From Sediminibacillus massiliensis (GTDB taxonomy: Bacteria; Bacillota; Bacilli; Bacillales; Amphibacillaceae), in NCBI RefSeq assembly GCF_900156915.1, contig NZ_LT732535.1, positions 4,139,399 through 4,203,398 on the forward strand: 64,000 nucleotides of DNA. Direction: 5' to 3'. Position numbers and translations under genes: made by a program. Positions 1-64,000 of the stretch are shown here, in pieces (position 1 is the stretch's first letter; each line of letters starts with the position of its first letter). Below the pieces are notes generated by a model that had not been told where the DNA came from, made no database searches, and worked only from the letters and a program-made list of their open reading frames with translations.

Positions 1-2
1 TT

Positions 3-668
3 CATCGGTTGGATGTAAGGGACGCCCTGAAAACCCCAAGAATGGAAATTATAGGTATCCCGTCGACTGCCACTTATGGACAAGCGCTTGATATTGTATT
101 AAACAGTAACCATACCAGGTATCCGATTTATGAAGAAAATATGGACAACATAATAGCGGTCTTCCATGCCAAGCAGCTGCTTTCCTGGTCCTTAGATCAA
201 ACCCAAATCTTACAGCAGTTTACGGATAACAATCCATTATATGTATTTGAGTTTCACTCAATCGAAAAAGTATTCAAGCAAATGTTAAAGGAAAGAAAAC
301 ATATGGCGATTGTACTGGACGAATATGGTGGAACAAATGGCATCTTGACGAATGAGGATATTATCGAAGCGATGATCGGCCAGGAAATTAAAGATGAAAC
401 AGACGTGGACGAAGAGGCACTGATAGAGGAGTTTTCCGAGTCGCGGATCGTTTGTAATGGTAAAATCTCTCTCCACCGCCTGAATGAAGTGTTCCGAACA
501 GACATACCGGAAGAGGAGGACATTTTGTCAGGATTCTTATTACGTGAATTCGGATACTTCCCCAAAGTCGGAGATACGTATGTATATGAAGACCTTCATT
601 TTGAGATAAAAGAAGTGGAGGACAACAAACTAAGAACAATAGAAATCGTCAAGCAAACAAATGAATAA
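3..668 (+). CDS. CBS-pair / CorC_HlyC domain membrane protein, C-terminal part (5' truncated by window)
   Basis: The frame is open to the left edge, so the start and the N-terminal CNNM membrane domain lie outside the window. The visible 221 residues give two CBS repeats (about 1-60 and 68-125, the second with the typical D-E-Y-G-G-T-N-G-I stretch) followed by a CorC_HlyC domain (about 140-217). Proteins of this build (YhdP/YugS/CorC type, often labelled hemolysin family) are linked to magnesium or other divalent-cation export, with the CBS pair sensing nucleotides. The usual T-P-R signature at the head of the first CBS repeat is present. It ends in TAA and is followed by an intrinsic terminator. 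Which paralogue it is cannot be told from the fragment. Confidence 0.85.
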   Translation, partial: HRLDVRDALKTPRMEIIGIPSTATYGQALDIVLNSNHTRYPIYEENMDNIIAVFHAKQLLSWSLDQTQILQQFTDNNPLYVFEFHSIEKVFKQMLKERKHMAIVLDEYGGTNGILTNEDIIEAMIGQEIKDETDVDEEALIEEFSESRIVCNGKISLHRLNEVFRTDIPEEEDILSGFLLREFGYFPKVGDTYVYEDLHFEIKEVEDNKLRTIEIVKQTNE

Positions 669-679
669 CGATCTTCCGT

Positions 680-712
680 AAAAAGGGTTGCCTAACAGCG
701 ACCCTTTTTAAA
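680..712 (+). terminator. Intrinsic terminator after the CBS/CorC gene
   Basis: A stem of about 12 bp (AAAAAGGGTTGC with GCGACCCTTTTT, one G-T pair) ends in a T-rich tail just after the stop codon. Confidence 0.8.
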
Positions 713-837
713 TTGAGTACTTTGTCCAGTAGAGAAAAGTTACATGTTGTGTAGAGTTGAGGGAAACTAACGCATAGTTGCAATTTTATTTCTAGTTGTT
801 CTGATGATTGTTGAGTGCATGGACTCGCTGCGGCAGA

Positions 838-1298
838 ACACTTCGCTTTCCGCGGGCACGGCCTCAGCTTCCTCAGAAGCAAAAAGCGCTTCTTGCGGGA
901 TCTTCGGACGCGTGCTATTCCTGCAGGAGTCTACGTATTCTACCTCCGCTGGTTGGAGTTCTCTGAATCTCGGCTACGAATAATCCATGTTAAAGATATT
1001 ATAGGATCACTTCTCACCTGAACAGAAAAACGACCCAAAGCGGAGGGGAAATGCGACACTCCTTGAAAATAAAGTTCGATTTTCTGCGTGCGGTGTAAAT
1101 GCATGGATGTCTTTTCAAAGTCCTGGGGGAAGAGCAGCTTCCGAAGACCCCGCAGTGAGCGCGCTTTTTGCTCAAGAGGAGGCTGAGGTGCTGCCCCCGG
1201 AAAGGGAGTATTTTTCCGCAGCGACGGCTCATCACTCAATCCGAAAAGGATGGAAGGAAGCCACTCTGTAGTTATGTCGCAGTATATGGTTATTGAGT
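838..1298. repeat. Dispersed large imperfect palindrome, copy 1
   Basis: This gene-free stretch of about 460 bp is closely matched by 11575-12218. Its outer parts form an imperfect inverted repeat of about 60 bp (850-908 against 1140-1200). The centre (around 925-1060) and the tail (1231-1298) are shared with copy 2. The tail motif CACTCAATCCGAAAAGGATG recurs at 12155, 24357 and 48243. ORFs that can be drawn through it are not conserved between copies and have no ribosome binding sites, so I read it as a non-coding repeat. Nothing recognisable lies in 713-837 or 1299-1365. Confidence 0.8.
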
Positions 1299-1365
1299 CA
1301 GTGCGGGGTATCTTTAGTTGGACGAGTAATCGCGGCAATTTTAAGGCATTTAAAGGAAGGGTTTT

Positions 1366-1674
1366 ATGAAACGAATTGATATAGATCCGCTAGCTTCCGT
1401 GGGGACTGGTTTTCTTTTTGTCCAGACTCCTTTTTGTGGAACATGTCAGCTGGCAAGTAAGATGCTGGCTACAATCGAAAAGATGGATAGTGATATAAAT
1501 TTTTATGAAATGAATGCTTCTTTATTTCCTGAGTTCATGCAAAATCAAAGAGTGGAAAGTGTTCCGTGTCTCATCATCCTGCAATCTGGGGTTGTGAAAG
1601 AAAAAATATATGCGTTCCGCTCGATTCCAAATATCATCGAAAGAATTACTCCCTATCTTTCTCGAGAAAAATGA
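1366..1674 (+). CDS. yusE: Thioredoxin-like protein YusE
   Basis: This 102-residue protein has a thioredoxin-like fold with a C-G-T-C redox motif at residues 24-27 in the expected first strand-helix position, and a V-P-C segment near residue 64 where thioredoxins have the cis-proline. It is preceded by an AAGGAAGGG ribosome binding site. Size, motif and position next to yusD and metNPQ match B. subtilis YusE. It is probably a cytoplasmic thiol-disulfide exchange protein; its substrate is unknown. Confidence 0.75.
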   Translation: MKRIDIDPLASVGTGFLFVQTPFCGTCQLASKMLATIEKMDSDINFYEMNASLFPEFMQNQRVESVPCLIILQSGVVKEKIYAFRSIPNIIERITPYLSREK

Positions 1675-1744
1675 GATGAATATATTTCTTTAACCAGCTG
1701 ATGGAGACTTGCATTATTGACGAATTGATCCACTAATTAAAGGA

Positions 1745-1785
1745 TAAATCCCCCCTTTGTAGAATTATTTCACAGGGGGGATTTA
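1745..1785 (+). promoter_or_regulatory. Hairpin that masks the ribosome binding site of yusD
   Basis: TAAATCCCCCCTTTGT pairs with ACAGGGGGGATTTA across a loop of about 11 nt. The 3' arm contains the GGGGGGA ribosome binding site of the next gene. There is no T-run after it, so it does not look like a terminator. In any transcript that includes both arms the start site would be closed. Confidence 0.6.
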
Positions 1786-1786
1786 C

Positions 1787-2113
1787 ATGGGCGAAGCCGT
1801 CATCCATCAATGGCAGAAACGATTGAGCGCAAATGGTGATTTGCTATTTTTATATCATGATAAAAACTTTTGTGTACAGTTGAAACTCCGAAATGACCTT
1901 GAGTACTGGATTATCTTTAAATCCGGTGTAATCACTGTTACAAAAGAGTGGTTCGTAGAGAAATCCGATTTATCTATTGAAGTAAGCGAAGGCATATTAG
2001 TCCAACTGTTTGAGGGCCAGGGAAGGCTCACTTCATTTCCAAATACACTTGCCAGTTGGAATGGAAGTTACCGGGATTGTTTGTTTTTTGAAACACTGCT
2101 CTTTTTGGCATGA
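1787..2113 (+). CDS. yusD: YusD-like small cytosolic protein
   Basis: This 108-residue soluble protein has no membrane segment or catalytic motif that I can recognise. The assignment to YusD rests on size and on its place between yusE and metNPQ, as in B. subtilis. The ATG follows a GGGGGGA ribosome binding site that lies inside the 3' arm of a strong hairpin (1745-1785), so translation from read-through mRNA is probably repressed. Function unknown; a sterol-carrier-like fold is possible but not shown. Confidence 0.55.
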   Translation: MGEAVIHQWQKRLSANGDLLFLYHDKNFCVQLKLRNDLEYWIIFKSGVITVTKEWFVEKSDLSIEVSEGILVQLFEGQGRLTSFPNTLASWNGSYRDCLFFETLLFLA

Positions 2114-2123
2114 TTGCAGACTG

Positions 2124-2540
2124 TCAATCAAGTAAGCCGCCGATGGTTTTGACGATTTCCAGGAAGTTTGCTTTCTCTCCAAACTGTCCTCTTAGTTCTC
2201 CATCCTGATCAATAATGACGGTGGAGGGAACCCCTTCACAATTGTATCGTTCATATACCTTTCGATTCTCATCTGCGAGAGTTGGTTGTTTTAGAAATTT
2301 TTCCTTGTATGATAACCCTGCTTTCTCTTCTCGTTCTCTTCCAGTTACATTAATTGTCATCATTTTGACTTTTTCTCTATCCATCGTTTGGTAGAGCTGT
2401 TCTTTTTTCGGCAGATCGACAGCACAATCAGGACACCAGGATACCCAGAAAGTGATGACAACGATCTTTCCTTTATCCTCTTCCAACTGATATAATTCAT
2501 TACTGTCTATAAAGGGCAATTCAAATAGAGGTGCTTTCAT
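2124..2540 (-). CDS. TlpA/ResA-family thioredoxin-like protein without signal peptide
   Basis: A 138-residue thioredoxin-fold protein with the redox motif W-C-P-D-C at residues 35-39 and the cis-proline region G-V-P-S-T near residue 104. This places it in the TlpA/ResA/AhpC-TSA group. ResA and StoA carry an N-terminal membrane anchor, but this one starts directly at the fold, so it should be cytoplasmic unless the true start is missed. A GAAAGGAAAA ribosome binding site precedes the ATG. It runs opposite to yusD, with only about 10 bp between the two stops. The partner is unknown. Confidence 0.75.
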   Translation of the reverse strand: MKAPLFELPFIDSNELYQLEEDKGKIVVITFWVSWCPDCAVDLPKKEQLYQTMDREKVKMMTINVTGREREEKAGLSYKEKFLKQPTLADENRKVYERYNCEGVPSTVIIDQDGELRGQFGEKANFLEIVKTIGGLLD

Positions 2541-2657
2541 GGGGCATTTTCCTTTCAGGTGATTTTAGTGTCCATATTACCATACAAGTCACGGATCCAT
2601 TAAGTTTTTCAAAAAGAATCATCATATTCTATTTTAAATGTTTGCAGGATTTACTAA

Positions 2658-2686
2658 TTGACACCTTAACAGGCCCATGCTACAAT
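2658..2686 (+). promoter_or_regulatory. Sigma-A promoter of metNPQ
   Basis: TTGACA (2658-2663), a 17-bp spacer, then TACAAT (2681-2686). It lies about 40 bp before the SAM riboswitch. Confidence 0.85.
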
Positions 2687-2727
2687 CCTATTTAGCGTTA
2701 AAAACCGATTGTAATTTCATATGCGGA

Positions 2728-2902
2728 TCTCTTATCAAGAGAGGTGGAGGGACTGGCCCTGTGAAGCCCGGCAACCGTTAAACCATGTGTTTAAAAAGGT
2801 GCCAATTCCTGCGAAGCAAAGAGCTTTGGCAGATGAGAGAACATGAAGCGTATTGCTGCGTCTTTCTGTTCTCATGAATGGAAAGGCGTTTTTTAATGAA
2901 GT
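2728..2902 (+). promoter_or_regulatory. SAM-I (S-box) riboswitch with terminator, upstream of metN
   Basis: The leader shows the S-box core: P1 5' strand TCTCTTATC (2728-2736), the conserved AGAGAGGTGGAGGGACTGGC block, GAAGCCCGGCAACC, and the P1 3' strand GATGAGAGA (2832-2840). It is followed by a competing terminator, CGTCTTTC pairing with GAAAGGCG (about 2859-2888), and a T-run. In S-box RNAs, SAM binding stabilises P1 and lets the terminator form, which lowers methionine uptake when SAM is plentiful. It fits the downstream metNPQ importer. Confidence 0.95.
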
Positions 2903-2984
2903 ATAAAGGGAAAGAAGCAGTCTGCTCTTGTATCGTACAGAGAAATATGAGTGGGCATTGCCTCATACCCAAGGAGGAAGAAAG

Positions 2985-4013
2985 TTGATTTCGATAAAGA
3001 ACTTGTCAAAAGTATTTCCTTCCAAGTCATCGAACATTACAGCTGTCGATAATTTGAATCTGGAAATACCAAAGGGAGAAATATTCGGAGTGATCGGGTA
3101 CAGCGGTGCGGGAAAAAGTACCTTCATCCGTTTACTCAATAGATTGGAAGACCCATCCGGCGGTACGATCATTATCGATGATCAGGAAATCACTGCCTTA
3201 AATAAAAAGCAGCTCAGACTTTCCAGACAGGAAATCGGGATGATTTTTCAGCACTTCAATTTATTATGGTCCAGGACCGTGAGAGAAAACATTGCCTTTC
3301 CGTTGGAAATAGCAGGTGTCCCGAAGGCAGAAAGACTGGAAAAGGTTGACGAGCTCATCCGGCTGGTCGGTCTTGCCGGTAGAGAAGATGCCTATCCGTC
3401 TCAATTAAGTGGTGGTCAGAAACAGAGAGTCGGAATTGCCAGAGCATTGGCCAACGATCCGAAAGTACTGCTTTGTGACGAGGCCACTTCTGCATTGGAT
3501 CCTGAAACCACGGATTCGATCCTTGATTTGTTGGTTGATATCAATGAAAAACTTGGTCTTACAATCATTTTGATTACACATGAAATGCATGTGATCAGGA
3601 AAATCTGCCATCGTGTCGCTGTCATGGAACAAGGAAAAGTAGTAGAACAGGGCGAGGTCCTTGAGGTATTCCTTCATCCGAAAGAACAAGTGACCAAACG
3701 TTTTGTCGAACAGGTAATGGGAGACCAGGACCAGGACGAGTCTCTGGAAACAATGTTGAAGACTTATGACGCCGGCAGAATCATCAGGCTTCATTTCGTT
3801 GGGGAAACGACCAACCAGGCCTTGATCAGTCAAGTGTCAAAAAAATTCAATATTGAAGTGAACATCCTGCACGGGAAAGTGACGCAGACGCAAAAAGGTG
3901 CTTATGGAACATTGTTTATCTTAATGGATGGTGCCGAAGCCGAAATCAAGAAGGCGATTGATTATATAACATCTACTTCTGTAGAAGTGGAGGTGGATGT
4001 AAATGCTAAGTGA
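2985..4013 (+). CDS. metN: Methionine ABC transporter ATP-binding protein MetN
   Basis: This 342-residue protein has the Walker A G-Y-S-G-A-G-K-S-T, the signature L-S-G-G-Q and Walker B L-L-C-D-E in order, then a C-terminal NIL (ACT-like) domain from about residue 265, as in MetN. It energises import of L- or D-methionine and derivatives at the inner face of the membrane. I chose the TTG at 2985 because AGGAGGA precedes it by a normal distance and the protein then begins M-I-S-I-K-N-L-S as in its family. Upstream codons would run into the riboswitch leader. It overlaps metP by 11 bp and is controlled by the S-box. Confidence 0.95.
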   Translation: MISIKNLSKVFPSKSSNITAVDNLNLEIPKGEIFGVIGYSGAGKSTFIRLLNRLEDPSGGTIIIDDQEITALNKKQLRLSRQEIGMIFQHFNLLWSRTVRENIAFPLEIAGVPKAERLEKVDELIRLVGLAGREDAYPSQLSGGQKQRVGIARALANDPKVLLCDEATSALDPETTDSILDLLVDINEKLGLTIILITHEMHVIRKICHRVAVMEQGKVVEQGEVLEVFLHPKEQVTKRFVEQVMGDQDQDESLETMLKTYDAGRIIRLHFVGETTNQALISQVSKKFNIEVNILHGKVTQTQKGAYGTLFILMDGAEAEIKKAIDYITSTSVEVEVDVNAK

Positions 4014-4671
4014 ATTATTTCCTAATGTAAGAGTCGAGGATTTATGGGTAGCAACTGGCGAAACATTTTACATGACGTTGATATCAGTTGCCGGTACACT
4101 CGTATTCGGTATCTTACTTGGCTTGATGCTGTACCTTACCTCAAAGGGAAGTCTTTGGGAGAGTTATCTAGTCAACATTGTCGTGGCGACGGTTGTCAAT
4201 GTACTCCGAGCAGTTCCGTTTATCATTTTGATTTTGCTATTATTCCCGTTCACCGATTTTTTAATGGGAACGATCCGGGGGCCTAAAGCGGCACTTCCTG
4301 CATTGATTATAGGCTCTGCACCTTTCTATGCAAGACTGGTTGAAATCGGTCTTAGGGAAGTGGACAAAGGAGTAATCGAAGCTGCCAAGTCGATGGGAGC
4401 CAAGACAAGTACAATTATATTCAAAGTATTGATACCAGAATCGATGCCAGCGCTTGTTTCCGGCATTACTGTAACGGCGATTGCCTTAATTGGCTATACG
4501 GCCGTTGCTGGGGTTATCGGTGCCGGTGGACTTGGCGATTTTGCTTATTTCTATGGCTTCCAGCGCCGTCAATTTGATGTCGTGTTTGCTTGTACGGTCC
4601 TAATCGTTATTATTGTATTTATTTTTCAATTTATCGGCGATTTCATCGCCAGTAAATTAGATAAAAGATAA
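4003..4671 (+). CDS. metP: Methionine ABC transporter permease MetP
   Basis: This 222-residue protein has about five hydrophobic membrane segments and the permease EAA loop (E-A-A-K-S-M-G-A near residues 126-133) that docks on MetN. It matches the MetI/MetP family in length. The ATG lies inside the end of metN behind GTGGAGGTGG, so the two are probably translationally coupled. It forms the membrane channel of the MetNPQ importer. Confidence 0.95.
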   Translation: MLSELFPNVRVEDLWVATGETFYMTLISVAGTLVFGILLGLMLYLTSKGSLWESYLVNIVVATVVNVLRAVPFIILILLLFPFTDFLMGTIRGPKAALPALIIGSAPFYARLVEIGLREVDKGVIEAAKSMGAKTSTIIFKVLIPESMPALVSGITVTAIALIGYTAVAGVIGAGGLGDFAYFYGFQRRQFDVVFACTVLIVIIVFIFQFIGDFIASKLDKR

Positions 4672-4692
4672 AATTTAAAGGAGAGTCAAGAG

Positions 4693-5565
4693 ATGAAGAA
4701 ATTATTAACTTTACTATTCGCTGCTTTGTTTATTGTTGTATTGGCAGCATGCGGTACATCTGAGGAAGATTCCGCACAAGATAATACCGGAGAAAACAAC
4801 GAGTCTGGTGATTCAGAAGAAAGCACAGAAATAGTAGTAGGCGCATCTAGTACTCCGCATGCTGAAATCCTTGAGGAAGCAAAGCCAATGCTCGAAGAAG
4901 AAGGGATTTCTTTGCAAATCGAAGAGTATCAGGACTATATTTTGCCGAACGAAGACCTGTCAAATGGAAGAATTGATGCCAACTATTTTCAACATGAACC
5001 ATATTTGAATGATCAGCGTGAAGAGTTTGATTACGATTTTGTCAATCTTGGCGGTGTGCATATCGAACCTATGGGTGTGTATTCCAAATCAATCAACAGT
5101 ATAGACGACATTCCCGATGGTACCGAAGTGATCATCAGTCGTTCCATCCCAGACCATGGCCGTATTTTGTCCATGTTTGAAGAAGAAGGATTGATCACTC
5201 TTGCTGAAGATGTAGACAAAGTGACTGCTACTGTTGAAGATATTGTAGAAAACCCGAAGAATTTGACGTTCTCTCCTGATGTAGATGCGGCTGTTTTACC
5301 TGAGATGTATGAAACAGAGGAGGATGCTCTGGTTGCAATCAATACAAACTATGCAATTGAAGCGGGTCTTACTCCTACAGAAGATGCCGTTTTCGTCGAA
5401 GGAAAAGAATCGCCATATGTGAACCTGGTCGTTGCCCGTACAGAGGACCAGGACAACGAAGCACTGAACAAGCTTGTTGAAGTTCTGCAGTCCGAGGAGA
5501 TCCAAACATTTATTGAAGAACAATACGATGGCGCGATTGTACCGGCTGCCACAGAGGGCGAATAA
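4693..5565 (+). CDS. metQ: Methionine-binding lipoprotein MetQ
   Basis: The 290-residue precursor starts with a lipoprotein signal (M-K-K-L-L, hydrophobic core, L-A-A-C with Cys20). An acidic, Asn/Ser-rich linker follows, then a NlpA/MetQ periplasmic-binding fold. It should be lipid-anchored outside the membrane and deliver methionine to MetNP. The AAAGGAGAG ribosome binding site is well placed and the gene is 21 bp after metP. No clear terminator follows before 5700. The strongly acidic surface agrees with a salt-tolerant host, though one protein proves nothing. Confidence 0.95.
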   Translation: MKKLLTLLFAALFIVVLAACGTSEEDSAQDNTGENNESGDSEESTEIVVGASSTPHAEILEEAKPMLEEEGISLQIEEYQDYILPNEDLSNGRIDANYFQHEPYLNDQREEFDYDFVNLGGVHIEPMGVYSKSINSIDDIPDGTEVIISRSIPDHGRILSMFEEEGLITLAEDVDKVTATVEDIVENPKNLTFSPDVDAAVLPEMYETEEDALVAINTNYAIEAGLTPTEDAVFVEGKESPYVNLVVARTEDQDNEALNKLVEVLQSEEIQTFIEEQYDGAIVPAATEGE

Positions 5566-5773
5566 GGTAATATTTCTTCAATCGCTAGTAAATGGAAGGT
5601 ATATGGTGAAATTGTTTATAAAATACACCTATATATGTTTCAAAAGGGTTCAAGTTTTTTCCTGCTTCTATGTATGTTTACAGCCGGTTTGTTAAGGGAA
5701 TTGTAATCATGTACAATTTTCATTGTAAACAAACAGAAAGGAAGGATTCATTATCACGGACAGTGGTTTAGAC

Positions 5774-5944
5774 ATGAATTACACTAGCGAAATGGAAAAG
5801 GCGATGCAGCAGAACCATGGAATTGGGTACGCTGAATACGGAAGAAAGCTCGATAAACGACTAGAGGTCGAAAAAGAGAGAGAAAAGAGCTATGAGAAAA
5901 GTCGCCAAGTCGTCAATGAAGTAGAAAGAAAAATCCACAGATAA
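5774..5944 (+). CDS. Small charged protein of 56 or more residues
   Basis: An open frame encodes a highly charged, probably helical protein rich in Glu, Lys and Arg. The good ribosome binding site AAAGGAAGG (5737-5745) is 28 bp before the ATG, too far to serve it. The same frame continues upstream to ATT (5750) and ATC (5753) codons at normal spacing, so translation may start at a non-standard codon and add seven or eight residues. A strong terminator follows directly. Function unknown. Confidence 0.6.
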   Translation: MNYTSEMEKAMQQNHGIGYAEYGRKLDKRLEVEKEREKSYEKSRQVVNEVERKIHR

Positions 5945-5961
5945 CTTTGAACAAATATAAT

Positions 5962-6003
5962 CCACAAAACCCTTGCCGCCATTTTAGCGGCAAGGGTTTT
6001 GTG
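5962..6003 (+). terminator. Strong intrinsic terminator
   Basis: ACAAAACCCTTGCCGC pairs perfectly with GCGGCAAGGGTTTTGT around a 7-nt loop. The T-run inside the 3' arm suggests action on both strands. The 6004-6244 stretch after it is AT-rich and must hold the suf promoter; TATAAT at 6167-6172 is a candidate -10 box. Confidence 0.85.
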
Positions 6004-6244
6004 TTACAGTAGACATAGGTAATCTTGGACATATACGGAGATTTCCTGTATTCAACCGTTATTAAGTGTTATTTTCCGCCTGATTTGTTACAATATTTTT
6101 GAATTAATGGTGAAAACTATAACCATTAGTGTATATGTTGATTATAGATTCGAAATGTTATAAGATTATAATGAGAATAAATTGAGAATGGATGTTATTT
6201 CATCTCTAACATTTTATAAATACGGTAATTGGAGGTATATCAGT

Positions 6245-7030
6245 ATGGCAGGTTCAACTTTGGAAATTAAGGATCTTCATGTATCAATTGAAGACCAGGA
6301 AATACTTAAAGGTGTTAATTTAACAATAAAGGGCGGCGAATTTCACGCTGTAATGGGACCGAACGGAACCGGTAAATCTACACTTGCATCAGCTATTATG
6401 GGGCATCCTAAATACGAAATCACACAAGGCAGTGTCTTGTTGGATGGAGAAGATGTACTTGAAATGGAAGTAGATGAGCGAGCGCAGGCAGGGCTTTTCC
6501 TTGCGATGCAATACCCAAGTGAAATCAGCGGGGTTACAAACTCCGATTTCCTTCGTTCTTCCATCAATGCTAGACGTGAAGAAGGCGACGAAATTTCGTT
6601 AATGAAATTTATTAAAGAAATGGACGAAGCGATGGATTACTTGGAAATGGATAAAAACATGGCACAGCGTTATTTGAATGAAGGATTCTCTGGCGGTGAG
6701 AAAAAACGCAATGAAATTCTTCAATTAATGATGATTAAACCGGAAATCGCCATCCTGGATGAAATTGACTCCGGTCTTGATATCGATGCTTTGAAAGTAG
6801 TATCCAAAGGAATCAACAAGCTCCGTGATGAAAACTTCGGATGCTTGATCATCACTCACTATCAGCGTCTGTTGAACTATATCACTCCTGATAAAGTTCA
6901 TGTGATGATGCAAGGTCGTGTCGTGAAGTCCGGAGGGCCTGAACTGGCACAGCGTCTGGAAGCTGAAGGTTATGAGTGGATCAAAGAAGAGTTAGGCATT
7001 GAAGACGAAACTGTAGGGCAAAAAGCGTAA
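6245..7030 (+). CDS. sufC: Fe-S cluster assembly ATPase SufC
   Basis: This 261-residue ABC-type ATPase has Walker A G-P-N-G-T-G-K-S-T, signature F-S-G-G-E-K-K-R-N-E and Walker B A-I-L-D-E-I-D-S-G-L-D, which is the SufC form. It works with SufB and SufD as a cytoplasmic scaffold on which Fe-S clusters are built. I chose ATG 6245 because GGAGG lies 10 bp before it and the family starts M-A-G-S; upstream codons lack a ribosome binding site. First gene of sufCDSUB. Confidence 0.97.
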   Translation: MAGSTLEIKDLHVSIEDQEILKGVNLTIKGGEFHAVMGPNGTGKSTLASAIMGHPKYEITQGSVLLDGEDVLEMEVDERAQAGLFLAMQYPSEISGVTNSDFLRSSINARREEGDEISLMKFIKEMDEAMDYLEMDKNMAQRYLNEGFSGGEKKRNEILQLMMIKPEIAILDEIDSGLDIDALKVVSKGINKLRDENFGCLIITHYQRLLNYITPDKVHVMMQGRVVKSGGPELAQRLEAEGYEWIKEELGIEDETVGQKA

Positions 7031-7047
7031 CAGTAAGGAGGGGTACC

Positions 7048-10005
<2,958 letters not shown>

Positions 10006-10042
10006 ATGCTTTCGGTAAATTACCTACAAGGAGGTTTTCAGC

Positions 10043-11440
10043 ATGGCGAAAAAAGCGCCTGAAATTGAAGATTACAAGTATGGTTTTCATGAAAAAGATA
10101 TTTCTATTTTCCGTACGGAAAGAGGATTAACAAAAAAAGTCGTTGAAGAAATATCAAGACAAAAAGATGAACCACAATGGATGCTCGACTTCCGATTGAA
10201 ATCCCTTGAACAGTTTTATAAGAAACCGATGCCTCAATGGGGTGGGGATTTATCCGAGCTGAATTTTGATGAAATCACTTATTATGTTAAGCCTTCAGAG
10301 AAATCTGAGCGCTCTTGGGATGAAGTTCCCGAAGAAATCAAAAGAACATTCGATAAATTGGGTATTCCTGAAGCGGAACAAAAATACCTTGCCGGTGTGT
10401 CCGCTCAGTATGAATCAGAAGTGGTTTACCACAGCTTGCAGGAAGATTTGGAAAACCTCGGTATTGTTTTTAAAGATACGGATACTGCATTAAAAGAAAA
10501 TGAAGACCTGTTTAAAGAATACTTTGGTAAAGTAATTCCTCCTTCTGATAATAAATTTGCAGCATTGAACTCAGCTGTTTGGTCTGGTGGATCATTTATT
10601 TACGTACCAAAAGGCGTAAAAACTGAAACACCTTTACAAGCGTACTTCCGGATTAACTCTGAAAACATGGGACAATTCGAGAGAACGTTGATCATTGTAG
10701 ATGAAGGCGCATCTGTTCATTATGTTGAAGGTTGTACAGCTCCTGTCTATACAACCAACTCTCTTCATAGTGCGGTCGTAGAAATATATGTTAAGAAGGA
10801 TGCTTACTGCCGTTATACTACCATCCAAAACTGGGCAAACAACGTTTACAACCTGGTGACAAAACGTGCCACTTGTGAAGCGAATGCCACAATGGAATGG
10901 ATTGATGGTAACCTAGGTTCAAAACTGACCATGAAGTACCCGGCTGTTATCTTGAAGGGTGAAGGTGCCCGCGGTATGACTTTGTCCATCGCATTGGCAG
11001 GAAAAGGCCAGCATCAAGATGCAGGTGCTAAAATGCACCACTTGGCACCTAATACTTCTTCCACTATTGTATCGAAATCGATTTCCAAACATGGTGGTAA
11101 AGTAACCTACCGTGGTATTGTTCAATTCGGACGTAAAGCGGAAGGTGCACGTGCAAATATTGAATGCGATACTTTGATTATGGATAATCAATCAACATCT
11201 GATACCATTCCTTACAATGAAATATTGAACGAAAATATTTCATTGGAGCATGAAGCAAAAGTATCAAAAGTTTCAGAAGAACAACTTTTCTATTTAATGA
11301 GTCGTGGAATTTCTGAAGAAGAAGCAACAGAAATGATCGTCATGGGCTTCATCGAGCCATTCACAAAAGAACTGCCAATGGAATATGCAGTTGAAATGAA
11401 TCGCTTGATCAAGTTCGAAATGGAAGGTTCCATTGGATAA
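10043..11440 (+). CDS. sufB: Fe-S cluster assembly scaffold SufB
   Basis: This 465-residue SufB is the main scaffold subunit of SufBC2D. The conserved beta-helix region carries E-G-C-T-A-P and, near the end, the [13 protein letters not shown] block. CAAGGAGG precedes the ATG. It is the last gene of the operon and is followed by a terminator. Confidence 0.97.
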
Positions 11441-11462
11441 TTGCCTAATTTAATGTAATAAT

Positions 11463-11497
11463 AGAAAGAGTCCTGAAAAGGACTCTTTTTCTTTTTG
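11463..11497 (+). terminator. Terminator of the suf operon
   Basis: AAAGAGTCC pairs with GGACTCTTT around a 6-nt loop, followed by a T-rich tail. Confidence 0.85.
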
Positions 11498-11574
11498 TAT
11501 TCTTTCTAATATGTTTACGGGCTGTAATTACCCAACTACGCAAAAATGTCTGAATATAAAAGTGTTTATAATTG

Positions 11575-12218
11575 ACACTTCGCTTCCCGCGGGCACCGCC
11601 TCAGCCAGGGGAATACTTGAATAAGCTTCCTTGCTCCCTTTGGGACTGCGATTACTCGTCCCACCGAAAACCATGGGTCGAGGAAATTGCCACGAAGCTG
11701 AACTAGAAGACGCAGACCCGTCACTCGGGGTCTTCGGACACGCGGGACTGCGATTCTCGCCCCATCGAAGAACATTCCCTGGTACCACAGGATAAGGAAG
11801 GCTTCGTCAGCAATACATCGCACGAAGAAAATCGATTTGTATTTTCGAGGAGTCTGCGTCTTCTGCCTTCGCTGTTAGGGTTTTTCTGAATTTTGATGTT
11901 AGGAATACCTCATGTTAGACATACTTTAGATCAACTTCTCACTTGATCAGAAAAACGAATGAAGCGGAGGAAAAATGCGAGACTCCAGTGGGTAAGGAAC
12001 AGTCTGAAGACCCCGCAGTGATGCACCTGCGTCTTCTAGTATCGCTTCGTAGTAAGCTTCCTCGGTGAAAGGGTGCAAAGGAGCCTACTCAGGGAGTGCC
12101 CTGGCTGAAGCGTTCCCCACGGAAAGTGAGTATTTTTCTGCAGCGTCGGCTTACCACTCAATCCGAAAAGAATGGGAGGAAGCCATACTGAAGTTATGTC
12201 GTAGTTCATGGTTATTGT
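11575..12218. repeat. Dispersed large imperfect palindrome, copy 2
   Basis: About 640 bp resembling 838-1298, including the opening CACTTCGCTT/CCGCGGGCAC, a centre (about 11850-11980) and tail (12153-12218). Its arms differ from copy 1: the left arm (11580-11615) matches the right arm around 12095-12125 as an inverted repeat with the shared CAGCCAGGG motif. It sits just after the suf terminator. Candidate ORFs in it are not conserved in copy 1. No gene is seen in 11498-12351. Confidence 0.8.
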
Positions 12219-12351
12219 CCAACACAGCTAATTATTAGAAAGAATCGCTTTTTACATACATATTAATCCATCACTTGTCTAACTTGGATATCTTATTGAT
12301 GTTTCATTTTTTATCGGCATTATCATTATATTGAATAGAAGGGATAGTACT

Positions 12352-13173
12352 GTGGTATATATATTGAGTCTCCTCATAGGTTTTTTATCTGCTTTCGTCG
12401 GAAGTATAGCAGGGCTCGGTGGCGGGGTGATTCTTGTTCCGATCATGTTGGTGTTGAGTCAGCTGCTTGAGAGCTTCCACTGGGCAAACCCCCATAACAT
12501 TGTGGGCATTTCTTTATTAGTGATGGTTTTCACCGGGCTGTCTTCAAGTATCTCTTACATGCGAAAGGGCAGGGTAGATTACCGTAGCGGAATCATTTTC
12601 CTGGCTGGCAGCATTCCTGGGGGCATACTTGGCTCCTGGCTTAATCAATTTGCGGAAGATGATACATTTTCGCTATATTTTGGATTATTAATGCTTATTT
12701 TATCGTCCATGTTTTTTATTAAAAAGAAACCCACAGAACCGGCACAATTAAGAAAAAAGTGGGGCATCATACGGACAATGGACATGGACGGTACTCGCTA
12801 CCGTTATTCTTATCCGTTTCTTGGGGCTTTTTTTCTGGCAATGCTGGTAGGGGTGTTATCTGGTATGTTTGGCATAGGAGGGGGCTCGCTAATGGTTCCG
12901 GCAATGATCCTGTTGTTTGGATTTCCACCCCATATAGCCACAGCTACCTCGATGTTCATGATTTTATTTCTGAGTCTAATTAGTTCAACCACCCATATTG
13001 CACTAGGCCATATCCCATGGCAATATGTTTGGTTGTTTATTCCTGGTGCTTGGATAGGTGGAACAGCAGGAGCTAAGGTCAATCAACTATTAAAAGGGCA
13101 GACCGTTGAATGGATTTTGAGGATCCTGCTAATCATTATTGGTATTCGTTTAATTTGGCAAGGGATTGGATAA
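12352..13173 (+). CDS. yunE: TauE/SafE-family membrane transporter YunE
   Basis: This 273-residue integral membrane protein has about eight hydrophobic segments in two halves. Each half carries a glycine-rich G-x-G-G-G motif (A-G-L-G-G-G-V-I and G-I-G-G-G-S-L-M), as in the TauE/SafE/YfcA family that exports sulfite or organosulfonates. The GTG at 12352 is preferred: AGAAGGGA lies 7 bp before it and the protein then starts like YunE. It is in the yunEDC order of B. subtilis. Confidence 0.88.
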   Translation: MVYILSLLIGFLSAFVGSIAGLGGGVILVPIMLVLSQLLESFHWANPHNIVGISLLVMVFTGLSSSISYMRKGRVDYRSGIIFLAGSIPGGILGSWLNQFAEDDTFSLYFGLLMLILSSMFFIKKKPTEPAQLRKKWGIIRTMDMDGTRYRYSYPFLGAFFLAMLVGVLSGMFGIGGGSLMVPAMILLFGFPPHIATATSMFMILFLSLISSTTHIALGHIPWQYVWLFIPGAWIGGTAGAKVNQLLKGQTVEWILRILLIIIGIRLIWQGIG

Positions 13174-13184
13174 GGAGAATTTTT

Positions 13185-14576
13185 ATGGAAGAGAAATTAT
13201 TCTTTTATTATACAAATGATCTGCATAGCCATTTCGAAAATTGGCCGGCTATCATCGGTCACTTTGAGGCAGAGAAAGCGATTCGGAAGAAAAACGGTCA
13301 ATCATATTGGCTGGTTGATATTGGGGATCATGTCGATCTTTCTCATCCCATATCGGAGGCTTTGAAGGGAAAAGCGAACGTGGAATTGCTTAACCGTTCG
13401 GGGTTCAACGTGGCTACAATAGGTAACAATGAGGGGATTACGTTGGATTATGATCAACTTTACCATTTATATGATCATGCTGAATTCCAGCTTCTATGTG
13501 CAAACTTGGAGAGTATGAAAGAACCTGATCCCTTATGGTTGCAGCATACCACTCAACTTATTTCCGATAAAGGCACTAAGATTGGGGTGATCGGCTTAAC
13601 AGCGCCGTTTAACGCCATTTATAATTTAGTTGGGTGGAATATTTCTCCTCCTTTGGAAGTACTTGATAGGTACATTCCAAAATTGGCAGCCGAAAATGAC
13701 ATCGTGGTGCTGCTATCCCATTTGGGAATCCACGATGATGAAGAAATTGCTAAAAGGTATAACGACATTGATGTAATCATCGGCGGGCATACCCACCATC
13801 TATTTCGGGATGGTGAAGAGGTATCGGGAACATTGCTGACAGCTGCCGGTAAACATGGAAAGTATATCGGTGAGGTCATCTTGACTTGGGACCAGAATCG
13901 GAAAGAATTAACAAAAAAAGAAGCGTATGCGACAAGTGTGGAAAACTTTCCTAGTCATCCGGGCACCGAAGAACTTCTGGCCAATTTTAACCAACAAGCA
14001 AATGAGGTACTCGACAAACCTGTCACCCATTTAAATACCAACTTGGAATTTGGATGGTTCAAAGAGACTCCGATCATGACAAAGTTTGTGGATACTTTGA
14101 GAGAATGGACGGATGCAGACTGTGCAATGCTGAATGCAGGCGTGTTGTTAGACAGGTTTGATAAAGGAAATGTCACATATGGCGATATCCATCGAATCTG
14201 CCCTCATCCCATGAATCCATGTGTAGTCAAATTGACTGGAAGTGAATTGATAGAGGTTGTCAGGGTCGCACTATCGAAACAATTTATGGAATTGAAGTTA
14301 AAAGGGTTCGGCTTTCGCGGGGAAGTCATCGGGAGGATGGTTTTTTCCGGGATGGAAGTGAAAACAACCAAAGGTCCTGATGGGCATGAACGGGTTTCGG
14401 AAGTTACAATGGACGGAAAACAAATTGAACCAGATAAAGAATACTATGTTGCGACTGTCGACACCTTCACATTAGGGAGACTGCTTCCAGAAGTTGCGAG
14501 ATCGGAATATAAGAAATTTTACATGCCGGAATTTATCAGGGATCTGCTTACACACACATTGAAATACAAGTTTTGA
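13185..14576 (+). CDS. yunD: Metallophosphatase / 5'-nucleotidase-like protein YunD
   Basis: This 463-residue protein has an N-terminal calcineurin-like metallophosphatase domain (N-D-L-H-S-H, G-D-H-V-D and G-G-H-T-H-H as metal ligands) and a C-terminal 5'-nucleotidase domain (about 290-455). The motif that is G-N-H-E/D in classical enzymes reads G-N-N-E-G here. No signal peptide is visible, unlike the exported UshA type, so it should act in the cytoplasm. The ATG at 13185 follows AAGGAGAA, 12 bp after yunE. Confidence 0.88.
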   Translation: MEEKLFFYYTNDLHSHFENWPAIIGHFEAEKAIRKKNGQSYWLVDIGDHVDLSHPISEALKGKANVELLNRSGFNVATIGNNEGITLDYDQLYHLYDHAEFQLLCANLESMKEPDPLWLQHTTQLISDKGTKIGVIGLTAPFNAIYNLVGWNISPPLEVLDRYIPKLAAENDIVVLLSHLGIHDDEEIAKRYNDIDVIIGGHTHHLFRDGEEVSGTLLTAAGKHGKYIGEVILTWDQNRKELTKKEAYATSVENFPSHPGTEELLANFNQQANEVLDKPVTHLNTNLEFGWFKETPIMTKFVDTLREWTDADCAMLNAGVLLDRFDKGNVTYGDIHRICPHPMNPCVVKLTGSELIEVVRVALSKQFMELKLKGFGFRGEVIGRMVFSGMEVKTTKGPDGHERVSEVTMDGKQIEPDKEYYVATVDTFTLGRLLPEVARSEYKKFYMPEFIRDLLTHTLKYKF

Positions 14577-14644
14577 GTAGCTGCAGACAACGCACACACC
14601 TTTTCACTTGCCATATATTAATAAGTGAAAGGAGTGTGTCGAGT

Positions 14645-14950
14645 TTGATTTCCGTTAAGCCGATTTATATTGATAGTATTCCGTTTACTGCAACAAGCGT
14701 GGAACTTCCAAAAACCAACTTGCTTATTATTTCAAATGACAAAGGGTATATAATGTGCGGAGCCTTGGATGTTGATCTTTTGAATGAGCGCCTTGCGGAC
14801 CGAAAAATCATCGCGGCAAGAGCGGTCGGTGTTAAAACAATTGAGCAGCTGATGGAAGCACCTCTGGATAAAATCACAGACGCAGCTAGGGCAGCAGGAT
14901 GGTCAGAAGGAATGTCAGGGAAAGATGCCTTATTAAAGATTGCTGAATGA
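14645..14950 (+). CDS. yunC: DUF1805 protein YunC
   Basis: A 101-residue protein of the YunC/DUF1805 family of unknown function. I start it at the TTG at 14645: AAAGGAGTG is 8 bp before it, and the product begins M-I-S-V-K-P-I. Upstream codons overlap yunD and add an unconserved tail. It is followed by a perfect terminator. Confidence 0.8.
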   Translation: MISVKPIYIDSIPFTATSVELPKTNLLIISNDKGYIMCGALDVDLLNERLADRKIIAARAVGVKTIEQLMEAPLDKITDAARAAGWSEGMSGKDALLKIAE

Positions 14951-14980
14951 CAAAGGATGACAAAATAGTTGTTAATTAGC

Positions 14981-15019
14981 AAATAAATCCTCTATACTTT
15001 GTATAGAGGATTTATTTTT
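14981..15019 (+). terminator. Terminator of yunEDC
   Basis: Perfect stem AAATAAATCCTCTATAC / GTATAGAGGATTTATTT with a TTT loop and T-run. Confidence 0.9.
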
Positions 15020-15065
15020 GTCGAATGATACATAATTCTGCATTTGGAATGGTTAGGAGAAAGTT

Positions 15066-16166
15066 ATGAGACTCGTACACACTAAATCAATCGACCCTGG
15101 AACAAAATTGGCGAAAGCGGTTTATAATGAGAAGGGCAAAATATTGATTCAGAAAAATATTGAGTTGACAAGACGGATGCTTAATCGTCTTATCCAGTAT
15201 AATATTACATATGTTTATATCAAAGATGCTTTTACAGATGACATAGAGGTGAACCCTCCTGTCTCGGAAGAAGTGAGGATTGAAGCATATCAAATGATTA
15301 AAAGTACTTTCTCCGACTTTAACAAAGAAAGTTTTCATTCTAATTCTTTTTTGTTTGACAATAGCAGTCGTATGAACAATATTGTCCAGGAAATTCTCCG
15401 GCAAATCCAAAACCAGGATGAAGTCGTCTCGATTTTGTCTGATGTATTTGTAAATGATAATTATGTGTTTAATCATTCTTTGAATGTGACCATTTATTCC
15501 TTGGCTTTAGGTACAGAGCTTGGACTAAACAGATCAAAGCTTGAAGAACTAGGGCTTGGCGCGATGCTGCATGATGTAGGGAAAATGTTCATCCCTCAGA
15601 ACATCCTGCAGAAGCAGAGCAGATTGACCGAGGAGGAATTTGAAATAATCAAAGGGCATACCGAATCAGGATTTGAGTTTCTAAGGAATACACCAAATGT
15701 TCCGTTGCTGGCAGCCCATTGTGCATTTCAGCACCATGAACGAATCGATGGATCGGGATATCCGAGAGGATTGAAAGATAAGGAGATCCATCCTCATGCC
15801 AGATTATTGGGGATTGCAGATGTATTTGATGCGGTGACGAGCGACAGAGTTTACCGCGATGCTATGCTTCCGCATGAAGGTCTGGAAATCCTGTACGCAG
15901 GAGCTGGAACTTTATTTGATAAAGAATTGGTCGAGGCGTTCAGACGAACAATAGCTGTCTATCCAAATGGGTTGACTGTCGAATTGAGCGATGGCAGGAC
16001 AGGGGTAGTAGCCAGGCAGAATAACAATCTGTGCGAGAGGCCAGTGATCCGGGTGCTTGAAGAACATGGTGTTGAAATTCCTCCGTATGAATTGGATTTA
16101 TCAAAGCAATTGGATGTGGTCGTTTCTTCATGCCGTACAGCGCTTGGGAAGGAAAAAATTAAATAA
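15066..16166 (+). CDS. HD-GYP domain cyclic-di-GMP phosphodiesterase-like protein
   Basis: This 366-residue protein has an N-terminal region of about 130 residues without a known fold, then an HD-GYP domain. Visible motifs are H-D-V-G-K (His169-Asp170), the H-H-E-R-I-D-G-S-G-Y-P-R-G-L block (GYP at 231-233) and a D-V-F-D-A-V-T-S-D-R segment. All metal ligands appear intact, so hydrolysis of cyclic-di-GMP or a related signal is likely. No membrane segment is seen. B. subtilis has no such gene at this place, so it is an insertion in the yunC-yunB order. The ATG follows TTAGGAGAAAG. Confidence 0.85.
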   Translation: MRLVHTKSIDPGTKLAKAVYNEKGKILIQKNIELTRRMLNRLIQYNITYVYIKDAFTDDIEVNPPVSEEVRIEAYQMIKSTFSDFNKESFHSNSFLFDNSSRMNNIVQEILRQIQNQDEVVSILSDVFVNDNYVFNHSLNVTIYSLALGTELGLNRSKLEELGLGAMLHDVGKMFIPQNILQKQSRLTEEEFEIIKGHTESGFEFLRNTPNVPLLAAHCAFQHHERIDGSGYPRGLKDKEIHPHARLLGIADVFDAVTSDRVYRDAMLPHEGLEILYAGAGTLFDKELVEAFRRTIAVYPNGLTVELSDGRTGVVARQNNNLCERPVIRVLEEHGVEIPPYELDLSKQLDVVVSSCRTALGKEKIK

Positions 16167-16176
16167 TAGCAAGGAT

Positions 16177-16226
16177 TCTATCCCCCGTCTAAAGAGCATA
16201 GGTTCTTTTAGAGGGGGGATTTAATT
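16177..16226 (+). terminator. Hairpin after the HD-GYP gene that also holds the yunB ribosome binding site
   Basis: ATCCCCCGTCTAAAGA pairs with TCTTTTAGAGGGGGGAT, followed by TTTAATTTT. It can act as a terminator, but its 3' arm contains GAGGGGGGA, the ribosome binding site of yunB, so read-through mRNA would have a closed start. Confidence 0.7.
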
Positions 16227-17006
16227 TTGAGAAGGCCTTCCAAAATGAAGTATAGAAAACCGCCGTCTCTTGGACACGTTTTTGTATTTACCTTGGTATT
16301 TTTTATCATATCCACCTTCTTGAGTATTTGGGTGATAAATAAAGGCATTGAGCCAACTCTTATGGATATTGCCGAAACTAGGACAAGACAGTTCACAAGG
16401 CTTGCAATCAATGAAGCGGTAAGTAAAAAAATCGCGGAAGATCTGCACTACGAGCAATTAATCCAAGAAGAGACAGACAATGAGGGGAAGGTGGTTTCCG
16501 TAGGCTGGAATTCTGTGGTTACCAATCGTGTGGTGAGGAATACCACTTTCCGTGTCCAGAATTTCCTGCGTCAGTTGGAAAATGGGGAGATACCGGAACC
16601 GGGCAGCACGCTTGATGTCGAACTGGAACCGGAAACTAATTCATCTATCGATTCGGTCAGAAACAATCCCACGCTTATTGAAATACCGGTAGGTCAGGCT
16701 TTTGGAATCCCGTTGCTTGCAAATTTGGGTCCGAAAATACCCGTTCAAATTGAAGTGATTGGAGATGTGCAGTCCGAACCTATTATGAAGCACAAGGAAT
16801 TAGGCATCAACAATGTATTTTTTGAATTATTTGTCCACCTTGAGGTTAATCTTAGAATAGTAGTCCCTTTTCAAACAAGGCCAACGACGATTACACAGGA
16901 TATTAAAATCGATGATCGCTATTTACCTGGAGAGGTGCCTGAATTTTACAATAATGGCGGAGCTTCGGATACACCTTTTTCCATTCCGATAGACCCCTTG
17001 CAATGA
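16227..17006 (+). CDS. yunB: Sporulation protein YunB
   Basis: This 259-residue protein has one N-terminal membrane segment (about residues 15-35) containing the F-x-x-x-x-F-x-S-I-W-V-I-N-K-G-I-E-P-T-L-M region of YunB. In B. subtilis YunB is made in the mother cell under sigma-E and is needed for normal spore formation. The TTG at 16227 lies 7 bp after GAGGGGGGA and gives the family start M-R-R-P. I cannot see a clear sigma-E promoter. Confidence 0.88.
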   Translation: MRRPSKMKYRKPPSLGHVFVFTLVFFIISTFLSIWVINKGIEPTLMDIAETRTRQFTRLAINEAVSKKIAEDLHYEQLIQEETDNEGKVVSVGWNSVVTNRVVRNTTFRVQNFLRQLENGEIPEPGSTLDVELEPETNSSIDSVRNNPTLIEIPVGQAFGIPLLANLGPKIPVQIEVIGDVQSEPIMKHKELGINNVFFELFVHLEVNLRIVVPFQTRPTTITQDIKIDDRYLPGEVPEFYNNGGASDTPFSIPIDPLQ

Positions 17007-17026
17007 GGCTTTCTTGCTGATACAAT
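16998..17026 (+). promoter_or_regulatory. Promoter of the lysine-riboswitch transcript
   Basis: TTGCAA (16998-17003), 17-bp spacer, TACAAT (17021-17026). The -35 box lies in the last codons of yunB. Confidence 0.75.
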
Positions 17027-17049
17027 ATCAGAGGAATTGAATAGCGAGA

Positions 17050-17306
17050 CCTTATCAGATCGGTGAGGTAGAGGCGCGGAGTGAATAAGTAGTCAACAGG
17101 AGGATGACAACGATGACTGTTGATGAAAGGACACTTTGCCGAAGTTGGAAGAGAGCGTCAACTCTCTCCATACTGGTATATTTTCCAAATAGGGGATATA
17201 CTGTCATGTCATGAGAACACATGAAGGGCTACTGATCGAAATGGAGGATAACAAAAAGTTGCTAATCGAAAGGCAGTGATAGTTATTTTCTATCGCTGCC
17301 TTTTTA
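17050..17306 (+). promoter_or_regulatory. Lysine riboswitch (L-box) with terminator
   Basis: The L-box signature is present: GAGGTAGAGGCGCGGAG, AGTAGTCAACAGGAGGATGA, GAAAGGACACTTTGCCGAAG, then a GCGTC...ACTGG region and AGGGCTACTGATC. An intrinsic terminator closes it (AAAGGCAGTGATAG with CTATCGCTGCCTTT, 17269-17306). Lysine binding in this class favours termination, so the carrier downstream should be made only when lysine is scarce. Confidence 0.88.
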
Positions 17307-17454
17307 TATTGACAGAACGGAATTTCTGCAGCATGCTGCTCCATCCATTATTGTCCATTTAAGAAAGGAAGCAAATACTTGAACAGCCTTCTGATTTCAT
17401 CCTTCAATACATCAAGACATCATTCATTCCAATTTTAATTACGGAGGTTACATC

Positions 17455-19008
17455 ATGGAAGGAACTATTTATTCTTTAATTCCCGCAGTGTTGATGCTAG
17501 TTCTGGTAATTGCGACCAGAAGAGTATTGTTATCGCTTGGAGCGGGCGTGGTTGTCGGGGCACTTATGCTTCACAACTTTCAATTAACCGGGACTCTCAA
17601 AGAAATCTGGGGAGTTTTCAAAAATATATTTGTGTCGGAAGGAAGTTTGAATCTCGGCAATTTGTATTTGTTCGGCTTTTTGATATTACTGGGAATGACA
17701 ACAGCGTTTATGACAGCTTCTGGCGGGAGCAAAGCATTCGGAGAGTGGGCCATCAACAAAATAAAAACTAGAAAAGGCGCGCAGTTAATGCCGGCAGTCC
17801 TTGGAATTATCATTTTTATAGACGATTACTTCAACAGTCTTGCGGTAGGCCAAGTTGCACGTCCCTTAACGGATCGGTACAAAATCTCGCGAGCAAAATT
17901 GGCTTATTTCATTGACTCTACATCTGCTCCGATTACCGTCATTTCTCCGATATCAAGTTGGGGTGCCTATATCATCGGAACTTTAGGGAGTATTTTAGCA
18001 GCAAACGAGATAACAGATTATGCCCCATTGGAAGCATTTGTTCGGATGATCCCTTTCAACTTATATGCTTTTGCGGCCATATTGATGGTTTTTCTTGTTG
18101 CCACTCTTAAGTTGGATATCGGAGCCATGAAACGACACGAAGTCAGAGCTGTGGATACAGGCCAGCTCGTTGATCCGGAACGTGGTGACGTACCCGGGGA
18201 CTTGAACGACGTGTTCGAAGCGAATCAAAATGGGAAGATCTCTTATCTGATCACACCGATCCTGGCTTTGATTGTCGGAACGATTGGAGCCATGGTGGTT
18301 ACAGGTATTCAAAATACAGACGGCACACCAGGAATACTCGATATTTTTGCAAATACAAATGTCAATATCTCCCTGTTCACTGGAGGATTGATTGCTGTCG
18401 TGGCTGCTTTTGTCCTTTATCTTAACCAATCAGGTGAAAAGTCGCCTTCTGGTAAGGTTTTTCTTGAAGGAATGAAAGCTATGCTGCCGGCCTTGTATAT
18501 ATTGGTGCTTGCATGGATGATCGGTTCTGTTATCGACAGTCTCGGTACAGGCGAATATCTTGCAGGCACGATAGCTGATTCGTCATTAAATCCTGCGTTC
18601 TTGCCATTTATTGTTTTCCTTGTTGCCGGGTTTATGGCGTTGGCGACAGGAACGTCTTGGGGAACTTTTGGGATCATGCTGCCGATAGCAGCTGAAATCG
18701 CCGCCTTGACTGATGTAAGTCTTGTCTTACCTGCTCTTGCGGCTGTATTGGCAGGATCTGTTTTCGGAGACCATTGTTCACCTATTTCGGATACATCCAT
18801 CCTTTCTTCAACAGGAGCCGGGTCCAATCATATTGATCACGTACTGACTCAACTTCCTTACGCCTTTATAAGCGCTGCTGCAGCGGGGATAGGTTATCTT
18901 GTTTTAGGTATCACTGGCCAGGCATTGCTTGGATTTGCCATAATGATTTTGGTCATTATCGGAACAGCAGTGGTTATCCATCGTTCTTCTCATAAGACGG
19001 CCAAATAG
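17455..19008 (+). CDS. NhaC-family carrier, probable lysine transporter (LysW type)
   Basis: This 517-residue membrane protein of the NhaC Na+/H+ antiporter family has about 11-12 hydrophobic segments and the conserved F-G-D-H-C-S-P-I-S-D-T block near residue 440. Annotation by family alone would be Na+/H+ antiporter. The lysine riboswitch in its leader argues instead for lysine uptake, as proposed for L-box-controlled NhaC proteins in Firmicutes. ATTACGGAGGTTAC precedes the ATG. A terminator follows. Confidence 0.85.
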   Translation: MEGTIYSLIPAVLMLVLVIATRRVLLSLGAGVVVGALMLHNFQLTGTLKEIWGVFKNIFVSEGSLNLGNLYLFGFLILLGMTTAFMTASGGSKAFGEWAINKIKTRKGAQLMPAVLGIIIFIDDYFNSLAVGQVARPLTDRYKISRAKLAYFIDSTSAPITVISPISSWGAYIIGTLGSILAANEITDYAPLEAFVRMIPFNLYAFAAILMVFLVATLKLDIGAMKRHEVRAVDTGQLVDPERGDVPGDLNDVFEANQNGKISYLITPILALIVGTIGAMVVTGIQNTDGTPGILDIFANTNVNISLFTGGLIAVVAAFVLYLNQSGEKSPSGKVFLEGMKAMLPALYILVLAWMIGSVIDSLGTGEYLAGTIADSSLNPAFLPFIVFLVAGFMALATGTSWGTFGIMLPIAAEIAALTDVSLVLPALAAVLAGSVFGDHCSPISDTSILSSTGAGSNHIDHVLTQLPYAFISAAAAGIGYLVLGITGQALLGFAIMILVIIGTAVVIHRSSHKTAK

Positions 19009-19012
19009 ACTA

Positions 19013-19049
19013 TGAAAAACCTTCATCAAACAGGATGAAGGTTTTTTGT
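19013..19049 (+). terminator. Terminator after the NhaC-type gene
   Basis: AAAACCTTCATC pairs with GATGAAGGTTTT around a 6-nt loop, then T-run. Confidence 0.88.
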
Positions 19050-19085
19050 ATGGGTAGATTTTCTTACAACAATCAAAATCTTCCT

Positions 19086-19114
19086 TTGACATCGACACAC
19101 TTGAAAGCTATAAT
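19086..19114 (+). promoter_or_regulatory. Consensus sigma-A promoter of the NSS transporter
   Basis: TTGACA (19086-19091), 17-bp spacer, TATAAT (19109-19114), a perfect match. The untranslated leader is about 100 nt and shows no riboswitch that I recognise. Confidence 0.9.
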
Positions 19115-19220
19115 ACAAACATAAATATCAGAAAACATTGAAAATTGGAACATTCCTTGAGATATCGCAACATAGACTGTAGGGAACTTGTTTCAATAAC
19201 TTAACAGGGGAGGTACAAAC

Positions 19221-20738
19221 ATGGAAAATCGCTCACAATGGGGAACAAGATTAGGTTTCCTGCTGGCAGCAATGGGATCTGCAATTGGGCTTGGAAACAT
19301 CTGGCGTTTTCCGGCAACTGCATATGAAAACGGAGGCGGTGCTTTCTTTTTACCTTATCTATTCGCACTGCTGACAGCAGGTATTCCATTGCTAATTCTG
19401 GAATACACAATCGGCCATAAGTTCCGGGGATCAGCACCGAGGTCTTACGGCAAAATCAGCAAAGGAATGGAATGGATCGGCTGGTGGCAAGTAGCTGTTT
19501 CTTTTGTTATTTCTACTTATTATCCGGTAATTATTGCTTGGGCAATCATGTATGCTTATTTTTCATTCGGACAACAGTGGGGAGACGATCCAACCGGATT
19601 TTTTGTAGGGGATTACTTGCAGTTAGGTGATCCGGGCACTTTCGGCGCGCTTGTGCCTAGTGTGTTGATCCCATTAATTGCAGTATGGGCTGTCACTTTA
19701 TTTTTCCTCGGCAGGGGAGTCAGAAAAGGAATAGAAGTCGCCAATAAAATATTCATCCCGACACTGGCAGTTATCTTTTTGATCATCGTTATCCGTGCTG
19801 TCACTCTGGATGGTGCACTACAAGGTTTGGATGCATTCTTCAAGCCGGACTGGTCCAGTATTACCGATGGGCAGGTCTGGGTCGCGGCATACGGACAAAT
19901 TTTCTTTAGTTTGTCGATAGCATTTGCCATTATGATCACTTACTCTTCTTACTTGCCGAAAAAATCGGATATCACGAACAATGCATTCATAACAGGGTTC
20001 GCGAACTCTTCTTTCGAGTTATTGGCAGGTATCGGGGTATTTGCTGCACTAGGTTTCATGGCTGCCCAATCCGGACAGTCGGTTGCTGATGTGGTTGCAG
20101 GTGGAGTAGGGCTGGCTTTCATGGTGTTTCCAGAAATCATCAGTCAAATGCCTGGCTCCGGATTCTTTGGATTTTTGTTTTTTGGTTCACTTGTGTTAGC
20201 AGGTCTGTCTTCTTTGATTTCCATATCGGAAACATATATTGCAGGTGTACAGGAGAAATTCAATATCTCTAGAGGAAAGGCAGTTGCATTGGGCGGCGGC
20301 TTGGCTGCATTATTGTCCCTTGCCTTCGCAACACAAGATGGATTGAACTTGCTTGATACTGTCGACCATTTTATTAATAACTATGGTGTTGCTTTGGCAG
20401 GTTTGTTTGAAGTTGTTGCCATAGCATGGTTTGCAAAGTCCCTGAAAGACTTCCAAAACCACGCCAATTCCATTTCGGATATCCGATTGGGCACCTGGTG
20501 GAGGCTGTGCTTGGGAATTATTACACCAGCAGTACTTGGATTTATGATGCTGCAAAATCTTAAAACAGAATTGACAGAAGCGTATGGTGGATATCCAATC
20601 GAGTTTCTGTTCAATTATGGATGGGTAGTTGCGATAGGTGCTATGTTTGCCGGAGCATTGATGACGCTTAAAAAATGGCCGGCAAATGCAGCAGAGGCTA
20701 GCAGCACTGAGTCGGAAGACAAGGAGGTGGCTCAATAA
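19221..20738 (+). CDS. Sodium-dependent amino acid transporter (NSS/SNF family)
   Basis: This 505-residue protein has about 12 membrane segments and the family signature S-A-I-G-L-G-N-I-W-R-F-P at residues 20-31, where sodium and substrate bind. Bacterial relatives import methionine, alanine or tryptophan with Na+. The small subunit encoded directly after it is typical of the methionine/alanine MetP-type group. AGGGGAGGT precedes the ATG. Confidence 0.93.
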   Translation: MENRSQWGTRLGFLLAAMGSAIGLGNIWRFPATAYENGGGAFFLPYLFALLTAGIPLLILEYTIGHKFRGSAPRSYGKISKGMEWIGWWQVAVSFVISTYYPVIIAWAIMYAYFSFGQQWGDDPTGFFVGDYLQLGDPGTFGALVPSVLIPLIAVWAVTLFFLGRGVRKGIEVANKIFIPTLAVIFLIIVIRAVTLDGALQGLDAFFKPDWSSITDGQVWVAAYGQIFFSLSIAFAIMITYSSYLPKKSDITNNAFITGFANSSFELLAGIGVFAALGFMAAQSGQSVADVVAGGVGLAFMVFPEIISQMPGSGFFGFLFFGSLVLAGLSSLISISETYIAGVQEKFNISRGKAVALGGGLAALLSLAFATQDGLNLLDTVDHFINNYGVALAGLFEVVAIAWFAKSLKDFQNHANSISDIRLGTWWRLCLGIITPAVLGFMMLQNLKTELTEAYGGYPIEFLFNYGWVVAIGAMFAGALMTLKKWPANAAEASSTESEDKEVAQ

Positions 20739-20845
20739 TGTCAGGAGGAGCCATTACAATGGCAATCATCGGTATTGTTGTTATCTGGGGTGGATTGATA
20801 ACCAGTATTGCATATGCCAGGAAAGTCGCGAAATCCAATTCTTAA
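20738..20845 (+). CDS. Methionine/alanine importer small subunit (MetS-like)
   Basis: A 35-residue protein with one membrane segment (about residues 6-27) and a basic end, M-S-G-G-A-I-T-M at the start and I-A-Y-A-R-K near the end. It overlaps the transporter stop by one base behind AAGGAGG. Small subunits of this size follow MetP-type NSS carriers and are needed for transport in Corynebacterium MetPS. Easily missed because of its length. Confidence 0.85.
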   Translation: MSGGAITMAIIGIVVIWGGLITSIAYARKVAKSNS

Positions 20846-20848
20846 AAT

Positions 20849-20887
20849 AAACCCCTTGCCATCATTATGATGGCAAGGGGTTTTAAC
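20849..20887. terminator. Bidirectional terminator between metS-like gene and lytH
   Basis: AAACCCCTTGCCATCAT and ATGATGGCAAGGGGTTT form a near-perfect stem with A- and T-runs on both sides. Confidence 0.88.
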
Positions 20888-21857
20888 CGTTTTTCTTGTT
20901 TCTTGCATCCCTTTCCCATTTCCTCAAATATGGATAAGGATCGAAAGACCACTCACTGTAACCATTGTCTTTATACATTCCATAATGTAAATGTGGCGGG
21001 AATTTGCCTGATGTACCCGGCGGACCATAGCCGGTTGCTCCAACAGATCCAACGACGTCTCCAGGTTTCACTACGTCGCCTACTGCTATGCCTTCCTTGA
21101 AACCATTGAGGTGGGCGTAATAGTGATAATTGTTTTGAGTATCACGGATACCAATCCGCCAACCGCCGAAACGGTTCCATCCTTTCATTTCTACTACTCC
21201 ATATGTGGTGGCTTTAACAGGCACACCATAATTCGCAAAAATGTCGGTTCCTTCATGAATTCTTCTCCCGCCAAATCCTCTGGCATCTCCCCATGTATTT
21301 CGATAACTATAGTTGGCCTGCAATGGCAGTGGAAAATCATTATCAGTTAAATTAATCTCACCGAATTTTTCATATATCTTGGCAATATTCATGATTGTTT
21401 GTACGGTTAGTTCCCTTTGATAATAATTCCACAGAGCAATTTTGATATCTTGTTTGGTTGTGCCATATGTTTCAATCCAGTGAGCCATTGAGTAAAGGAT
21501 ATCTTCATCATTTGTATATTGAGCTAGGCCGTCTCCGTTTCCATCACGGCCAGAGCCGTTAAAAATATCGATGGAGAAAGCATCGGATACCCGTCCGGGG
21601 TTACCAATACCATACCAGTCAGTTTCGGGAAAAGTTATGGAGATTACACCTTCTGAGGCTGTCTCTTTTTGCGTGTTTGCTTCATATTTGTCGATTGCCG
21701 CCAAGTAATACCAAGGTATGTGAGTCAGTGCTTCGGTCTTCTTGTACAATGCCATTTTTTCCTTTGCTGGATCGATATCACCGGCTTCCCCTTTACCTGG
21801 TAAAACCACAGAAAGCGTTAAAACCAAGATAATGGTCTGACTCAATCTTTTTAGCAT
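20883..21857 (-). CDS. lytH: M23-family cell-wall endopeptidase LytH (YunA)
   Basis: This protein of about 324 residues has an N-terminal signal or anchor segment and a C-terminal LytM/M23 domain. Zinc-site motifs are H-E-G-T-D (first His/Asp) and H-L-H-Y (last His). In B. subtilis LytH (YunA) is a sporulation L-Ala-D-Glu endopeptidase that trims cortex peptides. The best start is the ATG at 21857, 8 bp from AGGAGG; an in-frame GTG and ATG just upstream are too close to that site. Position next to yutC-like and yutD genes agrees. Confidence 0.88.
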   Translation of the reverse strand: MLKRLSQTIILVLTLSVVLPGKGEAGDIDPAKEKMALYKKTEALTHIPWYYLAAIDKYEANTQKETASEGVISITFPETDWYGIGNPGRVSDAFSIDIFNGSGRDGNGDGLAQYTNDEDILYSMAHWIETYGTTKQDIKIALWNYYQRELTVQTIMNIAKIYEKFGEINLTDNDFPLPLQANYSYRNTWGDARGFGGRRIHEGTDIFANYGVPVKATTYGVVEMKGWNRFGGWRIGIRDTQNNYHYYAHLNGFKEGIAVGDVVKPGDVVGSVGATGYGPPGTSGKFPPHLHYGMYKDNGYSEWSFDPYPYLRKWERDARNKKNG

Positions 21858-22005
21858 ATTCATCACCTCCTGAACGGGAATGGATGACCTTATTGTTTAC
21901 TACTACAAAAGAAAGATAATTGGTAAGATATACAATACTTCGATGTATTGGGAAGGGGGTGCCAAGGAAATTCCCTTTTTAAGGAATAATCCTGGCATCT
22001 CCCTC

Positions 22006-22611
22006 TTAGTCAGTTTGGTGATTTATATTCATATTTTCGCCGTCTGCACCTTTCCAGTCATCGCCTTGGGGAGAATTTTTCATATCGGAGATAATGCTTT
22101 CCAGAGTGTTGTCATATTCTCTATCAGTGGTTGTGCTGTTTTTTAAGCTTTGGATTTGCCGGAAAGAAGTGGGATCATCTGAGACGTATATATGAAAGTA
22201 TCCGGGCATCACAGACATTGCGGTTTTCTTTGCAATCGAAGCCGCTTTTTCACGGTCCATATCCTCCGGTTTTGAATAGGAAATCAATACCTCTTCATCT
22301 GTTACAAGTGTTGCAGCTTCTTCAAAATCTCCATGGCGCAATAACATTCGTGTAATCGTATCGGCCATTTTTTTTCGATCGATCGTCACCATTTGCTGAT
22401 TTTCTTGATCCATATTCATTTCATCCTGTTTGTATCTCACATACCCCAGCCTGTTCGTCATATCGTTCTCTGTTTCAGTGGTTTGAGGCCCCGTGCGTTC
22501 TTCCCCAAATTCATCTGCATTTTGTCCACCTAAATTATGTCCTTTGCTGCCACATCCAGATGCCATGAGAGTCAAAGCCATGATGGATGGAAGGAAAATA
22601 CGCTTTTTCAT
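22006..22611 (-). CDS. yutC: YhcN/YlaJ-family sporulation lipoprotein, YutC-like
   Basis: This 201-residue precursor has a lipoprotein signal ending M-A-S-G-C (Cys20). The mature part belongs to the YhcN/YlaJ family of spore-associated lipoproteins, with an N-M-x-x-x-x-T-D-like acidic end and a V-x-Y-V-S-D-D-P-type central segment. Its place between lytH and yutD matches B. subtilis yutC. The lipA gene that separates lytH and yutC in B. subtilis is absent here; 21858-22005 holds no gene. Confidence 0.78.
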   Translation of the reverse strand: MKKRIFLPSIMALTLMASGCGSKGHNLGGQNADEFGEERTGPQTTETENDMTNRLGYVRYKQDEMNMDQENQQMVTIDRKKMADTITRMLLRHGDFEEAATLVTDEEVLISYSKPEDMDREKAASIAKKTAMSVMPGYFHIYVSDDPTSFRQIQSLKNSTTTDREYDNTLESIISDMKNSPQGDDWKGADGENMNINHQTD

Positions 22612-22762
22612 TTAGTCGACCTCCTTAATGCATGTTGTTCCCCGGTTTTAGTGTGGGATTTTTCGGATGTTTCATGCTAGAAAATCTTCCCCGGGATGGG
22701 AATAGGTATGCCTTGAGGCGGGAAAATGTGATACACTATAACCAATCTAAGGAGTGAGTAAC

Positions 22763-23038
22763 ATGATCGAAATCCAGGGAAAACAGTATGAAGTCATCGA
22801 AAACGTCAAAGATGGCTTTCAACAGGAAGCTTTTGAGGCCCGGTTCAGTGATATATTAAGCAAATATGATTTCATTGTAGGAGACTGGGGATATGAGCAG
22901 CTTCGTATGAAGGGTTTTTACGATGATCAAAACTCCAAAGCTGCCTTCGATACAAAAATCAGTACACTTGACGATTACATTTATGAATATTGCAATTTCG
23001 GGTGTGCATATTTTGTGTTAAAGCGGATAGACAAATAA
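22763..23038 (+). CDS. yutD: YutD family protein
   Basis: A 91-residue acidic protein of the YutD family (unknown function), with the conserved Y-D-F-I-V-G-D-W-G-Y-x-Q-L-R segment and a cysteine pair in Y-C-N-F-G-C. The ATG at 22763 follows AAGGAGTG; the GTG three codons earlier is inside that site. A likely promoter is TTGAGG (22713) with TATAAC (22737) at 18 bp. Confidence 0.88.
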   Translation: MIEIQGKQYEVIENVKDGFQQEAFEARFSDILSKYDFIVGDWGYEQLRMKGFYDDQNSKAAFDTKISTLDDYIYEYCNFGCAYFVLKRIDK

Positions 23039-23088
23039 GAAGCAGCGAAACCAATTTGGTAAGGACCAAAGAGTTTCGCTGCTTTCCA
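23039..23088. terminator. Bidirectional terminator after yutD
   Basis: AAGCAGCGAAAC pairs with GTTTCGCTGCTT around a loop of about 20 nt which itself can pair (TTGGT/ACCAA). Confidence 0.75.
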
Positions 23089-23091
23089 AGT

Positions 23092-23373
23092 TTATTTCTC
23101 TTCTTGTGGTTCTACATCTCCTTCATGGTCATGAAGTGGATGGGCGCCTTCCATTTGCCGTGGTAAATCGTCGTGAGAATCTTTGTCCGGATAATTAAAT
23201 GCACTGTGGAAGCGCTGGCCTTTATCCCAAGGAGTGCTTTTATTGCTTACGACCTCATTCTTGTTAACCGGAGATCCATAAGGACCTTCAGGTAACTCCT
23301 CGGCTGTAAGAAAATTGTTTCTATCCACAACATTGGAGAAATCAGAGTATTTTTTCTTGTCCTGTTCTGACAT
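23092..23373 (-). CDS. Small hydrophilic protein, unknown
   Basis: A 93-residue very hydrophilic protein rich in Asp, Glu, Pro and His, with no hydrophobic segment and probably little fixed structure. GGGAGGAGGT lies 7-8 bp before its ATG. I do not recognise the family; such proteins are common near yutD in Bacillaceae. The convergent yutD is separated only by the shared terminator. Confidence 0.65.
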   Translation of the reverse strand: MSEQDKKKYSDFSNVVDRNNFLTAEELPEGPYGSPVNKNEVVSNKSTPWDKGQRFHSAFNYPDKDSHDDLPRQMEGAHPLHDHEGDVEPQEEK

Positions 23374-23436
23374 GAAAACAGACCTCCTCCCGTTTACTGT
23401 GGGCTTAAAAAGGTCCTGTTATTCACTGTGGAGTTC

Positions 23437-23706
23437 TTAAAAGATTTTCAACAGGAATTTACGCAGTTCTGCTGCTTTTATTTCCGATAAGTTGAAAGCA
23501 TGCTCCAATATGCCCTCTTCTTTTATTTCTTGTTCGTTTAGTACCTCGAATCTCCGTCCGTTTAAATCCAGTATCATTTTTTTGTCATTGAATCTTTCCG
23601 ATGATACGATAGCCAAATCATAACGGTGATTGTCACCTTTAAAGCTGATAAAACGGGTTTGAACAGTTTCTGATTCGTCGTTTATGATTAGTCGATCATC
23701 TGACAT
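23437..23706 (-). CDS. Probable DUF3055 family protein
   Basis: An 89-residue protein whose central pattern (T-R-F-I-S-F-K-G-D-N-H-R-Y-D-L-A-I-V, then L-N-G-R-R-F, then a C-terminal H-A-F-N-L-S-E helix) resembles the DUF3055 family of small Bacillaceae proteins of unknown function. It begins ATG behind AAAGGAAGGG. The family call is from memory of the pattern. Confidence 0.62.
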   Translation of the reverse strand: MSDDRLIINDESETVQTRFISFKGDNHRYDLAIVSSERFNDKKMILDLNGRRFEVLNEQEIKEEGILEHAFNLSEIKAAELRKFLLKIF

Positions 23707-23878
23707 TATGTATCCCTTCCTTTCCCAACTTTAAAAACGAATTTAAAAATTGTAACAGCGTTTCCATTGTATGATTCCTATCTTAGCAAATTACAATCAA
23801 AAAAGTAAATATCGGGTCGGAACTGTAGTGTGCTAAAATAGAAATAAAAGGAACAAAGCACATATAGGAGGATTCACA

Positions 23879-24316
23879 TTGTATTTTGTAGACAGGAATA
23901 AAATTGAACAACATTTGCTGTATATGGATGGGCTGTTGCGGGAATTTGATCAGCATTCATTTGAATCATTTCTAGAAAAGCTGAGCTTGGAACGTATTTC
24001 ACATATGTGGATTGAATCGTTGCTTGATGTCGGTAACATGATAATAGATGGATTTATTATGCGCGACCCCGGCAGTTTTACGGATATCATCGATATACTG
24101 GTGGACGAAGAAGTACTCCCTGCCGGTGAGTCTGATGCTTATAAAGAAGTAATCCAACTGAGGAAAATGCTTGTGAAGGATTATTTGAATTTGGACCACC
24201 AGGTGATTGTTGATGTAATGAAAAGAAACCAATATTCGTTGGAAATGTTCAGTACGAGGATAAATGATTATTTGGATGGGGAAAGCGGAGTCGCCAACGC
24301 CTTTTCAAACCAATAA
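23879..24316 (+). CDS. yutE: HepT-like (DUF86) protein YutE
   Basis: A 145-residue all-alpha protein of the DUF86/HepT-like HEPN group, matching YutE in size and place. It starts at TTG behind TAGGAGGA. HepT ribonucleases need an R-x4-H-x-Y motif; the corresponding stretch here reads R-K-M-L-V-K-D-Y, so the histidine is a lysine and RNase activity is doubtful. No MntA-type nucleotidyltransferase partner is next to it, so it is not an obvious toxin-antitoxin unit. Confidence 0.82.
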   Translation: MYFVDRNKIEQHLLYMDGLLREFDQHSFESFLEKLSLERISHMWIESLLDVGNMIIDGFIMRDPGSFTDIIDILVDEEVLPAGESDAYKEVIQLRKMLVKDYLNLDHQVIVDVMKRNQYSLEMFSTRINDYLDGESGVANAFSNQ

Positions 24317-24326
24317 AGCTTGGTTA

Positions 24327-24392
24327 CGGTTAGGAATACTCCTTGTTAGGACTGCCACTCAATCCGAAGAGGATGGGAGGAAGTTTTGTTTT
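24327..24392. repeat. Dispersed palindromic repeat, internally deleted copy 3
   Basis: A central piece (GTTAGGAATACTCCTTGTTA, matching about 11899 in copy 2) is joined directly to the conserved tail CACTCAATCCGAAGAGGATG. The arms in between are missing. It lies between yutE and a decayed regulator gene. Confidence 0.7.
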
Positions 24393-24446
24393 TGGTTACC
24401 TTTAATAAACAGCCTTTTTAATAATATAAAGAATGTGGTGAGGTAA

Positions 24447-25083
24447 ATGGCTGGTAAACCATCTGTAAAAGATAAAATTATGGAAAAGTAAAGAAAGAAC
24501 AGCCGCTGAGTTTTTCGGATTTACATCAAGGCTTTTCCCTTTCTGAGATTGCTTTGCGCAGGCATGTGCATACATTGGAGAGGGAAAGACTTATTTCAAT
24601 TCATGAAGTTAAGCAGTCGATCGGTCGTCCATATTACCACTTAACAGAAAAAGGCAACCAGCACTTTCCTTCCGCCTATGAAAAATTCTGTTTAGACTTT
24701 CTGAATGTAATGGAGGCACTTCAAGGTGAGAAGGTACTCCGGGAGTTATTCAGGAAAGTAGCAAATCATGACAAAAATGCATATGAAGAAGTTTTAGGGA
24801 ATGGCGGCAATTTAAGGAAACAGTTCACAAGTTAGCAGAATACCAGGACAAACAAGGCTACATGACAGAATTAAGGGAGAACGAGGATGGGTCCTTTCTG
24901 TTGGAACAATACCATTGCCCGATAAGAAGCATTGCCAGCAATCATAAGGATATTTGCACACTGGAAGCGGAATTGTTTGAAAGCCTTATAGATGGAAGCT
25001 ATGTTTCCATGTGCAGTTTTATGACAGTGGATTCTAATTGCTGCAGCTTTTTGATTGGTAAACGTAAGGCCGTCCTGAAATGA
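24447..25083 (+). pseudogene. Decayed helix-turn-helix regulator (DeoR/SufR-like), two frameshifts
   Basis: Three reading frames join into one protein. The start (ATG 24447 behind GTGAGG, M-A-G-K-P-S-V-K-D-K-I-M) hits a stop at about 24489. A winged helix-turn-helix part continues in another frame (about 24500-24810: L-S-F-S-D-L, I-A-L-R-R-H-V, G-R-P-Y-Y-H-L). A second shift near 24810 leads to the C-terminal part, which has C-P-I-R, C-T-L-E and C-S-F/C-C-S-F cysteines as in SufR-like regulators that bind an iron-sulfur cluster. With two independent shifts it is very likely not functional, unless both are sequencing errors. Confidence 0.8.
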
Positions 25084-25116
25084 CATTATGATTCACGTAG
25101 TAAAGGATGTTTTTGA

Positions 25117-25887
25117 ATGAAGCATTATAAAGGCTATTTAATAGATTTAGACGGAACAATGTACCGTGGAACAGATTGTATCGAAGACGCACCGGATTTT
25201 ATCAATAAGCTTATAAAAAAGAAGATACCGCATTTGTTTTTAACCAATAACTCTTCGATGAGACAGGAGCAAATCGCAGAGAAGCTTCGTTCGATGGGAA
25301 TACCTGCTCAGCCCGAAAATGTATTTACATCCAGCATGGCGACCGCAACCTATATAAAAGAACAAAAACCGGATGCGAGCGTGTATGCTATTGGGGAAGA
25401 CGGATTGTTTTCAGCACTTGAGAAAATCGGCTTGAAGCTTGTGGAAGAAGATAGTGATTATGTCGTTATGGGCATCGACCGCGGGATAACCTATGAAAAG
25501 TTGGCAAAAGCATGTCTTAATATTCGTAGTGGAGCTGAATTGATTTCCACCAATGGTGATATAGCCATTCCTACCGAACGTGGGTTGCTTCCAGGAAACG
25601 GTTCATTGACTTCCGTTGTGACAGTGAGTACAGGAAAACAAGCTCTAATTGCCGGCAAACCCGAGAAAATCATCATGGATCAGGCAATGGAGGTACTAGG
25701 TCTTTCCAAACAGGAAATCTTGATGGTCGGTGATAACTATCATACCGATATCATGGCAGGCATTAATGCCGGCGTTGATACGCTTATGGTATTTACAGGA
25801 TTGACGACCAAAGAGCAGCTTTCAGGGTTTGATGTTCAACCGACTTATCAATTTCCGACATTAAAAGAATGGATGGAGTTCATATAG
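25117..25887 (+). CDS. yutF: HAD-superfamily hydrolase YutF (NagD-like)
   Basis: A 256-residue HAD phosphatase with motif I D-L-D-G-T-M-Y-R-G (residues 8-16), motif II T-N-N-S-S, and the G-D-N-Y-H-T-D-I motif IV near residue 205, with the C2-type cap of the NagD/p-nitrophenylphosphatase group. It likely dephosphorylates small sugar or nucleotide phosphates in the cytosol. Its usual neighbours yutE and yutG flank it. Confidence 0.92.
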   Translation: MKHYKGYLIDLDGTMYRGTDCIEDAPDFINKLIKKKIPHLFLTNNSSMRQEQIAEKLRSMGIPAQPENVFTSSMATATYIKEQKPDASVYAIGEDGLFSALEKIGLKLVEEDSDYVVMGIDRGITYEKLAKACLNIRSGAELISTNGDIAIPTERGLLPGNGSLTSVVTVSTGKQALIAGKPEKIIMDQAMEVLGLSKQEILMVGDNYHTDIMAGINAGVDTLMVFTGLTTKEQLSGFDVQPTYQFPTLKEWMEFI

Positions 25888-25892
25888 GCTCA

Positions 25893-25939
25893 TTAAAAAG
25901 AAGGCCGTCATGGTATATCGACGACCTTCTTTTTAATTA
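25893..25939. terminator. Bidirectional terminator between yutF and yutG
   Basis: AAAAAGAAGGCCGTC and GACGACCTTCTTTTT form the stem; both genes end here. Confidence 0.85.
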
Positions 25940-26446
25940 ATCTATATCCTTATCGTTTGCTGCACTATGGGCAAGTCGGCTGGACGCCGCAGCAGCTATC
26001 GCTCCTACGATATCGTCAAGAAATGTATGACATTCCCCGCTTGATTTATCATTAAGTTTTTTCAAAATGCCGGGCTTTTGTTTATCTATATAACCATAGT
26101 TGGTGAATCCAATCGAGCCATAGACATTGACAATCGAAAAGGCAATGACCTCATCGACCCCATATAGACTTTCGTCTGTTTCGATTGTTTGCTGAAGAGG
26201 TTCTTCCAGTTTCTTTTGTTCTGCGAGTACATCTAATTGAATGCCGGTTAGAATAGCATTTTGTATCTCCCGCTTGCTTAGAACGCGATCCACATGTTCT
26301 TTGCATTCTTCCATTGATAGATCATCATGGTATTTGCTTTGTAAATAGTGGACTAGCTCTGCGATATGGTCCAGTGTCACACCCCTGTCCTGCAGCCAGG
26401 TCCTGGCTTTAATCTCCAATGCTGATTTACTTGTATTCTTATCCAT
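25937..26446 (-). CDS. yutG: Phosphatidylglycerophosphatase A family protein YutG
   Basis: A 169-residue member of the YutG/PgpA-like family. The C-terminal helical region carries D-E-V, N-x-Y-G-S-I-G-F-T-N-Y-G and H-T-F-L-D-D-I-V-G-A-I-A-A-A-A motifs. Relatives dephosphorylate phosphatidylglycerophosphate, although Bacillus YutG is soluble and its true substrate is not settled. A plausible ribosome binding site (AGGTGTGAA) precedes the ATG. Confidence 0.85.
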   Translation of the reverse strand: MDKNTSKSALEIKARTWLQDRGVTLDHIAELVHYLQSKYHDDLSMEECKEHVDRVLSKREIQNAILTGIQLDVLAEQKKLEEPLQQTIETDESLYGVDEVIAFSIVNVYGSIGFTNYGYIDKQKPGILKKLNDKSSGECHTFLDDIVGAIAAAASSRLAHSAANDKDID

Positions 26447-26582
26447 AGAAATTCACACCTAACTTATTTATATTTCTCTTACTATAATACCCAACGCAGT
26501 GAATGATAAATCAATGATCTGTGTTCGATTTTTCCCGATTTTCACATACAATCAAACATAAGCATGCAAAGGGGGATGTACG

Positions 26583-27557
26583 ATGAATGAAATATTGTCT
26601 CAATATATTCCGGACTTTGACGGAAAAAAAACAATGGTTAATGGAATGGAAGGTTATCATTATGGTGATTCATTTTTATTTATTATACCAGAAGAAGCGA
26701 GTGGCGAATCTTATTATGAACAAATGACTGTCTGTCGATTCTTGGCCGAACACGGATATATGTCCATCGCTACGCCCATGGTCAATAGGAAAGGGGAGCT
26801 CGTAACAAAGGCAGAAAACACTGGATACGTGGTACATTTTTGCCGTCTGCCAGAAGAGTCTACACGTTCAAGTTTCGCATATGAGCTGGCTGTGTTTCAT
26901 CAATTAGCTGGAGGATATCCATATGAACCGGCAACGATGTCTGCATACGGCAAATGGAAAACATTATGGCTGAATAAATTAACTACTTTTGAACAAATTT
27001 ATCAACAGCAATATTATGAAAGGCCTGTAAACAATTTTCAGCGGTTGTTCATTGATACATTTCCTTATATAAGCGGCTGTACAGAGAATGCCCTGCAGTA
27101 CTTACAAGAAAGCGAAGAAGACACGCGTTTTGATGAAAGTGACCAGGCAACAATCACCTTTCAACGCTGTCGAAATGGAATATTCTCTAAAATAATCTGG
27201 CCAAGAAGTTTTGTATATGATCATCCTGCCAGAGATATTGCTGAATATATACGGGGGATGCTCCTAGATGGAAATGGAACCCATTCAGACCGGCTCCGCA
27301 CCTTTTTCACCGAGTATCAATCAGTCAAATCATTATCCCTATTTGGCTGGAGATTAGTATATGCAAGGCTGTTACTTCCCGTTCACTTGTTTGATTTTAT
27401 TGAGACAGCGTTGACCAGGCAGAATACAGAGGAAGTCTATAAGGAATACAAGCAGCTGCTTCGAAATCAAATACTTTTTGAAGAAAGGCTGAAACATTTT
27501 TTTTCAGATGTTGGATTGGATTTTGAACGTTCAGGTATTCCTATCCTGGATTGGTAG
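26583..27557 (+). CDS. yutH: Spore coat-associated protein YutH
   Basis: A 324-residue protein with the CotS/YutH kinase-like fold but without clear catalytic kinase motifs. The place between yutG and hom and the length match YutH, a spore-coat protein in B. subtilis. An AAAGGGGGATG ribosome binding site lies before the ATG. A sigma-E or sigma-K promoter could not be assigned with confidence. Confidence 0.85.
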   Translation: MNEILSQYIPDFDGKKTMVNGMEGYHYGDSFLFIIPEEASGESYYEQMTVCRFLAEHGYMSIATPMVNRKGELVTKAENTGYVVHFCRLPEESTRSSFAYELAVFHQLAGGYPYEPATMSAYGKWKTLWLNKLTTFEQIYQQQYYERPVNNFQRLFIDTFPYISGCTENALQYLQESEEDTRFDESDQATITFQRCRNGIFSKIIWPRSFVYDHPARDIAEYIRGMLLDGNGTHSDRLRTFFTEYQSVKSLSLFGWRLVYARLLLPVHLFDFIETALTRQNTEEVYKEYKQLLRNQILFEERLKHFFSDVGLDFERSGIPILDW

Positions 27558-27635
27558 AAATCCAATCGGAAAATAATCCGGTTTCCCTGTGACAGTACCG
27601 AAAGACCAAATTGACGAAAAAGTGCAAATTCTGTC

Positions 27636-27664
27636 TTGATAATCATCCTTCTCAAGCGTATAAT
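27636..27664 (+). promoter_or_regulatory. Promoter of hom-thrC-thrB
   Basis: TTGATA (27636-27641), 17-bp spacer, TATAAT (27659-27664). The leader to hom is only about 45-50 nt, so there is no T-box or attenuator. Confidence 0.85.
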
Positions 27665-27718
27665 GTCCTCTATAGATAAACATGTGTATTTTTTGAGGGA
27701 ACAGGGAGGCCGGTAATT

Positions 27719-29014
27719 ATGAAGGAACAAATTAATATTGGATTGTGTGGACTCGGAACAGTTGGTACGGGTGTTATTAAAATACTGGAAAACAATAAAG
27801 AAGAGATAAAACATAAACTTGGGTGCGAGTTGGCAGTAAAGCGTGTGCTTGTACATAATATCGATAAACCAAGGGAAATCCACTTTGACAGACGGCTTTT
27901 GACTTCTTATCCAGAAGACTTGTATGCCGATGAAGATATCGACATCATCATTGAAGTGATGGGTGGAATCGAAGATACTTATCTATTATTGGAAAAGGCG
28001 CTTGAGCATGGGAAACATATCATAACAGCAAATAAAGATTTAATGGCCGTTCATGGCCAAAAACTGTTACAATTAGCACAAGCAAATCAATGCGATATAT
28101 TTTATGAAGCAAGTGTTGCAGGCGGCATTCCGATCATCAGATCGCTGACTGATGGTCTGGCCTCCGACAGGATCCAGAAGATGATGGGAATCGTCAATGG
28201 AACCACTAATTACATATTGACGAAAATGACCGATGAACATTCTGATTTCCAAGCAGTGTTACAAGAAGCACAGGAACTGGGCTATGCGGAAGCAGACCCA
28301 ACTTCCGACATCGAAGGACTAGATGCAGCAAGGAAGATGGCGCTGCTTGCCAATCTTGCATTTCAGATGAACATCAATTTGTCGGATGTGGATGTAAAAG
28401 GAATTACAGCAGTTAGTCAGGAAGATATCACTTTTGCCGGAAGACTCGGTTATACTGTCAAACTAATCGGCATTGCAGCTATCTCGGAAGGCAAAGTGGA
28501 GGTAAGTGTCGAGCCAACACTGCTGCCGCAGGATCATCCATTGGCATTGGTGAAAAACGAATACAATGCTGTATATGTGTACGGGGAAGCAGTCGGAGAG
28601 ACCATGTTTTATGGACCAGGGGCGGGAAGCATGCCTACAGCGACTGCTGTTGTATCTGACTTGATGGAAGCGGCCAGGAACATCCGGCTTGGTATTAGCG
28701 GGAGCTCTTATGTATCTCCACAATATGAAACGAGGCTTAAAGCAGACGACGAAAAGTACACGAGGTATTATGTAAGGCTGGAAGCAGATGACCAGGCAGG
28801 TACTTTTCAGTCATTGACCAACATCTTCACAAGTGAAAATGTCAGCTTTGCTAAAATCCTGCAGCTGCCAGCAAGCAAGGAAGGATCTGCGGAAATAGTG
28901 ATGGTAACGCATAAAATCAGTAAACAGCAATTATTGAACAGCTTAAAGAAACTGGACGATTTGGAAGTAGTCCAAAAGCTGATCAGCTATTATAGAGTGG
29001 ATGGGGAGGAATAG
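27719..29014 (+). CDS. hom: Homoserine dehydrogenase
   Basis: A 431-residue enzyme that reduces aspartate semialdehyde to homoserine with NAD(P)H, at the branch to threonine and methionine. The NAD site [11 protein letters not shown] is at the N-terminus, the catalytic domain holds A-N-K-D-L and [11 protein letters not shown], and an ACT domain (about 350-430) should give threonine feedback. First gene of hom-thrC-thrB. Confidence 0.96.
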
Positions 29015-29016
29015 AA

Positions 29017-30078
29017 ATGACTTGGCAGGGACTACTTGATCACTACGGAGAATTTTTACCAGTTAATGAGAATACACCGAAAGTAACACTCCATGAGGGC
29101 AATACACCGCTTATTAAATTAAATAAATTGTCAGAACAGGCATCGATTGATGTATATGCAAAAGTAGAAGGAGCAAATCCTACCGGTTCATTCAAGGACA
29201 GGGGAATGGTGATGGCTATTGCCAAAGCGGTAGAAGAAGGGGCGAAAGCAGTTATTTGTGCTTCAACGGGTAACACTTCAGCTTCTGCTGCGGCGTTCGC
29301 AGCCAGAGCGGGTCTCAAATGTATCGTGGTAATCCCGGAAGGAAAAATTGCTCAAGGAAAGCTTGCCCAGGCAGTAATGTACGGAGCTGAGATTTTCTCT
29401 ATTGAAGGAAATTTCGATGATGCGCTTAAAATAGTCAGAAAATTAAGCGAAAAGGAAAATGTCACGTTAGTCAACTCTGTAAATCCATTTCGGATCGAGG
29501 GACAGAAAACTGCTGCATTCGAAGTGTGCGAAAGCTTGGCAAAAGCGCCCGAATACTTATTTATTCCGGTAGGAAACGCTGGTAATATAACTGCTTACTG
29601 GAAAGGATTCAAAGAATACGATGAAAGACATAATTCCGGACTTCCCAAGATGATGGGATATGAAGCAAGCGGAGCTGCTGCCATCGTCCGTGATCGTGTC
29701 ATTGAAAATCCGGAAACCGTTGGGACAGCGATACGGATTGGTAATCCGGCTAGTTGGCAGGGAGCGGTCAATGCCAGGGAAGAATCTGGCGGGGTGATCG
29801 ATGAAATTACAGACGAAGAAATGATCGAAGCTTATCAGTGGCTTGCAGCCAATGAAGGGATCTTCGCTGAACCTGCATCTTGTGCATCAGTCGCAGGACT
29901 ATTCAAGGCCTTGAAACAGAACAAGGTTGAAAAGGGCTCGACAGTAGTCACTGTTTTGACAGGCAATGGTTTGAAAGACCCGAATACGGCTATCGATTAC
30001 AGTAAAATCAAACCGCGTGTATTACCAAACGACGAAGAAATTATCACTAAAGAAATAGTGGGCAGTGTTTTGGTATGA
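29017..30078 (+). CDS. thrC: Threonine synthase
   Basis: A 353-residue PLP enzyme that turns O-phosphohomoserine into threonine. The PLP lysine is in S-F-K-D-R-G-M (near residue 60) and the phosphate loop is G-N-A-G-N. The short form is typical of Bacillus. It begins 3 bp after hom and overlaps thrB by 4 bp. Confidence 0.96.
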
Positions 30079-30974
30079 GTTGGGCTATAAAAGTTCCTGC
30101 AAGCACCTCTAATTTAGGTGCAGGGTTTGATTCAATCGGCCTTGCCCTGAATCTATATTTAGAATTGACAGTCACTGCTTCAGATCAGTGGGAATTTGTG
30201 CCATTGTCCAAGAGTCTGGAAGGAATTCCAACTGGAAAAAACAACTTGGTATATGAAATAGCATCCCAAGTGGCAGAACAGTTTGGTTATAGCGAAATGC
30301 CTCCATGCCAAGTGGAAATGACTAGCAATATTCCCCTGGCAAGGGGGCTCGGCAGCAGTGCAACGGCGATTATTGCCGGCATAGAACTAGCCAATGAGAT
30401 TCTTCAGCTGAACCTCGATAAGGAACAGAAATTGGAGATTGCTACTGCAATCGAGGGACATCCGGACAATGTAGCGCCTTCCCTGATGGGTGGGTGTGTA
30501 ATCGGCCATTACGACACAGAGTTGAACTGGTTGAAGCTGCCTGTCGAGGGAGTGACTTTTGTAGCGATTGTCCCGTCTTTTGAATTAAAGACTACAGAAG
30601 CTAGAGCCGTATTGCCGGAACAGATGGAATATAAGAAAAGTGTCCATGCCAGCAGCATCGCTAATGTCAGTGTAGCTGCAATCTGCAGCCAAAACTGGGA
30701 TTTATTGGGGGAAATGATGAAGAAAGACCTTTTCCACCAGCCTTATAGAAAATCTTTAATCCCTCATTATGATGAATTAGCAGCATACTTGGAAGGAAAA
30801 GTTCATGGACTCTTCCTGAGTGGGGCAGGTCCGACAATGATTGCAATGGTCAATCCCGACCGATTGTATGACAAGTTGGAAGAGTGGCAGCAGGATTACC
30901 CGCAAATGGAATGGCTTCCGCTCAAAGTGGAAAATGAAGGGGCAGTAAGTCAAAAGTTAAATGTAATGCCATAG
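30075..30974 (+). CDS. thrB: Homoserine kinase
   Basis: A 299-residue GHMP kinase: N-terminal [15 protein letters not shown] loop [11 protein letters not shown] (residues 90-100) and the C-terminal S-G-A-G-P-T motif. It phosphorylates homoserine to feed ThrC. It is coupled to thrC by an ATGA overlap and followed by a terminator. Confidence 0.96.
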
Positions 30975-30978
30975 AATA

Positions 30979-31022
30979 AAAAGGGCCGGCCACATAATAA
31001 TATGGCCGGCCTGTTTTATTTT
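30979..31022. terminator. Terminator after thrB
   Basis: AGGGCCGGCCA pairs with TGGCCGGCCT around an AT loop, then a T-rich tail. Confidence 0.85.
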
Positions 31023-31038
31023 ATTTAACAATGATTTA

Positions 31039-31263
31039 TTAAAATACTTGTTCGATTTCGGTTACACCTGGAACTTCCGCCATCAATGCTCGTTCAATAC
31101 CTGCTTTTAGTGTGATTGTTGAACTTGGGCAGTTTCCGCATGCTCCCATCAATCGAAGACGAACAATGCCTTCATCCACGTCAACTAACTCCACGTCACC
31201 GCCATCACGTAATAAAAATGGACGTAGTTTATTCAAAACTTCTTGTACTTGTTCCTCCATCAT
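31039..31263 (-). CDS. yutI: NifU C-terminal-like Fe-S carrier YutI
   Basis: A 74-residue protein equal to the C-terminal NifU domain, with the cluster ligands C-G-N-C (residues 42-45). It can hold an Fe-S cluster and pass it to target proteins. It starts at one of two ATGs behind GAAAGGAG. Other Fe-S or redox genes of the region (yuzB, yutM) support the role. Confidence 0.92.
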
Positions 31264-31478
31264 CCATCTTCTCCTTTCTTGAATACATACCTATTATAAA
31301 ATGTTTGGTTCTAAAAATCTATCGGGTATTGTGTCCTTTTGTTTAATTCTGCGATATAACCTCATGCAGATATTCAGTTACGCTTTCTCAAGATGCTTTT
31401 ACAGCTACTTTTATTTTATATTTTTCACCTGATTTTGTAAAATGAAAGTAGTTGGATATTAGAAATGGGGGAGTCGGG

Positions 31479-31808
31479 ATGAATCAAAACAACGTTTTTC
31501 TTACCGTTTATGGAGCTGAACAAATCTGTGCAAGCTGTGTAGGGGCTCCAGGGTCGAAGGATACTTTTGAATGGCTGCAAGCTGCCATTTCCAGAAAATA
31601 CGGCAGAGAAGGTATTACCTATAAATATGTGGATATATTCAATCCGCCCGAAGATCCAAATGATCAGGAGTTGGCGCGCAGGATAGTGGACGATGAATTC
31701 TTTTACCCATTAATCCTCGTGAATGGAGAAGTGGTGGGCGAGGGAAACCCAAGGCTCAAGACTATTTATCAGGCATTGGAGAAACAAGGGATAACCGAAG
31801 CCGAATAG
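31479..31808 (+). CDS. yuzD: DUF1462 protein YuzD
   Basis: A 109-residue protein with a thioredoxin-like build and a C-A-S-C pair near residue 20 (C-V-G follows). This is the YuzD/DUF1462 family, often labelled putative disulfide oxidoreductase. The ATG at 31479 follows GGGGGAG; nine extra upstream codons have no ribosome binding site. Confidence 0.85.
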   Translation: MNQNNVFLTVYGAEQICASCVGAPGSKDTFEWLQAAISRKYGREGITYKYVDIFNPPEDPNDQELARRIVDDEFFYPLILVNGEVVGEGNPRLKTIYQALEKQGITEAE

Positions 31809-31906
31809 TCTAGCGGTAAATTATTAATTGCTTTGTTCTGCTTTTGTATGGTAGGATAACTTCTTAGTGGGGGATTCATCTTTACTTTCATACTGAGGTG
31901 ATTATG

Positions 31907-32143
31907 ATGAATCCGATAATTGAATTTTGCGTTAACAACTTAGCAAGCGGCTCACAAAAAGCTATGCAAGAACTGGAAAAAGATCCAGATCTTGATGTTA
32001 TAGAATATGGTTGTACAAGTTTTTGCGGAATATGCGCTCAGAGTCTATTTGCCATTGTTAATGGGGAACCTGTCACGGCAGATAGCCCTGAGGAATTGGT
32101 AGACAATATTTATCAATACCTTGAGGAGAATCCCCTATTTTAA
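31907..32143 (+). CDS. yuzB: DUF1450 protein YuzB
   Basis: A 78-residue protein with [11 protein letters not shown]: three closely spaced cysteines in the YuzB/DUF1450 family, of unknown function and perhaps metal or Fe-S related. The ATG at 31907 fits both TGAGGTG spacing and the family start M-N-P-I-I-E-F. Confidence 0.85.
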
Positions 32144-32146
32144 TAA

Positions 32147-32198
32147 TAGTTGACGCCATGGCTGTTGATCAATATACAGCTATGGCGTTAATTTTTAT
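32147..32198 (+). terminator. Terminator after yuzB
   Basis: GACGCCATGGCTGT pairs with ACAGCTATGGCGT, then TTAATTTTTA. Confidence 0.82.
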
Positions 32199-32237
32199 TA
32201 TATAAATTACAGGTTATTATAAGGCGGGTTGATAAGC

Positions 32238-33101
32238 ATGGAAATTCCTTTTACAAAAATGCATGGTCTGGGAAACAGTTATATCTTTTTGAATGTATTT
32301 GATTATGAAGTGGAAGAAGAACTTTTAGCAAATTTAGCAATAGATGTATCCGATATGAATACAGGTATCGGATCTGACGGTTTGATTCTGATCCATCCAA
32401 GCGAACAGGCTGAAGTCGGTATGCGGATTTTCAACAAGGATGGCTCCGAAGGTCGGAACTGCGGTAATGGACTACGCTGTGTCGCCAAATATGCATATGA
32501 GCACGGTCTAGTTAAGAACAAAAACTTCCAAATTGAAACGAAAGCTGGTAACGTCTCAGCGGAAGTCCAGGAGAAAGATGGTATTGTCCATGAGGTTATC
32601 GTCGATATGGGAAGTCCATTATTGAGCAGGGAAGAGATCCCGATGGTTGGTGAAGCATCTTCACAGGTTGTCGGTGAAACCTTCGAAGTAAGCCATCATC
32701 CGCTGGAAGTGACGGCTGTTTCTATGGGTAACCCGCATGCTGTCTTTTTCGTCGATTCTATCGAAGAAGCGCCATTGCAGGAACTAGGGCCATTGATAAC
32801 AAATGATGCCCGTTTTCCTGAAGGGGTGAATGTAGAGTTCGTCGAGATTTTGTCGGATACCGAAATGCACTTCCGGGTCTGGGAAAGAGGTTCGGGTATT
32901 ACACAAGCATGCGGAACAGGCGCTTGTGCAGCCGTGGTTGCCGGTATTTTGAACGGTTTTATACAAAGGGATGAAGAAGTAGTCGTTCATTTAAGCGGAG
33001 GAGACTTAACGATTACCTGGGCATCAGACAACAAGGTTTGGATGCAGGGTAAAGCTGAAACAACAATATCAGGAACCTTTTATTGGAAGCGAAAAAGTTG
33101 A
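32238..33101 (+). CDS. dapF: Diaminopimelate epimerase
   Basis: A 287-residue enzyme interconverting LL- and meso-diaminopimelate for lysine and cell-wall synthesis. Its two catalytic cysteines are in G-R-N-C-G-N-G-L-R-C and Q-A-C-G-T-G-A. ATG 32238 is chosen over the TTG at 32229 because AAGGCGGG then has normal spacing and the family starts M-x-I-P-F-T-K-M-H-G-L-G-N. Confidence 0.96.
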   Translation: MEIPFTKMHGLGNSYIFLNVFDYEVEEELLANLAIDVSDMNTGIGSDGLILIHPSEQAEVGMRIFNKDGSEGRNCGNGLRCVAKYAYEHGLVKNKNFQIETKAGNVSAEVQEKDGIVHEVIVDMGSPLLSREEIPMVGEASSQVVGETFEVSHHPLEVTAVSMGNPHAVFFVDSIEEAPLQELGPLITNDARFPEGVNVEFVEILSDTEMHFRVWERGSGITQACGTGACAAVVAGILNGFIQRDEEVVVHLSGGDLTITWASDNKVWMQGKAETTISGTFYWKRKS

Positions 33102-33126
33102 TGGAATTACCATTCGTTAGTATACT
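33098..33126 (+). promoter_or_regulatory. Promoter of yutM
   Basis: TTGATG (33098-33103), 17-bp spacer, TATACT (33121-33126). The -35 box overlaps the dapF stop. Confidence 0.78.
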
Positions 33127-33171
33127 ATAAGTACACTAATGGTGTTTAGATGGAATTGAGGAGGGACTAAA

Positions 33172-33534
33172 ATGGTCTTGAATATTACGGATAATGCAAG
33201 TCTTCAAATCAAAGAGATGATGAAAGAAGAAGACACAGAAACTGTACGCCTTCGCTTCGGAGTGAAAGGCGGCGGTTGCAGCGGGCTTTCTTATTCCATG
33301 GGATTCGATCACGAAGTTAACCAAGAACTGGATATCACAGAGGATGCAAACGGAATTCCGCTAGTCATTACGAAGCAGGATATTCCTATCATAGAAGGTA
33401 CTACCATCGACTTCAAGCAAAATATGATGGGCGGAGGATTCACTATCGACAATCCTAACGCTATCGTATCCTGTGGCTGCGGAAGCTCGTTTAAGACAGC
33501 GACAAACGCCGGCACACCGGATCCTAATTGCTAA
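33172..33534 (+). CDS. yutM: A-type Fe-S carrier YutM/ErpA (HesB/IscA family), host gene of the mobile element
   Basis: A 120-residue A-type carrier with the three conserved cysteines (G-G-G-C-S-G and the C-terminal C-G-C-G-S-S-F). It delivers Fe-S clusters to proteins. Its last 97 bp (33438-33534) are repeated at 47057-47153 with one silent difference, so the 3' end was replaced by the copy carried on the integrated element and the product stays complete. The original terminator is now at 47162, and none is seen between yutM and the integrase gene. Confidence 0.96.
   Translation: MVLNITDNASLQIKEMMKEEDTETVRLRFGVKGGGCSGLSYSMGFDHEVNQELDITEDANGIPLVITKQDIPIIEGTTIDFKQNMMGGGFTIDNPNAIVSCGCGSSFKTATNAGTPDPNC
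33438..33534 (+). repeat. Left attachment site (attL), 97-bp direct repeat inside yutM
   Basis: Identical to 47057-47153 except C33480 versus T47099 (both give Cys). It runs exactly to the yutM stop codon. Confidence 0.95.
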
Positions 33535-33606
33535 CGGGACATTACCGATAGCCCACTCGGAAACGGTCGAAAGGTTGCGGATTACAGCGTGAAATCGGCG
33601 AAAAAC

Positions 33607-33617
33607 TATCGTTCAAT
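33607..33617 (+). other. Candidate integrase arm site, left
   Basis: TATCGTTCAAT lies 73 bp inside the left end. Its exact inverse ATTGAACGATA is at 46966-46976, about 80 bp inside the right end. Symmetric placement suggests binding sites for integrase or an excision factor. Confidence 0.4.
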
Positions 33618-33708
33618 CGAATAAAAACAGCCTGTAATACACGGATTTAGGGCTGTTACCTACAGACTTTCTTAGCGATGAATACCATCGTTGAGGAGGT
33701 CTTTTTTT

Positions 33709-34734
33709 GTGCCTTTAAAAAAACGGAAGAGAGTTACGGGATTGGCGAATCCTAAAAAGGAATATCCAAAGCTAACGTTACAGCAAGCAATAGACATTGT
33801 TGTCTCCGGCAAGAGAACAGAGGGTGCACGGGAGCGAACGATTAGAGATTACGTGAAAATGTGGGGCTACTTTACGAAGTGGCTAAACGATAACTATGAG
33901 ATCGAGTATATAAACGACTTAACCCCGGAAGTGTTCCGGAACTATATAAACTACATGAAATACGACAAGCAGAAGTATTCCGGCCATAAGTACATCAATC
34001 CGGAGAGACAAACAATAGGGCTTGCGGATACGACAATCAATATTAATCTCCGCACACTCCGAGCCATATTCAACTTTATCGATCGAGAAGGCTTACTCGA
34101 TTACAACCCGATGGAAAACATTAAGCTACTTCGCCAGGACGAGAGCGATTTAACCAATGCGCTAACCGATGAGGAGGTAAAGGAAATCCTTGCACAGCCG
34201 AATAAGCGTGACTTCGTAGGTTTCCGTGACTATGTAGGTATTAACGTTCTGTTAGACTCCGGTCTTCGGATACAAGAACTGCTTTCCTTGCGGGCGGGCG
34301 ACGTTGATATCAAGACTCGATTCATTACTGTAAAGTCATCGGAAAGTAAAAACCGCCATAATCGATTGGTGCCGATTTCAACACATGTAGCGAAACTGTT
34401 ACTACAACTAATCACCGAGAATCATGCTCACTTCAAGACGGACAGAATCTTCCTATCGAGTTACGGCGAGCCACTCGGAGCCAATCATTACAACAAACGA
34501 CTGAAATACTATGCGAAAAAGGCAGGAGTGTCCGGTAAGAAGGTAACAGCGCACGTCTACCGACATACCTGGGCGAAGAATATGATACTCAACGGTTGTG
34601 ATCCGTTCACCTTACAGAAGATAGGCGGATGGGCGGATATCCGCACAATGAGGAGATATATACAGATGGATACAAGCGAGATGAGGAGAAGTCATGACCA
34701 CTATTCGCCAATTAGTTCATTAAATAGAAAATAA
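33709..34734 (+). CDS. int: Tyrosine recombinase (integrase)
   Basis: A 341-residue phage-type integrase with a SAM-like N-terminal DNA-binding domain (about 25-130) and a C-terminal catalytic domain. Catalytic residues are visible: Arg187 (S-G-L-R-I-Q-E-L), His282 and Arg285 (A-H-V-Y-R-H-T-W), Trp308 and the nucleophile Tyr317 (M-R-R-Y-I-Q). The GTG at 33709 follows TGAGGAGGT; the earlier TTG lies inside that ribosome binding site. It sits next to attL in the same direction as yutM, with no clear terminator between, so transcription from the yutM promoter may reach it. Confidence 0.93.
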   Translation: MPLKKRKRVTGLANPKKEYPKLTLQQAIDIVVSGKRTEGARERTIRDYVKMWGYFTKWLNDNYEIEYINDLTPEVFRNYINYMKYDKQKYSGHKYINPERQTIGLADTTININLRTLRAIFNFIDREGLLDYNPMENIKLLRQDESDLTNALTDEEVKEILAQPNKRDFVGFRDYVGINVLLDSGLRIQELLSLRAGDVDIKTRFITVKSSESKNRHNRLVPISTHVAKLLLQLITENHAHFKTDRIFLSSYGEPLGANHYNKRLKYYAKKAGVSGKKVTAHVYRHTWAKNMILNGCDPFTLQKIGGWADIRTMRRYIQMDTSEMRRSHDHYSPISSLNRK

Positions 34735-34882
34735 AACAAAAAAAGAGGGCGCACACCAAGCACCCATCGAGCGCCAACTCGATAAGACAATACGATGTAC
34801 AACCCACCTACACTTAAGGTTAGTATATCGAAAATCTTAAAAAAGGACAAGCGTCTAAATTCGGTTAGTTTACGTCTTATAC

Positions 34883-34896
34883 CGAACATATGTTCT
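34883..34896. promoter_or_regulatory. LexA (DinR) SOS box
   Basis: CGAACATATGTTCT matches the Bacillus LexA site (CGAAC-N4-GTTC core is perfect). It lies 40 bp before the ATG of the next gene. Confidence 0.75.
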
Positions 34897-34936
34897 TTTT
34901 TTAGTTGGTGTCCGTCCTCTATCGGGAGGATAAACG

Positions 34937-35758
34937 ATGTATTTAAAATTATCATTCGAGGTTTTACACGAGTACCAAACGTTTTCAACCAAAGCCGAGA
35001 TGGACTCGACCATTTATTCATACATCAATCATTTACGTAGTATAGAAGCGCCGGAAAGCACAATCGAGGTATTGCGTTTCTTTGGGCGGTCTAGTTTACG
35101 TGTATTAGGCGTTTCATTTGCGAAGTATCAAACCATTGCGGATTGCATCGGAGTATCGAAAAGAACGGTGATTCGTGCTGTTAATCGACTAGAAGAAGCC
35201 GGAATGATTGAACGTATTGCAACGGTTAAGAAATGGAGAAGAAGCGTTAATGTAATCCAGATTTTGCCCTCGATGTCAATTCAAGGCGTCACTTCAACGG
35301 AGCAGCCGGAAGGCAACGAGGACAAGTCTTTAAACGAGGAATCCAAAAAAGAACCATCCTTATTAAATCATAACTATAACTACGGCAAGCAGAGACGGAA
35401 GAATAAAGAGCCGGAGCAAGAGAGAAGCGCGGACAACCCCGAGGCACTTCGACAATCTATACCCAAGGCAATATACGACAAACTAGCGCCTTTTTTCGAT
35501 GCAAACGGGTTATACAAGACGTACGGTATTCTACTGCGGGCAAAGGCTTCGGTGGATAAATACATAACGCTAGAGGATCATGCGGAAGACTTTACCGACG
35601 TGTTTCTTAATGCTATTCGAAAAGCAAAGAGAGGAATAGTCGGCAACCTGGACGGGTATTTGTATGCGAGTTGGACGGAGGTGTGCCGTGTGATTAAGCG
35701 GAGAGAAGCGTTTGAGGCGGGGGAAAATTTATTGGCCTACAATTGGTTAAACAGCTAA
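34937..35758 (+). CDS. Winged-helix protein, replication-initiator-like, under LexA box
   Basis: This 273-residue protein has an N-terminal region ending in a helix-turn-helix (about residues 62-92, Y-Q-T-I-A-D-C-I-G-V-S-K-R-T-V-I-R), a charged low-complexity linker (115-170) and a helical C-terminal part. Proteins of this plan are found on Bacillus plasmids and prophages, where they are thought to act in replication or its control. A CGGGAGG ribosome binding site precedes the ATG. A LexA box directly upstream predicts induction by DNA damage. A plain transcription factor is the alternative. Confidence 0.7.
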   Translation: MYLKLSFEVLHEYQTFSTKAEMDSTIYSYINHLRSIEAPESTIEVLRFFGRSSLRVLGVSFAKYQTIADCIGVSKRTVIRAVNRLEEAGMIERIATVKKWRRSVNVIQILPSMSIQGVTSTEQPEGNEDKSLNEESKKEPSLLNHNYNYGKQRRKNKEPEQERSADNPEALRQSIPKAIYDKLAPFFDANGLYKTYGILLRAKASVDKYITLEDHAEDFTDVFLNAIRKAKRGIVGNLDGYLYASWTEVCRVIKRREAFEAGENLLAYNWLNS

Positions 35759-35992
35759 ATATACGGCTTAAAATCCCAATAATACTTATCTATAATGCCA
35801 AATTCCTATTTATCACGTCTTTTCTCTTAATTTCTTCAAATCTTGTAGAATATCATTGTTGACATATCTAAAATTTTTGTTCCATTTCTCCATATATAGT
35901 GCGCTAATAAAAAAACAAGCACCATATATTGTTTTAAGGGGAAAGGCTGTGGTAAATTGATTTATATACAGACATATAGTTAGGAGGTTGAT

Positions 35993-36052
35993 ATGAAGAA
36001 TACATATAAACGGAAAATAATTGTCTGTTATCCTCTAAGAGAGGAGGTGTAG
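35993..36052 (+). CDS. 19-residue leader peptide in front of the toxin
   Basis: ATG behind TAGGAGGTTG opens a basic peptide (M-K-N-T-Y-K-R-K-I-I-V-C-Y-P) that stops 2 bp before the toxin start. Its last codons contain the toxin ribosome binding site GAGGAGGTG, so translation of the two is probably coupled. The 35759-35992 stretch before it shows no gene and no promoter I trust. Confidence 0.45.
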   Translation: MKNTYKRKIIVCYPLREEV

Positions 36053-36054
36053 AG

Positions 36055-36210
36055 GTGGAGTGGGAAGTTATTACACCAATAATTATTTCATTGTTTGGAG
36101 TAATGATTGCAATATTTATGGCGTTTCTTTCCTTCATGATGTTTTCGTTCAGACTCGTTGAAATAACTATGAAAGCCTTAGACAGAAAAAACGACTCCGA
36201 CAAGAAGTGA
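36055..36210 (+). CDS. Small membrane peptide, probable type I toxin
   Basis: The 51-residue peptide has one long hydrophobic segment (about residues 6-33) followed by a charged tail ending D-R-K-N-D-S-D-K-K. It starts at GTG, 5 bp from GAGGAGGTG. Build, size and the convergent antisense RNA at its 3' end match the TxpA/BsrG/holin-like toxin class of Bacillus, although the sequence itself is not close to one that I know. A terminator follows at 36250. Confidence 0.68.
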   Translation: MEWEVITPIIISLFGVMIAIFMAFLSFMMFSFRLVEITMKALDRKNDSDKK

Positions 36211-36285
36211 AGTCAGAACCGTTTTTACGAAAAGCAAAAGCTATTATTTCGAGGCGTCTTGTTGCCGCAAGGCGACCTCTCTTTT
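36185..36285 (-). ncRNA. Predicted antisense antitoxin RNA (about 100 nt)
   Basis: On the minus strand a promoter (TTTACA 36321-36316, 18-bp spacer, TATACT 36297-36292) predicts a start near 36285. The RNA would begin with the toxin terminator hairpin (36250-36287), run antisense to the toxin 3' UTR and last eight codons, and end at its own terminator (GACTTC with GGAGTC, then GTTTTTT; plus-strand 36214-36186). This is the layout of RatA and SR4-type antitoxins. Confidence 0.62.
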
Positions 36286-36289
36286 TAAA
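36250..36289 (+). terminator. Terminator of the toxin mRNA
   Basis: GAGGCGTCTTG pairs with CAAGGCGACCTC (one bulge), then TCTTTTTAAA. Confidence 0.75.
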
Positions 36290-36321
36290 TCAGTATAACA
36301 ATTTAATGTTCGTATTGTAAA

Positions 36322-37000
36322 CATATAGTTGACATTTGAAGAAACACAAAGCTATCGGAAAGATTTATTAGACCCGAAGTAAACCTAGTCAAAACGTTGA
36401 TATTGCGGAAACAAAGCATTTGCAATTCCATCGAATATTCCTCCGGGAGAATACAAGTGAATCCCCGTTTGTGTAACTAATAAAACCTAGTTATAAACTC
36501 GAAAGTAAAGTGGAGAATCGGTATATAAGAAGAAACCCGATTAATTAACTCGGAATTAATAACGCAGAGTTCAATCGGTAGGTTCCCGAAGTTACACAAT
36601 TAAATACTTCGTTAGGTATCTTTGACCAACGTATATATATCAGCAACCACGTCCACGACGAGCAGCCTTCCAAAAACACAAGGGGGGTCAGGCGGTTAGT
36701 AGGTGAGTACCAGGCGGAAGCATACCGAGTATCTTGTGACGCAATAACCCTGCAAACACCGCATAAAAGCGACATAGAGCCGTCCTGATATGTCCTATAT
36801 CTTCGGAAGGGTAATAGGGGGTATAGTCGGTAGGCAGGCGATAAACAGCGTTATATGGACGTCAGAAAACCGGGCGATAGCCAGGATCAGCGGGTTTCAC
36901 CAGTTTATAAAACGAAAGTTAAATGTACGGTAAATCCGATATCATTCCTTGCCGTTCATAAACCCGTTTACACGTTTATAAACTCGTCTATAAATTATCG
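36322..37000. other. Gene-free region of the element, candidate origin or res region
   Basis: About 680 bp without a supported gene. GTTTATAAAC-like words occur at 36490, 36903, 36954 and 36974 (the last a perfect palindrome), clustered before the serine recombinase gene. A G-rich tract lies at about 36680. Such a region could hold the res site of the recombinase, or an origin of replication or transfer; no known nick site was recognised. Confidence 0.4.
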
Positions 37001-37045
37001 TTGACTTCTCCATTCATTTTATGTACGATAATATTACAATGAATG
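37001..37045 (+). promoter_or_regulatory. Promoter and operator of the serine recombinase
   Basis: TTGACT (37001-37006), 17-bp spacer, TACGAT (37024-37029). CATTCATT (37011) and AATGAATG (37038) form an inverted repeat around the -10 box, a likely repressor site. Confidence 0.7.
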
Positions 37046-37062
37046 AACGGAGGGGTTACTCG

Positions 37063-37632
37063 ATGAAAATTGGGTATGCGCGGGTAAGTACGGAAAACCA
37101 GTCGTTGCTATTACAGGAAGATGCTTTACGGAAAGCCGGAGCGGAGCGAATCTATTCGGAAAAGGAATCCGGTGGGAAATGGGATAGAGTCGAATTACAA
37201 CGTACGCTAGACGTCCTAAGACCTGGCGATACACTTATCGTTTATAAACTCGATAGGTTAGCGAGAAGTACAAAGCAATTAATCGATATAGCGGATCAGT
37301 TAAAAGAAGGCGAGATAGAGTTAGTTAGTCTTACGGAGCAACTGGATACGAGGACACCGATGGGTAAGGCTATGTTCGGAATGATCGGAGTAATGGCCGA
37401 GTTAGAAAGGGATATGATTCGAGAAAGAACAACGGCAGGACTCGAAGCAGCACGGGCAAGAGGACGAAGAGGTGGACGGCCGAAGGCAGACCCGGCAAAG
37501 ATACGGAAGGCACTCGAATTATATGACGCAAAGGAACTAACTGTCCCGCAGATAACCGAGGAAACAGGAATAAGCAAGGCGTTGTTATATAAGGAACTGA
37601 ACAAGCGAAAAGCTAAAGAGAAAGCGGAATGA
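37063..37632 (+). CDS. Serine recombinase, resolvase/invertase type
   Basis: A 189-residue small serine recombinase. The catalytic Ser9 is in Y-A-R-V-S-T, followed by the Y-K-L-D-R-L-A-R-S block, the E-R-D-M-I-R-E-R-T helix, a G-R-x-G-G-R-P hinge and a C-terminal helix-turn-helix (about 150-180). It may resolve multimers or invert a segment. ATG 37063 follows GGAGGGGTT; the earlier ATGs lie at the promoter. Confidence 0.93.
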   Translation: MKIGYARVSTENQSLLLQEDALRKAGAERIYSEKESGGKWDRVELQRTLDVLRPGDTLIVYKLDRLARSTKQLIDIADQLKEGEIELVSLTEQLDTRTPMGKAMFGMIGVMAELERDMIRERTTAGLEAARARGRRGGRPKADPAKIRKALELYDAKELTVPQITEETGISKALLYKELNKRKAKEKAE

Positions 37633-37662
37633 GTCGGCGGAATAAACGTCGGCTCTTTTTGT
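37629..37662 (+). terminator. Terminator after the serine recombinase
   Basis: GAGTCGGCG pairs with CGTCGGCTC, then TTTTT. Confidence 0.82.
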
Positions 37663-37768
37663 GCTTCGGATGAGATAAGACCCCCGGGGGGCATGTCGCC
37701 GTGTAACCGGCTGCCGGGTCTACGAAAATTTGCTATAAAATTTTGAAAGGTCGAGGGTCTAGCGAGGG

Positions 37769-37984
37769 TTACTCGTCAATTAAAGTGATTAATTCGTTGA
37801 TGTCCTTGATATTCAATTCATTCGCAATCTTGTCGATGACACTCCGGGGAATCTGCTTGCTGCGATTATGATATAAATCGTTTATAGTTGCCCGACGCAC
37901 TCCTATAGAGTCGGCTAGTTGCGTCTGGGTGATACCGTGTTTACGTAATAATTCTTCTAGTTTTATCTGAGTTCGTAAAGCCAT
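37769..37984 (-). CDS. XRE-family repressor
   Basis: A 71-residue Cro/CI-type helix-turn-helix protein (Q-T-Q-L-A-D-S-I-G-V-R-R-A-T-I-N-D-L, about residues 20-38). It is the only gene of the element besides the antisense RNA on the minus strand, and diverges from the small-ORF block at 38099. The palindromes between the two look like its operators. Likely the maintenance repressor of the element. Confidence 0.85.
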   Translation of the reverse strand: MALRTQIKLEELLRKHGITQTQLADSIGVRRATINDLYHNRSKQIPRSVIDKIANELNIKDINELITLIDE

Positions 37985-38018
37985 CTAATCACCGCCTTTA
38001 TTACTATATTAAACCAAA

Positions 38019-38066
38019 TTACGAAAATAGTAATTATAGTATAAGTGCCGGTTACGAAATTCGTAA
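38019..38066. promoter_or_regulatory. Operator pair between divergent XRE repressor and 38099 gene
   Basis: TTACGAAATTCGTAA (38052-38066, perfect arms of 7) and the related TTACGAAAATAGTAA (38019-38033) lie 33 bp apart, about three helix turns, with AT-rich promoter-like words around them. Confidence 0.65.
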
Positions 38067-38098
38067 TCAAAAAGTAAAAGGCGGAAGATGGTGAGTAA

Positions 38099-38281
38099 AT
38101 GAACGTTACAAACGATGGTTCTAACATACGCATTTCATCGACTTTCCAGGAAACAGCAGCGTTGGTCGAAGCGGTTGGCAAAGGGGCTGCGGAGTACAGA
38201 CGGGAAGGTTCGATTGAATTAGCGGAAGAAGCCGAGCAGATAGCGGATCAACTAAGGAATCCGAAACTGAAATTGGATTAG
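38099..38281 (+). CDS. Small hypothetical protein of the element
   Basis: A 60-residue, mostly helical acidic protein, first gene of the rightward block opposite the XRE repressor. AAGGCGGAAGATGG precedes the ATG. Family not recognised; by position it could be a Cro-like or antirepressor partner, though no helix-turn-helix is visible. Confidence 0.55.
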   Translation: MNVTNDGSNIRISSTFQETAALVEAVGKGAAEYRREGSIELAEEAEQIADQLRNPKLKLD

Positions 38282-38308
38282 CGGAAAAGCGGAAAGGAGC
38301 GGAGGCAT

Positions 38309-38476
38309 ATGAAGGCAAGCGAAAACCTACTCGAATCGTTACGTACATACGTAGAGGAACAACGGAAGGCCGGAAGAGTCGGCAAAACAGAAGCGTTGGC
38401 ACTCAATTTGATTTTCGACTTAGAGGAAGCGGAGCAAGCGGAACAAATGAAGGAACGAGAAAAGCCCCGCTGTTAA
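38309..38476 (+). CDS. Small hypothetical helical protein
   Basis: A 55-residue Glu/Lys-rich helical protein, ATG behind GGAGCGGAGG, 28 bp after the previous gene. Function unknown. Confidence 0.55.
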   Translation: MKASENLLESLRTYVEEQRKAGRVGKTEALALNLIFDLEEAEQAEQMKEREKPRC

Positions 38477-38571
38477 GTGTTAGCGCACTTGTAAGCGGAG
38501 CCTTCGAAAATAGCCCGCCTGTTAGCGCAGGTTCGGGTAGAATTTGTGAGAAAGGGGTGCGAATCCTTTCT

Positions 38572-38685
38572 ATGCATTCAATTATAGAGCGAATAAGACG
38601 GATTGTAAACGCAATTGACATATTTTACCTAGCGTTGTTTTTACTGACGTTGTGCTTCGTGTATGGGACGTTGGTGAACGCATGA
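38572..38685 (+). CDS. Small single-pass membrane protein
   Basis: A 37-residue peptide with a basic start (R-I-R-R-I) and one membrane segment (about 16-35, D-I-F-Y-L-A-L-F-L-L-T-L). The nearest ribosome binding site, GAAAGGGG, is somewhat far, and an in-frame GTG (38557) is an alternative start. Function unknown. Confidence 0.45.
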   Translation: MHSIIERIRRIVNAIDIFYLALFLLTLCFVYGTLVNA

Positions 38686-38776
38686 AGCGAAACGACGGGT
38701 GGCAAACGTAAAGGAAGCGGAAGAAAGAGAGTCGAGAGATAATCGAGAGAAAATCGAGAGAAAGTCGGAAGAGGGA

Positions 38777-38814
38777 AGCCCCGGGCTGTTGGTGCAGTCG
38801 TCGGGGTTTTCGTT
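38777..38814 (+). terminator. Terminator after the first small-ORF block
   Basis: GCCCCGGGCTG pairs imperfectly with CAGTCGTCGGGG, then TTTTCGTTTT. Confidence 0.7.
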
Positions 38815-38845
38815 TTATATGGCGAAACTAGGAATCCCTGCGGTG

Positions 38846-39120
38846 TCCCAATGTTAACGCAAAAAATGCCTCCGAAATGGTACTTAATTTGCAGATTGTT
38901 AACGAAAAGGCACCTAATTCAATAAGTTAACAAGAATTTGCGAATGTCCCATGAATGGATGGTTTTGTCATATTACTAAGTGAGGGGTGATTGATATTAT
39001 TTCCAAAAACATGTCCCATAAATGCCGATTAGTTTGTTATTACATAGTGTAAGGTGAAAATTTGCGAATCTATGTCCCACAAACGGATTCTTTTGGTCTA
39101 TTACTAAGTGAAAGGCAAAA
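38846..39120. repeat. Three imperfect direct repeats of about 60-67 bp with GTTAAC words
   Basis: GTCCCA occurs at 38946, 39013 and 39074, and ATTAC follows exactly 26 bp later each time (38972, 39039, 39100), within longer similar units that end in AAGTG/TAGTG plus a purine run. A partial fourth unit is near 38845. GTTAAC recurs at 38853, 38898 and 38925. There is no gene in 38686-39134. Iteron-like arrays of this kind often mark origins or multi-operator control regions. Confidence 0.7.
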
Positions 39121-39134
39121 GAGGTGGGCATCGG

Positions 39135-39236
39135 ATGGATCGTTTAAAGTCGGAGCGGCAACGAGCGATAGACTACGATGATTACCACGAAGAGAGATGG
39201 AACGGAAAGGGGAGTGAAAACGATGCACCAAACTAA
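39135..39236 (+). CDS. Small hypothetical protein
   Basis: 33 charged residues, ATG behind GAGGTGGGC; overlaps the next start by 14 bp. Function unknown. Confidence 0.45.
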   Translation: MDRLKSERQRAIDYDDYHEERWNGKGSENDAPN

Positions 39237-39424
39237 AATGAAAGAACGGAAAGTAATCTTATCGCTACATATAGCGAATAAGTTGCTTCGGACAAGGGTT
39301 TCCAATCATCGAGGTTAAACCATCAACGAGAGTGAAGGGGAGGGCAGCGTTTATATTCGAGTTAACATCAGAGTTTGACGAGGCTTTAACAGCGTTATCA
39401 GACCGCCGAGGTATAAATTTATAA
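39223..39424 (+). pseudogene. Frameshifted DUF5659-like gene
   Basis: The ATG behind AAGGGGAGTG opens K-V-I-L-S-L-H-I-A-N-K-L-L and then reads into a stop at 39318. One base too many near 39292 is enough to explain this: in the next frame the family continues G-F-P-I-I-E-V-K-P-S, R-V-K-G-R-A-A-F-I-F-E-L-T and ends at 39424. This is the DUF5659 pattern seen on Bacillus plasmids and phages. Confidence 0.65.
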
Positions 39425-39444
39425 ATATAAAAGGAGAGTCTACT

Positions 39445-39933
39445 ATGGAACAGCTAACAATTAGAAAACCGCAACCCAACGATAAAGGACAACTATTAGA
39501 CCAGGAGGGATACGAAATGTTTAATCGTGAGTTAATCCGAAAAGTATTTCCGAGAATCATTGCTGAAATTCGAAAAGAGAAACCGAAAACGAAGATTGGA
39601 GATATCATACCGTTTTATTTCGCTTTGTTATCTTACATTGACGGAAATCGCTTTCGGAAGGACGGCACGGAGAACGAGCGCTTCGGTTACGCATTTCCAA
39701 CACAAGAAATGTTAGCGAAGATGACGGGGATTGACCGGAAAAGACACAAGGAGTTAACGGATATCTTAAAGGTCAACGGGATCTTAAGTGATGTTCGAGT
39801 GCACTACGAGGGGACGCATCGGTTCCTTTGGTACAAACCTTCGTTTTGTCCACGAATCACAGATGATGGCTTCCTCGTGAATGAAAACGGTGAGAAAATC
39901 ATTCCGGATTATAGTGAAATAATCAGTAAATAG
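39445..39933 (+). CDS. Helix-turn-helix protein, plasmid-replication-like
   Basis: A 162-residue protein whose middle (about 55-112, F-Y-F-A-L-L-S-Y-I-D, then F-P-T-Q-E-M-L-A-K-M-T-G-I-D) resembles the winged-helix domain of plasmid and phage replication or regulatory proteins. AAAAGGAGAG precedes the ATG. Repeats lie on both sides (38846-39120 and 40005-40050), which would suit an initiator acting at nearby iterons. A transcription factor is the alternative. Confidence 0.6.
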   Translation: MEQLTIRKPQPNDKGQLLDQEGYEMFNRELIRKVFPRIIAEIRKEKPKTKIGDIIPFYFALLSYIDGNRFRKDGTENERFGYAFPTQEMLAKMTGIDRKRHKELTDILKVNGILSDVRVHYEGTHRFLWYKPSFCPRITDDGFLVNENGEKIIPDYSEIISK

Positions 39934-40004
39934 CTCGATGTTCCGTCAGCGTAACAACTTAATTTCCCTATAACGGTACAATGGATTATTCCTTAGACGG
40001 AAGA

Positions 40005-40050
40005 GTAAAGATAGCAAACGGTAAGATACCAACGTGTAAAATAGCAACAA
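40005..40050. repeat. Three 15-16-bp iterons
   Basis: GTAAAGATAGCAAACG, GTAAGATACCAACGT and GTAAAATAGCAACAA follow head to tail without spacers. The surrounding 39934-40288 stretch has no gene; it also has GTTCACTAACG at 40088 and 40231. Confidence 0.6.
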
Positions 40051-40288
40051 GTAATTAGTGAGGCTAAAGAACAAGGGAACTTATTCGTTCACTAACGTTC
40101 ACTCATTGTTCCCGAGAACCTTTCCTATCGGAAAGAACCTCTAACAAATATATGCGAAAAGTAACTATGTAAACAAAGACGGGACGAAGAGAACACCCTT
40201 ATATCCGTTTTGTTCGTTATAAAATACAAACGGAGATTAAGTTCACTAACGAAAACAACCATAAAACAGCGAAAGGAATTGAGGAGAA

Positions 40289-40843
40289 ATGGAAACATAC
40301 GTGTCAATTGAGGATCAATTAGAAATAGAAGAAGGGAATAATCCAGACGGGGTAATCGAGTACGGCGAGCCTGGAGCCGGGGCTATTGAATATGCTAGTC
40401 AGATTGTCGGAGATTTAAGCAAGAGTCCGGAATCTATACAAGTAATCACGCAGCTATTGAACGGAGAACTTCACGATACAGACGACAAACAAGTAAAACG
40501 ATGTGACTATTGTCGTTATTTTTGGAGAGACGATAGCCTTCGTAACAATAAAAGAACTTGCTGTGAAGAATGTAAGCGAAAGGTTAAGACGTTGCAAAAA
40601 CGAAAACAACGTGAGCGGAGAGAGTTGCTTAACCCGACGTCTAAGAAGCGCAAGAAAAAGGATGATTACGTTTATTGGCTTGAATACCCTTATTGGATCA
40701 ACGAAGAGTCGATGTTTGATGAAGGAGAGCGTTTTGAAAAACCTATGAAGACAGAGGTTCTTGACTATATTCACACGAAGAATCAGAAATATGGCGTTGG
40801 GAACCGGAAGCGTCGGACAAGCGAACGGGACTATGGATTTTAA
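40289..40843 (+). CDS. Small zinc-finger-like protein of the element
   Basis: A 184-residue protein with an acidic start (1-70), a likely zinc site C-D-Y-C (72-75) and C-C-E-E-C (91-95), then a strongly basic stretch (97-125, K-S-K-K-R-K-K-K-like). The build suggests nucleic-acid binding. GAGGAG precedes the ATG. I do not know its family. Confidence 0.6.
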   Translation: METYVSIEDQLEIEEGNNPDGVIEYGEPGAGAIEYASQIVGDLSKSPESIQVITQLLNGELHDTDDKQVKRCDYCRYFWRDDSLRNNKRTCCEECKRKVKTLQKRKQRERRELLNPTSKKRKKKDDYVYWLEYPYWINEESMFDEGERFEKPMKTEVLDYIHTKNQKYGVGNRKRRTSERDYGF

Positions 40844-40940
40844 ACTGGCGACAATTTTTACATTAGTGGGAAGGGTAATATTTTTTTTAAAGTTCAAGTA
40901 GTATTAGCGAACAAAAATAAATAAGAAGGGGTGAAAGTGT

Positions 40941-41141
40941 ATGACAGGTAAAACAGTTCGAGTCATTCGATTGTATCATAAATTAAGCCAAGAAGAATTT
41001 GCGGAGCGAGTCAGCGTTAGCCAGCAGCTTGTTTCTCGCATCGAAAACGGAGTAAAGGAGATTACGCCACGTACAAAGGTGAGAATCCTCCGAGAATTTC
41101 CTATGAATGAAGAGATTCGGTCGCTAGAGGGCGAGTTGTGA
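40941..41141 (+). CDS. XRE-family helix-turn-helix protein
   Basis: A 66-residue Cro/CI-type protein (S-Q-E-E-F-A-E-R-V-S-V-S-Q-Q-L-V-S-R-I-E-N-G, residues 16-37), ATG behind AAGGGGTG. Second regulator of the element, in the rightward direction. Confidence 0.82.
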   Translation: MTGKTVRVIRLYHKLSQEEFAERVSVSQQLVSRIENGVKEITPRTKVRILREFPMNEEIRSLEGEL

Positions 41142-41351
41142 TTGTCGGATTCTAAAAGGTACGTTGCGTCGAGAAGGCAGGTCATCGAACTTGCCCTTGC
41201 CGAGAAGATAAACGTCCTAATCGGAAGCTACAAGGTTAACTGGATAGGCAGAGAGCCGGAGAGTCACAAGGAAAAGCGATTAAAAACGTTGATCGATCAG
41301 GGCAATGTCTATGCAGAACCTTACAATGGAGGCTTATATATTTTCGATTAA
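41142..41351 (+). CDS. Small hypothetical protein
   Basis: A 69-residue protein starting at TTG directly after the XRE stop, with AGAGGGCGAG upstream. Hydrophilic, ending Y-N-G-G-L-Y-I-F-D. Function unknown; co-transcribed with the XRE gene. Confidence 0.5.
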   Translation: MSDSKRYVASRRQVIELALAEKINVLIGSYKVNWIGREPESHKEKRLKTLIDQGNVYAEPYNGGLYIFD

Positions 41352-41450
41352 ATCCGAGTGACGATCATAAATTAATCCATTATTATCATAACAAATCGAA
41401 AAGTAAAGCGCAAGTCCTGAAAAACAGTCAGACATAATGGGGGTGATGGG

Positions 41451-41603
41451 ATGGACGCAGACAAGTCTAATTTGACGATGGCTATTTACTTGCTTGCATT
41501 AGCGCAATTAGAGGCTAATGAAGAAACGTACGTAGCAAAAGAAATTCGGGCTACTCAACGTAAGCTGCACAATGAGTTAGGACTAAACAAACAAAATCAA
41601 TAA
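41451..41603 (+). CDS. Small hypothetical helical protein
   Basis: 50 residues, one amphipathic helix-rich chain, ATG behind GGGGGTGATGGG. Function unknown. Confidence 0.5.
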   Translation: MDADKSNLTMAIYLLALAQLEANEETYVAKEIRATQRKLHNELGLNKQNQ

Positions 41604-41621
41604 AAGGGACGGGATGGGAGA

Positions 41622-41771
41622 ATGATCGAACAATCAATCTACGAACATATCTTAAGGAAGTTAGAAGTGATGGACGAAAAGCTGGACACGGTAAACGAGC
41701 GCACAGAACGGATTGAACAAAGATTAGACGAGCAAGAGAGACGACAGTTGGGGCGTGTTAAATATGGCTAA
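41622..41771 (+). CDS. Small coiled-coil protein
   Basis: A 49-residue peptide with a heptad pattern (L-R-K-L-E-V-M-D-E-K-L-D-T-V-N, then I-E-Q-R-L-D) that should form a coiled coil. ATG behind GGGATGGGAG; overlaps the HNH gene start by 8 bp. Confidence 0.55.
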   Translation: MIEQSIYEHILRKLEVMDEKLDTVNERTERIEQRLDEQERRQLGRVKYG

Positions 41772-42348
41772 GACAATCGAGGTCAAGAAGTGCAGCCGAT
41801 GCCACCAAGAAAAGCCAATCGAACAGTTTTACGGAGAGAAGCGAAGCCATTGCCAAGACTGCGAGAAAGAACAGAAGAGGGAATACCACGGGGGTCTTCG
41901 AGGGAAGGCGGCGCAAGCCTTACAGGACGCAAGAAAAGCCAGGAGGAAAGTAGAAGCCGAAACGGGCGAGTCAATTAAAGACGATTTAACGTTGCCACAG
42001 GTTGCATTAGCGCTATCAAGTGGCGAATGTGCTTATTGTCTTCAAGATATTCCGATTAGTGAGCGAAGCCTCGACCATATAACGCCAATGCGATATGGGG
42101 GATCAAACACGTTCGATAACGTGATATGTTCGTGCAAATCCTGTAATAGCGGGAAAAGCGATTTACCTGCCGTTTTGTTTATGATTCAAAGCTGTGACTC
42201 TTGGGCGAACAAAAGGTTAATTGATCGAGTGGCTTCCAGGAGTAATCAAACATTCTACGAGGCATTTGAAATGCTTACAGAGTCGGTAAAAACATACTTT
42301 CAAAAGCAAGCGGAAGAGGCAAAGGCACAAGCGGAAGGGGGCGTCTGA
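41764..42348 (+). CDS. HNH endonuclease
   Basis: A 194-residue protein with an N-terminal zinc finger (C-S-R-C and C-Q-D-C) and an HNH domain: C-A-Y-C, then L-D-H-I-T-P (catalytic His), N-x-x-x-x-C-x-x-C-N. HNH enzymes next to small phage genes often nick DNA for packaging, but no terminase is here. It could also be a homing or defence nuclease. ATG 41764 is inside the preceding gene. Confidence 0.85.
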   Translation: MAKTIEVKKCSRCHQEKPIEQFYGEKRSHCQDCEKEQKREYHGGLRGKAAQALQDARKARRKVEAETGESIKDDLTLPQVALALSSGECAYCLQDIPISERSLDHITPMRYGGSNTFDNVICSCKSCNSGKSDLPAVLFMIQSCDSWANKRLIDRVASRSNQTFYEAFEMLTESVKTYFQKQAEEAKAQAEGGV

Positions 42349-42564
42349 ATGAGTTATTACCCGAAGCAAGAACAGGAGACGCTTTACCTATTCGATGTGA
42401 TGGACGGAAATTGGCGAGTGCATTCCACATACCCGCCTCATATTCGGAAGTTACTCGACTATGCAACCATTATAGACACCGAAACGGACGAGAATGGCCG
42501 GGTCATTACAGCAACGGGTTATGTGGACAAGAATCAAGTAAGACTTTTCAAACCCCGATTATAA
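42349..42564 (+). CDS. Small hypothetical protein
   Basis: 71 residues, begins directly after the HNH stop with AAGGGGGCG upstream. Unknown family. Confidence 0.5.
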   Translation: MSYYPKQEQETLYLFDVMDGNWRVHSTYPPHIRKLLDYATIIDTETDENGRVITATGYVDKNQVRLFKPRL

Positions 42565-42713
42565 GAGGCTTTTTAAATTGGAGAATTAATTTGAGACCAA
42601 TAACCCTATCGAACAAAAGAAGGGTTTATAAACACGGGTATAACACTTTGATTTCAACGAAAACAAGCCATATGAGGGTCTAAAGGGATTGAGTGCAGGG
42701 AGGAGAAGCGTAA

Positions 42714-42899
42714 ATGTTAGTAAACGTTCGAATCGAGCCGAAACCGCCTAGAGGGCAATATGAGAATCGTGAAACATACGAAAAATCGTCAGATATAACG
42801 GTTTATAACTTGTGGGAGCAATCGTGGGAAGCATTGGAAGCACACGGATTAACGCACTTAGTGGAGACCAATTCAAGAAAGGAATACAGGGAGGATTAA
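42714..42899 (+). CDS. Small hypothetical protein
   Basis: 61 charged residues, ATG behind GGGAGGAGAAG. Unknown family. The GTTTATAAAC palindrome at 42624 lies in the gap before it. Confidence 0.5.
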   Translation: MLVNVRIEPKPPRGQYENRETYEKSSDITVYNLWEQSWEALEAHGLTHLVETNSRKEYRED

Positions 42900-42902
42900 A
42901 CT

Positions 42903-43166
42903 TTGGGAAGACACACGAATAAAGGATTACAACGACAAGGAAATGGGAGTCTGAACAAACAGAGGGCGAAACCAAACGATAAGCTGCCGAGTTGGGTGAA
43001 GAAGTTCGCTATTTCGGATGAAATGTTCGATTTAGTTCCCGGTGAAAAGGAATGGAAACCGCCTCACCTGGGAGTTATCCATTACTCGAAGCAAACAAAG
43101 GAGGCAAAAGAGTATGTGGCTAGGAAGAGGAAGTCGAGGAAGGGTCGAAGAAATCGGCGAAGATAA
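42903..43166 (+). CDS. Small basic protein
   Basis: 87 residues from TTG behind CAGGGAGG, very basic at the end (R-K-R-K-S-R-K-G-R-R-N-R-R-R), so it may bind nucleic acid. Its end overlaps the next gene by 53 bp. Confidence 0.5.
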   Translation: MGRHTNKGLQRQGNGSLNKQRAKPNDKLPSWVKKFAISDEMFDLVPGEKEWKPPHLGVIHYSKQTKEAKEYVARKRKSRKGRRNRRR

Positions 43167-43428
43167 AGACGGATTGGTTACGATTCGAATCGTAGTTGAT
43201 CGGGTTAATCGAAAACAGCGGAAAGTGAAAGTGTTTATTATCGAACAAGTTACCGGAAAATCGTTGTTTAGACTAAGGTATTTCACAGAGAAGAGCGAGT
43301 TGTACTCGTATTACGGCGCCAGGGAACATGCCGTGAAGTTTGCCGAAGAGAACGATTATATCATTGACCATGAGAGTACAAACGTAACATTACCGACGAT
43401 AGTTACCGTTAATAAGCGAAGTAGATAG
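43114..43428 (+). CDS. Small hypothetical protein
   Basis: 104 residues from ATG 43114, chosen because AAAGGAGG lies before it; the longer form starts inside the previous gene without one. Basic and beta-rich with the pattern V-V-D-R-V-N-R-K-Q-R-K-V-K-V. Unknown family. Confidence 0.5.
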   Translation: MWLGRGSRGRVEEIGEDKDGLVTIRIVVDRVNRKQRKVKVFIIEQVTGKSLFRLRYFTEKSELYSYYGAREHAVKFAEENDYIIDHESTNVTLPTIVTVNKRSR

Positions 43429-43455
43429 AAACAAACCATAAAGGAGAGCGATTAA

Positions 43456-43581
43456 ATGAATGGTGAGAGACTGTACACAAAGGCAGAAGTTGAATCAATC
43501 GTCAAAAAGCGAATGGACCGGGAGAAAAGGAAAATCGGGAGAGAACAACAACAAAAACAAGAAAGGAATGAGAATGAATGA
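43456..43581 (+). CDS. Small helical protein, resembles N-terminus of phage scaffold (DUF4355)
   Basis: 41 residues, L-Y-T-K-A-E-V-E-S-I-V-K-K-R then a charged helix. AAGGAGAG precedes the ATG. The stop overlaps the next ATG by 4 bp, so the two are coupled. The start pattern is like that of DUF4355 scaffold proteins. Confidence 0.5.
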   Translation: MNGERLYTKAEVESIVKKRMDREKRKIGREQQQKQERNENE

Positions 43582-43928
43582 GTGAAGAGAAGGTATATAC
43601 GGCAGAGGAAGCGGAGCAAGAAATCGAACGTCTAGTGGAAGAGGGGTTAAAAGAGTACGAGGAAGAGTTAAGGCAACGGGAAGCAGCGGAAACCCAAGCC
43701 CCGGATTATAAGCAACGCTATATTAATACAGCGAAACAAGTCGAAATGCACAAAGCAGGGTTCAACGAGAAGCAAGTCAAGCGTCTGTCAAAGTACGTAA
43801 TGGACACGGACGACCGGAAAGCCATGCAAGCAGAAATCGAGGAATTGGCAGCAGACTTATTAGGCGGACAAGCGAAAAACTACGGTGATCCGAGCCAACG
43901 AAAGCAAGTCTGGAATCCGTTTAAGTAA
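43578..43928 (+). CDS. Acidic helical protein, possibly DUF4355/scaffold-like
   Basis: 116 residues; V-Y-T-A-E-E-A-E-Q-E-I at the start, acidic helical middle, and an end (N-Y-G-D-P-S-Q-R-K-Q-V-W-N-P-F-K) like the C-termini of phage scaffold proteins of the DUF4355 kind. There is no capsid or protease gene here. It may be a relic or may interfere with a helper phage. Uncertain. Confidence 0.5.
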   Translation: MSEEKVYTAEEAEQEIERLVEEGLKEYEEELRQREAAETQAPDYKQRYINTAKQVEMHKAGFNEKQVKRLSKYVMDTDDRKAMQAEIEELAADLLGGQAKNYGDPSQRKQVWNPFK

Positions 43929-43990
43929 CAAGTTGAATGAATGATTGAATAACCAAGACAAAAACACCAAACAAAGGGAGAGATTTTACA

Positions 43991-44719
43991 ATGGAACAAA
44001 CAGTATTTTTATTCAAGCCGTATGGAGAGTATGAACAGCACAAAGTAGTCAAATTACCCGTGAAGGAAGCGGAACAATTAAAAACGGAAGGATTGGCGGT
44101 TGAGACGAGCCGAGGGAAATACGATGACTTTAGAGAACAGGCGAAGCAATTACACAGCAAATTCAAGCGAGAAGAAACGAAGATTAAGCAAAAAGACCAC
44201 CCCCTCCAAACTAAAGAGGTCAAAGAGTACGAATTGAAGCAACTAAATAAACAGTATAGAAAAGAAAGCGAGGCCTTAGAAGCCGAGTATCGAAAATATA
44301 GAGAGCAAGCAATCGAAGAAGCGCATACCAAGGCAGCACAAGCGAGCATATCCGTACGAGAATCGGACAAGCAAGTGGCGGAACAGTTGTCGAACAGGTT
44401 GGCTCTATCCGCACAAACGGCAGTCGGAGACAGCGCCAAGTCGGAGTTTATCACACAAGCCAAAAGGGACATCTCAAAGTTATCCGACGAGCAGAAAACG
44501 GCTTTACAAGGATGCATCGGGAAGGTACTTGACAAGATTGACGATTCAAAGCATCAAAGGGCGATAATCAACGAGGTTTCGGACGTTAGAAACATGGATT
44601 TACTTGGAGCAAAGGCGGCCGAACAGTTGCCGTACACCGCTAACATCGAGTACACACGGGTGAAAGTGGCTGACAAAGCGTATAAAGCAAATAGAATAGT
44701 AGGTCAAACACAGAAGTAA
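43991..44719 (+). CDS. Coiled-coil protein of unknown function
   Basis: A 242-residue protein with long charged helices (about 35-120) that should form coiled coils. The ATG follows AAAGGGAGAG. No known domain seen; its length and place after scaffold-like ORFs recall phage minor structural or replication-accessory genes, but this is a guess. Confidence 0.55.
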   Translation: MEQTVFLFKPYGEYEQHKVVKLPVKEAEQLKTEGLAVETSRGKYDDFREQAKQLHSKFKREETKIKQKDHPLQTKEVKEYELKQLNKQYRKESEALEAEYRKYREQAIEEAHTKAAQASISVRESDKQVAEQLSNRLALSAQTAVGDSAKSEFITQAKRDISKLSDEQKTALQGCIGKVLDKIDDSKHQRAIINEVSDVRNMDLLGAKAAEQLPYTANIEYTRVKVADKAYKANRIVGQTQK

Positions 44720-44754
44720 GAATCGAGACTTTAACATACGAGGGGAGCGATTAG

Positions 44755-44919
44755 ATGAAGCGGATTAATATCGTTACAAAGACGGTGTACTCTACGGAAG
44801 AGTTTACCGAACTACAAGCAGCAGTCGAACAGGAAGGCGGAAGGATTCGGGAAACAACGGCTTTGCGGAGTGGGGCCGGAATAAGCTGTCACATCGAGTT
44901 TCCGGTGGAGGACGAGTAG
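44755..44919 (+). CDS. Small hypothetical protein
   Basis: 54 residues, ATG behind AGGGGAGCG, last gene of the rightward small-ORF block. Unknown. Confidence 0.5.
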   Translation: MKRINIVTKTVYSTEEFTELQAAVEQEGGRIRETTALRSGAGISCHIEFPVEDE

Positions 44920-44952
44920 GAGCGCCTTTAACGGGTGCTTCTTTTTTTGTCG
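44917..44952 (+). terminator. Terminator of the small-ORF block
   Basis: GGAGCGCC pairs with GGGTGCTTC (two G-T pairs), then TTTTTTT. Confidence 0.65.
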
Positions 44953-45086
44953 TCGAAGAGGGCGAAGAGAGATAGACGGGGAGAGGGCGATTCAGAGCAA
45001 ATTAGTTTCGGACTAAACCCAAATCCTGGTATAGATGTGGTAGGATTGACTTATGCAAATATTCAAAAATATAGGGAGGTTATGCC

Positions 45087-45500
45087 GTGGTAAAGTTTCT
45101 AAAGAAATTGTTCGGAGAGAAAGAAAGCAACCCCTTAAGTAAAGCCGAGTCTAATCGGAAGAAAACGCAAAAAGTCGAGGAGAAACCGTATAAAGAAATG
45201 AAGATACCCGCAAAGGACGTAGACCGAAACTTACAAGGGCAAAAACTCGAAAAAGAGGGCTATGTCGACAATGCGATAGAGTTTTACGAAAAGAACGTTG
45301 AGGAGCGATTTGAAGGGAGCTTCCCATATAATCGGCTAGCGGTTATCTATCGTAGAAGGAAACAGTACGACGAAGAAATCCGGGTTCTAAAGCAAGCGAT
45401 AGACGTTTATGAAGAGAAAGAATCATCGTCTCCTCGTAAGGACGTAAATCCAAAATTAGAAAAGTTTAGAGAGCGACTTGAAAAGGTTGAATCGTTTTAA
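45087..45500 (+). CDS. TPR-like small protein
   Basis: 137 residues from GTG behind AGGGAGGT. The basic start is followed by a TPR-like helical pair (about 55-115, G-Y-V-D-N-A-I-E-F-Y-E then Y-N-R-L-A-V-I-Y-R-R-R-K-Q-Y-D-E). AAATTAGTTTCGG occurs on both sides (44999 and 45528), so the gene may be a separate cargo piece. Function unknown. Confidence 0.55.
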   Translation: MVKFLKKLFGEKESNPLSKAESNRKKTQKVEEKPYKEMKIPAKDVDRNLQGQKLEKEGYVDNAIEFYEKNVEERFEGSFPYNRLAVIYRRRKQYDEEIRVLKQAIDVYEEKESSSPRKDVNPKLEKFRERLEKVESF

Positions 45501-45690
45501 ATCGATGCATAGAGAAGGTTGACAGCGAAATTAGTTTCGGTTCCGTGCGTAGTTAGTTGTCCGTCTAAATTCGTTGAGTGTTCGTCCAATTGTACCGACT
45601 TTCTACTATATAATACTTACGAGCTATGTAAAGCAATATTAGAAGGAGGCTTTAAGGCCTTGTTTTAGTTTAACTATGAGGTGAGTTTTG

Positions 45691-46839
45691 ATGAACAATG
45701 AAAAGTTGTACTCTAAGATTGAGATGTCTCGGATAGTTGGATGGTCTGAGGCTAATGGTAGGCGCTGGGTAAAAAATTTCAAAGAATATTTTCCGACTAA
45801 ACAATTTCAAAATCGAGTTATGTACACTAATGAGTCATTGAGAAATTTAAAAACTCTTAAGAAACTGAATGAAGAAGGCTTAACCAGTCCGGTAATAAAA
45901 GATATCTTGAAGAATGAAGAATTTCCTTCTACAGGTAATGATATAGTAAGGATCATAAATAAATACAAAGTGGACGAAGTACGTATTGAGTATGATGAGA
46001 AAATTAAATCAACAATCCCTTCTATGGGTGAGATGATGATTCCATATTTGGAAATGATCAAAGATGGAAAAGCCTATTCCGCGAGTGAGATAACTGACAA
46101 ATTAGTCAATTACTTTAAGCTCAGCGAAGAGCAACGTATAATGAGATATGAGCATACACCAGATAGCATTCTTCTTACTAGAGTGAGAAGTGTTAGGTAT
46201 AGTTTGAAAAAAGGAAATTACATAGAGGAAATTAATAAATTAACCTATCGTATAACATCTGACGGCCTAGATTTACTAAACGAAAGCAATAATGAAATTA
46301 AAGAAGAAATAGAAGAGTTAGAAAAAGTAGTGGATCCTCTAACAATTGTTAAGGAAAAGCTAAATGATTTAAAAGAAGAATTAGCGGATAGTTTGCTGAA
46401 ACAGTTGAGGAATGTACACTGGATGAAATTTGAAGATATTGTAGTTGAACTATTAACGGTAATGGGATACGGCGATGGGCGAGTTACGCAGCGTTCTAAT
46501 GATGAGGGTATAGATGGGATAATTAAAGAAGATAAATTAGGCTTAGACAACATTTACGTTCAAGCAAAGAGATATGCAGAAAACCAATCAATAGGAAGAA
46601 ATGCAGTACAAGGTTTTTCGGGAGCCTTAGATGGAAAAGCAAGGAAAGGTGTTTTCATCACAACATCTAAATTTACGGACAATGCTAGAACATATGTTGA
46701 AAGTCTCGAAGCTAAGAAGATTATCTTAATAGATGGTTTAGAGTTAGCTAATTTAATGATATCTTATGATGTTGGAGTGGACGTTAATCATACTTTTGTG
46801 GTTAAAGCGATAGATTACGACTACTTTAAAGACGAATGA
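45691..46839 (+). CDS. Mrr-type restriction endonuclease with MerR-like N-terminal domain
   Basis: A 382-residue protein of three parts: a MerR-like winged helix (about 1-75), an Mrr N-terminal winged helix (about 110-195), a coiled linker, and an Mrr catalytic PD-(D/E)xK domain (about 240-355) with F-E-D, D-E-G-I-D-G (Asp275) and Q-A-K (Gln291-Lys293). Mrr enzymes cut modified DNA, so this is a likely type IV defence gene. It is more AT-rich than the rest of the element, suggesting separate acquisition. ATG 45691 follows GAGGTGAG. Confidence 0.85.
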   Translation: MNNEKLYSKIEMSRIVGWSEANGRRWVKNFKEYFPTKQFQNRVMYTNESLRNLKTLKKLNEEGLTSPVIKDILKNEEFPSTGNDIVRIINKYKVDEVRIEYDEKIKSTIPSMGEMMIPYLEMIKDGKAYSASEITDKLVNYFKLSEEQRIMRYEHTPDSILLTRVRSVRYSLKKGNYIEEINKLTYRITSDGLDLLNESNNEIKEEIEELEKVVDPLTIVKEKLNDLKEELADSLLKQLRNVHWMKFEDIVVELLTVMGYGDGRVTQRSNDEGIDGIIKEDKLGLDNIYVQAKRYAENQSIGRNAVQGFSGALDGKARKGVFITTSKFTDNARTYVESLEAKKIILIDGLELANLMISYDVGVDVNHTFVVKAIDYDYFKDE

Positions 46840-46965
46840 TTCTAACTTAACGAAGAATGTGGATTACACTGTCATGGGTGAGAATCAACTTGTAATAAAA
46901 ACCAAATTAGGGTAAAATGGTCACAACGTGATACATCGCTACGGAAGTCTGATAAAAACAATCGT

Positions 46966-46976
46966 ATTGAACGATA
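46966..46976 (-). other. Candidate integrase arm site, right
   Basis: Inverse copy of the 11-bp word at 33607-33617, about 80 bp inside the right end. The 46840-47056 stretch holds no gene; ACAATCGT is also repeated here (46958, 46978). Confidence 0.4.
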
Positions 46977-47056
46977 ACAATCGTCCTAAAATAGCTAGAA
47001 ACGTTGGCATTACCGCTTTAACCTAGCGTAAAACGGACGGGAAAACACACCGCCTA

Positions 47057-47153
47057 ATTCACTATCGACAATCCTAACGCTATCGTATCCTGTGGCTGTG
47101 GAAGCTCGTTTAAGACAGCGACAAACGCCGGCACACCGGATCCTAATTGCTAA
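47057..47153 (+). repeat. Right attachment site (attR), 97-bp copy of the yutM 3' end
   Basis: Matches 33438-33534 at 96 of 97 positions (T47099 for C33480). It is the displaced end of yutM, still joined to the gene's terminator. Confidence 0.95.
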
Positions 47154-47160
47154 TGATAAA

Positions 47161-47197
47161 GAATCCCCCGGCCTTTTATAGGCCGGGGGGTTCTTTA
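47161..47197 (+). terminator. Original terminator of yutM, displaced by the element
   Basis: AATCCCCCGGCCT pairs with GGCCGGGGGGTT, then TTCTTT, starting 8 bp after the yutM stop copy in attR. Confidence 0.85.
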
Positions 47198-47205
47198 TGC
47201 ATATA

Positions 47206-48036
47206 TTAATCGACATAACGACCATGTTCAGGTATAGCTATGTCGTCAAAGTGGTCCGTCAGTTTTTGCAGTTCTTCAGCCAAAAAGTCTCCGGTCATCG
47301 GGATTCCATGTCCGGTGGCTGCTATTAGGGGGCCAAGTTCATTTAATTTGATTACAGACTCTTTGGCAGCTTTCCAGTCTGTCGTCAAATATTTTGGAGG
47401 ACCACTGATTTCCTGTTTTTGCGTCATTACTTTATATAACGATTCCTGGTGGACGGTCACGAATGCGTCACCGGCAATCAGGGACCGGTCCCTTTCCCTG
47501 AACAACGATACATGACCTTCCGTATGACCAGGAGTGTGGACCCATTCCCAGCCTTCCATACCAGGTACACTGTGGTCAGATGGTAGGGCTTGGACATACT
47601 CGGCTATGTTAATTCCATGATTTGGGAACATTGGAGACATTTTTGCTACCAACCCGCCGTCTACAGAAGGATCGGGTTCGGGATAAGAGGCTTCTCCGGT
47701 CAAATATGGAAGTTCAAGTTCGTGAGCATAAACAGGAACTTTCCATTTTTCTAACAACTCCACAATGGCACCGACATGGTCAAAGTGCCCATGGGTCAAG
47801 ATAATCGCTTCTGGTTTCGCGTCTTTTCCGAAACGTTTTTCCGCTTCTTCGATTATTTCGTCTGCCGAACGAGGCATTCCTGCATCTACCAATACCCATT
47901 TTTGGCCAGGTTCCCCGACAAAGAACAAGTTCACTACTTGTATGGGTAAACAATATATATCAGTCGTTATTGGTTTACCGATTCCGCTTCCGACTGATGT
48001 TGCTGGAATCAATCTGTCTTCGAATTCATTCTCCAT
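47206..48036 (-). CDS. Metallo-beta-lactamase fold hydrolase
   Basis: A 276-residue protein with the T-H-G-H-F-D-H metal motif at residues 81-87, a second His in H-T-P-G-H-T, and G-D-A-F, which is the complete MBL-fold set. Substrate unknown: the group includes lactonases and thioesterases. GGAGGTGTTGAT precedes the ATG. It is the first host gene after the element. Confidence 0.88.
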   Translation of the reverse strand: MENEFEDRLIPATSVGSGIGKPITTDIYCLPIQVVNLFFVGEPGQKWVLVDAGMPRSADEIIEEAEKRFGKDAKPEAIILTHGHFDHVGAIVELLEKWKVPVYAHELELPYLTGEASYPEPDPSVDGGLVAKMSPMFPNHGINIAEYVQALPSDHSVPGMEGWEWVHTPGHTEGHVSLFRERDRSLIAGDAFVTVHQESLYKVMTQKQEISGPPKYLTTDWKAAKESVIKLNELGPLIAATGHGIPMTGDFLAEELQKLTDHFDDIAIPEHGRYVD

Positions 48037-48151
48037 ATCAACACCTCCGTTGACTTTCCATTCCTTTTTAGCATTCCCGCAGCGGAAGATACTATTTAAA
48101 AATTCTTCCTCTGTCTACTTTGTGGTATACCTGTTATGCAAAGATGCGAAA

Positions 48152-48196
48152 CAATAAAAAAAGCACCTTTCCCAGCTGGGGAAAGATACTTTTAGA
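48152..48196 (-). terminator. Minus-strand terminator, probably of yumC
   Basis: On the minus strand, GTATCTTTCCCC pairs with GGGAAAGGTGC, then TTTTTTT. It lies 180 bp after the yumC stop, with a repeat fragment in between. The 48037-48151 stretch holds no gene. Confidence 0.7.
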
Positions 48197-48241
48197 CAAC
48201 CTGTTTATATTCTTAAGCTCTATAGTAGAGAAACTGCGAAC

Positions 48242-48278
48242 ACCACTCAATCCGAAAAGGATGGAAGGAAGTCATTCT
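48242..48278. repeat. Dispersed palindromic repeat, tail fragment (copy 4)
   Basis: CCACTCAATCCGAAAAGGAT plus GGAAGGAAGTCATTCT match the tails of copies 1 and 2. It lies between yumC and its terminator. Confidence 0.75.
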
Positions 48279-48372
48279 AAAAAATGTTAGTCTGCAGTTT
48301 ATCGGTTACGTAACAGTAAAGGTTTTGATGGGGCAAAGTAATAGCTGCCCCACCAGTCTGGGAATCAGTTAA

Positions 48373-49359
48373 TTAAAACATGCTTGTTGAGTGTTTAGGT
48401 TGTACTCTGGCATCAGGGTCGATGTAATTTTTGGCATTGTTCACTGCGGTAGGTCCTTCGCCGAATCCTGATGCAATCAAGTTAACCTTACCTGGATAGG
48501 TGCAAATATCACCTGCGGCATAAATCCCAGGAATATTCGTCTCCATTTTGGAATTGACGACGATACTGTTTTTTTCGATCTCCAAATCCCATTTCTTGAT
48601 AGGGCCGAGTGAAGAGATGAAACCGTAGTTGACCAAGACAGAGTCTACATCAATGATTTCTTCTTTGTCCCCTTTTACTTCTTTCAATTTAACTTGCTCG
48701 ATTTTATCTTCCCCTACCATCTCGACAGGTACGAAAGGAGTTTTAATATTGACAGTCGAGTTCATCAATTGCTCGACACTGTGTTCATGAGCGCGGAAAT
48801 TTTCTCTTCGGTGGACAAGGGTGACTTCCTTCGCTATTGATTCCAACATTAGAGCCCAGTCAACAGCAGAATCCCCACCACCGCAAAGCAGCACTTTCTT
48901 GTCTTTGTATTTCTGCATGTCTTCTACATAGTAATCCAGGTTGATCCCTTCGAATGCTTCTATCCCTTCGATGGTCAAACGGCGTGGCTGGAAAGCGCCG
49001 TTTCCGGCAGTGATGATGATTGTTTTAGTATAATGAATATCATTGGTGTTTGTGATCATCTTGAAAGAACCATCTTCCAACCTTTCAATCGTATCGACCG
49101 ATTGGCCCAGCACGACTTCCGGGTCGAACATATCGGCTTGTTCTTTGAGATTGTCGACAAGTTCCTGTGCACGTACTTTAGGAAAACCTGCTACGTCGTA
49201 AATATATTTCTCCGGATAAAGGGCGGATAATTGCCCGCCTATGTGTGGAAGACTTTCTATTATTTTTACGCTTGCCTGTCGCATGCCGCCATAAAAGGCC
49301 GTGAACAATCCGACAGGTCCGGCACCGATTATTGTTACATCATATACCTCATTGGACAT
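48373..49359 (-). CDS. yumC: Ferredoxin-NADP reductase YumC
   Basis: A 328-residue thioredoxin-reductase-like flavoprotein: FAD site G-A-G-P-V-G (residues 12-17) and NADPH site [11 protein letters not shown], but no C-x-x-C redox pair in between, as in YumC. It reduces ferredoxin or flavodoxin with NADPH. AGGAGGAATC precedes the ATG. Confidence 0.95.
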
Positions 49360-49643
49360 GAATGATTCCTCCTATACTTCTGATACAGATAAACAATGTC
49401 TATCTTAACATAATTCATATATAGACTAGTAATGAATAGATTGTATAGACAAGATTTTAAATATTGGAAAAATGAATGAAAGCCTTGAAAATTATTAAAA
49501 AAGGAGCTAAGATTGTTTTTAGGTAAATTTTATTACGAAAATGTGACAAAATACATAGGAATTCGACAGATAACCAGTTAAACTACCTCAATATGTATGC
49601 CGGAAGCTCCGATATGTTATTGGAGCTCAATTTCTTGTTTGTG

Positions 49644-49663
49644 TACGTGAAATAAATCACGTA
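49644..49663. promoter_or_regulatory. Rex-like palindrome upstream of the NADH dehydrogenase gene
   Basis: TACGTGA-AATAAA-TCACGTA, an inverted repeat with the GTGA-N6-TCAC core of Rex sites, 62 bp before ndh. Rex senses NADH/NAD and controls ndh in B. subtilis. The arms differ from the TTGTGAA consensus, so the assignment is open. The rest of 49360-49725 is AT-rich with a hairpin (AAGCTCC/GGAGCTC, about 49603-49628). Confidence 0.5.
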
Positions 49664-49725
49664 ATAGTTTTGCGCCATTAGATAATAATTATGTTAGTAA
49701 ATTTTAGTATATGGAAGTGATAAGG

Positions 49726-50949
49726 ATGAATAAACCCAATATTGTAATTCTTGGTGCTGGTTACGGCGGTATCATGACAACTGTTAAACTGCAAAAAAAA
49801 CTCGGAGTTAATGATGCCAACATCACATTGGTTAACAAGCACGATTATCATTATCAGACTACTTGGCTGCATGAGAATGCTGCCGGCACACTGCATCATG
49901 ATCGTACACGTCTGCCTATTAAAGACGTAGTGGATTTCAGCAAAGTGAACTTTGTGCAAGATACGGTTTTGAGTATTAAACCGGACGATAAAAAAGTCGT
50001 ATTGGAAAACGGGGAATTGGACTATGACTATCTTGTTGTGGCCCTTGGCTTTGAAGCGGCAACCTTTGGAATTCCGGGATTGATAGAGAATGCTTTTACA
50101 ATAAGCAGTATCAATTCTTCCAGATTGATCAGGGAACACATCGATTACAACTTTGCCAAATACAACAATGAAGCGGAAAATAAACAAGAGCGCTTGAATA
50201 TTGTAATTGGCGGTGGAGGGTTCACTGGTATCGAATTTGCTGGTGAAATCGCCAATCGTGTACCAGAATTGTGCAAGGAATATGACATAGACCGCAGCAA
50301 AGTCCGTATTATTGTCGTGGAAGCAGCACCAACGGTACTCCCTGGATTCGATCCTCAGTTGGTTGAGTATGCGATGAATGCGTTGGAAGCTAAGGGTGTT
50401 GAATTCAAAGTAGGTGCGATGCTGAAAGAATGTAAGCCGGACGGCATTGTCATCGAAAAAGATGAGAAACGAGAAGAAATTCCAACAAATACTACTGTTT
50501 GGGCTGCAGGGGTTCGAGCTAATTCCATCGTTGAGGAGTCTGGATTGGAAGTTAATCGCGGCAAGGTGGAAGTGCAGCCGGACTTGCGTGCACCTTCCCA
50601 TCAGGATGTATTTGTTGTTGGTGACTGTGCGTTGATTATGAATGAAGAGACAGGAAGACCATACCCGCCGACAGCTCAAATCGCCATCCAGGAAGCCGAT
50701 GTTGCGGCACATAATCTTAGTGTCCTTATAAAGGGCGGTACCGAATTGGAGACATTCCATTTCAACAACCAGGGAACAGTGGCTTCTTTGGGTCATGATG
50801 ATGCAATCGGCGTTATTCTTGGCGACAAGAAATTGTTCGGATGGTCGGCATCTGTTATGAAGAAAATCATCGATAACAGGTACCTCCTAAAATTGGGTGG
50901 AGTCGGTCTGCTCTTGAAAAAAGGTAAATTCAATATTTTTTCCAAGTAA
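49726..50949 (+). CDS. yumB: Type II NADH dehydrogenase (YumB-like)
   Basis: A 407-residue NDH-2 with FAD site G-A-G-Y-G-G near the start, NADH site [12 protein letters not shown] (about 165-176) and an amphipathic C-terminal end for membrane contact. It feeds electrons from NADH to menaquinone without proton pumping. ATG 49726 follows GGAAGTGATAAGG. It lies opposite yumC as in B. subtilis yumB/yumC. Confidence 0.92.
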
Positions 50950-50954
50950 GATAG

Positions 50955-50992
50955 AGAAGCAAAGACAGTGATTTCTGTCTTTGCTTTTTTAT
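50955..50992 (+). terminator. Terminator after yumB
   Basis: AAGCAAAGACAG pairs with CTGTCTTTGCTT, then TTTTT. Confidence 0.9.
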
Positions 50993-51086
50993 TGGACATT
51001 GAGTGCTTGCGCGTTACGCAGTTTAACTATAAAATTGATGCTGTTAAAAGAAAGAGAGATGACACAGCATTTGAGGGGGAATCTGG

Positions 51087-51410
51087 ATGGAACAATCCAT
51101 CATACAATTGGTGGTTTCTGTCGTACTATTTTTTGTTTTGTTTTTCGGTATTGCCTTTATTTTAAATATGCTTTTACGGCAAACTTGGGTAATGTCCTTT
51201 ATTTATCCGATCATTGTCTTGTTGATCGTGGATGATTTTCCGTTCGCCGAGTATTTTACATCGCCAGGCGAGTCCTTTGCTAAAGTAGGGGAGAGATTTA
51301 TCAATCTGACAGCTGCCGATATAGCAATATTAACAAGTGGATTTATCGGAACAATTGTATCCGGGATAGTGATTAGATTGTTGAGGAAAAACGGGTATCG
51401 GATGTTTTAA
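51087..51410 (+). CDS. yuiB: Membrane protein YuiB
   Basis: A 107-residue protein with three membrane segments (about 8-30, 38-53, 75-97), matching YuiB by size and position before yuiC. TTGAGGGGGA precedes the ATG. Function unknown. Confidence 0.8.
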   Translation: MEQSIIQLVVSVVLFFVLFFGIAFILNMLLRQTWVMSFIYPIIVLLIVDDFPFAEYFTSPGESFAKVGERFINLTAADIAILTSGFIGTIVSGIVIRLLRKNGYRMF

Positions 51411-51484
51411 TCGTTTTGGCAAATCGTCTGAATGTATAATTGTCTGTAGTTTAGGAAAGGATGACACCCAGAGAGGTGTTATCC

Positions 51485-52183
51485 ATGAAAAATATAAAAA
51501 TATTGAAAAGAACTGTAATGACTCTTTTGTTTTTGGCAGCAGTCTATGCGACTGCAGGGGCATTGACTAACGTTTCAGCTCAGGAATTCAAGGCCGGTTT
51601 TATGGAGAAGTTCTATAGTGGAAGTTCTGCCAGTCAGCAATCTTACAGCGAACAATCAAAAAGAAAAATTGGCTTGGAAAAGAAATCATTAAATCATCAA
51701 AAGGCAGCTACCACTTACATTTCAAGTTCAGAAGTGAAAGGCCCCGCATCCCTGGAAGAAGCAATTGACTTCGAGCAGTACCCGACAGCTACAGTGGTGG
51801 CAACAGGCTATACGGCTGGGGTCGAGTCTACTGGTAAATCGCCTGAGCACCCCCAGTATGGCGTCACTTTTTCAGGTGTAAAGGTGAAACGAGATTTATA
51901 TTCTACAATTGCCGCAGATCTGGAAGTCTATCCATTAGGGACTATATTGTTTATCCCAGGGTACGGCTATGGGGTTGTAGCTGATAAGGGTTCGGCTATC
52001 ACTGGCAATAAAATTGACTTGTATTTTCAAACAGTAGAAGACGTGTTCAATGAATGGGGAAAAAAAGAATTGAAGGTTTATATTGTAGAACGAGGGAATG
52101 GCCAAATCTCGGAAGAGGCACTGGCTGAATTGAACGAAACAGAAGCATTGCAAGTGTTTAGGGAAGAAATCAGGAAGAGTTAA
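51485..52183 (+). CDS. yuiC: 3D-domain cell-wall protein YuiC
   Basis: A 232-residue precursor with a signal or anchor segment (about 8-30) and a C-terminal 3D domain (about 95-205) with A-T-G-Y, A-D-K-G-S-A and K-I-D-L-Y, the three aspartates that name the domain. It is a stationary-phase/Sps type murein lytic transglycosylase, outside the membrane. ATG 51485 follows AGAGAGGTG. Confidence 0.9.
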
Positions 52184-52184
52184 T

Positions 52185-52242
52185 AAAAACACCTCTTTGT
52201 TCGTCCATAGCCGTAATGGACCAGTGAAGAGGTGTTTTTCTA
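52185..52242. terminator. Bidirectional terminator after yuiC and yuiD
   Basis: AAAAACACCTCTT pairs with AAGAGGTGTTTTT; TCCAT/ATGGA extends inside. Confidence 0.85.
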
Positions 52243-52255
52243 ACTGCTTTCGATT

Positions 52256-52732
52256 TTATACTAATGGAAATAGAACAAGGGCGATTAGCACACCGGATAA
52301 CCCGCCAAAAAACACTTCGATCGGCTGGTGTCCAAGTAGTTCTTTCAGCTCTTCTTGTTTTTGGTAATCTTGCTTTTTCCCCCATACTTTCGCTTCTTCA
52401 ACGAAATGACTGAAGTCTTTCACAAGGGTGTTCAACAGAATTGCCTGCTCTCCAGCCTGTCTTCTCACTCCTGAAGCATCGAACATGATGATGATGCTGA
52501 AGACAGTGGAAACAGCGAAAATTCCTGTGGAAAACCCTTCTTGTAACCCGATCCCTGTTGATACGGCTGCGACTGCCGCCGAATGGCTGCTTGGCATTCC
52601 GCCTGTACTAAAGGCAAGCCCTGGCTTGAATTCCCGAGTTGCAATGAATTGGATAGGGATTTTTACTATTTGAGCAAAAACGATACCGATTAGTGCGGCC
52701 AATAGGGGAAAGTTAAAAAAGAACAATTCCAT
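52256..52732 (-). CDS. yuiD: Divergent PAP2-family membrane protein YuiD
   Basis: A 158-residue membrane protein of the DUF212/YuiD family, related to acid phosphatases, with G-G-M-P-S-S-H-S-A near residue 45 and D-A-x-G-V-R-R. It may act on lipid phosphates. The gene-free stretch before it (52733-52898) is AT-rich with no clear signal. Confidence 0.88.
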   Translation of the reverse strand: MELFFFNFPLLAALIGIVFAQIVKIPIQFIATREFKPGLAFSTGGMPSSHSAAVAAVSTGIGLQEGFSTGIFAVSTVFSIIIMFDASGVRRQAGEQAILLNTLVKDFSHFVEEAKVWGKKQDYQKQEELKELLGHQPIEVFFGGLSGVLIALVLFPLV

Positions 52733-52898
52733 TAACTTGCAACATCCTTTCTCCGAACGTAATATGTATGAATTTTAATCCGTGACCTTAAGACTATGGT
52801 AATGGTGTTTTATAATACCATATAACATCACTTCTGGAATTAAGATAGATTATAACATATGGGTAAAAAGATAGAACAGAAAAAGAGAAGGTGCTGTC

Positions 52899-52936
52899 CA
52901 AAAAAAGAGCTTTCCAAACAAGAGAGTTTGGAAAGC
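52899..52936 (-). terminator. Terminator of bioY
   Basis: On the minus strand GCTTTCCAAAC pairs with GTTTGGAAAGC, then TCTTTTTTT. Confidence 0.85.
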
Positions 52937-52954
52937 AAAGTTTTTTACGCTCAT

Positions 52955-53548
52955 TCATCTATTGGCGGCAAGAGTATGGGAAGGAATCCTCGAAGTTATT
53001 CTTACAATTAAAACAGCAGCAATAAAAGCGGCGCCAATGTCTTTTATAAGAAAAGGGATCATGCCAAGCCATGCAGTCTGATAGGCAATATCAAGACCCA
53101 GCCAAGTATTCATGGCTATGTACATATAGCTGACGCCGATTAAGTAATTGGCTGCAACTCCAACCAAAGCCGCCCCTATGTATCGACCGGTTTTGTGATT
53201 GTTTATCTTATCCGCCATCAGACCTGTAATAAATGCTACTGCGATAAATGATAATAAGAATCCTCCGGTATAATCGAAAAAGATAAATGGTCCGGCTTTC
53301 ATATTGGCGAATACAGGAACTCCAGCTATGCCTACCAATAAATAAGTGATCATCGACAAGACTCCGAGTCTTTTCCCGAGCATCAAGCCTGCCATGACAG
53401 CGAAAAACGTCTGCAGGGAAAGGGGCACGGAAACGCCTCCTATTGGTATGGCCAGAAATGGAAACCAAACTGCTATATTGGCTCCGATTGCCATGAGACC
53501 TACAAAAACAGCTCCGGCTGAAATTTCTACAGCGCTTATTTGCTTCAT
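52955..53548 (-). CDS. bioY: Biotin transporter substrate-binding subunit BioY
   Basis: A 197-residue protein with six membrane segments, the S-component of the ECF biotin transporter, with the V-P-L-S-L-Q-T-F-F block in its first third. ATG 53548 follows AAAGGAGG; a longer frame upstream runs through the promoter. The BirA operator over its promoter shows it is turned off by biotin. No ECF A or T subunit is next to it. Confidence 0.93.
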   Translation of the reverse strand: MKQISAVEISAGAVFVGLMAIGANIAVWFPFLAIPIGGVSVPLSLQTFFAVMAGLMLGKRLGVLSMITYLLVGIAGVPVFANMKAGPFIFFDYTGGFLLSFIAVAFITGLMADKINNHKTGRYIGAALVGVAANYLIGVSYMYIAMNTWLGLDIAYQTAWLGMIPFLIKDIGAAFIAAVLIVRITSRIPSHTLAANR

Positions 53549-53594
53549 GTCTAACCAGCCTCCTTTATTAAAAAGAATAAAAGAGGCAGACAAC

Positions 53595-53625
53595 ATTGTC
53601 AACCATATTTTTATTTGGTTAACAT
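53595..53625 (-). promoter_or_regulatory. BirA operator and promoter of bioY
   Basis: ATGTTAACC, a 12-bp AT spacer, and GGTTGACAAT on the minus strand fit the BirA site. TTGACA of the right arm is the -35 box, with TATTCT 17 bp later as -10. Confidence 0.82.
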
Positions 53626-53640
53626 TTAAAGTGAAGGAAA

Positions 53641-53662
53641 GCGGCATTGAAAAAATGCCGCC
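53641..53662 (-). terminator. Probable terminator of deoD
   Basis: GCGGCATT pairs with AATGCCGC on the minus strand; the following tail is only partly T-rich. Confidence 0.6.
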
Positions 53663-53672
53663 TGACTGGTTA

Positions 53673-54380
53673 TTATTTAATTGCGGCTTCCAAAGCTACT
53701 TCAATCATGTCGTTGAAAGTCGTTTGTCTTTCGTCAGCAGTGGTTTCCTCTCCGGTCAGGATATGATCCGATACGGTCAGTACGGATAAGGCCTGACGGT
53801 CAAACTTTGCAGCTAGTGTGTAAAGTGCAGTGGTTTCCATCTCTACTGCCAGGACATTATATTCCGCAAGCTTCTTGAATAATTCCATGGCGTTATCCCG
53901 ATAGAAGCTGTCACTTGTAAACACGCTGCCGACCCGCAGGCTTAAACCTTTTTCCAATCCGGATTCGTATGCTTTTCTCAAGAGATCAAACTCCGCTGTC
54001 GGCGCAAAATCGATTCCATTAAATATTAGTCGGTTCATCTGGGAATCGGTGGTGGAAGTGGATGCCAGGATAACATCCCGAACCTTTACGTCTTTTTGTA
54101 AAGCTCCGCATGTGCCTACCCTGATCAATTTTTGCACATCATAGCTTTGGATGAGCTCATTCACATAAATAGAAATCGATGGCACGCCCATGCCAGTTCC
54201 CTGGACAGAAATCCTCTCTCCTTTATATGTACCGGTATAACCATACATGCCGCGGACCTCATTATAACAGTGGATATCTTCCAGGAAGTTTTCGGCAATA
54301 TACTTTGCCCTCAGCGGGTCACCCGGAAGCAGGATTTTATCAGCAATATCACCTTTATTTGCTCCTATATGCGTACTCAT
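53673..54380 (-). CDS. deoD: Purine nucleoside phosphorylase DeoD
   Basis: A 235-residue hexameric-type PNP: phosphate-binding G-D-P-L-R-A-K (residues 20-26), R-V-G-T-C-G-A and V-E-M-E-T-T-A near residue 180, and the catalytic Asp in S-D-H. It splits purine nucleosides with phosphate for salvage. GAAGGAGGTAC precedes the ATG. Confidence 0.95.
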
Positions 54381-54711
54381 TATAGTACCTCCTTCAATTA
54401 TTACGAACTTTTTACGTAATTAGTCTTGGCTGAATTTCCATTTTGCTTCATTCCAAATTTAAACAGCCTGCAACACAAAGTAAAAGTAACATAACCGTTT
54501 TATAATCTCAACTTATAAATGGAATAGGCAATTACATTCCGCACATAATAATTAAGATAAATAATCAATAATCAAGATATTCTTGTTCCATATTGAAAGA
54601 TTTTCCTATATAATGTTCATAGCTCATCTTTTCACAAAATTGGTTTGAAAACCGTTTATTGAGGAAAAGAGAAAAGTATAATTTGTTATAAAGCGAAAGG
54701 ATGGATAATAA

Positions 54712-54975
54712 ATGAAAGAACAAAAATTTACAATCACTGATGACACAGGAGTACACGCTAGACCTGCAACTCTTCTTGTTAATAAAGCCGGCCAGTTCGA
54801 GTCAGAGATCGAAATGCACTACAATGGCAAAACCGTTAATTTGAAGTCTATTATGGGTGTTATGTCTCTTGGTGTACCTAAGGGAGCGGAAATTACGGTC
54901 ACTGCAGATGGAAGCGACGAAGAACAGGCGATTCAAGGCGTCGGAGATGTGATCAAAGAACATCTTGGTGAATAA
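54712..54975 (+). CDS. Phosphocarrier protein HPr, stand-alone
   Basis: An 87-residue HPr with the phosphorylated His15 (V-H-A-R-P) and regulatory Ser46 (L-K-S-I-M-G). Having His15 it is HPr-type, not Crh, which lacks it. No ptsI follows, so it is away from the usual pts operon; a second HPr may exist elsewhere. GAAAGGATGG precedes the ATG. The 331-bp gap before it has TATAAT at 54609 and 54676 but no clear -35 at good spacing. Confidence 0.9.
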
Positions 54976-55009
54976 TATAACGTAAAGACAGCATAATGCT
55001 TTCTTTAAA

Positions 55010-55046
55010 GGAAAAGCTAGAGCAATCAATCCTCTAGCTTTTTTTC
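55010..55046 (+). terminator. Terminator after HPr gene
   Basis: AAGCTAGAG pairs with CTCTAGCTT around an 8-nt loop, then T-run. Confidence 0.88.
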
Positions 55047-55113
55047 ATCCGCTAAAAGAAAAGCTGAAAAAATAGACGTTTATTATCATATCGTTATGAG
55101 GTGTTATTTTAAA

Positions 55114-55602
55114 ATGAATATTTCAATCTCCCAACTCCCAGGTATCGGCCAGAAAATATCGCTCAGGACAGCTGAAGACAGTATGCTGGTGGTAATCGTC
55201 CATCATACCGGAAAAAGAGAGCTATATTTTTTCGATGAGGCCGACAATGATGAGGCCGACTTCGCCATGGACCTTACACCTGACGAAACGAGGGAACTTG
55301 GCGCACAGTTGCTCGGTGCCACTTATCAACCTGTAGATGCTGAAAAGTTAAAGATATTCCAGAGACAAATTGTGATTGATTATATTAAGTTAAAGGAGGC
55401 TTCACCACTTGCGAACAAGACGATAGAAGATTCAGGTGTCAGAAACCTGACAGGCGCGACTATAATTGGTATCGTTCAAGGTGATGAAACAATAGCCATC
55501 CCGGATATTGATACAATACTGGAGCCAGGTAATTTGCTGATGTGTGTCGGGAAAAAAGACCAGATCGAATCCTTGGCAGCCCTTTGTAATGGGGAGGTTT
55601 GA
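55114..55602 (+). CDS. khtT: KhtT-like regulatory subunit of cation/proton antiporter
   Basis: A 162-residue soluble protein with an N-terminal beta domain and a C-terminal RCK_C (TrkA-C) domain (about 80-160), ending G-N-L-L-M-C-V-G. It matches KhtT (YhaT), which gates the KhtU antiporter, in B. subtilis by pH and cyclic-di-AMP. ATG 55114 follows GAGGTG. It lies 6 bp before khtU. Confidence 0.85.
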   Translation: MNISISQLPGIGQKISLRTAEDSMLVVIVHHTGKRELYFFDEADNDEADFAMDLTPDETRELGAQLLGATYQPVDAEKLKIFQRQIVIDYIKLKEASPLANKTIEDSGVRNLTGATIIGIVQGDETIAIPDIDTILEPGNLLMCVGKKDQIESLAALCNGEV

Positions 55603-55608
55603 TAGAAG

Positions 55609-56787
55609 TTGCAGGTCGACTTGCCGATCCTTTTAGGTGCAGGACTTATTCTTCTTGGCATATTTTATCTAGGCTATCTAAGTATCAAAATCAAATTCCC
55701 CAGTGTCATTCTCTATATCTTATTCGGTATCATCCTTGCCAATCATCTTAGCCATAATGAGATTCTCCACTTTGCAAGTGAAATAGGTATCGTACTTCTT
55801 TTTTTCCTGCTTGGTTTGGAATTCAGCGTTTCCCGGTTAGGAGGCATAGCAAAAAAAGTGTGGCCATCGGGCTTGCTCGACGTCGTATTAAGTCTTGGGG
55901 CTGCCATGTTGATTGCCCTGGGATTCGGTATGGATTTGTTCACAGCTTTCCTTGTCGGTGGTGTGTGCTATGCGACCAGTTCTTCTATTACAGCCAAGCT
56001 GCTTGATGACAAAAGCAGGATGGCCAATACGGAAACAGAGTATATCCTTGCTATCCTTATATTTGAAGACCTGGTTGCACCGATTGCCGTCGCCGTCTTG
56101 ATTGGAATAGGCAGCGGTAGCGACTTTGCGACCAATGATTTGTTTATCCTCGTTGCCAAAATTATTGGTCTTGCTGCCATTGCGATTCTTTTGGGAAAAG
56201 TAGTGTTCAAAAAATTTGATACATTTTTGGACAAGATTGATGATGAAGATTTTAAAATTCTCTTATTGATCGGCATCGCTCTTGCATATGGTGGATTGGC
56301 ATTATTTATGGGGTTATCAGAAGTGTTGGGAGCATTCCTTGCCGGGATGATGCTGGCAGAGATCAGAAACATAGACCGTGTGGAACAAACCGTCGTACCG
56401 ATCCGCGATTTGACCCTTCCAGCTTTTTTTGTTTATTTTGGCACATCGATAGAATTAGGGGAAGGGATACCGATGCCCTTCTTGTTGTTATCGCTGGTTC
56501 TTTGGTCTGTCATTGCCAAGGTTTTAGTCGGAGTAATAGGGGGACGTTGGTATGGACTTTCCAAAAAGACTTCACTGCGGGCAGGGCTTTCCTTGTGTGC
56601 AAGGGGAGAGTTTTCTGTAGTCATAGCAAGCGTGGCAACAGGAACCATAAAGGTAATGGCAGGTATTTATGTTGTTATCGCGGCTTTTCTTGGAATGATG
56701 CTATTCGAATTTGCCCCTAAAATAGCAAATCTGGTATATGGAAAATCTAAAGCGAAAAAGAAAAATCTAAAAGTGCCTGGTTCTTAA
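55609..56787 (+). CDS. khtU: KhtU-like K+/H+ antiporter (CPA2 family)
   Basis: A 392-residue CPA2 antiporter with about 12-13 membrane segments (E-F-S-V-S-R-L in the first half, E-D-L-V-A-P in the middle). It exports K+ or NH4+ for protons together with KhtT. It starts at TTG behind GGGGAGG. KhtS, third partner in B. subtilis, is not seen. Confidence 0.87.
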   Translation: MQVDLPILLGAGLILLGIFYLGYLSIKIKFPSVILYILFGIILANHLSHNEILHFASEIGIVLLFFLLGLEFSVSRLGGIAKKVWPSGLLDVVLSLGAAMLIALGFGMDLFTAFLVGGVCYATSSSITAKLLDDKSRMANTETEYILAILIFEDLVAPIAVAVLIGIGSGSDFATNDLFILVAKIIGLAAIAILLGKVVFKKFDTFLDKIDDEDFKILLLIGIALAYGGLALFMGLSEVLGAFLAGMMLAEIRNIDRVEQTVVPIRDLTLPAFFVYFGTSIELGEGIPMPFLLLSLVLWSVIAKVLVGVIGGRWYGLSKKTSLRAGLSLCARGEFSVVIASVATGTIKVMAGIYVVIAAFLGMMLFEFAPKIANLVYGKSKAKKKNLKVPGS

Positions 56788-56789
56788 AT

Positions 56790-56826
56790 ATGAAAAAAGC
56801 ACGCCTCCATTGAGGGTGCTTTTTCG
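56790..56826 (+). terminator. Terminator after khtU
   Basis: AAAAAGCACGCCTC pairs with GAGGGTGCTTTTT. Confidence 0.85.
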
Positions 56827-56834
56827 ACAGTGGA

Positions 56835-57224
56835 TCAGCCAAAATATTGTTTTTCTAAATCACTGATGTTCTGTTTCGCTTTCTCGTTGAAAGAGGATTC
56901 TTCTTTTTCGAGTTTTTGTTTTAAGCTTTCGAGTGATTCTCTTAATGATTCTTTATAATCAGGTGCTTGGGTCTCCTGATAGGGATGGACAGCCGGCTTT
57001 GAAACATTCATTTTTTCCTGGTAGCTCAATGCCTTTCTTTGATGAAAAAAGACATTTTCTGTTTGCCCATAGTTGTGTAGGTCCCCTTGCAGAGGATGTT
57101 TCGCTACTGCAAGCACTTTTACTAAGTATTTATCACCACGATCTTCGACGACTTCGCCGATATAAGTCCCCGACTTATAATGGGCTTTAACTAACTCTCC
57201 TGCTTTTGCATCGTCCAATTCCAT
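56835..57224 (-). CDS. kapB: Kinase-associated protein KapB
   Basis: A 129-residue protein matching KapB, which in B. subtilis helps sensor kinase KinB start the sporulation phosphorelay. An SH3-like part (V-K-A-H-Y-K-S-G-T-Y-I-G) is at the start. Despite the name lipoprotein B, no signal peptide or lipobox is seen. ATG 57224 follows GAGGAGG. kinB itself is not next to it here. Confidence 0.85.
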   Translation of the reverse strand: MELDDAKAGELVKAHYKSGTYIGEVVEDRGDKYLVKVLAVAKHPLQGDLHNYGQTENVFFHQRKALSYQEKMNVSKPAVHPYQETQAPDYKESLRESLESLKQKLEKEESSFNEKAKQNISDLEKQYFG

Positions 57225-57315
57225 AACCTCCTCATTATTTTTATCAACTGCTGGGTTTGTGTGCAAATGGGAAACAAATTTGCTATAATATTTTGGAAGA
57301 AAGGCGTGATTCTCT

Positions 57316-57516
57316 ATGATGGAGTTTCTTTATTTCCCTGAAGATAAAACCGAATACATACCAGCTGTCATTTCACTGGTTATTTTCTTCATTGGTGCTG
57401 TTATAACCATGTACTTTGTTCACAAGCATTCTAAAAAGGAAGCAGCAAAAATGGATGAGAAATATCAATCATACTTTCCGGAAACAACCGATTCCTACCA
57501 GGATAAAAAACACTAA
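57316..57516 (+). CDS. Small single-pass membrane protein
   Basis: 66 residues, one membrane segment (about 14-35) and a charged tail. AAGAAAGGCG precedes the ATG. Divergent from kapB; family not recognised. Confidence 0.65.
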   Translation: MMEFLYFPEDKTEYIPAVISLVIFFIGAVITMYFVHKHSKKEAAKMDEKYQSYFPETTDSYQDKKH

Positions 57517-57525
57517 TAAGCAGAT

Positions 57526-57558
57526 GAAACCTTTGCCATTTGGCAAAGGTTCTCTTTA
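57526..57558. terminator. Terminator between the small membrane gene and patB
   Basis: AACCTTTGCC pairs with GGCAAAGGTT around ATTT. Confidence 0.8.
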
Positions 57559-57563
57559 TGCTT

Positions 57564-58736
57564 TCACTGTCTTTTTTTGACAGCAAGAAGTATCCGGTCG
57601 ATTCCTTCTTTCACCGTAACGGTAGGGCATGCGATATTCATCCGCATGAATCCCGAACCTTCTTCACCGAATGAAACACCATCATTCAGACCAACTTTTG
57701 CTTGCTCCTGCATGAATTTTTTCAATGCCCCGTGTTCCATTTGCATGCTGCGGCAATCTAGCCATATTAAATAAGTACCCTCAGCCGGTATGACTTGTAT
57801 TTCCGGAATGTCTTTGAACGAACTCTCTACAAGTTTCTTGTTCTTATCAAGAAGCTGTATTAAATTGTCCAGCCACTGCTCGCCTTCGTTATAAGCTGCT
57901 TCGACAGCAGTAATCCCCATTGTGTTTAAAATATGCACACCTTGTTTTTTGAACTGATGGTTAATAGCATCTCTTTTCTTGTTATCAGGTGTAACAAGGT
58001 AGGAAACTTGCAGTCCAGCCAGGTTGAATGACTTTGTCGGGGACATGCATGTAATGGTCTGTTGATTGATCTCCTCAGAAAGGGATGCAATCGGGATATG
58101 CTTGTGTCCCGGGTAAATGAGATCTGCATGGATTTCATCGGAAAAGATCAATGCATCATGCTTCAAACACAATTCAGCAACCTTTTCAAGTTCATCCTTT
58201 GTCCATACTCTTCCGACAGGATTATGAGGATTACATAAGATAAATGCTTTTACCCCTTTTTGTAATTCCGATTCGAAATGGTCAAAGTCCATCGTGTACC
58301 TGTCGTCTTGCAACCGTAAGGGGTTTTTGACGAGCTTTCTGTCATGAAGATTGACAAGATCATAAAAAGGCGGATAGACAGGTGTTTGAATCATAATCCG
58401 GTCTCCGGGTTCAGTCAAAGCCTGTACAGCCATATGCAGGCTGGAGATGACACCTGGGCTGTATAAAATCCATGATTGTTTAATGTCCCACTGGTGCCTT
58501 TTTTTAAGCCACTCGGTGACAGACTTATTTATTAACTGATCAGTGAAAGTATAACCGAAAATCCCGTGCTGTGCCCTCTCGACAAGAGCTTCTTTCACTG
58601 GCTCAGGTACGGCAAGGTCCATATCTGCAACCCACATTGGAAGCACATCGTTTGAACCGTAAATAGATGAAAGTAAATCCCACTTGACAGAACGTGTACC
58701 TGTCCGCTGAATGGTTTCTTCAAAAGTGTTTTCCAT
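57564..58736 (-). CDS. patB: Cystathionine beta-lyase / aminotransferase PatB (MalY-like)
   Basis: A 390-residue class I/II PLP enzyme with the PLP lysine in S-P-T-K-S-F-N-L-A-G (near residue 234) and the M-W-V-A-D-M-D opening of MalY/PatB. It cleaves cystathionine and related C-S bonds. GGAGGAGCAG precedes the ATG. Position near kapB and yugF matches B. subtilis. Confidence 0.92.
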   Translation of the reverse strand: MENTFEETIQRTGTRSVKWDLLSSIYGSNDVLPMWVADMDLAVPEPVKEALVERAQHGIFGYTFTDQLINKSVTEWLKKRHQWDIKQSWILYSPGVISSLHMAVQALTEPGDRIMIQTPVYPPFYDLVNLHDRKLVKNPLRLQDDRYTMDFDHFESELQKGVKAFILCNPHNPVGRVWTKDELEKVAELCLKHDALIFSDEIHADLIYPGHKHIPIASLSEEINQQTITCMSPTKSFNLAGLQVSYLVTPDNKKRDAINHQFKKQGVHILNTMGITAVEAAYNEGEQWLDNLIQLLDKNKKLVESSFKDIPEIQVIPAEGTYLIWLDCRSMQMEHGALKKFMQEQAKVGLNDGVSFGEEGSGFMRMNIACPTVTVKEGIDRILLAVKKRQ

Positions 58737-58910
58737 TTACTGCTCCTCCTTTATGCTGTAAAAGTTTTGAGTGTCTATCCTGGTACAGTTTTTCCCTCTC
58801 ATATATATTGACAGAAAAAATGATTGATAGTTAAAATACCGCTGAGAGTGCAGAGCGGGCTTATATTTGTATAAACATTATAGTAAAAGAATCAAAAGAA
58901 GGGAAACAGT

Positions 58911-59003
58911 ATGTTTTATCACCCTGAATTAAACGGAAACAAAATAGATAGCGTGCTGAAGTCTCGACTAAATCAGATCGTTTATTTTTGGGGGAGGGGA
59001 TAG
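58911..59003 (+). CDS. Possible 30-residue peptide
   Basis: ATG behind AGAAGGGAAA opens a 30-residue frame; a promoter (TTGACA 58808, TAAAAT 58832, 18-bp spacer) lies upstream. It runs opposite to both neighbours. It may be a real small gene or a non-coding RNA. No family known. Confidence 0.35.
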   Translation: MFYHPELNGNKIDSVLKSRLNQIVYFWGRG

Positions 59004-59027
59004 GAACCCATGATAAAGTTCTTTATT

Positions 59028-59861
59028 TCAATTATCTTTAATATGCAGGATATATTGTGCAATGGGCAGCGGCCTCTCTTCAGGCAGGAAATGTCCTGTA
59101 TGGGAGAAAAGGCATAATTCCGCTGAGGGAAGATCTTTTAGCAGTTGATATCCGATGGTATGCGGCAATATTTGATCTTCTTTTCCCCAGAATACAACTG
59201 TTTTTTTAGAAATAGTCTGCAAATCGGGTTCCTTCAAATCGCCTTCCCTGTCCCTTACCATCTTAGTCAGGCATTTATAAATGTCATCATCCAAAAAAGG
59301 TTTACTGTAAATGGCCAGCATTCTTTTGTTGATGATTTGCTCATTGTAAATACATTTTTGCAATATACCGTACACGCCGTTTTGGCGGAATACTCGTTTC
59401 AAGAGTGAAGGAAAAAAAGGGAGCGAACTGGAAAGGCCTGTAAGGAAATCCGCCTTCTTCATGTAGCTGGATGGTGCCATTAAAAATAGTTTTTCAACTC
59501 GTTCCGGGTAAAGGTGGGCAAATGTCAGGGCGATTTGTCCACCCATCGAATGGCCGGAAACGTAAGCTTTTTGGATAGAAAAAGTATTCATAAAGTGGAG
59601 GAGGAGTTTTGCCATGTTTGAATAAGAATATTTGAATTCGACGCACCGTTCGCTGTCCCCGAAAGGAGGTAAATCCAGCGTTACAACATGAAAGGCAGGG
59701 ACTAGATGGGGGATTAACTTTCGAAAACTGTATTGTGTGGACAAAAAACCGTGAACAAAAATAATATATGGTTTATCCCCGCTGGAAGGGGCTTTATGTA
59801 GTTGATAACATATTTTGCTGTCGTGGTAATGCAGCCATTGCTTTTTATTGGTAACTCTCAT
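59028..59861 (-). CDS. yugF: Alpha/beta hydrolase YugF
   Basis: A 277-residue alpha/beta hydrolase with the oxyanion H-G-F region, nucleophile elbow G-H-S-M-G-G (Ser near residue 106), an acid in W-G-K-E-D and the last His in H-T-G-H-F. Substrate unknown. No signal peptide. Confidence 0.88.
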   Translation of the reverse strand: MRVTNKKQWLHYHDSKICYQLHKAPSSGDKPYIIFVHGFLSTQYSFRKLIPHLVPAFHVVTLDLPPFGDSERCVEFKYSYSNMAKLLLHFMNTFSIQKAYVSGHSMGGQIALTFAHLYPERVEKLFLMAPSSYMKKADFLTGLSSSLPFFPSLLKRVFRQNGVYGILQKCIYNEQIINKRMLAIYSKPFLDDDIYKCLTKMVRDREGDLKEPDLQTISKKTVVFWGKEDQILPHTIGYQLLKDLPSAELCLFSHTGHFLPEERPLPIAQYILHIKDN

Positions 59862-60147
59862 TCCCGTACACCGCCCAATAACCCTTAGAGTGAACTCCCG
59901 ATCTGACAGGTTTTAAGCTTATTATTTCTTGATTTGCCCATTTTATCCTTTAGGGACGGTCCACAGTGAAATTAGGACCGGTCTCAAAAAAAAGCAAAAA
60001 AAAGACAAAGCATCGATGCTTTGCCTTCAACAGGGGGAATACGAGAAAGTCTTACAGTTATATGTATTTCCATAAAACCTCAAAGATAAACATGTTTAAG
60101 CAAAAAAATAATTTTTTTTTGAAACAAAATAGATTTTTATGCTTTTT

Positions 60148-60176
60148 TTGCCGAATGGAAAAATGTGTGGTAAAAT
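60148..60176 (+). promoter_or_regulatory. Promoter of yugI
   Basis: TTGCCG (60148-60153), 17-bp spacer, TAAAAT (60171-60176). Before it, 59862-60147 has no gene but two hairpins: GGTCC/GGACC (about 59957-59979) and CAAAGCATCGATGCTTTG (60006-60023). Confidence 0.65.
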
Positions 60177-60224
60177 AAATAATTGCGTATAAAGGAATGA
60201 AATATATATCAGGAGTTGTTCAGC

Positions 60225-60623
60225 ATGGCAGACAAGTTTGAAACAGGACAAGTTTTAGAAGGAAAAGTAACAGGCATCCAGCCTTATGGTGCTTTTGTCG
60301 CTTTAGACGACGAAGTGCAAGGCTTAGTGCATATCTCTGAAGTAACACACGGGTTTGTGAAAGATATAAACGACCACTTATCTGTTGGGGAGGAAGTAAA
60401 GGTTAAGATTCTGAATATCGATGAAGAAAAGAATAAATATTCTCTTTCCATTCGTGCAACAGAAGAAGCGCCGAAAAAACAAGAAACAAAAAGAGCACCT
60501 AAACAAAACACCCAACAACAGCAACAGCAAGATAATCAATCATCCGGTTTTAACACGTTGAAAGACAAACTGGAAGAGTGGATTGAGCAATCGGAAGAAC
60601 GTGAGAACACGTATAAAAACTAA
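60225..60623 (+). CDS. yugI: S1-domain RNA-binding protein YugI (general stress protein 13)
   Basis: A 133-residue protein with one S1 domain (about 7-75, V-T-G-I-Q-P-Y-G-A-F-V-A-L, H-I-S-E-V) and a Gln-rich then acidic tail. YugI binds ribosomes or RNA in B. subtilis. ATG 60225 follows CAGGAG. Confidence 0.92.
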   Translation: MADKFETGQVLEGKVTGIQPYGAFVALDDEVQGLVHISEVTHGFVKDINDHLSVGEEVKVKILNIDEEKNKYSLSIRATEEAPKKQETKRAPKQNTQQQQQQDNQSSGFNTLKDKLEEWIEQSEERENTYKN

Positions 60624-60631
60624 TTGCCTTA

Positions 60632-60664
60632 CAAAAGCTGCCTTGATTTCAAGGCAGCTTTTTG
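60632..60664. terminator. Bidirectional terminator between yugI and yuzA
   Basis: AAAGCTGCCTTG pairs perfectly with CAAGGCAGCTTT around ATTT. Confidence 0.88.
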
Positions 60665-60677
60665 CATCTTCCGATTA

Positions 60678-60917
60678 TTATCTTTCTGGTTTAGGTTCTC
60701 TGCTTTCAGATGTTTGTTCAGCGTTTCTGAATAGCATGGACAGGCAGATTAATCCGCTGATCCCTACTAGCGTATATATAATCCTTGCGAATGCGCCACT
60801 TTGCTCGCCGCCGCCAAAGATTGCAGCAACTAAATCAAACTGGAACAATCCGACAAGCCCCCAGTTTACAGCACCGATTATGACAAGTAATAAAGCAATT
60901 CGCTGTAATGTACTCAT
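60678..60917 (-). CDS. yuzA: DUF378 membrane protein YuzA
   Basis: A 79-residue protein with two membrane segments and the N-W-G-L-V-G-L-F motif of the DUF378/YuzA family. ATG 60917 follows AAAGGAGG. Function unknown. Confidence 0.88.
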   Translation of the reverse strand: MSTLQRIALLLVIIGAVNWGLVGLFQFDLVAAIFGGGEQSGAFARIIYTLVGISGLICLSMLFRNAEQTSESREPKPER

Positions 60918-61126
60918 AAACAAACCTCCTTTTTTATTTTACATTATTAGCAATACCCCACTTCCGGTTTTTTAATCCACGATGCCTTTGTCCAACCTGG
61001 TAAATATTGTCATGAAAGACAGACCAAAAAAATTGTGATAAGGTGAACGGGACCTTGCTTGATTTAAGCGACTGAATTAGATACATTTAATTTAGTCACT
61101 AACTTATTATAATTGGAGGTATTAAT

Positions 61127-62476
61127 ATGACTCATATACGTTTTGATTACGATCGCGCTTTACCTTTCTTTGGCAAGCATGAACTCGATTATCTGGCAGA
61201 ACCTGTTAAATTGGCCCACGATGCCCTACATAATCAAACCGGAGCGGGAAATGATTTCCTTGGATGGCTCGATTTACCGGAAAACTATGACAAAGAAGAA
61301 TTCAGCAGAATCCAGAAAGCAGCTGCGAAAATCCAGTCTGACTCAGATGTCCTTCTTGTCATAGGGATTGGAGGCTCTTATCTTGGAGCAAGGGCTGCTC
61401 TGGAGATGCTCAACCATTCTTTCTATAACCAATTGTCTAAAGAACAAAGAAAAGCCCCTCAGGTACTCTTTGTAGGTAACAGTATCAGCGCCCCATATAT
61501 GAATGATCTATTTGATCTGCTTGAAGGAAAAGATGTTTCCGTCAATGTTATTTCAAAGAGTGGGACAACTACTGAGCCTGCGATAGCATTCCGCATTTTC
61601 CGTAAATTCCTGGAGGAAAAATATGGAGTCGAGGAAGCAAGGAAGCGAATATATGCTACTACTGATAAAGCAAAAGGTGCTCTTAAGACACTTGCACAAG
61701 AAGAAGGATATGAGAGTTTTGTCATTCCTGACGATGTAGGGGGCCGATATTCAGTCCTTACCGCCGTCGGGCTTCTGCCAATTGCAGCCAGCGGAATTAA
61801 TATTGAGTCAATGATGGAAGGTGCCAGAAAGGCGCAAGAGGAGCTCAGCACAGATAATATTGCTGATAACCCTGCATATCAATATGCTGCCGTGCGTAAC
61901 GTTCTTTATAATAAAGGCAAAACCATCGAGATGTTGATCAATTACGAACCTTCCCTCCAATACTTTTCTGAATGGTGGAAGCAATTATTCGGGGAGAGTG
62001 AAGGAAAAGATTTCAAAGGCATTTATCCATCTTCTGCCAACTTTTCGACCGACCTGCACTCTTTAGGACAATATGTGCAAGAGGGACGCCGTGATCTATT
62101 TGAAACGGTACTTCATGTTGAAGAACCTAAGTCAAATATTACCATCGAAGAGGATAAGCAGGACTTAGATGGATTGAACTATCTTGCCGGCAAAACAGTG
62201 GATGAAGTAAACGAGAAGGCTTATCAGGGAACGATGCTTGCCCATACAGATGGACAAGTTCCTAACTTAATTGTTCATTTACCTAAATTGGACGCATATA
62301 CATTCGGTTATGTGGTGTATTTCTTTGAAAAAGCTTGTGCAATCAGCGGCTATTTACTTGGTGTAAATCCGTTTGACCAGCCTGGAGTAGAAGCATACAA
62401 GAAAAACATGTTTGCACTGCTTGGCAAGCCTGGCTTTGAAGCGGAAAAAGAAGAACTCGAAAAAAGGCTTAAATAA
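61127..62476 (+). CDS. pgi: Glucose-6-phosphate isomerase
   Basis: A 449-residue glycolytic enzyme converting glucose-6-phosphate to fructose-6-phosphate. Visible are the [11 protein letters not shown] motif, S-K-S-G-T-T-T-E, and G-G-R-Y-S-V-L-T. The length fits the short Bacillus form. TTGGAGGTATT precedes the ATG; a GC-rich terminator follows. Confidence 0.97.
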
Positions 62477-62483
62477 TTATAGA

Positions 62484-62529
62484 TAACCCGCCCGGTATTC
62501 TCGCTTTAGAGACCGGGCGGGTTTTTAAT
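62484..62529 (+). terminator. Terminator of pgi
   Basis: AACCCGCCCGGT pairs with ACCGGGCGGGTT, then TTTT. Confidence 0.9.
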
Positions 62530-62587
62530 TATCCCTTTCATGAAAACAATCTTTAAGGGAATGCTTAATAACATAGGAGGTGTTAGG

Positions 62588-62995
62588 ATGATTCCGGTTT
62601 CTTCATCAATAGAAAACAGCGATTATGCTTTGCGTGAATTAGAGGAAAAATTAAAACCTTTGGGTTTTGTGATAGGCGGCAACTGGGATTATGACCAGGG
62701 TTCTTTTGATTATAAAATGTCCAATCAGGATGGATATCAATTTGTCAGAATTCCTTTTAAACCTGTTAAAGGCATGCTCGATTCCCCAGGTGTGGTTGTG
62801 AGAATCGGAAAACCTTTTATTTTGAATCATTTGTACCAGTCAGGGATCGATGAGGATGCTGTAAATGGCGCTTTAAGAGGAGCTGTTGATCAGTTTCAGG
62901 CTCCAGTAGATGCCGATGCCGAGGTGCCTGATCAGTTTGTAGAGCAAGGCAAACAGCTTATTGAACAAGTAGAAGAACTGTTAATACAAGGATGA
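62588..62995 (+). CDS. yugN: YugN family protein
   Basis: A 135-residue protein of the YugN family (unknown function) with G-G-N-W-D-Y-D-Q-G-S-F-D-Y. ATG 62588 follows AGGAGGTGTT. Its 3' end overlaps that of yugO on the other strand by 15 bp, so no terminator fits between. Confidence 0.88.
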   Translation: MIPVSSSIENSDYALRELEEKLKPLGFVIGGNWDYDQGSFDYKMSNQDGYQFVRIPFKPVKGMLDSPGVVVRIGKPFILNHLYQSGIDEDAVNGALRGAVDQFQAPVDADAEVPDQFVEQGKQLIEQVEELLIQG

Positions 62996-63976
62996 AAAAA
63001 CAATGAGTGTATCGCCGGTTTTCAGTGGTGTATGGAAAGGAGGATTGACCATCAATTCTCCTTTCCTCATAATACCGATCAATAGTTGTTCTGAAACAGC
63101 ATAATAATCGGCGCATTCCAAAAAAGTTTTGCCATCCAGTTTTTCCGGAAGACCGAATTGATTGAATTGCTGGTTAGCCAATACTTGGAGTAACAGATCA
63201 AATGGTTTGACTGGTGCTTCCCGGAAGATTTCATGAAAAAACAAGGTGCTCATAAAATCATTGGAACGAATGACAGAATCTGCCCCAGCCCTTCTGGCAT
63301 TGCTGATTTGTTCTTTGGTAAGTATTTCCGTTATCAAAAAAATATCCGGATTGTTACCTTTCATGGCTATGGCAGTCAGAATGTTCCATTGGTCTGCCTG
63401 CAATTCGTTTCTGGAAGGATCAGCCGTAATCACAGCAAACTTTGCATCTTTCACATTTGCCTTCTCCAATGTCTTGTCTTCCGTTGCGTTTCCGCGTATA
63501 AAATGGACTTGATATTTTTGATATGGCAGGTTCTTCAGCGTGTGATCGATCAAGACGACATTTTCTCTTAAATCTCGTTCCAACATCATATCGAGCAGCT
63601 GCCTGGTGCGTTCGTTCCATCCCACAAAGATGATATGATCCCGTCCCTTGTACTTTACAAGTCCGTTTGATAAATCGCGTTCATGCTTGAGTGTTCCTGC
63701 TGAGACAGTAGCCATGTAGAAGGTCACAAGCCCGCCGCCGGCAAGTATAAGGAGGATTGCCACAACTCTCCCGCCTGTGCTCAATGGAACATAATCTCCA
63801 TAACCGACTGTTGATCCAGTTACAAATGCCCACCAAACCCCGTCAAATACTGTAGGGAAATGGTCAGGTTCCATAAAGTGGATGATGGTACCAAACATCA
63901 TCATCAATAACAGGACAGACAACAGCAACCGGAAAAATATATGCATGCGGAAATATACTTGAAGAAAAGTTTGCAT
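62981..63976 (-). CDS. yugO: Potassium channel protein YugO
   Basis: A 331-residue channel with two membrane segments around the K+ filter T-V-G-Y-G-D (residues 56-61), then an RCK/TrkA-N domain (about 110-230) and a TrkA-C-like end. In B. subtilis YugO releases K+ and takes part in electrical signalling in biofilms. It begins near the right edge of the window; the ATG at 63976 has a fair AAAGGTGAA ribosome binding site. Confidence 0.93.
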   Translation of the reverse strand: MQTFLQVYFRMHIFFRLLLSVLLLMMMFGTIIHFMEPDHFPTVFDGVWWAFVTGSTVGYGDYVPLSTGGRVVAILLILAGGGLVTFYMATVSAGTLKHERDLSNGLVKYKGRDHIIFVGWNERTRQLLDMMLERDLRENVVLIDHTLKNLPYQKYQVHFIRGNATEDKTLEKANVKDAKFAVITADPSRNELQADQWNILTAIAMKGNNPDIFLITEILTKEQISNARRAGADSVIRSNDFMSTLFFHEIFREAPVKPFDLLLQVLANQQFNQFGLPEKLDGKTFLECADYYAVSEQLLIGIMRKGELMVNPPFHTPLKTGDTLIVFSSLY

Positions 63977-64000
63977 ACGACTCTATTCACCTTTACCTTT

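Follow-up and report, generated by a model that had tools for sequence, protein, structure and literature searches.

Our analysis of a 64-kb window of the Sediminibacillus massiliensis genome (the whole stretch of DNA considered here, C6:4139399-4203398 of host genome G000) makes it highly probable that an integrated element has placed its rep gene under the host repressor LexA, so that DNA damage would derepress rep and thereby start replication of the element. In the mechanism we propose, host LexA would sit on a box at 34883-34896 before rep and keep the gene off; upon DNA damage, activated RecA would bring about LexA self-cleavage, rep would be transcribed, and its initiator-like product would start element replication from an origin that probably lies close by. 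In this way the host SOS repressor would be borrowed as the replication switch of the element, with a small HTH repressor (37769-37984) probably governing other element genes and with excision perhaps occurring either through an integrase expressed otherwise or through coupling to other genes. The computation establishes that the box exists, where it lies, that it recurs and that it matches host LexA boxes, and likewise the attachment repeats and the protein family; LexA binding, repression, initiator activity, excision and packaging we infer.

The putative LexA box, CGAACATATGTTCT, holds the exact palindromic core GAACATATGTTC and is assigned to neither strand. It lies 3′ of the int gene (33709-34734) and 40 bp before the ATG of rep at 34937. 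Sequence, coordinates and perfect core are as the original prediction had them, and so is the setting 40 bp ahead of a winged-helix gene that adjoins int. A perfect core by itself is weak evidence for a LexA site, since 40 perfect GAACN4GTTC cores occur in the host chromosome set (4.35 Mb in six contigs), or about 0.6 per 64 kb; the window contains one, the box itself. The window has four matches to CGAACATATGTTCG with at most three mismatches where 2.7 would be expected, a number attained in 26 of 100 shuffles, and cores with at most one mismatch are rarer than expected (13 against 23). Most host perfect cores fall within genes; those outside long genes, read from neighbouring frames, include two before lexA as well as, we presume, one each ahead of a gene resembling a Y-family polymerase and a gene resembling YolD. 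The weak sites AGAACATATGTTGA (46687, inside the mrr frame) and CGAACATATCTTAA (41642, in a stretch of small ORFs) were dropped as LexA candidates.

More telling is the score of the box against the lexA promoters themselves. We built a symmetric matrix from the 79 sites of at most one mismatch before lexA in the 24 genomes that bear a rep box, all of which have a lexA above the curated cut-off; the matrix takes in one-mismatch sites, some of which are perhaps there by chance. By this measure the window box reaches 19.8 of a maximum 21.3 bits and ranks at the top of the 40 perfect-core sites of the host, followed by sites of 19.5, 19.5 and 19.1 bits, with the two lexA-promoter sites below it at 17.3 and 17.0; none of 40 shuffled windows contains a site of 19.7 bits or more. 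The host encodes lexA (G000:C6:609696; 253 bits against a cut-off of 110.95). Elsewhere in the element only 38109 (13.1 bits) and 39834 (11.6 bits) reach 10 bits, and these are at chance level, about two sites of at least 12 bits being found per shuffled window. LexA control of int was rejected, there being no box before that gene, and a consensus promoter scan of the plus strand before rep found no promoter-like match. The proposal that activation of the element is tied to DNA damage finds support as far as the box before rep is concerned and does not extend to control of the whole element; because the box drives rep and not int and the other element sites are at chance level, LexA control of excision would be conjecture.

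The element itself spans 13.6 kb between direct repeats of 97 bp that are 99% identical (33438-33534 and 47057-47153, plus strand), the left one being the terminal 3′ part of a HesB/IscA-like gene (33172-33534). Among the matches listed from 155 family genomes searched, 116 of which match the 97-bp sequence, G000 is the only genome with two copies. To the right of the left repeat lie, on the plus strand, int (33709-34734; Phage_integrase 4.3e-35, phrog_1 integrase 2e-48) and rep (34937-35758), after which comes a largely non-coding, unstranded stretch of about 1.3 kb (35759-37062) with one 51-aa ORF. From its position this stretch is a candidate origin; an iteron search of 34700-37100 found no iteron array, only short two-copy families. 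A plus-strand serine resolvase/invertase gene follows (37063-37632; Resolvase 4.3e-45, phrog_125 3.5e-67), and after it, on the minus strand and not adjoining rep, a gene for a 71-aa Cro/CI-type repressor (37769-37984; HTH_26 4e-14), whose relatives in the phage/plasmid class are encoded divergently to rep. The 71-aa protein is too small for a cleavable domain and is likely a second switch, blind to SOS, that acts on the genes lying rightward. Between this gene and the small genes on its right side, palindromes such as TTACGAAATTCGTAA (37985-38075) look like the operators through which a second switch, independent of SOS, would act.

The right half of the element carries many small genes, a TPR protein, another XRE-like protein and four further plus-strand features. 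An HNH (endonuclease VII-like) gene (41764-42348; HNH_5 2.2e-11, phrog_1035 5.7e-22) is common to several sister elements. A 116-aa protein (43578-43928) weakly resembles phage head scaffolding (phrog_14063, 4.6e-5), the only packaging or morphogenesis match in the window element; its ORF has no phage match by tblastn, and the G023 sister encodes a family member of 149 aa (1.3e-6). A 242-aa coiled protein (43991-44719) recurs near the right end of sister elements and has no phage match by tblastn or by fold, its structure model being too weak to place. Finally, an Mrr-type restriction endonuclease with a MerR-like N-terminus (45691-46839; Mrr_cat 1.5e-35, MerR_1 1.8e-6) is probable cargo at the right end, likely of an anti-phage kind. 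No AlpA match was found among the element proteins scanned. The comparison originally drawn with ICEs finds no support: among ten element proteins scanned with Pfam and fifteen with PHROGs, a scan that took in part of the small ORFs, we found no relaxase, type IV secretion or other conjugation gene, and a conjugative element was therefore rejected; the sisters are more like phage satellites.

The product of rep, a 273-aa winged-helix protein (HTH_36 5.8e-8), is a probable replication initiator resembling those of phages. Its best family is phrog_1835, named HTH DNA-binding protein (3.8e-41, residues 7-262), and the next PHROG families are of replication-initiation (from 2e-10) and DnaD-like proteins. 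The structure model (mean pLDDT 74, pTM 0.41) consists of an N-terminal wHTH that a disordered linker (114-167) joins to a helical C-terminal part. Against viral models it gives 78 matches at E ≤ 0.001, many of them named helix-turn-helix or replication proteins, and against the PDB only the N-terminal winged helix is alike, the top-ranked entries being CodY and other regulators and no match reaching E ≤ 0.001. The annotation RepL is attached to several of the plasmid relatives, and on plasmids of 8.8-10.5 kb rep relatives are the only annotated initiator candidate, among many hypothetical genes and in an incomplete PLSDB gene table. The label "replication-like" originally given to this gene is likely right, because PHROG families, matches to viral models, plasmid kin and RepL annotations point the same way.

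What lifts the box well above a chance palindrome is its recurrence at the same place among relatives of rep. Such relatives were matched in 16 of 159 family genomes, in 81 of 397 order genomes with one profile and in 150 with another, in 6 phage records, at 14 loci in named genomes, at 2 loci in viral contigs (where the single rep protein and A2 each returned none and A3 returned both) and in 27 records of a plasmid search, from which 12 loci were taken, 8 of them from plasmids. These loci are best matches and not a census: 105 were assembled and 80 kept, after removal of 2 without a usable start and 23 that shared their first 120 residues with another. When loci are classed by what adjoins rep, a box of at most one mismatch within 160 bp is present at 26 of the 40 loci where a same-strand integrase frame lies no more than 500 bp upstream, at none of 10 with a divergent HTH gene and at none of the 30 others (Fisher 6e-11). 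Nine of the 26 boxes have perfect cores, and the distance from box to start is 20-46 bp at 25 of them, the window included, and 101 bp at one. The lexA matrix, at 12 bits or more, likewise finds 23 of 40 loci in the integrase class and none of the remaining 40, against 0.35 expected in shuffles for either set. Among all 256 palindromic half-sites GAAC heads the list for the integrase class (26 of 40, followed by TTTT with 16 of 40) and comes 211th elsewhere, and in the aligned rep promoters the box columns are the most informative, the 20 bp 3′ of the box being near random. The arrangement int-box-rep recurs in 24 genomes and one viral record. With this recurrence and the host lexA-box match, the original proposal of direct repression by LexA is strongly supported on comparative grounds; we conclude that LexA probably represses element replication directly. 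Two further features of these loci may be recorded: a strongly conserved CGAAAAAA-like block stands at a fixed distance about 44 bp upstream of the boxes at the 26 loci, and one genome (G149) has two different rep loci (L028 and L032), each with an upstream integrase and a LexA box.

Several other readings of the palindrome and of rep have to be weighed against this. That the palindrome arose by chance might be argued from the 40 perfect cores of the host, most of them inside genes, and is contradicted by the recurrence at rep loci, which makes it untenable, by the 19.8-bit score and by the first rank of GAAC among half-sites; we give it virtually no weight. A subtler reading, which we regard as very unlikely, is that the palindrome is the operator of an element regulator, Rep or a small HTH protein, and resembles a LexA box by accident. 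The element does encode Rep, the HTH_26 protein and another XRE-like protein, and the middle of the integrase-class boxes is narrower (mostly RTRY) than in boxes of lexA promoters. However, boxes before very diverse Reps keep the host LexA consensus, with the flanking C/A and G/T and the alternation of GTTC and GTTT that lexA promoters have, and boxes are absent from all 10 divergent-HTH loci, precisely where a phage-type repressor gene adjoins rep.

Two other readings concern rep and the element. In one, LexA control is real and rep would be a transcription regulator and not a replication initiator, as might be suspected from the solved structures, which resemble only the N-terminal winged helix, CodY and other regulators leading without a match at E ≤ 0.001, and from a closest PHROG family named just "HTH DNA binding protein". 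The two-domain layout, the PHROG replication-initiation and DnaD-like matches, the RepL-annotated plasmid kin and the occurrence on small plasmids without another annotated initiator (again with many hypotheticals and an incomplete gene table) speak against this, and we consider it rather unlikely. In the other, the element would be a decayed prophage or integrated plasmid in which box and rep are relics. The window element has no recognised packaging or capsid gene beyond the weak scaffold-like match, and a search for one capsid family, PF05065, found none in the host genome; yet the int and rep frames are intact, the attachment repeats near-identical, and the sisters of like size and order, so that we hold decay to be unlikely too, slightly more so than a regulatory role for rep. 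In H. campisalis a relative (L082) has retained the box although its rep frame is interrupted by a stop, which means that a box is no proof of a live element. Our preferred reading remains that of a host LexA box controlling an initiator gene.

The association between box and integrase is not uniform, and 14 of the 40 integrase-linked loci have no box of at most one mismatch. Five of these unboxed loci (L123, L125, L133, L159 and L166) have in common, by eye, a TCAACGCTTATTTAAGTATG-like stretch at the rep promoter, (TCAACG)CTTATT..AGTATG-like, which is perhaps the operator of another regulator. On a rep tree of 79 of the 80 loci, from which the short interrupted frame of L082 was left out, no fewer than 15 changes of the box label are required, at least 10 of them forced by well-supported branches, against a mean of 21.5 for shuffled labels (0 of 500 as low), and hence the box has been gained, lost or exchanged often. 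When the box-integrase link is restricted to independent pairs it is not significant (median p 0.25), with about 2.5 of 6 pairs informative and none contrary.

Direct LexA control of mobile elements is not new, as reports on three systems make clear. In the Bacillus thuringiensis tectivirus GIL01, these describe host LexA on the 14-bp dinBox1 at P1 repressing the replication genes, with damage starting the lytic cycle and with a co-factor, gp7, and a second half-site in use (PMC6182141, PMC4551915). The likeness lies in a host LexA box at replication gene(s); as described there, however, GIL01 is linear and non-integrating and its replication genes are unrelated, whereas here a single box serves the wHTH initiator-like gene of an integrated tyrosine-recombinase element. 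On the B. subtilis plasmid pBS32, it is reported that LexA directly represses the sigN promoter, that mitomycin C leads to plasmid hyper-replication and that repN expression is not raised by SigN (PMC6751061); there the LexA target is a sigma factor, in contrast to a box on the initiator-like gene itself. The SaPIs are alike in being integrated and of similar size and in having int, their own replicon and a LexA-controlled operon, but LexA there controls packaging operon I and not rep, replication being under Stl, a repressor that SOS does not cleave and that a protein of the helper phage lifts (PMC5052747, PMC6092414).

A different comparison is offered by phage-plasmids (Bacillus phages 268TH002, phi18-2 and KLEB27-1, and B. 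paralicheniformis p1), which have a homologous rep of 28-35% identity over most of the protein, and also share the HTH repressor and usually a nearby tyrosine recombinase gene. In this class rep stands beside a divergent HTH gene, without a LexA box (0 of 10), and int lies downstream. Most prophages encode a cleavable repressor of their own; with its initiator-like gene under host LexA, an integrated element would need neither that nor a repressor lifted by a helper. As far as the literature was searched, what is new here is that integrated elements recurrently have a LexA box before their initiator gene: among the matches listed, in titles and abstract openings from sources in which subscription journals are mostly absent, there is no prior description of LexA acting on the initiator gene in elements integrated in Bacillales. 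If our reading is true, it provides a simple rule for island copying, namely any SOS signal, DNA-damaging antibiotics included, and a one-box signature by which candidate satellites could be found in Bacillales genomes.

Nine sister elements of 11.9-17.0 kb have exact end repeats (31, 60, 53, 26, 49, 42, 35, 29 and 57 bp) and occupy sites that we take to be the 3′ ends of tRNA-like sequences or of spo0A; the stretches from G023 and G033 are cut inside rep or int and so yielded no end repeats. The rep box is present in eight of the nine, that of G057 being without it. PHROG scans of 35 sister proteins, part of their frames, revealed in the G149 sister a small terminase (1.7e-19) and a tape measure (5e-46; L107:13247-15957), and in the Thalassobacillus devorans sister another tape measure (9.4e-32; L099:16778-18922). 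The two tape measures, of 715-750 aa, may set tail length or hijack tails. The G023 (L106:8395-10323) and G107 (L109:10879-12735) sisters have a full-length phrog_4311 "minor head protein" (about 1e-218) and primase-like matches, and G023 has scaffold-like matches in addition. Neither a major capsid nor a portal was matched among the 35 proteins, and a large terminase in the G149 sister was rejected, the weak match (2e-4) belonging to an FtsK-like protein. Since they are repeat-bounded islands of 12-17 kb, some with phage genes, and since the 35 proteins scanned include no capsid, portal or convincing large terminase, the sister elements are candidate phage satellites. For the window element the case is thin, with its one scaffold-like match and a host that lacks a PF05065 capsid gene.

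With the int-box-rep cassette spread over satellite-like Bacillales elements, SOS firing would ready copies at the time when a resident prophage is induced. It is conceivable, although we put this forward tentatively and at somewhat less than even chances, that these elements form a widespread, unnamed Bacillales satellite family in which host LexA on the initiator replaces the sensing of a helper phage, and in which the cassettes have been built or exchanged repeatedly. If so, the SOS response itself would start satellite replication, at the time when whatever helper prophage is present is induced and without recognition of a particular one, which would explain how one satellite design serves many helpers. 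Two additional sites deserve mention. The element of Bacillus sp. ZZV12-4809 has a second strong LexA-like site, AGAACGTATGTTCG (19.5 bits), near its right end (composite position 15395). Elsewhere on the host chromosome a different tyrosine integrase gene is preceded, at 88 bp, by CGAACAAGTGTTCC (L041:1593; G000:C6:763092), which has a perfect core, scores 15.7 bits and possibly marks a second element, one with LexA at int.
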